NCBI RefSeq assembly: GCF_022201045.2
Contig: NC_068560.1
Location: 35,241,001 to 35,305,000 of the forward strand
Direction: 5' to 3'
DNA from: Citrus sinensis
Taxonomy: Eukaryota > Streptophyta > Magnoliopsida > Sapindales > Rutaceae
DNA length: 64,000 bases
Shown here piece by piece: positions 1-64,000 of this stretch; position 1 is the stretch's first letter, and every line of letters begins with the position of its first letter. A program made the translations under genes and the position numbers. Under the pieces are notes generated by a model. That model did not search any database. It was given only the letters and a program-made list of their open reading frames with translations, and was not told where the DNA came from.

Positions 1-78
1 CTCGAACCTAGCACAATCATCAGACTAGTAAAAGTACAGTCCATTTAACGAAGATTGCTGACATTATACTGAAATTAC

Positions 79-2028
79 CTGCTCCATCGCCTTAAACGAT
101 GACAATCCACTGGAAGACAGACCAAGGACACCCCGTATCAACAACAACCTTGGGTTCTTGTATTCAGTCGGCATGTGCTTGTGAGCAGCGTGCTTTTTAA
201 AAACCAAACCTTTGATTATTTGACTGCAAAATTAAATCAAAGGATGATGAAATTAAATAAATATTAAAATAGCTTCATCCATGGACTAAACGCAAAATAA
301 AGCATGATACTGCTATTTAACACGTTTACAGGCCGACACACTCCTCTATATATATATTACAGCCGTTTAACACTATGAAAAGTTTTTTGTTGTACACCCA
401 CAATTAATGGAGAATAACCAGAAGAAGTCAATCATACTTTTTCGAGGTAACAAAATTGACAGGCATGATTGTGAGAACTGATAATGAGAAGAAAATGCAA
501 AAGAACAAACAGGAAGAAAACAAAAGATCAGTAATCTCTTCTTGAAGCAATGGAAGACTACATTACAGAAAACTTGCTCTTCTCCTAATTTCAAATGTCT
601 AAATTCTCCAAGGGACGTTTTAGCAGAAATTAATGTGTGTGTGTGTGTGCACGCGCGTATACAAGTCACCTTTTAATAAAAGATCCCTCACTTTAATATG
701 GCAAGGACCAAGGTAAAAGACAGAAAAACACAAATTTCAATATATTACAAGATAAAACATACTGGAATGCACATTCTTCTTATCTTTTAGCTTGATTCTT
801 TATGTAAAAATATATATAAATAGGGTTTAATTTTATCACCTTTGGTTGCGAGATCCAGCTGCAATGCATTTTACTTTTATGTAGCTATTTAGATCCAACG
901 ATTTACCATCTACAGAACCTGGCCTCAAAGATGATGCAGCTTCCCATGATAACGAAGTAACTATGTCCACCCAACTTTCACCATCTTTCCCAGAAGAGAC
1001 TACGCCAACGGATTTCAGTAGTTGGCTGACAATGGCCTTGAACTTCCCACTAACCACCTTCTCCATTGCTCTTTGTTTTTCCTCTTTAAACTTAAGTCTC
1101 CCTCCACCTTCATCTCTGAAATGACTCAAAGAACTTGGCTTGCCCCACTTAGTGCCATCACCACACTCCTCGTCCTCGTCGTCATCGTTATAGGCAATGC
1201 TACCCTCTATGTCATCCTCTGGATCTTCTGGCTCTGGAGGTTCCCAAATTTGCATGTCCATTTCATTATCATTATCAGTAGACTGTGAAATCTCAGATGC
1301 GTTGTTATGGGGTCTGCTTATATTTTCAGCACCATTAACTTTTGCTTCTTGGCCATCACTAGGCTGCATTATTTCCACCTCTCTAACTACATCATTATCA
1401 TTTCCAATACCACCGTCCTTTAAATTGTTACTTCCATTCATTTTATTTGATCTATCAAGTTCATTTACCGGACCTTCTAAGTGCGAATTTTGCAACCGGC
1501 CATTGGTTCTAAAACTGGCATCCCCCCGATTACTGTTTGTTGCACCTTCATCTTGGTCACTCCTAACAAAAATAAATTATGAAATGACTTCAATTTTCCA
1601 AATATTGCCAGAAAAATAGCCTACCACTACCACAATTCAGAAGTAGGGAAACCTACCGATCATTTGAATTTCCATCAACTGAAAACTCACCTGAAAGAGG
1701 AAAGGTTCCTGAAAAATTAGAATACAATACAAGATGCAAATGTTCAAGCAAAGTAATTGAAATTTTTTAAGGAAAAAAACAAGAAGGGACATTTACTGCA
1801 GCTTGAGAATGAACGATCATTGCTTGACAATGAAGTTGTTGGACTAATCATTGGCGTTGAAAAAGGACTGGAATTCTCCGGCTTCAAGTATTCTCGTTCT
1901 TGCTTCTCACCACAAATTCTGCAGGACCAAATGGAACCTTCATTATTTAATTTCAAGGATTTGCCGTTCTCCTGTTTTCTCTCCTCCTTCTTTACCCTTG
2001 TAAGTTCAGCACCGCAATGATGACACAT
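79..2028 (-). CDS. FAB1D: FAB1-type phosphatidylinositol-3-phosphate 5-kinase, N-terminal part (FAB1C/D-like), runs off left edge
   Basis: Four coding exons read right to left: about 2028-1796 (starts MCHHCGAEL, then WSCRICGEKQE), about 1714-1663, about 1563-840 and 223-79. Phases fit across all three introns. Exon 3 carries an acidic segment with WEPPEPEDPEDD and GTKWGKPSSL, and exon 4 reads GLVFKKHAAHKHMP then NPRLLLIRG. These are hallmarks of plant FAB1/PIKfyve-family kinases, which convert PI3P to PI(3,5)P2 on late endosomes and vacuoles. The chaperonin-like and kinase domains must lie beyond the left edge. The start has short Cys pairs instead of a full FYVE domain, as in the FAB1C/D subgroup; the D assignment is from memory of the family. 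An acceptor at about 2069 suggests the start exon is preceded by a 5' UTR intron. An in-frame ATG at 2037 is an alternative start. Confidence 0.8.
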
Positions 2029-2068
2029 GCTACACATCAGATACAAATATAACTCCAGCAATTGGAAT

Positions 2069-3250
2069 CTGAAAGAGGTCCAAACTTGTTCAGCTTAATA
2101 ATTTGCATAAACCATAAAAATTTTAACTTATAAAAAAAAAATCCAAAATGGTTTACTTCTATGAAAATACACTACAGGTTACAACAAGCCATTATTTTCA
2201 GAACCAAATCTAGACATAAAAGGCACTTCCAATGCTTATATTTAGTATTTGTTCACTAGCACACTCACAAGGATAAACAAGCCTCAGAAACTCAGGATCA
2301 ATGACTAAGTCTTCAAAGCACCTGTATTTGTATACAATATACAATTCTTAACAACTCATATCTCAGAAATGAAGATCAAAGCACGTTTATTCATTAGTGT
2401 ACAAACAAATTCAAAATATAAGGAAAATGATAAATCATGCATAAACAAATGAACAGAACCCAACAAAAGTTCAAATTTTTTACCGACTTAAATGAAGATA
2501 AAATTGAAAAAAAAAAAAAAAAACAACCAACAAATGAGTTTAGTAGCTTATCCAAATTTTTTTAAAAAAAAATTTGCTAACTTTACCAACTCAAAATGTA
2601 CCGAGCTAAAAATTCAAAGAACACAGAAACGATCAAGAGAGGAAAAAAAAAACACAGATTATATACAGATAAATGATCTAAAAAATCGGATAAAATCAAT
2701 AAAAGTCAAAAAAAAAAAATTCAGCATCCCACCAAATGTCAAACAAAACAAAATCTCAAAGATTTCACCCCCACCGAAACATTAACAAAATTACCATCTT
2801 TGAGCTCTTTGTTATCTGGAAAAAAAAAGTCAAAAACAAAAAAAAATGGGAAGTATTAAAAGCATGACTTACTGTCAAAGCAATCTCATCAACTAAAAAT
2901 TTTGCTCTTTAAGTCTGTCACCTCAGCAATGAAACGATGATTCAAAACAATCCCATTTCTACTCAAATTTAATTTTTTTGTGAAAAAAATAATAAAGCTA
3001 GTTTTGTTTTCAGCATCTCGTCTGCCGTCTGTGTTGTGTTTTGAGAGAGAGAGAGAGAGAGAGAGTCCACAGACTGTGAGAAATGATTCAAATGAAGAAT
3101 GAAGACGGTAGAAAGCAGGAGGAGGTGATTTAAATTTACAAGAAAAGTATTTTAAAGTGGGGTCCACTGACGTTCATTGTCTTTCAATTAACTGTTTTTC
3201 AAGATTTTTTTTAAGTTTATTTTTAAAACATTTTTCGATTACTTGTATTT
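2069..3250 (-). other. Likely 5' UTR, leader intron and promoter of the FAB1-like gene
   Basis: No convincing coding exon. A pyrimidine tract and AG at about 2070 on the minus strand end a probable leader intron. A GA microsatellite lies at about 3043-3066. The non-coding first exon is probably within 2890-3170, but I cannot fix its ends. Confidence 0.4.
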
Positions 3251-5609
3251 AACTTGGCTGGCTCGGGACAAGAGTGTAGATTATTAGACCATATTTATAT
3301 TTCCGCGTCTACTAAATTCAAAGGTTTTATTTTCTTTGTAATAAATACAACAGAACCGGCCGCGACCCCGGTTTCTCTCTGTACACTGTACTCGTCCTTT
3401 TTTTTTCTAACATGCCCTTTTCTTTATCCACACTTTCCTCTTCTTCCTTTTTTTTTTTTGGGGTCTCAAAAAAGAAAAAGACAAAATTACATGTACGCAT
3501 GAAAAATAATAAATTTTGAAAATGGGGATGCATGGCTGTTGCTGATCTTGTCGTAAACGAATGGCCGGGTGGGATTGTGCTGGAACCATCTTGGATTAAT
3601 ATTAAAAACAAAGCATTTAAATCATAATAACTAATTAATTAATTAATTAATTAAATTAGATCTCATCTAAAAAAGCCTGAGCAGGAATTTAAGTTAATTT
3701 ATCTCATCTTAAATTCTAGAATTAAGTCAATGTTTTTTTAAGTTCCTAAATTACCAGCTTACCCTTGCGTTATTTGTTTAAATTTCCAAAAATGGACCTT
3801 ATGTCTTTATGTTGGATAAAGTAGATGCAAATAGGCAATGGTCAAATATAAACGCGTCTAATCAACCGACGGTGAGATATTTATCTCATTTCATGCTTAA
3901 ATATTAAATATCGTTTATACGGATTTGACTTTCTGTGTATCCATATGATATGTGTTGCCAAAATAAGATGATTTTGCTATTCTAATCCCCCAACTTTTTA
4001 CAAGATATTTCAGGAATTTATTTATTATTTTATCTAATTAGTATGTACTTAGCTGCTATCATTTCCTTGATTGACTTAATCGGCACCTCAGTTTATTTTT
4101 TTCTTTTTTTTTTTAATTTCAGTATAGTTTTGGTAGTAGTAACGAGACCTGTGTAATAAATACAAAATTTAATATGGACACCATGATAATATACACGATG
4201 ACGACGGATGACACAATATTAAGATAATATTAGAAACTAATTAGATAGCATGGTCATTTAGAATTCTAAAATAAAGCCTTTTCCCTTGCCCAAATCAATC
4301 CATCTTCCATTTATTTCTCTAACTTTTGTATTCTAATTTACACCGATTACTGATTAGGAAATAATTAATGGAAATTAAGTGTAAAATATATAAAAGCACA
4401 AGACATCAATTGGAAAAAAAAAATTAAAAAAAAAAAAGAATCATTTCGTTGGCTTTGTCTTGTGAAAGACCCATATTGCGAGATTTACGAGGATTTTTTC
4501 TCTTTTTTTTTCCCTCAACTTTTTCCTTGTCTTAAAATTTTCTTTTACAACCCGTAGTTTTATTTGCTTTTTCAGAAAAAAAGAAAAAGATTATTCTATT
4601 TGACTCTTTTTTCAAGCATTAATTTGGCACCGCCCTCGGATAATTTCAAGACTGAGACTTCTGGAAATTGAAATGAGTATATTTTAAAATGATATTTTGT
4701 AGGGTATATTTATGATTAAAATTCTGTTACTGTTAAAGACACACAAATAAATTATGTAAAGTGCCCACACTGTTAATTAATTCATGCTGCACGGTACATA
4801 CGATTACACTGCCAGTATACGTACAGCGAAGCAATCAACTAGATTTGGTGTACTGTAGCACGGGCATCATGTGAGAATGTCTGGCGAGCATTTGATTGAA
4901 ACGATGCCACGCGTGGTAATCCCAACGGCTGAATCCCAGCATTCTAGGAGGAGCCGGTTTGTTTGGGACTCTAATGATTGGACAGAACAAGCCAGGTGTC
5001 GCTCACAGTTAGCCACGTTGCGAGGACAGAGGGTTGTTTATGTCAATTAAAGCTACAGTCAATGACTAAACTACCCCCATTTTACGTGGAGTGAAGGGAT
5101 CATCAAATCCATCTACCACGACATGCCGAGTCGTTATTGGCTGGAAAATGGACACTTCATAAAACAGCTCCGTGTATTAGACGGAAAGCAATAATTGTAC
5201 TCAATTATATGAGCAATTTCCGAAAAGAATAATAATCATAAATAATAGAAAATTGTTAGGTCATTCAATAAATAATAAAAATTAACTTGGTCGCATTCCC
5301 TACATTGTTACATTTCAATTCAAACTTGTCAGGAACATAAAGAGTGGTGGTTATTGATATTCAAATTTCATAAAGATTGAGTGAGTGATGGGCAATTTAA
5401 AATATTGACTCCTCTTCGAATCGATGGTATAGTTTGAAAGTTTGTAATCAATTTTGTTTTTTATTTGGCACGTCACATCAAATGCCCCACCATTACGATT
5501 ATCCTATGTTTTTCTCTTTTTTTATAATAAAAAACTAAAATCACAAATATGCAATATGCGTTTTCCTCTTTGCGTTTAATTAAAGTTTATAACATCCTGC
5601 GTTCATTAC
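3251..5609. other. Intergenic, no gene seen; promoter-like island at about 4750-5170
   Basis: Mostly AT-rich DNA with many stops in all frames. The stretch at about 4750-5170 is less AT-rich and contains a perfect 10-bp palindrome CCACGCGTGG at 4907-4916, an ACGTGG core near 5084 and ATTGG boxes, as in plant promoters. No reading frame follows on either strand. Confidence 0.35.
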
Positions 5610-5960
5610 TTTTTTTTTTTAAAAGAGAAATTCATTAAACAAAAAAACGATTACAAATGATTTAAAAGCCAGCGAGGTGAAACAACCCTCCACTCGCTAG
5701 GATCAACATAGAACTTTCTACCCTAACAACACTATAGGCAGCAGTATTCGCAGATCTACGGATAAATAAGAATTGCGCTTTTCCTAAATTTTGGACTAAA
5801 AAACGACACTCCTCAATGATGATGCCGAAACCATTAGGATTAGATTGGTTCTCAGATAAAGCCTTAGGAACTTGCAGACAATCCATCTCAATGATCACAC
5901 TAGGAAGATGTAGATTCTTTAACCAGCTAAGAGCCTCACGAACACCAGCGTTCGTTATTT
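5610..5960 (-). mobile_element. LINE 3' tail: RNase H-like domain fragment with poly(A)
   Basis: On the minus strand the frame reads REALSWLKNL, VIIEMDCLQV, GIIIEECRFL and FIRRSANTAA. These are typical of the RNase H-like (RVT_3) domain at the C-terminus of plant non-LTR retrotransposon ORF2. The frame ends near 5662. An A-tract (T run on the plus strand at about 5611-5621) follows, as expected for a LINE 3' end. The upstream reverse transcriptase is absent, so the copy is severely 5'-truncated. It matches the end of the larger LINE at 48.1-50.4 kb in the same order of motifs, so both are probably one family. Confidence 0.75.
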
Positions 5961-5998
5961 TATTGTTGTTGTTATTATTATTATTATTATTATTATTG
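5961..5998. repeat. TTA/TTG trinucleotide microsatellite at the LINE junction
   Basis: An imperfect (TTA)n/(TTG)n tract sits exactly where LINE homology stops. On the minus strand it reads as a poly-Asn run, which makes the fragment look like the start of a protein. Confidence 0.85.
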
Positions 5999-6009
5999 GA
6001 TGTGTCCAT

Positions 6010-6758
6010 GGTCCATCTTCCATGTTGTAAAATGCTTAAAATATGTTATCAAGACAAATGGATCATTAATGGTAGAAGTTGAAATGCACATCAACAAAAC
6101 TTATGAGAAAACTATATTCAATCGATAATCTATTTCAAATATTGTAATAGCCTGCAACTTGTTCCGTGTTTGATTCTAATTTTTTATTCATTGGCCAAAT
6201 TTTCAAAATGGGTGTTTTGGATCATCAACCTTTAACAACATTAATTTAATTATCTTTGAAAAATGTATCGTTTGGCAATGTCCTAATGATTCAAATCTCG
6301 AAGCCGCTCTATGGAACAAGTGTCTCTATTGTTAACTACATGTTAATTGATTCCCTATATGTGACATATATTAAAAAAAAATCAGTTTTAAATGGAAAGA
6401 TTTATATGAAGTTCAAATTTTGATGTCATTTGGATTTGACTGAATCAGTCACCCATCTTGAATGGAATTAATAAAAAGAAAAGTGACAAATAAAAAAGGT
6501 ACCCTTTAATATTTTATTATGTTTTAAATGAGGGTGCCTTCTTATTTTAATTTTTTTTTTCAATTATCAATATCCAAACTTTATGTCTTGTTTATGATAC
6601 ATTAGATATTGGAATATAGATATCTGCAGAGAACCAAAAATAATTCAGAAATTTTCCAAAAGGTCATAATCGAATTCAGTTGGTAAGTCACCAAAAAGAT
6701 GCTGATATATTATCTGTAAAATCATGGCAAATTTATGCTAGGAGCCTAGGAACCTGCC

Positions 6759-6826
<68 letters not shown>

Positions 6827-7600
6827 TTGCATTCTAGGGTGTTAGGTTTCATTTGATATCTTGCCTTCAAATGAAACTATTCCTATTAATTTTAACGAAA
6901 AATAGGAGAAGAATAAAATTTTACAATATTTATTTTGATGGAGACTAGAGACAATGGCAAAATTAATTTGGAATTTGATATCAATTTCAACTTCTTGTGG
7001 CGTGCTGGTCATTTTTCAAAACCATGCTTAAAATAGATATACATAAAATTAAGTAATAAAAAAATCTGCTGGAATTTTGATCGTTACTATAGAAGTTAAT
7101 AATGAAAAATCATTTATTTTCAAATTGCACAAAGTTATGCACGTGTTATGTTATAATCATACGTATCTATTAAAATTTAAGACCGTGTTTGTATTCGTCG
7201 AAAAAGTGTTAAAAGTTGAAGGTGATATTTATTTTTAAATTTGCAGAGATTTTATAAAGAGAACTCTAAAATTTACTAAGATTTCTTAAATTTTAAGTTT
7301 TTAATTATAATTGTAACAATGCATGCATCGTAAAATCCTACTTTCTAAAATAAAGTGCAACTGTTTCTATTTCTTCTAACCAAGAAAAAGAGAAAAAAGG
7401 AAAAAAGAAAAAGGATAATGATCGCTTGAAGCCAATTATTTACTATGTAAACATTGACGTGCCATTGATTAAAAATTCATGATACCAGGGCTTGATGTGA
7501 AGGGAATTTGTTTAATGCATATGATTAAACAAAATTAACAGCAATGGATTGGTTATTTGGTTTGGTTTAGTTTGTACGGCAAACAACAACAAATGCTTTA
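6010..7600. other. Intergenic AT-rich DNA, no gene seen
   Basis: No exon-like segment recognised. The stretch includes the TA repeat at 6762-6820. Confidence 0.5.
6762..6820. repeat. (TA)n microsatellite, about 29 units
   Basis: Uninterrupted alternating TA across the span. Its length in an assembly is uncertain. Confidence 0.95.
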
Positions 7601-7620
7601 AAAAAAGCACAGTCAACTTT

Positions 7621-7829
7621 ACCAATAAAGTGTTGGCTTCACTGGCAATAGAGTCCCTTTAAGTGGCTTGACTGAGTTTGCTCCTCAGTTCGAATCGCAG
7701 GGAAGTCACCTTTGTTGGGAGAACCTGTGCCTCCCGGTTCGAGCGGGGACTTCTAGTATGGGTTGTGGTACAGGCTTAAAGGTGACTCCTACAGTTGGGG
7801 CCCTTTCCAGATACCTCGTGGTTAAAAAA
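7621..7829 (+). mobile_element. SINE-like retroposon with flanking target-site duplication
   Basis: A body of about 209 bp ends in a poly(A) tract. It is flanked by near-identical 20-bp direct repeats: 7601-7620 and 7830-7849 (19 of 20 match), each reading A-run, GCACAGTCA, then A or G, CTTT. Inside, a box A-like GTGGCTTGACTGAG and a box B-like GTTCGAATCGC lie about 25-30 bp apart, as expected for an RNA polymerase III promoter of a tRNA-derived SINE. A second GGTTCGAGC lies further in. The 68-residue open frame crossing it is accidental. Confidence 0.75.
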
Positions 7830-7849
7830 AAAAAAGCACAGTCAGCTTT

Positions 7850-9775
7850 GAAGCACAGCTATACATATTTATGAGACTTAACAAACTATGAAAGCGAATA
7901 TAAACGCAATTTTCACCTTAAAAAAAAATTGTAAATTTTATGTACACATCACTCCATTAAAAAAAGCATCTCATATCCCATGATCTATAAGGCAACATTA
8001 TTATTATTATTACTACTACAATTTTATTGAACAATACAATATTTTCAAGAAAAAAAAAATTACAAATGTTATTGCAACTAATCAACATTATCAGTTTTTT
8101 TTTTTTTTTTACATTTTAAAGTGTGCTTGAAAACTATCGATATAGATGTTTTCATTCATGTGAGTAGAAGTTGGAGTATCTATATAAATATTAGTGAGGG
8201 TTGATTTTAAGATTCTTGTGTATATCATCGAAAATTGATTTTATTCTAAATAGTTAAAAATATATTTAACTAATTTAAAGGTCCAAATATTTAAGTGTGT
8301 CATCACAGCTGTTCAAACAAGTTTTAATAGATTTTTTTTTAAAAAAAAAAAACTATAGTAAACAACGATATAATTATGATATATATAATTTTAGTTCGGC
8401 TAGTTTATCATTTTTTTTTCCTTTTTTAATACTGCCGAGTGGGACCATCTAGATAGAACCTTAGAAGAAAGAGAAATTGGGGGTAGGTCAAAGGTGGTAG
8501 TTCAATAAATAGTTAAAATTTCAACTTGCTACATCTTGAGCCAATTACAAAGCATTGCCCACAAAAGCACCTTTTGGAAAGAAAATTTGCGCATGCTATC
8601 CGGCATCTCCCACTTTCAAAGCATAATCTTTTATCTCATGTCATTTTCAGTTCATTAAGTGGTTGGTTTAAAATAATTACCCCAATTAAATAAATAATTT
8701 AGGAAATGGAAATGGAATAAGTCAATGACGACATTATAAATGAATTAATGGGTGTGGTATTTTCATCGACGTATCCGAAAAAGAGGTTTGATTATTAAAT
8801 AAGTGGAAAATATTTATGATTTGGGATTTTTTATAAAATATAACCAAAATATACAGTAACAATTTGATAAAATAATATTAAAAAATTACTTTGGTAAAAC
8901 TATTCATTTATCAATAAATAAATAATAATCAATGACCACTAATCATTAGCGACGAGATCAACAAATCAAAAAAAAAAAAATTCAAATAAGTAATAGATTA
9001 CTACATTTGAAAAATAAAAATAAAAAATCTTCTACTGAATGTTCTATGCATAATGCCATCCAATGACACATAACATGCAAAGTCAAAATTAAACTTGGAA
9101 TGAGGTTGTTCCAAAGAAGAGAAGAATAAAATAAATTATTCACGCTTTTAAAAGTAATTCTTGAAAGTTCGAAAGAAATTGGGCAGCCAAAAGAATTGGA
9201 ATTCTGGGAAAGCCGAATGCTTTGACTCCTTTACAACTCTGGTTCACAACTGATCACACCTCAAGGAATTGCAATAGTGTGGATTTTGGAAACTGGATAC
9301 TCGCATCCACGATAAAATGAAATTTGGATTTTTTAGTACAAGACATTGGATTGAAGGCCCAATTTAATATGCGAAAATTGGTGGGTCTATTATATTTATA
9401 TGCAATCAACTACTTTGCTCTCATAAAACCTCGTTTTGCCTAATGCCGAGCCCCCGTCCCCAAAAATATTTCAACAAGAGTGCACTTTCACTTTGAATGT
9501 AGTAACAGGAAGAACTGAGAAAAGGTCATCAAAGTTTTGAGTTTTGCGTTTTGCCAATCAAGATTGAATTGCCGATTCATTCTTACCTTCCAAATAGCAC
9601 CCAAAAAAAGAAAAAAAAAGTGCAAATAGTGCGAGGCAAGGCGAGGCCTCACCAGGCCAAAAAAGTGTTGCCTAAATTTTGCTGCCTTTAGGCTCGCCGG
9701 TGGCAGTTGACAGCTGCAGGGAGCAAATTAAATAAAGAAATTAAGCCATTGTGAGGTGACTTTTTTCTTTTTCTT
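7850..9775. other. Intergenic AT-rich DNA, no gene seen
   Basis: No coding segment recognised. GC-rich words rich in AGGC/GCCT at about 9630-9715 sit just left of the captured-gene element and may be part of an older repeat. Confidence 0.45.
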
Positions 9776-9784
9776 TAAACAAAA

Positions 9785-10880
9785 GGAAAATGATGTTTGC
9801 CCCGGGTCAAACCCCGAAAGAGATCTAAAACGACGCTGTTTCATCTATTATTTTTGTTTTTGTTTTTCTCGGTAAAACGACGCCGTTTTTCAAAAGGCCA
9901 AATTCTCACGCTTAAGGCAAAAGCAATGCCTGAAGCCTAGAACGGCAGACCACATATGCTTTCTCTTCCTCTTTATTTCACCGTACTAGAATTTGGAGCT
10001 GGAGGAGGTGTCGGTGGTAGTCTTGGTGGTGGAGCTAGAGGAGGAGGTGGAGGCGGGGGTGGTGGTTGAGGTCTAGGTGGAGGGTCAGGTCATGGTGGGG
10101 GATTTGGTGCCGGTGGAGGCATTTGAGGAGGAGGCGGAGCTGGGGGAGGTGGTCGTGGTGGGATAGGAGGTGGGTCAGGTCATGGCGGTGGCTTTGGTGC
10201 TGGGTTAGGTCACGGCGGTGGCTTTGGTGCTGCGGGCGGTGTAGGCAGTGGTTCTGGTGGAGGTCTCGGCAGCCGTGGTGGCCATGGAGGAGGAGTTGGT
10301 ATTGGAATTAGGATAAGCATTGGTGTGGGAGGTGGTTCGGGCAAAGGTGTAGGAACCGGTTCCGGCAGTGGAAATGGTGGTGGTGGCGGCAAATAATGAA
10401 AAGCGTTTATGAATTTAAGTTTCAAAATCTAATGTTTTGTAGCTTCGAAGTGTTAAAGATCTTTGTTTTAATGCGAGTTCTGATTGTCAGTTTCAAGTGT
10501 TCTGAGCTTTTGATGCAGTTTGTTGACTGTTGGCTGTTGCTATGTACCATCATTACAATATCAATTACTTCCTGATTATTTCTATATTTCATCTTCCGCA
10601 AATGGTTTAATTTGTCAATAAAAAAATTCAAGCAGAAATAGTGTCGTTAAGAGAACGAAGAAAATGAAGAAGAAATGGTTCAGCTGGGTTAAAGAGAGAG
10701 GAAGAAGAAGGCTGCCATTTGCAGATCAGAATGACTTCGTTGAAAGCAAATCAGAATAAATAAAAAATTAAAGCAGAAACGTCGTCGTTCAATAGCACTT
10801 GAAAACAAAAAAAATTACGAGCCAAAATGGCGTCGTTTGACGCATTTTCAGGGTTTGACCCGGGGCAAACATCAGCACTC
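9785..10880 (+). mobile_element. Mutator-like, Pack-MULE-type element carrying a captured gene end
   Basis: The two ends are inverted copies. A 24-base block at 9791-9814 (core GTTTGCCCCGGGTCAAA) is perfectly repeated in reverse at 10851-10874, and weaker matching continues to about 60-100 bp, including repeated AAACGACG motifs in both arms. Immediately outside lie identical 9-bp direct repeats TAAACAAAA (9776-9784 and 10881-10889), the target-duplication size typical of Mutator-like elements. The element is 1,096 bp and has no transposase. The interior holds the 3' end of a glycine-rich protein gene plus its 3' UTR, so this fits a Pack-MULE. The duplication length and the long imperfect terminal repeats are seen; the class is inferred. 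Confidence 0.75.
9992..10396 (+). pseudogene. Captured fragment of a glycine-rich (cell-wall type) protein gene
   Basis: One reading frame from 9992 to the TAA at 10394-10396 gives almost only glycine-rich repeats such as GGGSGHGGGFGAG, interrupted by two in-frame TGA codons (at 10067-10069 and 10124-10126), one readily explained by GGA to TGA. There is no start codon or signal peptide, so only the 3' part of the gene was taken. After the stop comes about 230 bp of AT-rich sequence with an AATAAA near 10617, resembling the source gene's 3' UTR. The whole piece sits inside the terminal repeats of the surrounding element. The proline-rich frame on the opposite strand is a shadow. Confidence 0.7.
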
Positions 10881-10889
10881 TAAACAAAA

Positions 10890-11491
10890 TATATGTTGCA
10901 ATAAATGATCTTTTCTTTCCTTTTTTCACCCTCTCTTTCTATCAAAACAGAGAACGTTATTAATGGCTAGTTGCTTTATCATTATCAGCATCATCATTGT
11001 TATTATTATTATTCTTTTACAGTAATAATACCTGTCCTTTTCCAAGAACGAGGTGAGAATTGAGAGATTTTCAAATTCTAAATATTACGCGGTCGCAAAT
11101 TATTATATTTGATGAACTTGAAATCTTGAAATAAATTTATGTACCCCTTAAAGAATATTTTAATACGTGTAGGTCATTATGCATGTGTGATCAAAAAGTC
11201 GTCGGGACACATTAAGATCAAACATAAAGGTTCCCAAAACTAATTTCTAATAGAGAAAATCCAGTACGAAAAAGGAGCAAACTGACATTCAAAATAACAA
11301 AACTAGTCAAAGCAAAGAAAACAAACTCAATAATTCTACCATATACAAAAACAAACTTTTAATTCCCATCTCATTAATTGTCTCTCACTCGTGAAGAAAA
11401 AAAATTCCCACGAATTAATCAGCAATCACATAATTGGAGGGGAGGTAGGTATGAATATTGATCATCTCGATGAGTATTGTAATATTGTCGT
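10890..11491. other. Intergenic, probably the 3' flank of the EPF2-like gene
   Basis: No coding segment recognised in either direction. Confidence 0.5.
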
Positions 11492-12205
11492 TCAGTTAGA
11501 GGGTACGTGGTAATATTTGCCTCTACACATGCATCGGTAGACAATAGGGCAAGATTCTGCGACCGAACATTTGAAGCTCACCATCACCCTCTTGCATGGA
11601 AAGCAAGGCCCGCATGCATGTGAACAGTCTGGTATACTCGACCCCGTCGGGTATACTCCCGTTCCCACCTCTTCCGTTTCTCGTCCCTGTATCATCAGTC
11701 ACGGGTTAATTCATGTCCCACAAGTTATATAATGTACTTACAGCTGATTTTAATGTATTGATTTGCTTATGCAACTCTCGAAACTGTGTTTTAATATCTT
11801 CTTTTTCTTTTTTAATGCAGACATGCATACATCCATTTCTAATTTGTTACGTACCTCAGCTTATTTAAAGAAAAATGGGTTATGTGAATCATGCATATAT
11901 ACCTTATTAGGCTCAGGGTTAACATGAGCAGCGTGATCATCAAACCTAGAGGCACCGTTTTCATCCACGCTGACCGAAATATCTTGCATATATAGCAAAC
12001 GAAAATTTTAAATTAGTTCGAAAAGATTTAGATTATGCTATCAGGGAAAAAAGTAAATGAAACAGAACTGAATGTGGGAAATTGAGACGAAAGAAGTCTT
12101 ACAATGATGAGATGACATTCGGAGACTGTAACCGGTCGAGAAGAACATGAATAAGATCAGAAAACAAATGCGAGCTCTAGCAGGGGAGAAGATGGAGTTC
12201 CTCAT
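11492..12205 (-). CDS. EPF2: EPIDERMAL PATTERNING FACTOR 2-like secreted peptide
   Basis: Three exons: 12205-12103, 11982-11903 and 11686-11492, giving 125 residues with phases that fit and GT-AG ends. Exon 1 codes for MRNSIFSPARARICFLILF, a signal peptide. The C-terminal half reads GSSIPDCSHACGPCFPCKRV, then SCPIVYRCMCRGKYYHVPS, with eight cysteines in the EPF/EPFL spacing. In this family the mature Cys-rich peptide is cleaved, secreted, and binds ERECTA-family receptors with TMM to restrict entry into the stomatal lineage. The words KRVMVSF, CSVAESC and RGKYYHVPS match EPF2 better than EPF1, and Arabidopsis EPF2 is about 120 residues. No breaks are visible, so it is probably functional. Confidence 0.9.
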
Positions 12206-12330
12206 CGTGTTTATCTCTTCGTTTGCTTATTATAGATGGAAATGTTTCATCCGGAAAGAAAAACAGAGACAAGAGAGATTTTGTGTTTGTGATTCGAGGA
12301 AATATGTGGGTTTGTGATAATGAGATGATG

Positions 12331-12343
12331 ATTATTATATATG
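12331..12343 (-). promoter_or_regulatory. Possible TATA box of the EPF2-like gene
   Basis: CATATATAATAAT on the minus strand, about 130 bp upstream of the start codon. The position would allow a leader of about 100 nt. Confidence 0.35.
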
Positions 12344-12525
12344 AGATGAGAAAGGTTATAAATTAAATGAAGAAGCAAAGTACAACTGATGCATTTCACA
12401 TGATTCACGGCTGTGTTTTTTTTTATAGTTTTCACATGTTTTGGCGAGTGAGTCACTCACTGTAAAAAGTAATTAATAAACCCTGATCAAATTAATGTTT
12501 CAGCTTTAAATGACCAAGGCAGAAC

Positions 12526-12561
<36 letters not shown>

Positions 12562-12565
12562 GAGG

Positions 12566-12710
12566 GTCCGGTTATGTTGAAACTGCTCTATAGTAGAGCA
12601 CTAATGATCATATAGATAAATATTAAATATGTATTTACTGTTATAATCTGACGGTTATCATTAGTGTTCTATGATAGACAACTCTACCGTAGTAATTGTC
12701 TATATATATA
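12566..12710. mobile_element. Candidate short MITE
   Basis: Two inverted arms face each other: CTCTATAGTAGAGCACTAAT near 12588-12607 and a reverse-complement relative around 12660-12690 (about 24 bp closely matching, weaker beyond). No clear target duplication was found beside the flanking TA repeats. Confidence 0.35.
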
Positions 12711-14640
12711 TATAATTCTTCTCTAACGTGGGATATTTATTTATTTTTTTCATACGGACACATTTTTAAGTGGAGGGTTTAAAAGAATTAATTTTTAATT
12801 TTTTTAAATTATACTATTTAAAAGTGCGTCAGCATTTAAAAAAATAAAAGTGTTTATACCTGAAATAATTGTGTGTGTGTGTGTGTGTGGATAAGTACAA
12901 TACCATTTTGAATTCAGATGAGGAAGGACAAAGGTAGCATTTTGGCCTTTTATTTGATGAATAATTAATTAAGGTACGTACCCCAAGGCCCTGGCTAAAT
13001 GTAATAGAAGAATATAAATTAAAGTAATGTATTGATTGCCGGAAGACGAATGACTGTTTTGCATGGATTATTGGATTTTTTAGATGGTGCTCCAACAAAT
13101 ATAATTAAGGCAAAATTGTAGCTCGATAAATATGGATGACTAATATTAATTAATATGAATTCATAATGTATTAACTGAGTGTTTTGAATAAATTTCTAGA
13201 CTAAACTGTTACAAATCTAATTCAGACGAACTCTGGCTCGATAAATATATGTGGTTGCTAATGTCAGTATTCATAAAAAAAAGGGTGATCATTTATGAGA
13301 GCAAACTTTATATAACAATAAAACGGGCTCTTCTTCTTTAAAACACGAATTGCAGGAGAAAAAAGCTATTACTTGGGCAGGAGGAGAATCGAAGAAGCTC
13401 ACGAGTAACTGCAGGAGGAGAAGAAGAAGCTATTAATTGGTGGGGTTATTAATTATATTTTATAGATCCACAGGAATCAAATTGAATTTGAACTAAGACC
13501 TGCCACAAACGTGAAGCTCAGGCCTTTCTCTTAAATGAACTTGTTTTCTGTCTTTCTTCCGTAATAATTTATTGCTTTTCCCCTTTTTTTTGGGTCTCTT
13601 TACTAATTACTACTCTCGTTTCTCCGTTGATATTTTGAAAGGTAGTATAAATATAGCTTGCATTATCAAATCTTTTTTAACATTGTATTGATTTAAAAAA
13701 AAATACAATAATTGAATGACTAACCCGGAATAATTAAATGTTTAGATTTAGGTTGCGTTTGTTTTTTTATATAAAATCTGAATAGGTCTGAATTTTACTG
13801 AAATATGAATAGGTTTGAATGAAAATATCTTAATGACATTTTTGTTTTCTTTTTTTTTTTGACGTCTGAAGAGAAAAACTTAAAAATTAGTAGTTTGATA
13901 TAAATACCATTTTAAGTGGTGCATATATTTGTTCTTCACAATTTATAATTTTCATAAGTTGATTAGTTTGGTAGTATTAAATAAAAAAATACTATCATTG
14001 TTGATCTTAATTTAATTTTGTAATAAAAGATATAACTATAACATCAAATTTTATTATAAAGTCAACATTGTTATTTTATTTTTGATTCATCACAATGGAC
14101 ATAATTTGATTTGTTTAATATTTCAATTTAGTTAATATTATCATGTGAATAAAAATTTAAAGCAATTAAAAAAAATTCAAGAATAATACAAAAATATTAG
14201 GTTTATAGATAATATTGAAAATACATGAATTGTTAAGGGTATTTTTGAGATTTGATATTTATACTTCAGATTTCAGATAAAAAGTGGACTTTTTTTTTTA
14301 CTTTTTCTATTCAAATAAAGTTGTCTGATAATAAGTGATAAGTTAAAAAAAATTTAAAATAAATAAATATTAAAAAAAATTAAATTCAGACTTTAGACTA
14401 AAAAAAAAAATCACCCTAATTAAAAGTAATCAATCTGTGAATTAAGTGCCAAAAAAATACATATATGAATAATATAAAACTCATGTCCCTTGTTATGGTC
14501 ATATACATTCACAATTGAGTTTACTGTAAAACTCTTTTGTATTTTTATTTTTTTTGTTTTCCCACAACAAACCTAAACAGGCTGTAAATTTAATTTTAAT
14601 TATTCATTATTATTTGTTGAGATTTCAAAAAGGATAATAA
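12711..14640. other. Intergenic AT-rich DNA with a possible non-autonomous hAT-like element
   Basis: No gene seen. At about 13747-14420 the ends read TTAGGTTGCGTTTGTTTTTT and, on the other strand, TTAGGGTGATTTTTTTTTTT. Inside, the words TCTGAA and TTCAGA recur near both ends. This resembles a non-autonomous hAT-type element, but no target duplication was confirmed. Confidence 0.3.
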
Positions 14641-14660
14641 TTATTTTGTAGCTTCAGACT

Positions 14661-14715
14661 AGCCCATTGGACTTCCGGCAAACACAGCCTGACCCCAGTT
14701 TGGCTGTAATGGGCC
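14661..14715 (+). promoter_or_regulatory. Pair of site II-like TGGGCY motifs upstream of the mTERF4 gene
   Basis: AGCCCA at 14661-14666 (TGGGCT on the other strand) and TGGGCC at 14710-14715. Paired site II elements are common in promoters of plant nuclear genes for organellar proteins. A leader exon ending at about 14849 with AG then GTAATT suggests a 5' UTR intron before the start codon. Confidence 0.5.
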
Positions 14716-14932
14716 AATGCCAGTCCAACGCGACCAGGCTCGACCCGTTTTTAATGTTCACGGATGAGACTTGCCGTCGTACCACTCTCCTCTCTGCGGC
14801 CCTCGTTTTTCATATCGGCCGAAGCTTCATTCGCTTTCTTTCTTTCTAAGGTAATTCTTTTTTTTGAACTTCTATTTTCCATTTGATCTTTTTTTTTTTA
14901 ATTATTTGTTCTTTTGATATATTCGTTCTACA

Positions 14933-16435
14933 ATGAGCTTGACACTGCTCAAAGGAAGAAATTTTTTGACAGTCTTCACAAACCCATACGTATTTTACTC
15001 TAAACTCAAAACCCTACAAAACCCATTTGCCCAAAACTCTAATTTACAAAGCCCTTTTAGGGTTTCACAAATTTCTTCCTTTTCAACTCAGTTCCCTGAA
15101 TATCAAATGCCTTCTGTCACTTGGGGTGTTGTGCAAGGCAAAAAGGAAAAACTTGTTAATCGCGTTAAAATTTGTGATTACCTCAAAAGTTTAGGCATAA
15201 TTCCTGATGAATTAGAGAACCTTGAGTTGCCATCCACTATTGAGGTCATGGAGGAGCGTGTTATGTTTTTGCAGAAGTTGGGATTGACCATTGATGATAT
15301 TAATGAATACCCTTTAATGCTAGGTTGTAGTATGCGTAAGAATATGATTCCCGTTTTCAGTTATTTGGAGAAAATTGGTATTGCTAAGTCAAAATTGGGT
15401 GAGTTTGTTAAGAAGTACCCTCAAGTTTTACATGCTAGTGTGGTTGTTGAGCTTATGCCAGTTGTTAAGTTTCTTCGTGGCCTTGATGTGGAGAAGGAGG
15501 ATATTGGTTATGTGTTGATGAAGTATCCTGAACTTTTAGGGTTTAAGCTTGAAGGAACGATGAGTACGTCTGTTGCTTATCTTGTTAGTATTGGTGTTAG
15601 TCCTAGAGATATTGGTCCCATGGTGACTCAATATCCGTATTTTTTGGGAATGAGAGTTGGGACTATGATTAAGCCACTTGTGGATTATTTGGTTTCTTTG
15701 GGTTTGCCGATTAAGATTTTGGCTAGGATGTTGGAGAAACGTGTATATATTCTAGGGTATGATCTGGAAGAGACTGTTAAACCGAATGTGGATTGTTTAA
15801 TAAGTTTTGGGATAAGGAGGGAAAAGCTTGCTTCAGTCATAGCACAGTATCCGCAAATTATTGGGTTGCCTTTGAAAGCTAAGATGTCATCGCAGCTCTA
15901 TTTCTTTAATTTGAAGCTCAAAATTGATCCAGATGAGTTTGCTCAAGTGGTGGAGAAGATGCCGCAGGTTGTTAGCCTTAATCAGCATGTGATTATGAAG
16001 TCTGTTGAGTTTCTTTTGGGGCGAGGAATACCTTCTGGGGATTTGGCAAAGATGGTTGTTCAATGTCCACAGTTAATTGCTTGCCGAGTTGAGCTCATGA
16101 AGAATAGTTTTTACTTTTTCAAAAGTGAGATGGGGAGACCGATAAAAGAGCTTATTGAATTCCCAGAATACTTTACTTATAGCTTGGAATCAAGAATCAA
16201 ACCCAGATATCAAAGGTTACAGAGCAAAGGGATCCGCTGTTCAATGAATTGGTTCCTCAACTGTAGTGACCAAAGATTTGAGGAGAGATTGCTAGGTAAT
16301 TACATTGAATCAGAGAGTTCGGGTCCATCATTTTGTATTGGTGGGAAGTTAGTGCTACCAGGGAGTGAGGTTGTGTCGGATGAGGAAGATGAGAGTGATG
16401 ATGAGGTGCTATACAAACGTACAGTCTCTCTTTAG
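14933..16435 (+). CDS. MTERF4: Transcription termination factor mTERF4 (BSM/RUG2), organellar
   Basis: Single uninterrupted frame of 500 residues. The first 55 or so are rich in Ser, Asn, Phe and Gln and poor in acid, like an organelle transit peptide. A long array of mTERF repeats of about 35 residues follows, each with a YP(x)LLG-type signature, for example KYPQVLHAS, KYPELLGFK, QYPYFLGMR and QYPQIIGLP. The tail is acidic (VSDEEDESDDEVLY). Blocks such as VTWGVVQGKKEK and RIKPRYQRLQSKGI match Arabidopsis BSM/RUG2 (mTERF4) closely. That protein acts in plastids and mitochondria, in maize in plastid group II intron splicing, and is needed for embryo and leaf development. No intron interrupts the coding region. 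The start is the first Met of the frame and gives the leader its expected form. Confidence 0.93.
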   Translation: MSLTLLKGRNFLTVFTNPYVFYSKLKTLQNPFAQNSNLQSPFRVSQISSFSTQFPEYQMPSVTWGVVQGKKEKLVNRVKICDYLKSLGIIPDELENLELPSTIEVMEERVMFLQKLGLTIDDINEYPLMLGCSMRKNMIPVFSYLEKIGIAKSKLGEFVKKYPQVLHASVVVELMPVVKFLRGLDVEKEDIGYVLMKYPELLGFKLEGTMSTSVAYLVSIGVSPRDIGPMVTQYPYFLGMRVGTMIKPLVDYLVSLGLPIKILARMLEKRVYILGYDLEETVKPNVDCLISFGIRREKLASVIAQYPQIIGLPLKAKMSSQLYFFNLKLKIDPDEFAQVVEKMPQVVSLNQHVIMKSVEFLLGRGIPSGDLAKMVVQCPQLIACRVELMKNSFYFFKSEMGRPIKELIEFPEYFTYSLESRIKPRYQRLQSKGIRCSMNWFLNCSDQRFEERLLGNYIESESSGPSFCIGGKLVLPGSEVVSDEEDESDDEVLYKRTVSL

Positions 16436-16462
16436 TAACATGATGAGGTGCTATACAAACGT
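16398..16462 (+). repeat. 42-bp-period direct duplication across the mTERF4 stop codon
   Basis: The 23 bases at 16398-16420 (core GGTGCTATACAAACGT) recur exactly at 16440-16462, just after the stop at 16433-16435. The second copy is in the 3' UTR. Confidence 0.9.
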
Positions 16463-16954
16463 CGTTAACCCTGAAACTATCAGTTGCGATCCATAAATCT
16501 GTTCCATTTTTCTCTAAGCTGATATGGTGTTGGCTGGAAACTAAACAACAATGGATGCTTAGCTTCATTCTTTAAGTGATTGCATCTGCATGGTATTTGC
16601 ATCGTCCAAAAGTTATTATTTGGGAACTCTGCAAAACATCCTTTGATTCTGTGTTCATATGGATTATTTTATCGATGATTCTTCTGTAAGGAGGCAGAAC
16701 CAGTTATTACGTAAACTTAAATATCAAATTCAACTCTTACCAAACAATTTATGCGTTTGGGTTAACAAATAAATAACAGTGAGTTGTGAAGAATATCATT
16801 CAGAAGGCAAGAGTATATAGTCCAAAAGAATTTAGTTGCTTAGATGTAGGAACTCAAATTTGATACGAACGTAAACAGATATTGATGATCAACATCTCAT
16901 CTGATCTCATAATAATTATCAGCGTGAATTTGTTGAAGATAAAAGCTCGGATGA
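16463..16954. other. Convergent 3' flanks of the mTERF4 and defensin-like genes
   Basis: No coding segment recognised. The two genes point at each other and this stretch should hold both polyadenylation sites. Confidence 0.5.
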
Positions 16955-17227
16955 TTAATGCTTCTTAGCACTATCGGTCTCGGCTGGTGCTTGCTTTGGC
17001 TGTGGGGAATTTTGACAGCGGTAACTGCACTCGCAGTTGTTACCATCAACACATTTCTCGCTGTAGGAGGTGCCATACTTCTTGGATAGACAGAGATCAC
17101 GGCATGAATTCTTTTGGCAGTTCTTCAGTCCGTGCCTCTCCTTGCAATAACCTTGGCTCATCCCACCTGTAACATAGGCGAGCAAAAGCATCAGCACAAG
17201 GGAACGAGCAACAATAGCCTGCGCCAT
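16955..17227 (-). CDS. Small secreted cysteine-rich, defensin-like peptide
   Basis: Single-exon frame of 90 residues from the ATG at 17227-17225. An ATG 30 bp upstream in frame would add ten polar residues before the signal and is less likely. The N-terminus MAQAIVARSLVLMLLLAYV is a signal peptide. The mature part has eight cysteines: C-x7-C-x4-C-x3-C, then C-x5-C-x-C-x3-C. The C-x3-C and C-x-C pair is the CS-alpha-beta signature of plant defensin-like proteins. The tail is Lys/Pro/Gln-rich and ends in KKH. Such peptides act outside the cell in defence or cell signalling. The target here is unknown. Most plant defensin-like genes have an intron near the signal-peptide end; this one reads through a CAG-GT site without needing it. 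Confidence 0.72.
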   Translation of the reverse strand: MAQAIVARSLVLMLLLAYVTGGMSQGYCKERHGLKNCQKNSCRDLCLSKKYGTSYSEKCVDGNNCECSYRCQNSPQPKQAPAETDSAKKH

Positions 17228-17282
17228 CTTCAAGCCTTTATTAATTAACAACCGCACTTTGCTTTATTCTCAACCCTTTTAA

Positions 17283-17288
17283 TTTATA
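17283..17288 (-). promoter_or_regulatory. TATA box of the defensin-like gene
   Basis: CTATAAATTA on the minus strand about 56-61 bp upstream of the chosen ATG, which places transcription start near 17255 and gives a short leader. Confidence 0.6.
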
Positions 17289-17521
17289 GCCCGAGGAATT
17301 TAATTTTTCTTCTCACAAATGAGAAAATAGCTCTGTGCCTTTCGATTAAGTAAATGCATACCCATTTGGATTTGCTGACCATTTCTCTCCATTCAACACA
17401 ATAAACTAATTTTAGAATATGGTTTTTTTTGTGTGCATATACCATTGTATGGTTATGATTCATTTCTTGAGGGAAAAAGGGTTGACCTCGTTTCAAATTC
17501 TTCTGAAACCCCATCTGTGAA

Positions 17522-17557
<36 letters not shown>

Positions 17558-18019
17558 GTTGTTGTTGTTGTTATTATTGTACTAACATTTCTTGAATTAA
17601 AAAACACCTGGATTCCACAATTCTCTCTCATCAGATTATAGACTTGTAACTTCAGTTTAGCCACCATAGCAAAAGAAGTAATCGAATTTGGAATGCAGAA
17701 ACGTAGACAATAGCATTTTGCAGAAGATAACACAAGAATCTGAAAAAGAAGCGTTTGCGACAGGGGTTAAGGGCTTATTGACAAATGGAAGTTGTTTATG
17801 AGATTAACAGTTATTATTAAAGAATATTGTTTTTTCTTAAATATTTATAACCAGATATCTTGATTAAAATAGAGATTTTAAAAGAATATCTCAGAGGTGT
17901 GATTTGTTTTATTATTTTTTATTTTCATTTAAATCATTTAAACACACATACATATATGTATGTGTGTGTGTGTGTATAGTCACAATATTACATTAAGTTG
18001 CAAGAACTGATTCTAAATT
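17289..18019. other. Intergenic; ATT/GTT and TG microsatellites
   Basis: (ATT)n/(GTT)n at about 17521-17578 and a (TG)n tract at about 17958-17976. No gene seen. Confidence 0.55.
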
Positions 18020-19895
18020 AAAAAAAATAACTTGAATGAATATGAAGGAGCTTTGGTTGCTCGTCGAAACTCTGCAATCTCAAAGACTCTGGCAGTCCCA
18101 TCAACTGAAACCGAAACGAGGGATTCTCGAATAGCAGATACAGAGAGAGACTGAATGGCATCAATGTGACCGCTGAATGTTCATACACGATCACCGGAAA
18201 GACTATCCCAAACTCTACTTTTCCATCTACACAGCCTGTGACTAGATACTTTGATGTGCCAGGCCAACTCAAGCAAGTCACTCCATCCTGTCGACAAAAA
18301 CAAAGTCCCTTTGATTAAATCAAGGATGATCACCTTAAATTCCTAAAGTTTATTCACTCAAACACCAAAAGTTAACCGCACATAAAGTGAGGTACAAATC
18401 ATCCAGTCTTCATTTTCCAAAACAGCACATCAATCTGTAAGATGGATTTGGCTCAATGGGGTACAAATAAATGCTTGATAAAAATAAAAGCACGTCAATG
18501 TGCATCAGAATCTTAATTCAGTTTTGTAATTTCTTCATTGACTTCAATCTGAGTTTAAAGAACAATTTAAACTAAATTCCAAACTGCTACGTCTTATGGC
18601 ATGAAAATTTTCCCCACCTTTTGGATTCCATATACTCAAAGTTGCATTGTCAGAACCAGTACAGATTGTTTTACCTAAGCAAGAAACAAGATGAACATAA
18701 AGTTACAGACTAAAATGAATCAAATACATGAGTTACATAGAAAAGAGACACTGGGAGTTATTAGTACCATCGGTAGTAAAATCACCACAAGTCAAGCCAC
18801 TACCATGACCTGAAAACATATTAAGATAAGCACCTCTATCAGCATTCCACATCCAAACAGTGGAATCCTAAGAAGTCATATATTTAGTGCTTCATTTTCA
18901 AAATAGTGATGCCGACACAGTATCACTGAAAACTTTAATAATCTCACCTCGATGCCTCCCCTAGGGCCTTCAACGGTGCATTGGAGATTCCTTGATGATG
19001 TATCCCTGTTTTGAACAAGTCCATGAAAGCCTCCTGAAGCAAGGAGCTGTCCATCTGTGCTAAAAGCCAAGCTAGAAAAGGAATCCTTGTGACCTGCATA
19101 GCAATGAACAAAAGCTTTGGATGAGAAACAAGTGACAAAGAAAAAGACCATAACTTGTGCATATGTTATCATTTTAGCAACCAGTAAAAGAAAGTCTCAA
19201 TAACAAAAGTTTTCGAGCGAAAAATGACAAGAAGGAAGAGAGTAAATAGGTATCATATTAGGTAACTCTCTAAATTTTGAATTTACCTAGGATCTCAGAA
19301 GCCCAATCTCCTTGATTAATCCTTCATAAAAACTTTTGGCCTCGTCACCTCAAGTTGCCACTAATGTAGCATCTGTTTGGCTGCATGCAACAGAATATAC
19401 ACCTGCACAGAGAAAAGGGAGGAAAAACATTGCATGACACAACTATCATTAATAATATAACTCATCAGGGCAGAACTTATCAAACCGAGCTAAATTGAAC
19501 TCCATAAGAAAAATGAAAATAAAAAAGAGAGCTTAGGAATAGAGAGAGAAGCTCAAAGTTAATATTCTACCACCAACACTCAGCTTCATATAAGAGAGGA
19601 ATGAATAAAACTGACATTCCTGAATCAGCTGGAGGGGATAAAAAGGAAGAAGCATGAAGCGTTCTCATCGGAATGACCGGTAAATATATGTGCTTAATCA
19701 TCAGGTTGCTCTGAAAACGCCAAATATTAGAAAAAACATATTATATTTAGTTATTCACTCATCATTTCAGAATCCAAAGGACAAAACAATTTAAAGCATG
19801 TAAATATTAGAGTAAATTTAGCCCCAGTATCTTCAGTATCAGAATCTTGATTGTTGTCTTCTACATCAGGAAGATCTGCATCCATCTAAGGAGAA
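18020..19895 (-). pseudogene. Decayed AAMP-type WD40 repeat gene with introns retained
   Basis: Exon-like pieces in order on the minus strand: an acidic start (DADLPDVEDNNQDSD, about 19890), YSVACSQTDATLVAT (19400-19287), GHKDSFSSLAFSTDGQLLAS (about 19095-18950), DSTVWMWNADRGAYLNMFSG (about 18868-18770), GKTICTGSDNATLSIWNPKG (about 18676-18605) and GVTCLSWPGTSKYLVTGC (about 18293-18020). The order matches the Arabidopsis AAMP-like WD40 protein. It is broken: TGA follows VAT in the second piece with a frame change soon after; the last piece has a one-base shift after DGKV and a TGA after GDRV; a VWD core has become NRD; and the block of about 150 residues between the last two pieces is missing. 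Retained introns mean it arose by DNA duplication or decay in place, not retroposition. Confidence 0.8.
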
Positions 19896-19977
19896 TTATG
19901 ATGTGGAATATATTTACATATGCATATTCTGATATTCCTCTAAATGCATATAAGCTGAGGAGAGAGAAAGAAAGTAA

Positions 19978-20534
19978 CCTTCATCATCGACTTGTCAGAT
20001 TCATCAGGAAAACATCGCATTGATCGTCTTTGACTTCCACGTGGATTGAATTGTTCATCTTCTTGTTCGGTTAATTCATTGTGCGTCCCGATGAGTGAAG
20101 AGCACGGTTTTCTAAGGGCAGTGCCTATGACTATACTTGCAATAGCAAAACTAGTAAAGGTACCTCAAAAGGGGCCATTTTTCAGTGATGGGCAGTGCTG
20201 CAATGCTGAAAATTTTATAAAGTTGATAGCTTTTTCATAAGTTACAGAAAAATTAATTGACCCTCCAACACCTCTAAAACTTTAAACTAGCTGGAGTGAA
20301 GGCATTCGTTAGACTATAGCTTTTTGGAGTTTTAACGTGATAAAATGAAATAAAATAAATAGAAAAGATTAATAAATCAAATGACAGATAGAAGGAAGAA
20401 GTGTTACCTTGGCGGGTGCCGGGCGCGGACGGCGCGCAGAGTTAGGTACTGACTTTGACTGAGACGAGGCTTTGAGTGAATGACCAACACGGGGTTTTCG
20501 GAATTTCACTGAGGTCCTCGTTTTTATTAACATT
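19978..20534 (-). other. Two exon-like open segments of unknown identity
   Basis: The minus strand from the ATG at 20534 reads MLIKTRTSVKFRKPRVGHSL and stays open to a good AAG-GTAAC donor at about 20409 (42 residues, basic, Ser/Pro-rich). A second open piece, about 20155-19978, reads TALRKPCSSLIGTHNELTEQ and continues to RGSQRRSMRCFPDESDKSMM before the AAMP-like pieces. I do not recognise either. They could be the 5' end of the decayed gene, of a chimeric transcript, or of a separate small gene. Confidence 0.3.
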
Positions 20535-21345
20535 GTCAAACCAGCTTAAACAAAAAATGAAACAATCAATAGAATCGCTTTAAGTTGGTAAATGGAAACT
20601 GTAATTGAAAATTTAAGTAGTTTATCAGAATTTCTTGAAGCTTTTTAAAATGTCATAAGATGATATAAGCAAAATGATATTAGACCAAACAACTACTAAT
20701 AACCACCAAAGTTCAAGTCCAATATAATTGAAATCTACTAAAATGTACAATTAATTCAACATATCAAAACTCAATACAACTAAAACTCACAAAATAATAA
20801 ATTTGTGTAGATACTAGAGCGAATTAAACTCTCCACCTAATGTTCTTTAAATCCTCGCCCAATGGATAATGTTAATCCATTAATAGATTATGTAATATTT
20901 ATTTTATAACATATAATCTTACGCCATCTATGGACAACAAAATGACTCCGTCATTCCGAAAAAGGGCTTAGTTTATCGATAATAATATGACTCCATTTTT
21001 CCGAAAGAGTGTTTAAATTTTAAAAAAAAAAAAAAAAGGAAGGAGAAGTAAAATGGATTGCATATGTCTGACATGGCATCCACGTGTCAAATTTTGATGC
21101 ACTCAAAATATAAGGTAGCCATCTCTAATCTCTTCCAATCACCCTTCAACCACACTGACGATAACCCCCTATCGCTCCACCGCCCATTCCTCTCAAAACC
21201 CCACATCTTCAGTCTTCACCTTCCACTCAATCCGTTCTTTGATTGACTCTCTCTCTCTCTGGCTCTTTCTCTGTGTGCAGCAGAAGCAGCAGCCTCAGCC
21301 TCAGCCGCTGCCTCAGCATCAGCATCAGCGTTCTCATCGCGAAAA
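20535..21345 (+). other. Promoter region of atpD
   Basis: AT-rich and gene-free from 20550 to 21050, then a promoter-like stretch: a G-box CACGTG at 21081-21086 in CCACGTGTC, CCAAT near 21135, and an I-box-like GATAACC at 21160-21166. G-box plus I-box is a common arrangement in light-regulated photosynthesis genes. A CAG-rich leader of about 75 nt precedes the start codon. Confidence 0.5.
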
Positions 21346-22047
21346 ATGGCGTCTCTTCAGCAAACCGCAACCCTCTCACTCCAATCAAACCTCTTCCCCT
21401 CCGGCCGGGCGGCCTCTCGAAACCCATTATCCGCCACCATCCCCTCCGGCCCACGCCGGCGCGGCGCCCACGGAATCAGAATGTCAGCCACAGTGGCGAC
21501 CAGCTACGCCATCGCGCTGGTGGACTTGGCGAAAGCGAACAACACCCTCGAGTCCACGAGCGCCGACGTGGAAAAGATCGAGAAAATCTTCAGCGAGAAA
21601 CAAATCCATGAGTTCTTCGTGAACCCCACCATCGATATCGAGAAGAAAAGAGAGATGGTGGACGAGATATGCAAGTCGTCGGCGCTGCAGCCGCTGACCG
21701 GGAATTTCTTGAACATACTGATCGACGCGAAGAGGGTGGACGTGGTGAAGGACATAGTGAAGGAGTTCGAGGAGGTGTATAATAAGATGACGAATACGGA
21801 GATGGCGGTGGTGAGCTCGGTGGTGAAGCTGGAGTCGGAGCATTTGGCTCAGATAGCGAAGCAAGTCCAGAAGTTGACTGGGGCCAAGAATGTGAGGATA
21901 AAGACCGTGATTGACCCGAGCTTGGTGGCGGGTTTTACGATCCGGTATGGGAAGTGGGGGTCTAAGTTGATTGATATGAGTGTCAAGAAACAGTTGGAGG
22001 AGATCGCTGCTCAGCTTGATTTGGGTGATGTCCAACTTGCTGTATGA
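21346..22047 (+). CDS. ATPD: ATP synthase delta subunit, chloroplastic
   Basis: Intronless frame of 233 residues. The first 45 or so (MASLQQTATLSLQSNLFPSG, then Arg/Ser/Pro-rich to GIRMSATVA) form a chloroplast transit peptide. The mature part is the OSCP/delta family: the N-terminal six-helix domain begins SYAIALVDLAKANNTLESTS, and the C-terminal part reads KNVRIKTVIDPSLVAGFTIR then SVKKQLEEIAAQLDL. In the CF1CFo complex delta sits on top of the alpha3beta3 head and links it to the peripheral stalk in the thylakoid membrane. Length matches the family. The minus-strand open frames over it are shadows produced by its GC-rich third positions. A retrotransposon begins 197 bp after the stop, so the 3' UTR is short or runs up to the insertion. 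Confidence 0.97.
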   Translation: MASLQQTATLSLQSNLFPSGRAASRNPLSATIPSGPRRRGAHGIRMSATVATSYAIALVDLAKANNTLESTSADVEKIEKIFSEKQIHEFFVNPTIDIEKKREMVDEICKSSALQPLTGNFLNILIDAKRVDVVKDIVKEFEEVYNKMTNTEMAVVSSVVKLESEHLAQIAKQVQKLTGAKNVRIKTVIDPSLVAGFTIRYGKWGSKLIDMSVKKQLEEIAAQLDLGDVQLAV

Positions 22048-22244
22048 TATGATTTTTGAAGGAATTTTTTTTTTTTTTCGTTTTCTGAATTTGGTTTTGT
22101 ATAATTTGATTGAAGTTTGTTTGTAAAACATTTTTATTTGTTAAGGAAGATTCAATCTTCAATTGTGAGGCACACACAATACTACAGTTTTTTGGTTGGG
22201 GCAAGCTTCGGGAATTGATTTCAGGTCTCCCAACGAATGCCTAC

Positions 22245-22868
22245 TGTAGAAACTGAAGGGCACTTTAGCTTCTCAAACACCTGCAGTTTCTGCCCAAGAT
22301 CCAAGATCAGATTCCTAGATGCTTTTCTATGGATGACTGGAGAAAGATTTAACTAATAACTTATTCAAAACAGAACAATCAATGGTTTAAGAATCAAAGA
22401 ATCAAATCAAACTAACGAATAAAGAACAGAAGAGGTTTTTAACGTGGTTCAACTAAATCACTTAGCTTACATCCACGGAGGAACAAGACTTTAGGCTTTT
22501 ATTGAATGAACTCAAGATTACAGAGAATTTACAGATTATATCTCATGGAAATTACATTTCCTATAAGGAAGGAGTAACCCCCCTTTTATACTTATGATTC
22601 GTAGCCAGCTATTTGCACCAGAATCAATTCCTTTCAGTTGCTGATAACCTCTTGGAAACTAATTCCAGATGCTCACGTGCAAGCCATGCTTCATCAACGA
22701 CTTTAACAGCTTCTTTCATTAGAATCCGTTCACGTGCGAATCATGTGTTCCACTAACTTAAACGACAGTCATAGATACCGTTTTAGTTAGCTCTGTATTG
22801 AAACACCAAAACACACTCTTCTCAAGTCGTTTAAAAGCCACTGAATTGCTTTCACTGGTTACTTTACA
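22245..22868 (-). repeat. 3' LTR of the copia element
   Basis: 624 bp, TG...CA ends (read on either strand), about 98.7% identical by eye to the partner at 26943-27565. Confidence 0.95.
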
Positions 22869-22925
22869 AATCTCCACCTTGAAACAATTCATCCCTGTCA
22901 GTCTATCTCCTCAAATCCATGCAAG

Positions 22926-25900
22926 TTACAAACTGCATATTTCAGCTATGTCTAAGCAGGTCTTAAACTTAGCTGAGGAAACCACCTTTGTAAGCATATC
23001 AGCAGGATTGTTGCTGGTATGTATTTTTACCATCTTTACAACTCCTTTTGATATTACATTTCTTATGAAATGCAACTTAATGTCAATATGCTTGGTTTTC
23101 TCATGATGAGCTGGGTTTCTGCTCAAGTAAATGGCACTTGAGCTGTCACAGTGGATATCAACAACCTTCTGAGGTATTCCTAACTCACTGATTAAGCCTT
23201 TAAGCCATAAAGCCTCCTTGACAGCTTCTGAGGCTGCAGTACACTCAGCCTCTGTAGTTGATAAAGCCACTACATGTTGCAAGCTTGCTTTCCAGCTTAT
23301 CAGACATCCATTCAACATGAACATGTATCCAATTTGTGACCTCCTTCTGTCCAGATCTCCAGCATAATCAGAGTCAATATAACCCCATAAACCAGCTTCA
23401 TTTGTCTCTCGATTCTTTCCATACAACAACCCAAAATCCAAAGTTCCGTTCAGATATCTCAGCACCCATTTAGCTGCCTTCCAATGCTCTTTTCCAGGTG
23501 ATGCCATGTACCTGCTTATCAAGCTCAGAGCATGTGAAATATCTGGTCTTGTGAGGACCATTGCATACATCATACACCCCACTGCATTGGCATAAGGTAC
23601 TTTCGACATCTCTTGTTTTTCTTCCCTTGACGTTGGACACTGCTGGTTTGAGAGTTTGAAATGAGAGGCCAGGGGTGTTATCACTGGTTTACAGTTGTTC
23701 ATTCCAAAGGTATTAAGTACTTTTTCCAAGTACTTCTTCTGAGACAAAAACATAGTTCTTTTCCTTCTCTCTCTTGTGATTTCCATTCCTAAAAGCTTCT
23801 TGGCATGACCGAGATCCTTCATATCAAACTCAGAGTTCAACATCTGTTTTAAAGCTTCAATTTCTTCCCTCACTTTACAAGCAATCAACATATCATCCAC
23901 ATACAGTAGCAAGTATATGTGATGATCTGAATCTATTTGCTTGTAGTATACACAACAATCAAAATTACACCTTATGAATCCATGTGAAACCATGAATTCA
24001 TCAAACCTAAGATACCATTGTCTTGGGGACTGCTTCAAGCCATACAATGACTTCTTTAGCAAGCATACATGGTCAGGGTATTCAGAGCTTACAAAGCCTT
24101 CAGGTTGAGTCATTAAAATCTCCTCCTGTAGTCTCCCATGTAAGAAGACTGTTTTGACATCAAGTTGATCAAGCTCCATGTCATATACAGCTGTTAGAGC
24201 TAACAAAACTCTTATAAAAATATGTCTGACCACTGGAGAGAAGACTTCCTTAAAATCAACTCCTTCCTTCTGTGTATATCCTTTTGCTACTAACCTAGCT
24301 TTGAATCTTCTAGGCTCATCAGCTGTTAGCCCTTCTTTTACCTTGAAAATCCATTTGCACCCCACAATCCTTCTTTTCTCAGGTTTCTTAACCAATTCCC
24401 AGGTGTTGTTCTTGTACAGTGAGTCTATTTCATCTTCCATAGCCCTCTGCCACTCTGATTTATATGAACTCTTCATAGCCTCTCTGTAGCTTGTTGGTTC
24501 ATCTACATCAACCTCATGTGATGCTGCCAGTGCATATGCAATGAAGTCTGCATAACCATATCTTTGGGGAGGTCTTATCTGTCTTCTCTCTCTATCTCTG
24601 ACCAGGTGATAGTCTCTAAGTTGGGTTTGAGTGTGCTGTTGAGATTGTGGCTCAGTGTTTCCACTACTGTCATCTTCATCTTCGTCAGAATCTGCAGCTT
24701 CTTGTGATGATTTTAGATTTGGATGCTCCACCTCAAAATGTATACTCTTTGGAGTTTTAGTCTGAGGTTCAGTACCATTTTCTTGTAGCTTTTTCTTGAG
24801 CACAATTTCTTCATTAAAGATCACATCCTTGCTGATGATGCACCTTGGTGGGGATAGGTCAGTGCACCATAACTTGTAACCCTTTACACCCTCTGGATAC
24901 CCTATAAACTTCCCTTTCAGAGCTCTTGGAGATAACTTCCCTCGCTTTAAATGTGCATAAGCATCACATCCAAAAGCCTTAAGCTCTATATAGTTACCAG
25001 GTTTTCCAAACCACATTTCTAATGGTGTTTTAAAGTCAATTGCAGCAGATGGGCTAAGGTTCACCAAAAAACAGGCAGTCAGTAAGGTTTCTGCCCATAG
25101 CCCTTTAGGAAGTTGGGACTGTATCATCATGCATCTGACTTTGTCCATTAAAGTCCTATTCATCCTTTCAGCTAGGCCATTTTGCTGTGGGGTTAACCTT
25201 ACTGTTTTATGTCTTGCAATCCCCTCATTTGCCCAGAAACTGTCAAACTCTTGATTACAATACTCAAGGCCATTGTCTGTCCTTAGTTTTTTAACCATTT
25301 TCTCAGTTTGATTCTCTACCAGTGCTTTCCACTCTTTAAATTTCTCAAACACCTGATCTTTACTTTTCAGCACATACACCCACACTCTCCTAGAGTAGTC
25401 ATCTATCATGGTCATAAAATATCTGTTTTCACCCAGGGATGGAACCTGAGAAGGTCCCCATAGGTCTGAATGTGTATATTGCAAGATCTCAAAGGTTTTA
25501 TGTATAGATTTCTTGAAGCTATTCTTAGTAGATTTACCTAGGATGCATTCTTCACAGAACACTAGCTCCCCAATCTTATTATTCCCCAGAACACTCTGCT
25601 TATTAAGTTCTTTAAGACCTTTAATACTCATATGCCCAAGTCTTAAGTGCCATAGTGTAGTTTTATCTATGTCAGTGCTTTCAATGGCATTAGAGACCCC
25701 TGTTACAGACTCCCCATCTAAGACATAAACCCCATTCTTTCTAGTCCCTTTCATAACCAGTGTAGATCCATTAAGAATCTTCAACTCCCCTGATTCAAGC
25801 TTAATGCTACATCCCATTTGATCCATCATTCCTAAAGAAATCAAATTCCTTTTAAGTTCTGGAACATGTCTAACTTGTCTGATTTCTTTTATAGACCCAT

Positions 25901-26903
25901 CATGCAGCTTAAGATGAATTTTACCAACCCCAATGACTTTACACACTGAATTATTACCCATCATTACTCTTCCTCCATCAAAGTCTTGATAATTAGAAAA
26001 ATAACCCTTATATGGACTCATATGAAAGGTACAACCAGAGTCAAGAATCCACTTACCCTTTTGCATATCCTCAGTAGCAACACACACACCTGCTGACTCA
26101 TAGTCATCTTCTTCTTCTGCTGTAGCTGCATTCCCAATTCTCTCCTTATTCTTATTCTTTAAATCTAGCCAATCCTTCTTGAAATGTCCTTCCTTATGGC
26201 AATGGAAACATTTCAGGTCCTTTGGCTTGGTCTTAGGTTTGGACTGCTTCTGATTCTTTGCTGCATTCTTATTCTTTTCAAACTTCCCATTTACTGTTAA
26301 CCCAACTCCACTTTCCATACTCACAGACTTTTCTTGCAACCCTCTAGTATTTAAGGCTGCCTTTACCTCATCCAAGGACAATGTCTGCCTCCCATACATC
26401 AGGGCATCCACAAAATTAGAGTATGATTGTGGAAGTGAGCTTACCAAGAGCAGAGCTTTACTTTCATCGCTTAGGCTTTCATCGATGGTCTCCAGGGTGT
26501 CACACACTCTATTGAATTCATCGACATGATCATCAAGAGAGGATCCATCTGCCATATTTAGAGTAAACATCCTTTTCTTGATATGAAGTCTGTTGGCAAG
26601 AGACTTTGTCATATAGATGGTTTCCAGTTTTGCCCACAGATCAGCCACTGTCTTTTCTTTGGCAACTTCTCTAATAACAGAGTCTCTAAAACTCAAGATT
26701 ATTGTGCTTTTTGCCCTTTTATCTATATCTGAAGTCTGTTGAGGTGTTAGTGATGATGAAGCTTCCATTCCCTCTTTCTTGGTGACTGGTTCTAAAGCAT
26801 CTCCCAGTCCCTGAGTTATCAGTAGAGCCTCAATTTTTACTTTCCACATATTGAAGTCGTTCTTGCCTGTAAACTTCTCTAGATCAACCTTAGGGTGAGC
26901 CAT
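22926..26903 (-). CDS. Copia gag-pol polyprotein (fossil element)
   Basis: One frame of 1,325 residues. In order: gag with a zinc knuckle, aspartic protease, integrase core, reverse transcriptase and RNase H, the standard Ty1/copia layout. The frame looks whole. It belongs to the element at 22245-27565; the small plus-strand frames across it are shadows. Confidence 0.93.
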   Translation of the reverse strand: MAHPKVDLEKFTGKNDFNMWKVKIEALLITQGLGDALEPVTKKEGMEASSSLTPQQTSDIDKRAKSTIILSFRDSVIREVAKEKTVADLWAKLETIYMTKSLANRLHIKKRMFTLNMADGSSLDDHVDEFNRVCDTLETIDESLSDESKALLLVSSLPQSYSNFVDALMYGRQTLSLDEVKAALNTRGLQEKSVSMESGVGLTVNGKFEKNKNAAKNQKQSKPKTKPKDLKCFHCHKEGHFKKDWLDLKNKNKERIGNAATAEEEDDYESAGVCVATEDMQKGKWILDSGCTFHMSPYKGYFSNYQDFDGGRVMMGNNSVCKVIGVGKIHLKLHDGSIKEIRQVRHVPELKRNLISLGMMDQMGCSIKLESGELKILNGSTLVMKGTRKNGVYVLDGESVTGVSNAIESTDIDKTTLWHLRLGHMSIKGLKELNKQSVLGNNKIGELVFCEECILGKSTKNSFKKSIHKTFEILQYTHSDLWGPSQVPSLGENRYFMTMIDDYSRRVWVYVLKSKDQVFEKFKEWKALVENQTEKMVKKLRTDNGLEYCNQEFDSFWANEGIARHKTVRLTPQQNGLAERMNRTLMDKVRCMMIQSQLPKGLWAETLLTACFLVNLSPSAAIDFKTPLEMWFGKPGNYIELKAFGCDAYAHLKRGKLSPRALKGKFIGYPEGVKGYKLWCTDLSPPRCIISKDVIFNEEIVLKKKLQENGTEPQTKTPKSIHFEVEHPNLKSSQEAADSDEDEDDSSGNTEPQSQQHTQTQLRDYHLVRDRERRQIRPPQRYGYADFIAYALAASHEVDVDEPTSYREAMKSSYKSEWQRAMEDEIDSLYKNNTWELVKKPEKRRIVGCKWIFKVKEGLTADEPRRFKARLVAKGYTQKEGVDFKEVFSPVVRHIFIRVLLALTAVYDMELDQLDVKTVFLHGRLQEEILMTQPEGFVSSEYPDHVCLLKKSLYGLKQSPRQWYLRFDEFMVSHGFIRCNFDCCVYYKQIDSDHHIYLLLYVDDMLIACKVREEIEALKQMLNSEFDMKDLGHAKKLLGMEITRERRKRTMFLSQKKYLEKVLNTFGMNNCKPVITPLASHFKLSNQQCPTSREEKQEMSKVPYANAVGCMMYAMVLTRPDISHALSLISRYMASPGKEHWKAAKWVLRYLNGTLDFGLLYGKNRETNEAGLWGYIDSDYAGDLDRRRSQIGYMFMLNGCLISWKASLQHVVALSTTEAECTAASEAVKEALWLKGLISELGIPQKVVDIHCDSSSAIYLSRNPAHHEKTKHIDIKLHFIRNVISKGVVKMVKIHTSNNPADMLTKVVSSAKFKTCLDIAEICSL

Positions 26904-26928
26904 ACTAGAATCTGATTAAAGAAACCCT

Positions 26929-26940
26929 GCTCTGATACCA
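26929..26940 (-). other. Primer-binding site, initiator Met tRNA type
   Basis: TGGTATCAGAGC on the minus strand, two bases inside the 5' LTR, the usual site in plant copia elements. Confidence 0.9.
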
Positions 26941-26942
26941 AT

Positions 26943-27565
26943 TGTAGAACTGAAGGGCACTTTAGCTTCTCAAACACCTGCAGTTTCTGCCCAAGATCCA
27001 AGATCAGATTCCTAGATGCTTTTCTATGGATGACTTGAGAAAGATTTAACCAATAACTTATTCAAAACAGAACAATCAATGGTTTAAGAATCAAAGAATC
27101 AAATCAAACTAACGAATAAAGAACAGAAGAGGTTTTTAACGTGGTTCAACTAAATCACTTAGCTTACATCCACGGAGGAACAAGACTTTAGGCTTTTATT
27201 GAATGAACTCAAGATTACAGAGAATTTACAGATTATATCTCATGGAAATTACATTTCCTATAAGGAAGGAGTAACTCCCCTTTTATACTTATGATTCGTA
27301 GCCAGCTATCTGCACCAGAATCAGCTCCTTTCAATTGCTGATAACCTCCTGGAAACTAATTCCAGATGCTCACGTGCAAGCCATGCTTCATCAACGACTT
27401 TAACAGCTTCTTTCATTAGAATCCGTTCACGTGCGAATCATGTGTTCCACTAACTTAAACGACAGTCATAGATACCGTTTTAGTTAGCTCTGTATTGAAA
27501 CACCAAAACACACTCTTCTCAAGTCGTTTAAAAGCCACTGAATTGCTTTCACTGGTTACTTTACA
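26943..27565 (-). repeat. 5' LTR of the copia element
   Basis: 623 bp, adjacent to the primer-binding site on the minus strand. Confidence 0.95.
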
Positions 27566-27570
27566 CCTAC

Positions 27571-28383
27571 TTTGATTGATACGTGGGGGAGAAAACCATA
27601 AATCCAAATTCATGGACAAAACAAAGGCCTAATGAAGCATTGGTGCTTTCAAGTAACAACAATATACCTGTAAACACAGTTTTTAGGTTAGGAGCTTAGA
27701 AATTTTAGGGGGGGGGGGTGGGGGGGGAATAATCTATATTTAAAGCTGAAATCTGAATACACATGCAATATATGCAGCTATCAACGTGGAGGAGGATGGA
27801 TATAAGATATTCATATCCTGGTCTTGGTTGTAGTACGATTAGAGATGCAAAGATTGCGCGGCGATGATTGATAAGTGATGATGTCTGTATATCTCACCAA
27901 ACACTTGGAGGTTATGGAGGATATAATTGAAAGAGAGACGCTCGGGATTGAAACATAAATGGTAACTTATTACACCTCAATGGGTTTTTCCAACCAAAAA
28001 AAAAAAAAAAAAGAGCAAATGCTTACGTAGCTTCTCGAGTGTTGGTTTTGGGGCCCACGAAGTGACGAAACCATACTAACCTGATAATAATAATAATAAA
28101 CGAACAAGGAGGCCGAGCTTCGTCATCCGAAAATACGGCAAACACTAAAAAGAAAATGTTGGCTTCTTCTTGTCAAATTGTCGAAAGCAAGTTTCCTTAA
28201 ACCATAAGCAAAAGAGAGACTCGCTGCTACGCGTCGTCGTATCGAGAATATAAAATTGTAGCAGTTGAATCCAATCCATTACGTATATAAACCTTCTTAT
28301 CTCTTTGATATCTCTCCAGTCAAATCAAATTCAAGTAATATCAAAGGATAAAAAAGACTGCAGTTCTGATCTGATCTTTGATC
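27571..28383 (+). other. Promoter and 5' UTR of the IST1-like gene
   Basis: No gene. A near-pure G run at 27708-27727, interrupted by one T, is present. The leader of the IST1-like gene probably begins around 28260-28330, after a possible TATATAAAC near 28284. Confidence 0.45.
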
Positions 28384-30955
28384 ATGTCGATGCTCGATTC
28401 TTTCTTCAACAAGGGCTTCAAAGGATCTAAATGGTATTTTCTTTTTATTTTCTTAATCCCCCCCCCCCCTCCTCCCTTTTTTCTTAATAAAAAAAATTTG
28501 GTTTTTTCTCAATTGTTTTTTTAAAAAAATTGTTACTTATTTTTCTATCTTAGCATCTTTTAGTTGCATGAAGTTGAATACTTATATATTTGATTATTTA
28601 TTTATTGCTTGAATGTTGTCTAATTCGCAGCAAAACCCTTCTGAAATTGGCGATTCCGCGCATAAAGTTGCTTAGGAACAGAAGAGAGATTCAGATTAAG
28701 CAAATGCGCCGTGACATTGCCAAGCTCCTTGAGACTGGCCAAGAAGCCACAGCTCGCATTCGGGTTATATCACATGCCCTTTTCTGTCTTCTTTTCTTTC
28801 TTTTTTTTCCTAAATATGAAAGCTGTTTTCATGTTTAGAAATTTGGATAGATGTTTATACCGGTGGTGCTTATTCTTTATGGTCTCAAGAGATTGTTCTA
28901 CAATTATTTCAGGTAGAGCATATAGTAAGGGAAGAAAATATGATGGCTGCTCAAGAGATCCTTGAGCTGTATTGCGAGCTTATTGTTGTCCGCCTTCCAA
29001 TTATCGAAACACAAAGGTTATTATTTTCTACTGAATATCAGCTGCCTTTTGCTTTTACCATTAGATTTTGGCCCCTGGTAATTTATTTTCTTTCAGTAGT
29101 TGGTTTAGCTTCATTATATGGATCTCTTGGGTTAAGAAGGCGTATTGCATCAGATCTAATGAGTGAGATTTAAGGATATTAATTGTGGACAGCTTCCTTC
29201 ATCAGCTTGGCTACACGACCTGACTGATTTGATTTTGGTGTGGTTTTTATTACACCAAGCTACTAGACTCTGTGCAGGGAATGCTGCTCTGATTACCATG
29301 TGCTTGGCATTGCTTGGTTCTTGAAATTCCTCTCGTGTGTAACATTGCTACTTGATTTGCTTAGTCCACATTGAAGAGTCACCAAATGCTTAATCCTGAA
29401 ATTTTGTTGGCTATTAGAGTCTTTGAAGTTACTCACAGTTCATAACTGTAGCATTTTCCAGAAAATTAAATATTTAACTACTAACATTGTGCAGGGAATG
29501 CCCTCTTGACTTGAAAGAAGCAATATCTAGTGTGTGTTTCGCTGCGCCAAGATGTGCGGATCTTCCAGAGCTTCTGCAGGTACAGATGCTTTTTGCTTCC
29601 AAATACGGCAGGGAATTTGTAGCAGCTGCAACTGAGCTCATGCCGGATTGTGGTGTTAATCGTCAGGTCTTACAAATTGTTTCTTAGAGAATTTATTTTG
29701 AAGAGAACTGCTTATGATTGTTCCAATTTTTTTAATTCCTCATTACATTTGTTATGAAATTGTAACCGCAGTTAATAGAATTGCTCTCTGTTCGTGCACC
29801 TTCGGCTGATAAAAAACTGAAGCTTCTGAAAGAAATTGCTGAAGAGCATGAGTTAGACTGGGATCCAGCTGCCACTGAAACTGAGTACTTCAAACCACAA
29901 GAAGATCTATTGGTAAGAATATAATCAAATTTCTTTGGCTCTTGTGTCATCTTCCTGTCTCATGCATCCTCTATCTTTGTCAGAATGGCCCCACCCAGTT
30001 TGTCAGTGCGTCTAAGTTGCCCCTTCCCAAGGAAAAACACGATGAAACATTAAATTCTGCTCCTGATCAAGCCCAGAATAAAAACACGGATTCTGATGTA
30101 ACAATTGAGATGCTAGCTTTTCCTGAAGTTCCTACCGCAGCATTAAAGCCAGGTATAAATTCTGACTCAGCTACAGCAACAAGTCCACGTATGCCAGCAG
30201 CCTCCCACCCTGCAGTTCAGGAATTATCACAACATGCTGAAACTACTGAAAATTTGCCGCACTTGGAACCTGAGGAACTGATGCAAGGAAAATCAGCAGC
30301 TAACAAGGATGAGATTCCTGATGAATCAGTTGGTGACGAGGAAGACAGACAGTTTGTCCCGTTCATTTCTCCCCCATCCCTAACTGCGTCATTTTCTGGA
30401 AGACAAAGTAGTCTACCGCCCACTATCTCAAAAACACAAAGTGAAACCAATGTGGATTTGCAAGATGTCTTGGCTGCTGCTCAGGCTGCTGCTGAAACTG
30501 CAGAACGTGCAGCAGCAGCAGCTCGCTCAGCAGCTAGTCTTGCACAGATGAGAATTTCTGGGTTAACCCAGAAGAAGAATGATGCAGTCTCGGAGAACCC
30601 ATTTTATACTGATGGTTCCGATCAGTCTTGTACATCAGAAAATCAACATTTTGATCACAAAACCTCTTTGAATGATCCTGGTACCATTTCAAATTCCCTA
30701 GCCTTCCATCAAGTTCATGAACAACAGAGGGCATCAGAGTTACCCGATCTTCCTTCTTTCGACCACAAGGTGGTTTTTGATTCTTCTCCAAATGATCGCG
30801 TCTCTGATCAAGAACCTGTTCGACACCAGCCTCAGAGATTAACTTCGATGGATGATGACTCCCATTTCTCCTATCCAAATTTATTTTCATCACAGAACCC
30901 AAATCTTGGATCTGGCTCTGATTTGTTTACGGATAATTCGAGAGCCAACCATTAG
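28384..30955 (+). CDS. IST1-like protein, regulator of VPS4/ESCRT-III
   Basis: Six exons: 28384-28433, 28631-28763, 28913-29016, 29495-29666, 29772-29912 and 29984-30955. All phases join, giving 523 residues. Residues 1-200 hold the IST1 domain: MLDSFFNKGFKGSK, KTLLKLAIPRIKLLRNRREI, RRDIAKLLETGQEATARIRV, VREENMMAAQEILELYCELI, CPLDLKEAISSVCFAAPRCA, then LLSVRAPSADKKLKLLKEIA. IST1 folds like ESCRT-III, binds VPS4 and CHMP1/LIP5, and acts at multivesicular endosomes. The large last exon codes for a disordered Ser/Pro-rich tail with an Ala-rich helix at about 365-388 (AAAQAAAETAERAAAAARSA). Plants have several ISTL paralogues; I cannot say which this is. An unspliced reading of the last exon starts at 29942 but the true exon begins at 29984. 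Confidence 0.9.
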
Positions 30956-31880
30956 CTCTGAGTTTGCTAGGCCTTTGCTGATCAGCTTTGAGTTCGCTAG
31001 CCCTTTGCTGATCTTCTGATCTTGTTTTCATGCTGGTGAGTTAAGTTTATGTTATTACAATACTTGACAAAGTGTGTTGATTTTCGTTGACTAGTGTAAA
31101 ATGTTCACAAATATATAGCTAATTTACTTATGCTTCTTAAAGTTCTTTCTTCCTCAGGCAGGCTATATATTTTGAAGGTTATGTGATTGACGAAACCGTC
31201 ATTATGTTGCTTCAAATAAAGGTCTTTTCTTTTATGATTTTGATTTTTTCTTTTTCAAATGAGGAATTTTTTTCTCTTTTATATGAGCTGGAAGGCTGGA
31301 ACTAGTTTAAGACAAAATGTGTTGGAATAGTATCATTAATGGTAATAAAAACAACTTGGTTAACTTCAGGGGGAAAAAAAAAATTCTTCCTGCAAGTTTT
31401 CTGGAGCAACCATTGGATCAATCACTTTATTGGAGTTAATTATTCGGATATCAGTTGCGTCGGCACAAAATTCTACAAGATATAAATAACTGCAGCTAAA
31501 AGAATCATTTTCCAGGACGATGATGGTACATGGGAAATTCCATGACTGATATCCAGCAAAATCTACTAGAGTTTTTCCCATATCACCTAGCATGCTGGAT
31601 TGAAAATTAGAATGGATGTATGAATATTGAATATAAGGTGTTGCCACAGCTCCATCTATTTAAAAACATCAAAAGTCTGTCAAACTGCGGCTGGGGATAC
31701 AAATTGCACCATGACCAAATGATACATATGCACAAGTGTAATGAATACAATGCTGAAGGGCTTACAGAAATCAGGATATCATCGTTAAATTAAAAAAAGA
31801 AGAAAAATTATGATTAAAAAAAGGAATAAAAAAAAGTAGTAAATTTTCCTCTTTACTTATAGCTAATAGGAGTGACAGGG
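30956..31880. other. Convergent 3' flanks of the IST1-like and SERK genes
   Basis: The IST1-like 3' UTR has an AATAAA at 31215-31220. A 93-residue minus-strand frame at 31366-31647 has no recognisable domain. No separate gene seen. Confidence 0.5.
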
Positions 31881-34800
31881 TCACCTTGGACCAGATAACT
31901 CAACGGCATGAAGATTTTCTGTTGAGTCAACTATCCAATCTGAATTAGGATGAGGGGCTAATTCTACTTCTTGGCGGAGAACTTCCACCTTTTGCCACTC
32001 ATCCCACCGCTCTGCCAAGCCATCACCTTCAAGCATTCTAACAACTTCCGACATCTTGGGCCGGTCCATAGGGGAGCCTTGAGTGCAGAGCAACGCAACC
32101 TGGATAAGTTGCTCCACCTCAGCTTCCACATAATTGTTCTGGAGATCAGGGTCAACTAGCATTTCTAACTTCTTTTCCTTCAGAAGTCCTTTCACCTGAA
32201 ATCATACTTATTGCATCAGAAGTCTCGAGTTTTATGGTTCTAACTTCTAGAGCATTTTCTGAACCAGGGCAAGAAAGATAATATGAGCAAAATGCTTCAC
32301 CTGAAGATTTAACCATTTACATGCAAGAATGAACCTTTACATTCAAATGCAATTTACTTTAGCAGGAAAGGAAATGGCAGAAAAGAGCGAAATGAAGTAA
32401 CGTATATAACAGTATAGTGAATGCATACCCAATCAAGCAGCATGACATCATCATCATTTGCAAGACGAGCAAGATCAAAGGCTCTCTGTCCAGTGATTAG
32501 CTCTAGAAGCATAATCCCATAACCAAAGACATCAGTTTTCTCTGAAGATTTTCCAGTAGAAAGGTATTCTGGAGCTATATGCCCAATGGTGCCACGGACT
32601 GCCGTAGTGACATGGGTATCCTTGTAGTCCATAAGTTTAGCCAACCCAAAGTCCCCAACAACAGCTTCAAACTCCTCATCCAACAAAATGTTAGCAGCTT
32701 TCACATCACGGTGAATGATCTTTGGATCACAATGATCATGCAAATACGAAAGACCCCTAGCGGACCCCAAAGCAATCCGTTTTCGAGTTGGCCAATCAAG
32801 AGGAAGTTGTGATGGGGGACGTTCTACAAGAAAGCATTAATAAAATTACAAGTGGATCTTTTTTCGATAATCACAGGATTTCACGTCATAAGTTGATGAT
32901 AGAGTCCTAATTAGAGCAAAGAGCACATCAAAAGCAGTTAGAACCAATTCATAAATGATACCATGCTTCCAGGTTTTACCTCTTAAACAAGATGCGACAC
33001 TTCCATTTGCCATATAGGGATAAACAAGCAGCCTTTCAGTTGGTGTCATACAGAAGCCACGCAAGCGAAGGAGATTACGATGTACAGCCATACTGATCAT
33101 CTCTACTTCAGTCTGAAACTGCAGCTCCCCACCAGGAGTACGCTCTTCTTTCAATCTTTTTACAGCTACCAGTGAACCATCTGCCAGGCGTCCTTTGTAG
33201 ACCTTACCGAACCCACCTCTACCCAGAATGTTTTTATTGCTAAAACTATCTGTTGCAACTTGTAATTCTCGCAGTGAAAATCTTTTAAGCTGCCCAAGAT
33301 GAACTTCGGGATCCTCTTCAGCTGCAAGGAGACATATTAGTTGAAGATTTTATATTTTTATCCATCAAATGAATTAGAATACACGAAATTTTCAACATCA
33401 TCACATACCAGGTACATCAAAGAAAAATTCTTGAGGTTTTCTCCGACGCCACCATGCAAATGCTATAGCAGGAGCAGCAAACAATAAGGCAGCACCAGCA
33501 GCCACGCCTCCAGCAATTGCTCCAGTAGCACTATTCCCACCTAAATTTGATGAATGGAACGAAAATGAAAACACTTGAGCAAAAATCCTCCCCAATAAGT
33601 ATTGCCAATTACATTAAAAACCTTGAATGCATTTAAAAAACCATTTTTCAAAATCAGAGGTGAAATCTATTCAGTTCTACAACTATAAGATAGATTACTT
33701 CTCAATTGCATCGAGCGAGACACAAAATTAAATGGATGATTCACTTCAAGTTCGAGACTTACAGGCCTACAAGATCACTATCAGCGAAGAATAAGAATAA
33801 AACTGTCAAGCGCTGCCTAAAAGTGAAAAGTTCATAATAAAATTGAATATAAGATTACCTGGTGAAGAAATTGGGGGTGGTGGGATGAATGGAGGAGGAG
33901 GAGAAAATGGAGGAGATCCTGGGCAGGGGCGCCCGGTAACTGGCCCGCATAGATCCAAGTTGTTAGCAAAACTGCAAACAGAACAAGTTATTAAGCAGTC
34001 TTCAAATCAGTCAGTTAATAACTTAATATGAGCAAAGTTCAAATTACTAGCAAAAAACCTGATGGGAGTAAATAATGAGAAGGAGCCATTGTCTGGAACC
34101 ACCCCAGAAAGCCGATTGTTTGATAGATCCCTATGTCCCATAATGCAATTAGAAACATTTCATTTTCAGAAATTGTAATGATGCCTCAAATAGAAAGGGA
34201 GAGAGCAAATAGACACTTACAATACTTGAAGAGAGGAGATATTAGTCAATGACATAGGAATTGGACCCGAGAGACTGTTGTTGTTAAGCCGGCTATTCTT
34301 GCACAAACATTTCAAGGAACCAAAAAGAGTTATCACTGATTAAAATGAAAGGGATTGAACTCTCATTTCTTAAATACCTTTCAAAACCCTGATTTAGATA
34401 CTACAAATATTGAAGAATCTTTATACCTCATTTATTTATTTAATTGAAAATTCAATAACTAGAAAGGCATAAGGTTTTTGTCTTCGGTTAAAAATACAGA
34501 TATTAATTTTGTTACAACACATGCACTAAATACATGAAAAAATACAAACACAGAGAAGTATGCTTACAGGAACCGCAATTTTGACAGTTTTCCCAATGTG
34601 TCTGGGATAGGACCAGTGAAACTGTTCAAGTAGAGATCCAAGCTCACCAAGCTAGTCAAATTCCCAAGGTCACTAGGAATTGGTCCAGTTATGTTATTGC
34701 TGTAGAGTTCCCTGTTACAAACAGCAAAGCTTAATGATTTGTGAAAGAAACAGTCCAAAGCAAGATAGGATGTCAGGTATAATATAATAAGGCTAGCATC

Positions 34801-36677
34801 TTGACAGTTGGAACTGACAAGGACAAAAAACAAGACGATTCTCACAAAAGCAACTTGGAAAACCAATGATTGATCCAAAACCATATTCCTTGGACAGATC
34901 AAAGGGAAATACACTCGTCTTCTGAAGAAATTTCTAGAAAAAGTATGAAGAACTTGCATAAGATGTTACATGCCCTATTTTCCAATTCTCCCAACAGCAC
35001 ACCAAAATGAATATTTTAAGAAAGGACACTGGAGGTTGAATAGCTTGATAGGAAGCTAACATCTTACTATGCAGTCCAAATTAATTCCTTCATCAATACC
35101 ACCTAGTATATATCATGTTTATTTTGCTGGAGATGCAGGAAAATAGTTTTCATGTAGCAAACCCTACATGATCCAAGTCTAGCTAAACATATAGTGAGTA
35201 AACACTTCCTGTCAACTCATGACTGAAGCTTATACCTTCTTCCCAACTACTTAATCTATTTTTTTTTTTTTGGGCGCATAAAAAAGAATGTACAAAGTTG
35301 AGAAGAAGGAGTCTGTATGAACTCATATAAGAGAAAAACATATGATGTACTGGTATGCAATTATCTGAAAAGCAGAAATAGTGAGTAATTTCCAAATCAT
35401 GAAGCATAACGTACAAATACTGCAAATTCTTGAGCAAGCCCAGCTGTGAAACTAGTTGACCGGACAAAGCCGCATTTCCAAGATCACTGAAAAATCACAT
35501 AGAAAGAAACATGAAAAAACGTATATGTTGCAAAAAGAATAATATAACAAATTTAAAAAGTTAAAAAGTTTCATTGTAAGCATGCACTTGGAAGACATAC
35601 AGGAGAACTTACACTCGTATAACACTATTATCATTATTGCAAGTAACATGAAACCATGTGCAGGGATTGACAAGGGTAGGATCCCAACTCTGCAGTACAT
35701 TGTTAGGATCAATTAAGTTGGATCTCAAGCTATGCAAAGCATCACCTGTTCCAAGATAAGAGCCAATAGAATAAGTTACAACAGTCGGCCAAATCCAGAC
35801 CTTAAGAATGCAATCTAATGCGCAAAATCCATACTCAAAATTCATTAAACAAACAGAATGTAGAGTTGCATGAAACTTTAAACAGGATACAAGTTTCGTA
35901 GGGATGACATTTTAGCCAATTATGGAAACTAATTCAAAGGCAAGCAGACAGGAACATGTTGACAATGCATTGAGCTAGATGGCAAAGTAAATATTATTTC
36001 ACAACTAGTTAGATTTAAGGCTTCCACAGGCATAGCAGGACATGATTAAACTTGTGAGGAGTGTTTAAACAGCAGCAAACCTTTAACACGGTAAGCAAAG
36101 TCACAGTTTCACCCACTCAACACTCAATGTATTCCAAAGAACAGAACCATCCAACTGCTAAGGATATTCCAAGCACTTGAATAGAGGCCTTCATCAAAAA
36201 GTATTCTCCTTGGATACATTCTCTCAAGGACCCATAAAACCATAACTTTTTTTTTTTTTTTAATGAAAAGGAAACCTTTGAGACATAAATGAAGTACAAA
36301 CCGCGAGACTATCTCTCTATTAAATTCAACCATATTATCATAAATTAACCAAATACAAAGAAACTCGAGAGGAAGATACAGGGAACAAAATAAAATTTAA
36401 AATAACCTCAACAGCAGTCGCAATGATAAAAATAAGCATACTCAGCTAAGCATTCCTATTTCTCACTACCCGAATAAAAACATCCCTTTCGCAGAAATCA
36501 AACAAAGATCAAAATCTCATTAAAAAAAAAAGGAAAAAAAAAGAGTAAAAACTTTAACCAGAACATAGAGATAATGGTTAGAGAAGCAGCAATAAGCAGA
36601 CCTTCCATGTTAGCAGAAGCAAGCCATGATGAATGGACCACCAAGATCAAACACAAAGCCCAAACCTTAGTCTTCAT
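31881..36677 (-). CDS. SERK1: Somatic embryogenesis receptor kinase, SERK1/SERK2 type
   Basis: Eleven exons: 36677-36602, 35745-35613, 35486-35415, 34711-34568, 34292-34221, 34130-34059, 33971-33859, 33540-33409, 33321-32980, 32823-32429 and 32195-31881. Phases join throughout, giving 621 residues, the SERK length and exon pattern (72-nt LRR exons). Order: signal peptide ([19 protein letters not shown]), N-terminal cap with [10 protein letters not shown], five leucine-rich repeats (about 71-190), Pro-rich SPP hinge ([16 protein letters not shown]), membrane span (about 228-260), and Ser/Thr kinase with [20 protein letters not shown] and APEYL. The tail [20 protein letters not shown] then SGPR marks SERK1/2, not BAK1. 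SERKs are plasma-membrane co-receptors for brassinosteroid, EPF-ERECTA and immune peptide receptors. The frame is intact. Confidence 0.95.
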
Positions 36678-36966
36678 TTTGAGCTTTTGTTACTCTGTCA
36701 ATATCTTCAGATCCAAACAATAAACAAAGCCCCAACAACACACCATATCAGTATAACCCTAGCTCCAAAAATCCCACCAGACTCTTCACCATTACCTCCT
36801 AAAACCACATCACTTCAAATCTCGATCTCTCCCACCAAAAAATAAAATAAAAATAAATTCTCAAAAACAACTCCCTTTGTTATAATTATTTTACCACCTT
36901 CTGGGCTCTGGCAACAACAGAAACAAGAACAAAAACAAATAGGAAAATGAGATTCTTCCCACGTTA
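36678..36966 (-). promoter_or_regulatory. SERK 5' leader/proximal promoter, cut short by a transposon
   Basis: Only about 290 bp separate the SERK start codon from the terminal repeat of the MULE at 36967. SERK genes usually have a leader of a few hundred bases, so the transcription start may lie in this interval or inside the element. Confidence 0.5.
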
Positions 36967-37320
36967 AGCACCACAATAAGCACCAAACGGTGCGTTTTGG
37001 ACATACTATAAAATGAGCCAACTCACGTGTAATACACATAGCAATCCCAACACACGTGCAATCCATCTCACGCGACGCACAACTTTTCTCCATTTGCTCT
37101 CACAGAAATCTCACTGTTCTCAAACCTTCTGAGGGTGCTCGGCGTTGGTCTCTGGCCGTGGGTCTGCTGTCTCTCTTCCCTGTCGTCTCTATTCTCAAAC
37201 TTTCTCGGCGGTGGTGCTTGGCATTTGTCTCTGGCCGTGGATCTCTCGTCGTTGGTCTCTCACCGTGGGTCTGCTTTCTCTCTTCTCTATCGTCTCTGCT
37301 GCTCTCAAATTGTGTAGGTA
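36967..37320 (+). repeat. Left terminal inverted repeat of the MULE
   Basis: Contains AAGCACCACAATAAGCACC and then short CT-rich direct units with GTGGGTCTGCT. An open donor-like TGTAG-GTAATGG at about 37316 could start an intron in the leader of the GRF gene. The small frames here are shadows. Confidence 0.6.
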
Positions 37321-38738
37321 ATGGCAAATTTCGTGAGTATTGCTTGTCATTGACTATTGTGAATTATTTATTTGTGTGTTACCGGACAAGGATGATTTTC
37401 TTTTGGAAGGGGTGAAATTGCAACTGTTCATAGTGATAGAGAGAGATTTAAGTTTGAAATTTGTTCTTTTATGTTTGAAGATGAGTAGAGAGTGATAGCA
37501 TTATCCAAAAGCTAGTTTATTTCGATTATTCATCACATCAGTTAGTAAAGATTGTAAATGTGATTGCCTAGTTCCTCTCATGTTTGCTGGGTCATAATTG
37601 CAGGAAAAATAGCTTTAGTTTAGTTGGAAGGCCCTTTTGTTTTACATGACGGATGTGTGAAATTTTGCAGTGCCCTTGATTTAGATTTCCGTATTGACAT
37701 GATTTCTAACAAATACAACAAGTTATAGGACTAAAAGATGAAAATATTGTATTGATATACTGGTAAGTAATAATTGCTAGATTATTAAGTATGCATACTC
37801 AAAGCTTTGAACTAAAGAAAAATTTCTTTCAGCCCTTTAAAACCCCTAGGTAATTCACTTACAGTAAGCACAGACAAAAACACTTCCAATCTCTAATTTT
37901 ACCATATTAGAAATTTTTTCTCCACGTGTTGAAGTTAGTCATGCAAGTTGAAACCAATCTGTTTAAGCTTGGGGTTTTATGTCCTGAATCAAGGTTAAAA
38001 GTATTATAGCTTTAGCTATTCCTGAAGTGAATTTCTGTTAAAAAGCTATGCACGCATTAAGTTAGTGCGAGAGTCTGCTGAAGCATATGTCAGCTGTGTG
38101 TTTGGAGCTGAGTATTCTTCATTCCACATTTTGGGTTTTGGTTGACCTCCAGCATGACTCAACCCACTTGAGTTAAAAGCCGTAGAGTAACATTCTACCC
38201 ATGATATTTGAGTTTATCAAGTCACCATATTTTAATACTTCTCTGGAAAACAAATATATATGTTAAATCAGGTAGGAAAAATAAAAAGTTAATTATGGAG
38301 TTGTAATAGTGCAACTAAGGTTTTGAAACATTAAGATCTTTAGCCATTATGTTACTATCCCGTAGTTATTTTTAAGTTACAAGAGATAATAAAAAATAAC
38401 ATCATATTTTAATTACTTACACTAATCCTGCAAGTGCTGATGGTCTAAAGTTACTTACACTAACCCCCAACTAGTCAACTCCATCAATTCACTTTCATTT
38501 CTAAGAACAGAGCCATGCCCCTTCTTCTCATTTGACCATATTTTTCTTCTTTTTGTTTTCTTTGTAGTTGAAATTAAATAATTTTATTTGAGCTGAATGA
38601 ATGCAGTAAGATGTATTTCTTTTTTTGGGGGGGAGAAAAAAAATCAATAAGCTGGTTTTTAATATATTGGCTACCATTTTTTCTTTCTGGAAGGAATCTG
38701 GGTTGAAGTGTATATTGAACAGAATTTGTTCAATCATT

Positions 38739-39137
38739 ATGTCTTCAAGCACAAACGAAATTCAAACACAACTGAAAGCTTGTGATAAATGCTGCAACAA
38801 CAATAAGGTCTTGCGAACTTCACGAACAAAAGAAAATCCGAATCGTAGGTTTTGGAAGTGCAAAGGATGTGGGGCTTTTGAATGGGATGATGATTGGAAG
38901 AGCAGTGAATGTAATGATTTTAGAGGGATGGAAGATCGTATTATAAATCAGAATAAAATTGACATGTTGTTAGCAGAAGTCCGCAAGTTGGGCCATCAAA
39001 TCGAATGCATATCTCTTAAATTTCAGTTGCTTGAGCAAGAATTTCAGCGAAGACAACAACCAAGTGTTCTTGTAACATACGTCCCGCAAATAATGATAAC
39101 TCTTTTAATATGTATTATATTTAAGTTGTGTAATTAA
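38739..39137 (+). CDS. GRF zinc-finger protein with C-terminal membrane segment, MULE-borne
   Basis: 132 residues from the ATG at 38739. An upstream in-frame ATG at 38625 would add an atypical hydrophobic stretch. The N-terminal third has a GRF-type zinc finger: CDKCCNNNKVLRTSRTKENP, then NRRFWKCKGCGAFEWDDDW, with the conserved aromatic and Asp residues. A heptad-like stretch LLAEVRKLGHQIECISLKFQ and a hydrophobic end PQIMITLLICIIFKL follow. This finger-coiled coil-membrane layout is common in plant proteins of unknown role, many linked to transposons. It lies inside the MULE and is probably transcribed from the left arm. Confidence 0.65.
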   Translation: MSSSTNEIQTQLKACDKCCNNNKVLRTSRTKENPNRRFWKCKGCGAFEWDDDWKSSECNDFRGMEDRIINQNKIDMLLAEVRKLGHQIECISLKFQLLEQEFQRRQQPSVLVTYVPQIMITLLICIIFKLCN

Positions 39138-39401
39138 TTAATGTATTGTTAGTGCAATGACTTGTTGAACCAGTTTTTAAGATAACTTTGGTATTGATGG
39201 GGAAATGATATTCCTTTTTTTGCAAAAAATTTGTTGGTAGTCCATAACTCCTGTGTCATTTGCTTCTTTGAATCAATTAATTTTTCCTCTGTTGCAAAGC
39301 CAAATATAATCATTTATAATTATAATATTTTGACCAAATAAAAAGCAATAACATAATTCCTGCACTTCTGCACTTTAAAGAATTCCAAAATTCCAGTAGC
39401 A

Positions 39402-39960
39402 TAACAATTTCTGCACTTTCCAGAATTCCAGTACAATAACAGAATTTCTGCACTTCTGCACTTTAAACAATTTCTGCACTTTCCAGTAGCATAATAATTT
39501 CTGCACTTCTGCACTTTAAATAATTCCAGAAGTCCAGTAACATAACAATTTCTGCACTTTCCAGAATTCCAGTACAATAACAGAATTTCTGCACTTCTGC
39601 ACTTTAAACAATTTTTGCACTTTTCAGTAGCATAACAATTTATGCACTTCTGCACTTTAAATAATTCCAGAAGTCCAGTAACATAACAATTTCTGTACTT
39701 TCCAGAATTCCAGTACAATAACAGAATTTCTGCACTTCTGCACTTTAAACAATTTTTGCACTTTCCAGTAGCATAACAATTTATGCACTTCTGCACTTTA
39801 AATAATTCCAGAATTCCAGTAGCATAACAATTTTTGCACTTTAAAGAATAACAGAATTCCAGTAGCATAGAATACATCCAGAATTCCAGAATAACATAAA
39901 ACAATTTCTGCACTTTAAAGAATATCAGAATTCCAGTAGCATAGAATTAAAAAATAACAG
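39402..39960. repeat. 141-bp minisatellite, about three full copies plus partial units
   Basis: The word TAACAATTT recurs at 39402, 39543, 39684 and (as TAACAATTTT) 39825, exactly 141 bp apart. Internal 20-40 bp sub-units repeat TTCTGCACTT and CCAGTAGCAT. Since 141 is a multiple of three and one minus-strand frame lacks stops, a 197-residue Cys-rich frame appears. I regard it as a by-product. Confidence 0.9.
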
Positions 39961-39964
39961 AATA

Positions 39965-41083
39965 TCATTTATCCATCCACCATTCCAGTAGCACACAATT
40001 AAGGAATAACAGATTTGCAGCATCTCCCTCAATTCCAATCCAATAGCACATGACCAAATAACCCCCTAGCTTCTCTGGAACTTTCTTCATTATATGCCAT
40101 AAACACCACCGATGTCGAGTATTGGGAAAGACATTCTGAATTGCAACTTTCATTGCCCTGTCTTGATCTGTAATGATTCCATTAGGAGCTGAATTAGACA
40201 TGCAAGATAGCCATGTTCGAAATAACCACGTGAATGTCTCAATATCTTCGTGTGAAATCAATCCACACCCAAACAGAATAGAATGCCCATGATGATTAAC
40301 TCCTACAAATGGAGCGAACGACATATCATACTTATTTGTAAGATACGTGGTGTCAAATGTAACAACGTCTCCAAACTCCTTGTACGCTTCCCTATTCCTT
40401 GGCTCGGCCCAAAAAACATTTTTTAATCGTCCCTCATCATACACTTGCATACTAAAGTAAAACCTATTATCTTCTACTTGCATTTTCATAAAATAGTTTT
40501 GAAGAGCAGCAGCATCCCCATCTCCAAGCCGCAATCTTCTTTCTTTTTGAACATGATTTCTACAATCTCTTTCTATGAATGTCACATTTTCATGACCACC
40601 AGCCTCAATAACAAGTGATTGATAATTCTTACATAATCTGATTCCTGCTCGATCATTTACATCAAGCCTTTTTTTTGCATATGTATTGAGGCTACGATTG
40701 CACCGAAAATACTTGGATTTGGTTGGAGTTAACAGCACATGGTTGTGTTCAAGATTTAAGCTTCGAATTGTCCACTTTCCATCATCCCCTAAACCAGCTC
40801 CCAATCTAGCATTGCAGCCTGTTTTTGCATTAGGTTGGGGTTTTAAAATATTCACAGATTTGCTTCTTGTTTCACCACTTCTCCCACAAGCAAAAGTCAC
40901 ATTTCTAAGAATCCCACCACTATCCTTTCTACTAGTTCTCCTCAAAATCGGAAACCCTTTTCTTTTACCGTACTCTTTGAAGTAAATAAACAAATCAACA
41001 TCACTATCAAATGACATCCCAATTATTGGCTCATCGTTCTCCTCAAATTTCTCCAACTCTTCAACTTCGATGTCTTTTTCCAT
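39965..41083 (-). pseudogene. FAR1/MULE-type transposase, C-terminal part lost
   Basis: Frame from the ATG at 41083 (an acceptor TTTTGTAG just upstream suggests a leader intron). A FAR1 DNA-binding domain with GMSFDSDVDLFIYFKEYGKR, TFACGRSG, TGCNARL and LEHNHVLLTP is followed by the MULE transposase core: VVTFDTTYLTNKYDMSFAPF, GIITDQDRAMKVAIQNVFPN and RHRWCLWHIMKKVPEKL. The first two catalytic Asp residues are visible. After KLGGY the match ends, and the usual last third (catalytic Glu and SWIM zinc finger) is missing. The minisatellite begins there. Host FAR1-related transcription factors share this fold, but the terminal repeats around it argue for a transposon gene. Confidence 0.82.
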
Positions 41084-41499
41084 ATTATTTATTTCTACAA
41101 AATTGAAATAATTCACATTGACAAAATGAAAGTAACAAAATACAAATAATTCAGCACAACCTCACACAACTAAACTAACTAGTGATGCAAATTGTGAACA
41201 CAAATTTAATATATACCAGCAGAATTTGCAGCATACGAGATGCCTTTGATTGGAATTTAGTGATTTTTTATTTAATATATAACCCAATGTGCTTATTAAT
41301 TTTCCAATGGATGCTGATTTAATATATAAAGATTATTGCGCAATTGATACCCTTAAGATTATTGCGCAATTGATTTAATATATAAAAATTTGACTTCACA
41401 ATTGAATCTTCACACATTTGGAATTATTACAACCAAAATTGGGCATTAATTAAACCAATTACCTCCACTAATTGATTACGACGGCTACAACTATCTACA

Positions 41500-42001
41500 G
41501 GGCAGACAGAGAAAGAGAAACCCAACGAGATGCGCGAGAGAGATCCACGACGAGAGAAAGTCGAAGGAGAGAGCAGCGAGATGAGTGAGAGGCCGGATGA
41601 GAGAGACCCGCGGTGAGAGAGAGAGCCACAGCCGAAGACAGACCCAAGGCGAGAGAGAGAGACCCACGGTGAGAGAGAGAGCCACTGCCGAAGACAGACC
41701 CAAGGCGAGAGAGAGAGCCACAACCGAAGAGAGACCCACGCTCGAGAGAGAAAGAGAGAAAGAGAGAAAACTGAAAGACAGAGCAATCCCACGATGAAGA
41801 GCAGAGCTTGAAGATGGCAAAGAACTGGCTGCAATTGAACTCGTTGCTTGGTGTGAAATGCATGAGTGAGAGTGATGCGTGCGTGAGATGAGATGCGCGT
41901 GCAGTGTGTTTGCTTGTTCAAACAGTGCCCTTTTATATTACAAATAAAACGCACCGTTCGGGACTTACTGTGGTGCTTATTGTGGGCTGAATATCGGTGC
42001 T
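41500..42001 (-). repeat. Right terminal inverted repeat of the MULE
   Basis: Reverse-complement relative of the left arm. GAGAGAGACCCACGGTGAGA-type units repeat four or more times at about 41600-41740, ending in TGGTGCTTATTGTGG at 41971-41985. The Leu/Ser-rich minus-strand frames across it are low-complexity shadows. Confidence 0.6.
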
Positions 42002-45000
42002 GAAACAAATAAAACTTTGCCTGGGTTTTTACTTTCTAAGAAGTAGCCACTAGCCAGTGTGTGTGTGAGAGAGAGAGAAAGAAGGATCTGGTTATCTATC
42101 TTTTTAACCTTTTTCCTTTTTTCTTTTTTGGATTATTTTAACTCAAACATTTCTTTTTGAGTGAAAGCGTGCAGTGAGTGACACAGAGAGAGAGAGAGAG
42201 AGAGAGAGAGGGGTGTGCCCGAACGGTGCTGCCCGCTGCCCGCACGCAGTCAAAACGTCTTCGCGCTCTATTGTGGAAAGTGACGTGACGGGGGTAAGCT
42301 AAGGTTTTTCAGTCAAAATTTCGTCTTTTGTGGGACCCATCTTATTGCCACGTCGGATTCGGTCCAAAAGGCCCCTTTTTTTTTTGCCCCCCCTCCCTAT
42401 TAAGTCTTTGCTGATACCAAAATATTTTATAGAAATGGTCACTAATGTGTTTCTATTTTTAGATTCTATCATACGCATCCTTTGACACCGTTGGCTTGGC
42501 TATTATTAAGCCTGGTTATGAGGTTGAACAGGTGGGCTTTTGTCCAATGATTATAATTGAAAAACAATAAAGTAAAATGAATAAAGAAGACTCCTTTTTG
42601 ACACTAACATTAGCCACTGACAGTTTAGATAAGTACTCGTCTAGGCGTATATATATATATATATATATATATATGCTTAAAAGTTTATTATAAAGAGTCT
42701 GAAAATTTGTATTAAAATAGGTGTTATTTTTTTGTTTTCGTTATATTTTAGAATCTAAATAATTAGAGTTGGATAATATCTATTCTCCTTATTTTTTTTA
42801 TTAATATAAAACAATGTTAGGGTTTCAATATTTAAGCTTCGACTAAAGTTGCATTCATATAACAGTTGAGATTAAGGACTTGTTTCTTAAAGTTTAAAAT
42901 TTTAATAATTTCACTTGTTTTTGGTAATTTATGTTTGATTGTTAGATATTTATATCTAAATAAAAAAAATAAATTTTTATAACTTTTATTTAAATGAGAA
43001 GTAAATATTATACTTCAAAATATTATCATTACATATACTTATTTTTTAAATTATAAATCATAATCCATTTGACGAATATCAAATTACCATATTTAGGATA
43101 TTTTTATTTATTAAAAAATATTATTTATATTCGAATTAAAAAACCACAAATATATCATTCTGACATTTATATTTAAACTCATTCAAATTTCAACCAAATT
43201 CAAATCTATTTGAACTTCAAATAAAAAATAACCATTACCTAAATTGTGACTCAGTGTCGAAATTTGTAATATTATTTATACAGATACTCTTATACACTTG
43301 TACAATTGAAAGGGTGAAACTCAGTCTCCCAACGTCGGGAGAATAGACTCGTGAGCCAGCAACTACCTCACTCCGGAGTAATTGGCCTAAACATAAGGAC
43401 TTGAACGATATATGTTTCAAGTATATGATCTCTTTTATATTTTTTGAGAAATCAGAGGACCTCGTAAGAAAAATCCGGGTCCAAATCAAGCCATCATTTT
43501 TGGTCGCACTAACTTTCTCCTTATTTACAAAATCACATTCCGTTTCCAGAGCTGTCAATGGGTCGGTCCAAAAAAATTAACAATTTTAAAATTCGAAAGT
43601 ACACAATGATTTGGACAGTGTCGATTTTATTATATTTTTAAGCTCACTTTTTCTTTCCCTTTTTTTTTATTTGCAAAGCCTTAAAGCCTGTGGAGGATTA
43701 GTTGCTAAGGGTTAGTTTTTACTGGCTCATATATATATATATATATTTTTATTTTAATTAATGTATTATAGATATAATATATTAGTTTTTTTATTTTATT
43801 ATTTAGTCCAAGTCCAACTAATCTCTTTTTCACTGATTTGATTCCAATTTCATATTATCTTATTTTTAACATAATAAGTTTTACTATTTCAATTAAATGA
43901 TTTACATAATTATAAGTTTAAATTGACTGCCACTGGCACTGTATATTCAATAATTATTTACTCACATGGCTTTTGTTTGCTCTTTGTATTTCTATGCCAA
44001 AAAAGAAAAGAAAAAAAAAAGTTGAAAACATTGATGGGTCTTTAATAGCTCTTTATTATTGTACACACAAGTCAGAAAATGAAATTTGAGTTTATTAAAA
44101 GCAAGTCTCAGTCACATTTGGACATTATTACATTCGCATTGATTCAATAATACTCGTAAAGTTGAAATCAAAGCATTTAATATGCAACCTTTAGGGCATT
44201 ACATTGAATGTTGACTTACATCATGACCCGTAATTATCAAATTAAGCATGCTCTATGTGTAGGACCAATGTCTTATCTGATCTTATTGTTAAAAACTTTC
44301 CCAAAATGTGCTTTGAACAATACAATTTACATGTTTAGAAAACCACAGGGTTCATACAATGAGTCATGGAAATTGCACAACAGAATGAAAATCGTCCGAA
44401 TAAATGGTAAAAATAAAAAAAAATAGAGAATCCATTCTATCTTAAGTATGTAATAAAAAATGGAGTATTCAACAATAGATTTACTACAAATTAATGTAGC
44501 ACATGATCATGAGTGCAACAACTTGTGTTCTCTTTTACAGGCATTGTTTTCTTCGAAAGAATGATGGTACGTTGTGCTGTGGGACTCAGCACAACATTAC
44601 AACTAATGCACCATTCACAATCCCACTTCATTTTTTTTTTTCCCTCAGTTTCTATAAATTAAAATATATTTTATTATTTTTGTATACCCATGAAATATTA
44701 TAATAATTAAAGTTATACGTTATTAATGAAAACAAAATTGTTTATGAGATGTAAGTGTAATCAATTCATTAAACTCTCGGCACAGAGAAATTCATAACCA
44801 AAATGAGATACCTTTTGTTTCGAGTAATCTCTTTATTTGAAGAGTATAATTTTATTCACATTTTAATGAAATTACATGAAAAATGATAAAATTCAATCTG
44901 AAGTGGTGGCGAAGTGGTGAGCTCAACATAATTTAGCGCACTAAACGAAGATATTTTTGTTGGAGAAAATTGATAAATTTGATTTTTGTAAGCAAAGGAG

Positions 45001-45319
45001 AAATCTGTTATTAGGGAACTAGAAACTCTCATAATCTCCAAATTTGGGTGGAAGGGGGCCTCTTAAAAAAGGTCATCGCCTTTTTCTGAATTCGGAAGAG
45101 AGGATTGGGCCATTATTCACATACAGATTCGGATCATCACACGTGTCGCGTTTTATATGGCCTTTTTCTTCATTGTGTTTGTGTTTCGGGGAAAAATCTT
45201 CATGCCTTTTCCTGTCGATGGGAGTTCAGAACTTAACCCACCTTCGCTATATGCGCTGATGCTCAACTCAAAACACATAAAAAAAAAAAAATTATAATAA
45301 TAATAACGAAAAAAAAACA

Positions 45320-45388
<69 letters not shown>

Positions 45389-46100
45389 AATATAGATCAG
45401 TAAGACAGCAAGTCAGCAACTGTCGAGTAATATTCAATTTTTGCATCCAACTTTGCGGGTTGTGTTCAAAATGAGTTTGTTTGGAAGATCTGACACGAGT
45501 GGACCGAGCTCATTGGGCTCAATGATAGAAAAGCCCATATCAACCTTTTACTTTGAGGCTTACCGAACCAACACCAAACGGATATTATACATTATTATTA
45601 TTTTTTAAATCACGGCCAATAGTATATATATAGAATACTTAAAAATAAAAAGAAAAATCGAAATTTATAATTCTCTCGGCTTTTATTTACATATAAAAAT
45701 TTCCGAGTTATACAGCATTGTCGGTTTGATCTCTTTTTGGAACTATAATAATTCTTCCTTGGCAAACCAATAAATAAAAACGAGTAAAACTTATTATAAA
45801 ACTGCTTACTCATGGCCCCATGATTCATCATCTAGTGAGATTCTTCTAAGCAGTTGGATCTAAAATCTTAGCTAAAGAGCAAATATTATAATACATAACA
45901 TGGCTTAAAAATTAGAAGAGACAAGCAGAAAAGGTTTGTCCATTTTTTAACAAATGTCTATCTGACATCACTGAGGGAGAGTCGGTAGCTTACCCTGTCA
46001 TGGCTCTTTAATTATACATATATTAATTAACTCTTCTCAGTTCCATGCATATATTACTACTATTGCTCCGGAGAGGCTGTTGAATAAGACTCAGGAAATA
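42002..46100. other. Intergenic AT-rich DNA, no gene seen
   Basis: Microsatellites: (GA)n at about 42186-42211, (AT)n at about 42649-42674 and (GA)n at about 45340-45385. None of the short frames here has a recognisable domain or splice structure. Confidence 0.5.
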
Positions 46101-46109
46101 TTATTATTG

Positions 46110-46306
46110 AGTAATGATATAGCTATAAATTTTTATATAATTTTTTTTTGTATAATTTGATGTGGTATGATAAGATTGGTTGAATTAAATATCACTTGGC
46201 CCACGTGATTTTTTTTATTTTATATTTTCATTCAACCAATGAATTAATGCCACGTCAATTTATAAAAAATAAATTTATACAAGAATTTGTGACTGTACTA
46301 TCACTC
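46110..46306. mobile_element. MITE with 9-bp target duplication, Mutator-like
   Basis: 197 bp with inverted ends: GAGTAATGATATAGCTATAA on the left, and on the right, read in reverse, GAGTGATAGTACAGTCACAA. Similarity extends about 45 bp. It is flanked by 9-bp repeats ATTATTATT (46101-46109 and 46307-46315). The repeat is low-complexity, so it is weaker evidence than it looks, but the GAG start and 9-bp length fit Mutator-type MITEs. Confidence 0.6.
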
Positions 46307-46576
46307 ATTATTATTTTACTAGTAAACGAGCAGGGCACATGAAAGAAAAGCAGTGGAGAGGGTAGTACTGTACTTTGCTGAATTAATATAAATATTAATT
46401 GAAAGTCAAATGGACAATATGATCAAACGAAACCACCAAACAAAAAACGCATTTAAGAAGGGAGTTAATGCTTATCAAAAAAAGAAAAAGGAAGGGAGGT
46501 AATGAAGTTGGTAACTAGGTAAGCAGGTAGTGTAGGAACACGGCTGCATAGCTATCTAGTCAACAAGAAGAAGAGA

Positions 46577-46962
46577 ATGGAGAAAAGATCATCATCGTCC
46601 TCATCAGAGGATATTGAGACTGACGGAGCACAAGCAGAAGCTGGCGCTTACAAATGGCATGCTTGCTTTTTGGTTGAAGCTGTAAAGGGTATTGTTCTCA
46701 AGTGTTTTGGTGTAATAATTAATGTCCCAGAACCGTGCTTGCCTCCTTCAGATCCACCACCATCAACTTCGGATCCCCCAACCACAACTGGTGTAAGATG
46801 ATGCCGTCTTTATATATACTACTGTACATAAATTAATAGCAGTAGGTGCAAAGATAAAACTTTTGTTTTGTGTGCACACAGCAGGGAGACGGTGCAGGAG
46901 TTAGCCTTGCAACTCCTCCGAGGCCAGGCGGAACCACGGGGCCCGGCCCTCAGATCAACTAG
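46577..46962 (+). CDS. Probable plant elicitor peptide precursor (PROPEP)
   Basis: Two exons, 46577-46792 (donor GGT-GTAAGA) and 46882-46962, giving 98 residues. The N-terminal half has KWHACFLVEAVKGIVLKCFG, an amphipathic stretch in the place and form of LQCLDQTLRAILKCLG in Arabidopsis PROPEP1. A Pro/Ser-rich linker follows. The C-terminus reads SLATPPRPGGTTGPGPQIN, close in form to Solanaceae Peps ending RPPSRPKVGSGPPPQNN and sharing the terminal Asn of the family. There is no signal peptide, as usual for PROPEPs. In the family the last 20 or so residues are released by metacaspases on damage and bind PEPR receptor kinases at the cell surface, amplifying immunity. The exon 2 acceptor is a tandem CAGCAG, so forms with and without one Gln are possible. 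The assignment is inference from short motifs. Confidence 0.65.
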
Positions 46963-48119
46963 TTGATTTAACAAGCATGAGCTGTTGATGTTGATCCGAG
47001 GTGGGGTCTTCTTAATTTTCTTTCACTGCTCATGTGCTTCTGCCTGACTGCTGCCCGTTCTTGATGAGTCTTTTATTTTATTTTTCGTGAGAGAAACAGA
47101 GTTGCAAACTTGCAATTATGCACCATATTATTAATTAATATATGCATGCATGGCCTGTAATTAATTAGAAAATATTTACGCCATACCATTGTTCTTCGGT
47201 TATATTATGTTATGTTATGTCGCATGTAATTAAATTAAATTCCTAAATAATTATATCGCTTTGTGTGTACTGTCTAATCTTTGATGGGAATTGGAAAGAA
47301 ACAACCCAAATTATATCCGTATCCGTAGGGTTGAAATTGTTGTGCCTCCAAAAATAGAATTTGATAAAATACCCACTTTTAACTCCAAAGCCGAATGATT
47401 CTATCCGGTCGAAAAGGTGGTGTTTGGCTGGGAGAATATTCTAAGAATTCCAAGTACAGTCCTCATATATGCAAATTCAACATCTGTGTCCCCGGCGTAA
47501 GTAGTTTGTACTTGTACCTATTCACATCTAACGTTTCTTCCAAATATTAACACAACCCACATGTATATTCGTTATATAATGATTCGTAATAAAGAATCAA
47601 TTATGTTTGTGGACTTGTGGTTGTGGATGGATTTTGTTCCTAAAGATACGGAGCTAGAATTAAAGACTCTTTAAACTAGTCAGAGTCAATAGGGCATCGA
47701 ACGGGAGGAGGAGGAGCAGTTCAGAGTCAATTACCAAAATAAAACAAATCCAAGGAAGATGGAGTTCACTTAAGTTTAACCTTAAGATGATTCTACTTTT
47801 CTAGACCACTCAATCAAAGGAAAGACACACAATCAAGGATTTTCTTAGGGTGCATTTGAAATTGAAGTTGAACAGCTGTAGTTTAAAAGTTATGTTGATA
47901 TAATTTTTTACTTGTATAAGGTAAAATTTATTATATCTTTAATAATTTTGTCAAAATTATTATTTACTACATATTATTAATATTTGTTTTATAGTTACTG
48001 TTTTTTTCTACAGCAACTGTAACTTAAAAGGTACAACACTTGTAAAGTTACAACACCTGAATCTTAAACATGACCTTAATTAGAATGGTGATGCTAGTGA
48101 TGAAATCAATCGAGACCTT
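46963..48119. other. Intergenic AT-rich DNA, no gene seen
   Basis: Holds the 3' UTR of the preceding gene. Nothing else recognised. Confidence 0.5.
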
Positions 48120-50444
48120 TTATATAGAGTTGGAGCTTCCAAGTACAAAAATGCGCAAATTCTTGATATAATGTATGTGTTTCTACTGTCCAGTATAGTG
48201 TGCTCCGTGAGGGTAAGGTGATTGGGCCGATTATTCCTTGCAGAGGTCTTCGCCAAGGAGATCTACTATCTCCGTATTTATTCATCATTTGTGCGGAATG
48301 CTTAAGCTCATTAATTCGAAGGCGAGAAAGAAATGGTTTGCTTTATGGAGTTAAAATTGCAAGAGGGGCTCCGACGGTGTCTCACATGTATTTTGCAGAT
48401 GATGGCTTCCTCTTCTTTCGAGCAAACATCAATGAAGCTTCCTTAATTAAGCATTTGCTGGCAGTGTATGGTCGAGCCTTTGGCCAAGTAGTTAATTTCA
48501 ACAAGTCTTCAATCTCATTTAGTGCTAATGTGCTTGATGTTGTAAATCAGCAAGTATGTGGTATTCTTATGGTTACCAACACCACTAATCATGGAGCCTA
48601 TCTTGGCCTACCGTCATACATTGGCAGGAAAAAAAAGGAAGTCTTCAGTTATATTTGGGACAGGATCTGGCAAAGACTTCAAGGACGGAGTACACGGATG
48701 CTCTTTCGGGCTAGCAAAGAGATTTTACTAAAGACAGTGGCTCTTGCTATGCCTAATTATGTTATGAGTATTTACTTGCGGCCAAAAGAGTTGTGTAAAG
48801 AATTAGAAGTGATGATGAATTCCTTCTAGTGGCGTAGCAATCACAATGGAAGGAAAGGGATTACTTGGGTTATATGAGAATATTTGTTCAAACCAAAGGG
48901 GTGTGGTGGCCTTGGCGTTAAACAACTTCATTTATTCAACATTGCGATGCTAGGAAAACAGTTGTGGCGATTATTAACCCGTCCTGATTCTCTTATGGCA
49001 AAAATTCTCAAAGCTCGCTACTATCCACGAACTTCTGTTCTTCGAGCTTTTTTGGGACACAATCTCAGCTATGTGTGGCATTCTATGTTGGCTGTAAAGG
49101 ACATGGTGATTCAAGGGAGTAGAGTGCAAGTTGGCAGTGGACATACGATTTCCATCAGTAAGGATCCTTGGTTTCCAAATCTCAATGATGGCTTTGTTTC
49201 TTTTAATCTTAATGAGGAACTTGCTACAACATCTATTGGTAGTTTAATGATGCCTAACCAATGAGTATGGGATTATGATGTGGTTTCAGACATTTTCAAC
49301 TCAAGAGACAAAGCATTGATTCTGTAAATTCCTCTTAGTTCCAGCCGAGATGACGATGTGTGGTATTGGTTGGCTGGCTCTCGAGGTTGCTATTCGGTTC
49401 GTAGTTGTTATAAGCTATTAACTTCTACTACCATTGATTCCTTTGCGGGTGTATGGCGAAAACTGTGGAACTTGAATGTGCCGAATAAGGTTAAGAATTT
49501 TATTTGGCGAGCTGCAACCAATGTGTTGCCCACTGTAGTCAATTTAATTTTTAAAAGGGTGGATATTCCCTCTACTTGTATTGTGTGCAATGCTTATGAG
49601 GAAATTGTTATACATGCTTTGATTGAGTGCAGCTTTGCTAAGTCTTGTTGGATCTCTTCCCCTGTAGGTTTTGTTGGCCACTGCTCTTTTTTCTTGGATC
49701 GGCTGGATCACATCTTTACACGTTGCAGTAAAGATAAGTGCAATGTTGCTATAATGATTTGCTGGAGACTTTGGATTAATCGCAATGATAGAGTTTGGAA
49801 CAACAAAACTTGCTCAGCTTATCAGGTTCTTAACTCAGCTGGGCAGCTACTTTATCAGTGGCATGCAGCAAAGAAGCAAATGTATGATGCTAATGATGAT
49901 GGTCACGGGCTGGTTCATGGGGCATTGTGTTGGGAGAAGCCTAAGTTTGGCTGGGTTAAGTGCAATGTAGACACAACTGTTTTTGCATCTTAGGGGAAGA
50001 TTGGGTTTGGTTGTGTGCTTCGAAGTTCAGAAAGATGTTTCTTGGCAGCAAGGTGTGTTGGTATGGTAGGAAGTTTTGGAGCATAGGAGGCTGAAGAGCT
50101 TGGCATCCGTGAAGCTCTTAGTTGGCTTAAAGGGGTGCAATTTCCTTGTGTTATTATAGAGATAGACTATTTACAATAGACTGTTTACAAGTGTTCCGAG
50201 CTTTGGTTGAGGAGTTTTCAGGTCCAAATGATTTTGAACTAATTATTGAAGAATGTTGAGCTCTTGTTAAATTTATAAGAGAAGTGCAATTCTCGTTTGT
50301 GCGTCGGTCTGCGAACTTTACTGCTCACTTTGTTATAAGAGCAGCAAGTTCTATGTCAGGTCCCCATGAGTAGAATTTCATTCCACCTCTGTGGTTATTG
50401 AATAATCTGTAGTTCTTTTTGTTTCATCCATTTTTAAAAAAAAG
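48120..50444 (+). mobile_element. 5'-truncated, decayed LINE (plant L1-type ORF2)
   Basis: Pieces in order: C-terminal half of reverse transcriptase (PCRGLRQGDLLSPYLFIICA, then MYFADDGFLFFRA, the catalytic FADD box), KEILLKTVALAMPNYVMSIY, GGLGVKQLHLFNIAMLGKQL, a zf-RVT domain (WRAATNVLPTVVNL, CIVCNAYEEIVIHALIECSF), and the RNase H-like domain (VKCNVDTT, EELGIREALSWLKG, VIIEIDYLQ, SFVRRSANFTAHF). A short A-run at about 50437 ends it. Endonuclease and the start of the reverse transcriptase are missing. In-frame stops interrupt it at about 48827, 48877, 49262, 49326, 49991, 50087 and later, so it is old and inactive. The three long frames inside are parts of this one relic. Confidence 0.9.
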
Positions 50445-51096
50445 TATCACTCTCTAACATTTCGAATTAGCTGAAGCAATGTCTCCTTATATAACATCGA
50501 ATTGCTTATCCCTTGGTTCGCTCCTTTGGTTGGTTATAAAATGGACTTGTCATATGTTTACTTCCATCATTTTCATTTCAAATCTGACTCCAATAATTCT
50601 TTTCCATCAAAAGCATCAGACGGTGACATTTGACGTTTACGTGCAGCTTGCTAGTTTGAGAATATTATAAACGGCCCAAAACTTGCGGAAGAAGGTTTGC
50701 AATTTTCTCAAGGACCCGAATAATACCACCGCCGTCATTTGATTTTCTTAATTTTTTTATTTTATTTAATTTTCTACAATTTACTTGGAAATCAAAACTC
50801 ACTTGATCATTGGAGGTCAATGCTAGCTTAATTTTGTAAGATCAAATAACCATGGAAAAAAGCACCAGCTTGCCCTAACAAAAACTCACTGAACTAAAAA
50901 TCAAAATGTTAAAAGAGGACAAGCCATTTTTTGGCATCAACACAATGAATCAGAAATAGCAAGATAACAAAAATAAATTAATGTGGATGAAGTTCTATAA
51001 TCACCGGAAAAGCATATGTCAATGTACACAAAAATTTACAGCAGTGTTACAACACTAAGAACTGATGAATATATAGTCTCTGACCTTCTGCTCCAA
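50445..51096. other. Intergenic, 3' flank of SEC6
   Basis: No coding segment recognised. The SEC6 polyadenylation site should lie within the right part. Confidence 0.5.
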
Positions 51097-60530
<9,434 letters not shown>

Positions 60531-61087
60531 CTTGTCAAAAGTCACTTCTGTTTATTTGATTTGACTTGACGGAGACCAAATCTTCTTGCAAGGAAACGAA
60601 TTAACGAAAAATTTATACGGTTTCCGTTTTGGTTTTCATTTCTCATAGTGTGGTTATTGTCGAGGGATAATTTCAGTTATTATTGAGGGATAATTTCAGT
60701 AAAGTCCTTATCGATTTTTCGTAATTACAGTTCCGTCCACGTGCTTTGACAATTTTGGCCCTGCTATACTCAAGACTTTTATCTTTAAGAGATAATTTAT
60801 TAGCATGTCACGTCCACTGGTAATGAACCGTTTAGTATTTGAATTGTATAATGATAAACTGAAGTTTTGTTGTTGGTTTCTCATTTTTCATAATTAATTC
60901 AATTTGTTATCAGATTTTATTTAATCGATGATTGAAGTATTGAACGATGATTTAACAAAGTCGGTTATATTTTCGCATATGGACATGAAGTCGCATGGTG
61001 CCAGTTTCTGGATAATTTCGTTAAGCTTAATAACACTTGACCCGCCCCACCCCTACGCCATTTGAGCTTTAGGCCAGAAGCATCCAA

Positions 61088-61575
61088 CAGAGGTAGCAAT
61101 AAAATCCGGATTCAGCCTGCATCCGCAAGCATCAGGAAGATTCGGATTAAGAAAAATCTAGATTCACATATTAAAAAATAGAATCCGCATATAAAATCAA
61201 TTAATTTTTTTTAATCAAGAATTAAATAAAAAATACATATTAAAATTAAATTTTATTTGTAGATTTATAATGTTGTTGCGTGTTATTTATGTTAAAATTT
61301 TAATTGTTGAATTATAATTGAATTTTATTTGATATTATTAGGTATATTATTGAATTTTTAGATTATATGTTAAATTATTAAATTTTGATTTTTGTATATT
61401 CAGATATCCAAAATATTCGCCCGCATCTGTTACAGATGTTACCTGTATTTGGATCCACATATTTTTTTCAAATCCGGATGCGGACCCATATATAAAAATG
61501 TAAATGCGAATCCGAATCTACATGCACATGTCTACATTCAAATTTTGATCCGAATTTTGCCATCCCTAATATCCA
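61088..61575. mobile_element. Candidate hAT-like non-autonomous element
   Basis: The left end reads AGGTAGCAATAAAATCCGGAT and the right end, in reverse, AGGGATGGCAAAATTCGGAT. Many GGATnCGnAT words occur near both ends. The flanks CATCCAAC and TATCCACC match at six of eight bases, a possible decayed 8-bp duplication. Confidence 0.4.
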
Positions 61576-61617
61576 CCAATCAAAAACAATCTACGTCCAC
61601 TAGTTATTGCATTCAAA

Positions 61618-61800
61618 GTAATGCTATAACCAAATTTTTTTTTGTACAATATTAATGTGATATAATAATATCAATTGGATAAATACAAAATAATAAAAAT
61701 AAAATTCCGTGGGTCATAGGATGTTTCATGCAAGAATTTTATTATAGCGCATCAGATTGTAAAATATAATTTGTACGATAAACATTCTAAGGACAATTCT
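61618..61800. mobile_element. Candidate MITE related to the one at 46110-46306
   Basis: Left end AGTAATGCTATAACCAAATT then TTTGTACAA; right end in reverse has TTATCGTACAAATTATATTT. Internal CGTGGGTCAT and GTGATATAATAA resemble words in the 46.1 kb element. Ends are diverged. Confidence 0.35.
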
Positions 61801-62031
61801 CATACTTGCAAATTTATCATTTCTTTATCTCCTGAAAAAGTAGGCTTTGTTTAGCTTCAAATTAAATTCATGGAACTAGGTATTTCATAATAAAAAACGA
61901 AACCTTGCAAAAGTACAATGAATAACATAAGTGTAGATGCAAAAAAAAAGTCTACTACAATCACTGGATAAGTAGGTCAAATTTACAAGTGTTCCTACTA
62001 CACTAGTGCTGAAGCACATAACTGTCTCCAA

Positions 62032-64000
62032 TTAAGTGAGCTTTCGCCAGAGATAATCATACCCTTTGGAAGCTGATAAGCATTTCACCCTCGGAAAAAC
62101 AAAACCAGGCTTAGGTGGATTTCCATTAATAAGAGAATTCTCGTATATTTCTTTGCACTCTTGTACAATCTGTTCAACAGCACAGGGAATAAGAGAATTC
62201 TTAACTATATGCCCCAATAAATATTCAAATTTCTAATTCTGACCATTAAAAATGGGCGAGTTTGGTTCTTTCTACCCCTGAAAACCATACCACATTTCTC
62301 GATTCCATTCTAAGTGTATTGCTCCTACTAGAATGTTTAAATTTAATACAGAGAAGAAATATATTGAGTTATAAAGGTTCCAAAAGATGCTCTAAAACAT
62401 CCAACAGGAGAAACTTGACATTTTACTCTGATGTGAGCTAAATTTTAGTACTGAACATACCTCCTTTGCATCCTTCCTTGGTATAGCTTCTCGTAATGCA
62501 ACAAGCCTCTCAACAACCTCAGGCTGAAATTGGGTAAAACCAGATATAATTTGATCACAGTGACTGAATATTATCAACTATGAAAGAAAATACTAGCTGG
62601 AGTCGAAAAAATTAACTTGGATTGTGGCAGGGTGTTTATAAATGTTTACCGGGCAGTCAGGTTGATGTTCAAGAACATTCGTATAAATGAGCGCAAAGGC
62701 ATCTACGCTATTTGCTGAAGCAAGTTCTCTCATATCGGTCAATACCCTTACTTTGCTTTCAACTTTCTGCAGCCGAAGCCAAAGGAGAGTGGTCAAGAAA
62801 TAAGAATGAACCATCAGATTTAACCATATCCATCTGTTAGGAAAGTGGCTACAAGTGCTGTCACCAAGAATTACTTTTAAGTGTTTTATGAAGAAGAAAG
62901 AATAAGAAGTGTCTGAAGAAAGAACCAGCACTTACATTAACACTTACATACTCCCTAAAGGCCTCGATTATAGCCTCTTCATCTTCCCTCATTCGTTCAA
63001 TGGTTATTTCCTTGATGTAGTTTTTCTAGAATTGCAGCACCATATGAACAATCAAGTCATAGAAACAGAAAACATCGAAACATGGGCAAAAATGATCAAA
63101 ATGGGAAGTTGAGCTGGTCAACCTTTTATTCTCAAAAGCAAAAAGAACAAACCTGTGACAGAAGATGATCAATGAAAAGGACTACTGTTTCCTCCAGGCA
63201 AGCTTCAACAAATCTCCTGAATGATCTCTCTTCAACGAACCTTATTTACAGAACATCAAAAAAAGAGATACTGTTCAACTGCAAACTAGAACTACCAGAT
63301 AAAAATGATATAATTATGTCAGAGCAAGGACTTCTGCATTTCTGAAGATCAAAAGGCCAAAAAACCGGTGATAAATAAGCCAGTTCTAAGGCACACCAGT
63401 GATGTAATAACTCGAGTACTCATCATACACGTGGTAATGAATGAATGAAAAAAGAGCAATGTTTCAGGAGCACCCAAGACTTTTTCCAACAGAGGATGAA
63501 CTATTTAGACACAATAATTAATAACCTTTGACAAGCTTTAAATGACATAGAAATAGTTTTGAAGTCAAACAAATGATTCATTCATAACGCTACTGTTCCA
63601 TAATCCACCAAGAATTTATGGAGTAAATGTTCATGCTTTTTCTTTCAAATTAAGTTTGCAAGAAAGTCATAAATGAAGATGGAATCCACCCAAACATCAA
63701 CTTATATGCAACAAGGTTAAAAAGAAGGGGATGCAAATGGGGAGACCAACACGTCATACTCACAACCCCTTCAAGTAAGAAAACAATTTTAATCTTGAAA
63801 AAGAGAGAGAGAGGTAAAAGAAAAAAATATAAGTTTGTCTGATCTTTTCTGTTCAATCAATGCCTGGAATGCAGTAATATGAAGGGTTACCCACATTGAG
63901 AAAAAAAAAAGAACTTACATCTTCACATCTGCAAAATAATCAGAAAACGTCGGCAATATGTATTCCGTAACCTGTCCATCACTCCATTCTGAAACATATA
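62032..64000 (-). CDS. SEC6: Second SEC6 copy, 3' part only, runs off right edge
   Basis: At least six 3' exons match SEC6 in order. From right to left: SDGQVTEYILPTFSDYFADV (about 63985-63918), FVEERSFRRFVEACLEETVV (about 63240-63153), KNYIKEITIERMREDEEAII (about 63028-62936), KVESKVRVLTDMRELASANS (about 62767-62650), PEVVERLVALREAIPRKDAK (about 62523-62460), and VQECKEIYENSLINGNPPKP to KGYDYLWRKLT and TAA (about 62172-62032). Splice sites and frames look sound. It is about 87% identical in the last exon to the neighbouring complete gene and has two extra residues (YD for Y) before LWRKLT. Introns align in part, so this is a DNA-level tandem duplication. Whether the copy is complete cannot be judged here. 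Confidence 0.88.

Follow-up and report, generated by a model that had tools for sequence, protein, structure and literature searches.

Does a small gene of Citrus sinensis, lying at positions 46577–46962 of the 64,000-nucleotide stretch of DNA analysed here (the window), encode a precursor of a plant elicitor peptide (PROPEP), and, if it does, could that precursor still give rise to a working peptide (Pep)? Peptide elicitors are sought as a means to combat the diseases of Citrus. In the first-pass annotation, an N-terminal amphipathic segment of the kind that ends in KCLG was taken as a mark of a PROPEP. From its predicted protein and its exon layout, the window gene is very probably a homologue of PROPEPs. 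We give a probability of roughly 0.75 to the narrower reading, i.e., that it is a still-working, divergent second PROPEP of Citrus and a paralogue of an orthodox PROPEP (here called C7A) that is encoded in the same genome. Among the literature matches listed, there was no work dedicated to citrus PROPEPs, and either gene may already figure in the supplementary tables of the large PROPEP survey, PMC4526913.

Structure of the gene

The first-pass annotation had described a gene of two exons, lacking a signal peptide, in which an intron separates the helix part from the part bearing the peptide. All three elements are borne out by the predicted gene model, the features of which are as follows (window positions):

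46387..46392, plus strand: possible TATA box (TATAAA), 190 bases before the ATG; consensus match only
46577..46792, plus strand: coding part of exon 1 (MEKRSS...TTTG, 72 codons); portion of the precursor outside the Pep
46646..46711, plus strand: AYKWHACFLVEAVKGIVLKCFG segment (KCFG), counterpart of the AYSLYSPCYLVEQLIKALYKCLG segment of C7A and of LKCLG in AtPROPEP1
46793..46881, plus strand: intron; 89 nt, GTAAG...ACAG, phase 0
46880..46884, plus strand: tandem (NAGNAG) acceptor
46882..46962, plus strand: exon 2, the Pep exon; 26 codons plus TAG
46891..46959, plus strand: last 23 residues, GAGVSLATPPRPGGTTGPGPQIN; classical Pep length, net charge +1, one basic residue
46921..46923, plus strand: codon for Arg86, 13th residue from the C-terminus
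46933..46959, plus strand: Pep core TTGPGPQIN, with Thr15, Gly17 and Asn23 in AtPep1 numbering

Once 46793–46881 is taken out, the frame that opens with the ATG at 46577 encodes a predicted product of 98 residues, which ends PPRPGGTTGPGPQIN and is followed directly by TAG at 46960–46962. If the intron is retained, this frame reaches a stop two codons beyond the donor, giving a product of 74 residues without the Pep. Eight GT donors occur in the interval 46700–46800, of which one, that at 46793 (GGT/GTAAGA), has the full GTAAG; other GT-AG pairs also preserve the frame of the Pep. The acceptor is a tandem one (ACAGCAG), such that exon 2 could start at 46882 or at 46885. Thus, a product of 97 residues (without Gln73) is as possible as one of 98. 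The G+C content at the three codon positions is 0.53/0.54/0.31 in exon 1 and 0.73/0.73/0.54 in exon 2, and that of the intron is 0.33. A second TATAAA lies upstream of the ATG, at 46261.

The predicted product lacks an N-terminal hydrophobic stretch: the best 10-residue Kyte–Doolittle mean for stretches starting within residues 1–16 is −0.48. The KCFG segment further along exon 1 is hydrophobic (maximum 10-residue mean 2.67). The earlier description of this segment was correct as to its presence but not as to its amphipathic character, as the hydrophobic moment of its 18-mer was matched by 2,029 of 5,000 shuffles, in comparison with 14 of 5,000 for C7A and 89 of 5,000 for AtPROPEP1.

Profile and database searches with the window protein found little. 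No Pfam family was matched by hmmscan at E values up to 10, nor any NCBIfam family, and the profile comparison with PROPEP families that the first-pass annotation had proposed thus went against it; AtPROPEP1, run as a control, matched the Pfam model PF17232 (Pep1_7) with 62.6 bits and an E value of 5e-17. Since the window gene falls below the Pfam cut-off, it was kept out of PF17232 and placed beside C7A. When the whole genome (11 contigs, 299.7 Mb) was searched by a tblastn-type method, the window gene found nothing beyond its own two exons. The 11 contigs may correspond to nine chromosomes plus two contigs from organelles. Two chains in the PDB, both capsid constructs, were matched with E values of 0.14 and 0.26 and were set aside as chance matches. 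A search of the PDB with AtPep1 returned nothing.

An orthodox PROPEP in the same genome

The model PF17232 (gathering cut-off 26.2 bits) was also run against the whole genome and gave five matches, two of which were above the cut-off, both at 27.42–27.43 Mb of C7. One of these two is exon 1 of the gene on which most of the argument depends:

C7:27429404-27429019, minus strand: C7A, a PROPEP above the PF17232 cut-off

Exon 1 of C7A was detected by the Pfam model and, therefore, independently of the window gene. The Pep exon, which ends TRALRVIKRPPRPPGSSGGGGQIN followed by a stop, was found by searching the flank for Pep-type ends, downstream and on the same strand. The two exons join via a phase-0 intron of 104 nt to encode a protein of 93 residues, which matches PF17232 with 54 bits and an E value of 2.5e-14. 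C7A has the plan of the window gene, with a KCLG segment, a phase-0 intron, and a separate Pep exon, which in C7A ends PPRPPGSSGGGGQIN. The first-pass annotation had taken the final residues of the window gene to be the Pep of this species. They are not the sole candidate, as C7A bears the more orthodox Pep, and the predicted peptide of C7A, RALRVIKRPPRPPGSSGGGGQIN, is a better candidate for a first bioassay than that of the window gene.

The other match above the cut-off (C7:27423629-27423739; 31.3 bits) reads YFRLAFLKCLG and then a stop. A search with the pattern for Pep-type ends, on the same strand as far as C7:27427900, gave no Pep-like exon, and this copy is perhaps a relic, or a PROPEP consisting of the N-terminus only. 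The three matches below the cut-off (19.9–21.9 bits) were rejected, as six-frame translation of these loci showed no KC[LF]G and no [ST]xGxxxxxN-stop. Also rejected as a third PROPEP was a place on C6 that was weakly matched by the C7A protein (E 0.387) and proved to encode a secreted repeat protein:

C6:12999954-13000532: L034, predicted secreted protein of 193 residues; signal peptide apparent by eye

L034 contains four repeats of the form PP[RK]xPGSxGxPGx[VI]NPHPP, each with the SxGxxxxxN core of Peps, and does not match Pfam. With three further partial matches within about 60 kb, it forms part of a small local cluster.

Similarity to C7A and to known Peps

The window gene and C7A can be paired exon by exon: in exon 1, AYSLYSPCYLVEQLIKALYKCLG of C7A corresponds to AYKWHACFLVEAVKGIVLKCFG of the window gene, and the C-termini encoded by exon 2 share 10 of their last 15 residues. 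Both proteins have an ME[KR] start, an AY...C[FY]LVE...KC[FL]G segment, a phase-0 intron, a Pep exon of the form PPRPxGxxGxGxQIN-stop, and an Arg 13th from the end. C7A differs in that it passes the Pfam cut-off, has a segment that is amphipathic, and has five basic residues among the last 23 where the window protein has one. The local alignment score of the two proteins is 63, compared with a mean of 27.2 (sd 4.7) for shuffled sequences, and was reached by none of 5,000 shuffles; taking the exons separately, the score of exon 2 was also reached by none and that of exon 1 by 8 of 5,000. Composition-adjusted BLASTP, as a single comparison, gave an E value of 0.12. The reading as a divergent PROPEP paralogue rests on C7A, since that gene lies over the Pfam cut-off, is found in the same genome, and has the same phase-0 two-exon layout as well as the 10 shared C-terminal residues.

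Among the known Peps compared here, the window peptide shares most C-terminal residues with peach PpPep1 (Prunus persica, Rosaceae; AmyPep1a), which is EVAASSRVVRQPITTGGGGQIN (as given in the available parts of PMC8132438 and PMC5782389). Of the last 15 residues, 8 are shared with PpPep1; of the last nine, the window protein shares seven with PpPep1 (TTGGGGQIN compared with TTGPGPQIN), five with C7A, five with PpPep2 and three with AtPep1 (for the mature AtPep1 sequence, see PMC12349381). The agreement with PpPep1, together with that with C7A, supports the original reading of the gene as PROPEP-like. According to the portion of PMC5782389 used here, Ser15 of Rosaceae Peps is very occasionally swapped for another hydroxyl residue, while the conservation of Gly17 and Asn23 is complete. 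In the window Pep, the residue at position 15 is Thr, as in PpPep1, and not Ser; Gly17 and Asn23 (AtPep1 numbering, as in the part of PMC4526913 available) are both present, directly before the TAG. The two peptides also share a net charge of +1 and an Arg 13th from the end, but PpPep1 has a further Arg at position 16 from the end, which has no counterpart in the window peptide. That source further describes the Pep and the N-terminal part of Rosaceae PROPEPs as encoded by two distinct exons (PMC5782389), a feature that the predicted structure of the window gene shares with this family, the comparison with PpPep1 itself being confined to the peptide.

AtPROPEP1, of Arabidopsis, is the type member. 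Like the window gene, it is small, lacks a signal peptide, and has a KC[LF]G segment, and its Pep has Gly17, Gln21, Asn23 and a basic residue 13th from the end; unlike the window gene, it has a very basic Pep region (+6) with the Arg69 site of metacaspase 4. The similarity of the window protein to the AtPROPEP1 precursor was not significant, the score being reached by 465 of 5,000 shuffles, and by 2,322 of 5,000 for the Pep exon. The first-pass annotation had likened the C-terminus to the Peps of Solanaceae. The likeness to SlPep, compared by description, extends to the Pro-rich character and the conserved C-terminal Asn; in contrast, several conserved arginines are stressed for SlPep (in the accessible part of PMC11289955), of which no more than one is present in the window peptide. 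The C-terminus of the window Pep is close to that of Rosaceae Peps and to that of its own paralogue, C7A.

Comparison with background sequence

The resemblance was measured against two backgrounds: the window itself, translated in six frames and cut at stops into segments of at least 8 residues (4,399 segments), and 10,061 segments from 140,000 bases of the C7 flank. Among the window segments, exon 2 of the window gene was the best match to exon 2 of C7A (55, compared with 39 for the next segment and 37 for a reversed-sequence control), and exon 1 was the best match to exon 1 of C7A, by a marginal difference (40, next 37, control 37). When the C-terminal 12-mers were anchored at their ends, exon 2 was the best match to C7A, PpPep1 and PpPep2 with scores of 36, 26 and 27, the next segments scoring 19, 17 and 14; reversed controls scored 13 for C7A and 14 for PpPep1. 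In local alignment among the same segments, exon 2 ranked first for PpPep1 (33 vs 31) and second for PpPep2 (32 vs 33); exon 2 was absent from the top five for AtPep1, as was exon 1 for AtPROPEP1.

Against the C7 flank, exon 2 scored 55 vs 37, and its anchored end scored 36 vs 19 for C7A, 26 vs 17 for PpPep1 and 27 vs 21 for PpPep2. Exon 1 by itself did not rise above this background (40, the top flank segment also scoring 40), and with window exon 1 as the query, four flank segments exceeded the 40 of C7A, with scores of up to 45. The two best-matching exons in the window are in order, 89 nt apart, and compatible in phase. It is exon 2 that bears the case for a homology predicted from sequence, to which order, spacing, phase and the KC[LF]G in exon 1 lend support.

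Charge and release of the predicted Pep

Counted from the C-terminus, the window protein has basic residues at positions 96, 95, 73, 62, 57 and 13, and no others. Arg86 is, therefore, the sole basic residue among the last 56, and a Lys or Arg about 20–25 residues from the C-terminus, as in Peps of the metacaspase-released type, is absent. In the partial text of PMC13157962 used here, AtPROPEP1 is reported to be cleaved by metacaspase 4 after Arg69, and the preference of metacaspases is given as cutting after Arg or Lys. With one basic residue in the last 56, a cut of this type could not free a peptide of 20–23 residues; besides cuts further upstream, the possible products are a 56-mer and a 12-mer that would begin with Pro. 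The earlier prediction of a product of 15–23 residues does not sit well with this. In the absence of the usual cut site, release must depend on another protease, or activity must reside in the 12-mer or 56-mer fragment. For AtPep1, the minimum core with activity like that of the full peptide is the last 15 residues (from the excerpt of PMC4526913).

Over its last 23 residues, the window protein carries a net charge of +1, in comparison with +5 for C7A, +6 for AtPep1 and +1 for PpPep1. PpPep1 is reported to be active on peach leaves (PMC8132438, in the part consulted), and thus low charge by itself does not exclude activity. Position 13 from the C-terminus is basic in all four of the Peps compared (Arg in C7A, PpPep1 and PpPep2; Lys in AtPep1), so that in this set of four sequences the presence of Arg86 in the window protein looks like selective retention. 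Possibly, in this Citrus lineage the duplicate kept its receptor-facing C-terminus and Arg86 and, with its cut site and other basic residues gone, became a functional Pep off the metacaspase route; this we put forward tentatively, as the odds are against it.

Alternative explanations

The same loss of basic residues can be viewed as decay, whereby the window gene would be a homologue of C7A that has ceased to make a perceived peptide, most of its basic residues and the cut site of the Pep having been lost. The low charge relative to C7A and AtPep1 and the absent Pfam match are as expected of such a gene, and the helix-only copy near C7A, for which no Pep exon was found, suggests that the genome contains relics. 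Against this, the frame, the splice sites and the GxGxQIN-stop are intact and it is the linker that has diverged, which is the reverse of neutral decay. The explanation loses further weight because Arg86, the last basic residue left in the Pep region, coincides with a site that carries Arg or Lys in all of the Peps compared, and because PpPep1 combines the same low charge with reported activity (PMC8132438, as far as that source was available). Decay is, therefore, an unlikely explanation, though it deserves more attention than the two that follow.

It could also be argued that the resemblance to PROPEPs is superficial. A chance open reading frame, or some other small protein rich in proline and glycine, might merely look like a PROPEP: the Pro/Ser/Gly composition is of low complexity, the composition-adjusted BLASTP value is modest, and the similarity of exon 1, taken alone, is within background. 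Such a frame would hardly be expected to give an anchored C-terminal match of 36 where the next best of either set of background segments scores 19, nor to agree with C7A in the order and phase of its exons and in its KC[LF]G segment, nor to have a G+C content by codon position that departs from that of the intron, and this explanation is very improbable. Still less probable is a secreted precursor of the repeat or CEP type. It is brought to mind by the four-repeat protein on C6, whose PPRPPGSQGGPGQVN-type repeats resemble both Peps; the window protein has neither a signal peptide nor such repeats, its motif stops at the stop codon, and the C6 protein, as read, lacks KC[LF]G. The preferred reading is, thus, still that of a divergent, working paralogue of C7A.

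Proposed mechanism and significance

If the window gene is a working PROPEP, its mode of action can be pictured by analogy with known Peps. The precursor would be made in the cytosol and held at a membrane by its hydrophobic KCFG segment, and damage to the cell would lead to the precursor being freed or cut. Once exposed, the C-terminal core with its final Asn could then bind the ectodomain of a PEPR receptor kinase, and the bound core could recruit a co-receptor of the BAK1/SERK class, amplifying pattern-triggered immunity. The role of the product as a wound or immune signal is inferred in the same way.

C7A and the window gene, one orthodox and the other odd, offer a pair of candidate Peps that can be tested directly, and their comparison asks whether a Pep can work with few basic residues and no metacaspase site. 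Should the tentative route away from metacaspase be correct, Citrus would have a near-neutral Pep, rich in Pro and Gly, that either depends on another protease for its release or is active as a long fragment or as a 12-mer. As an alarm, it would be triggered differently from the orthodox Pep of C7A. More generally, a divergent PROPEP can be missed by a curated profile, and such a gene can be revealed by a paralogue together with exon layout.

Surroundings and other loci

Within 1 kb upstream there are two W-boxes for the window gene and none for C7A; this is no enrichment for the window gene, as an equal number is reached in 99 of the 253 bins of a sliding 1-kb scan. Gene order was compared between open segments of at least 30 residues from the window and the 140 kb of C7 flank plus two 9.9-kb C7A loci. 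The 30 matches were judged by eye to be transposons and short repeats; beyond such elements, the window has no gene order in common with the C7 region and, thus, nothing points to a recent segmental duplication. Short repeats at 46184–46339 and 47813–47938, which recur in the C7 flank, lie on either side of the window gene. They are possible MITEs, and one lies less than 400 bases upstream of the ATG. The region of about 48.1–50.4 kb of the window matches a reverse-transcriptase element in the C7 flank (RVT_1 by Pfam). Other features of the window are:

16955..17263, minus strand: small protein rich in Cys, apparently secreted (YCKERHGLKNCQKNSCRDLC...)
22926..26915, minus strand: Copia-type polyprotein (type by eye), uninterrupted frame of 1,329 residues
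31881..35911, minus strand: LRR receptor kinase of several exons, kinase domain by Pfam; about 11 kb from the PROPEP
39965..41161, minus strand: reading frame with FAR1/MULE transposase domain; relatives in the C7 flank

The LRR receptor kinase is presumably SERK/BAK1-like, i.e., of the class of PEPR co-receptors, and its proximity was given no weight. The Cys-rich protein had no Pfam match at E values up to 0.001 and is perhaps another unannotated signalling or defence peptide. Elsewhere in the genome, a search with a Citrus (+)-limonene synthase, the sequence of which matches PDB 5uv0_A over 607 of 607 residues, pointed to Citrus or a very close relative: it matched C5:9424147-9427023 in six pieces, five with 93–99% identity and one with 82% and an internal stop.
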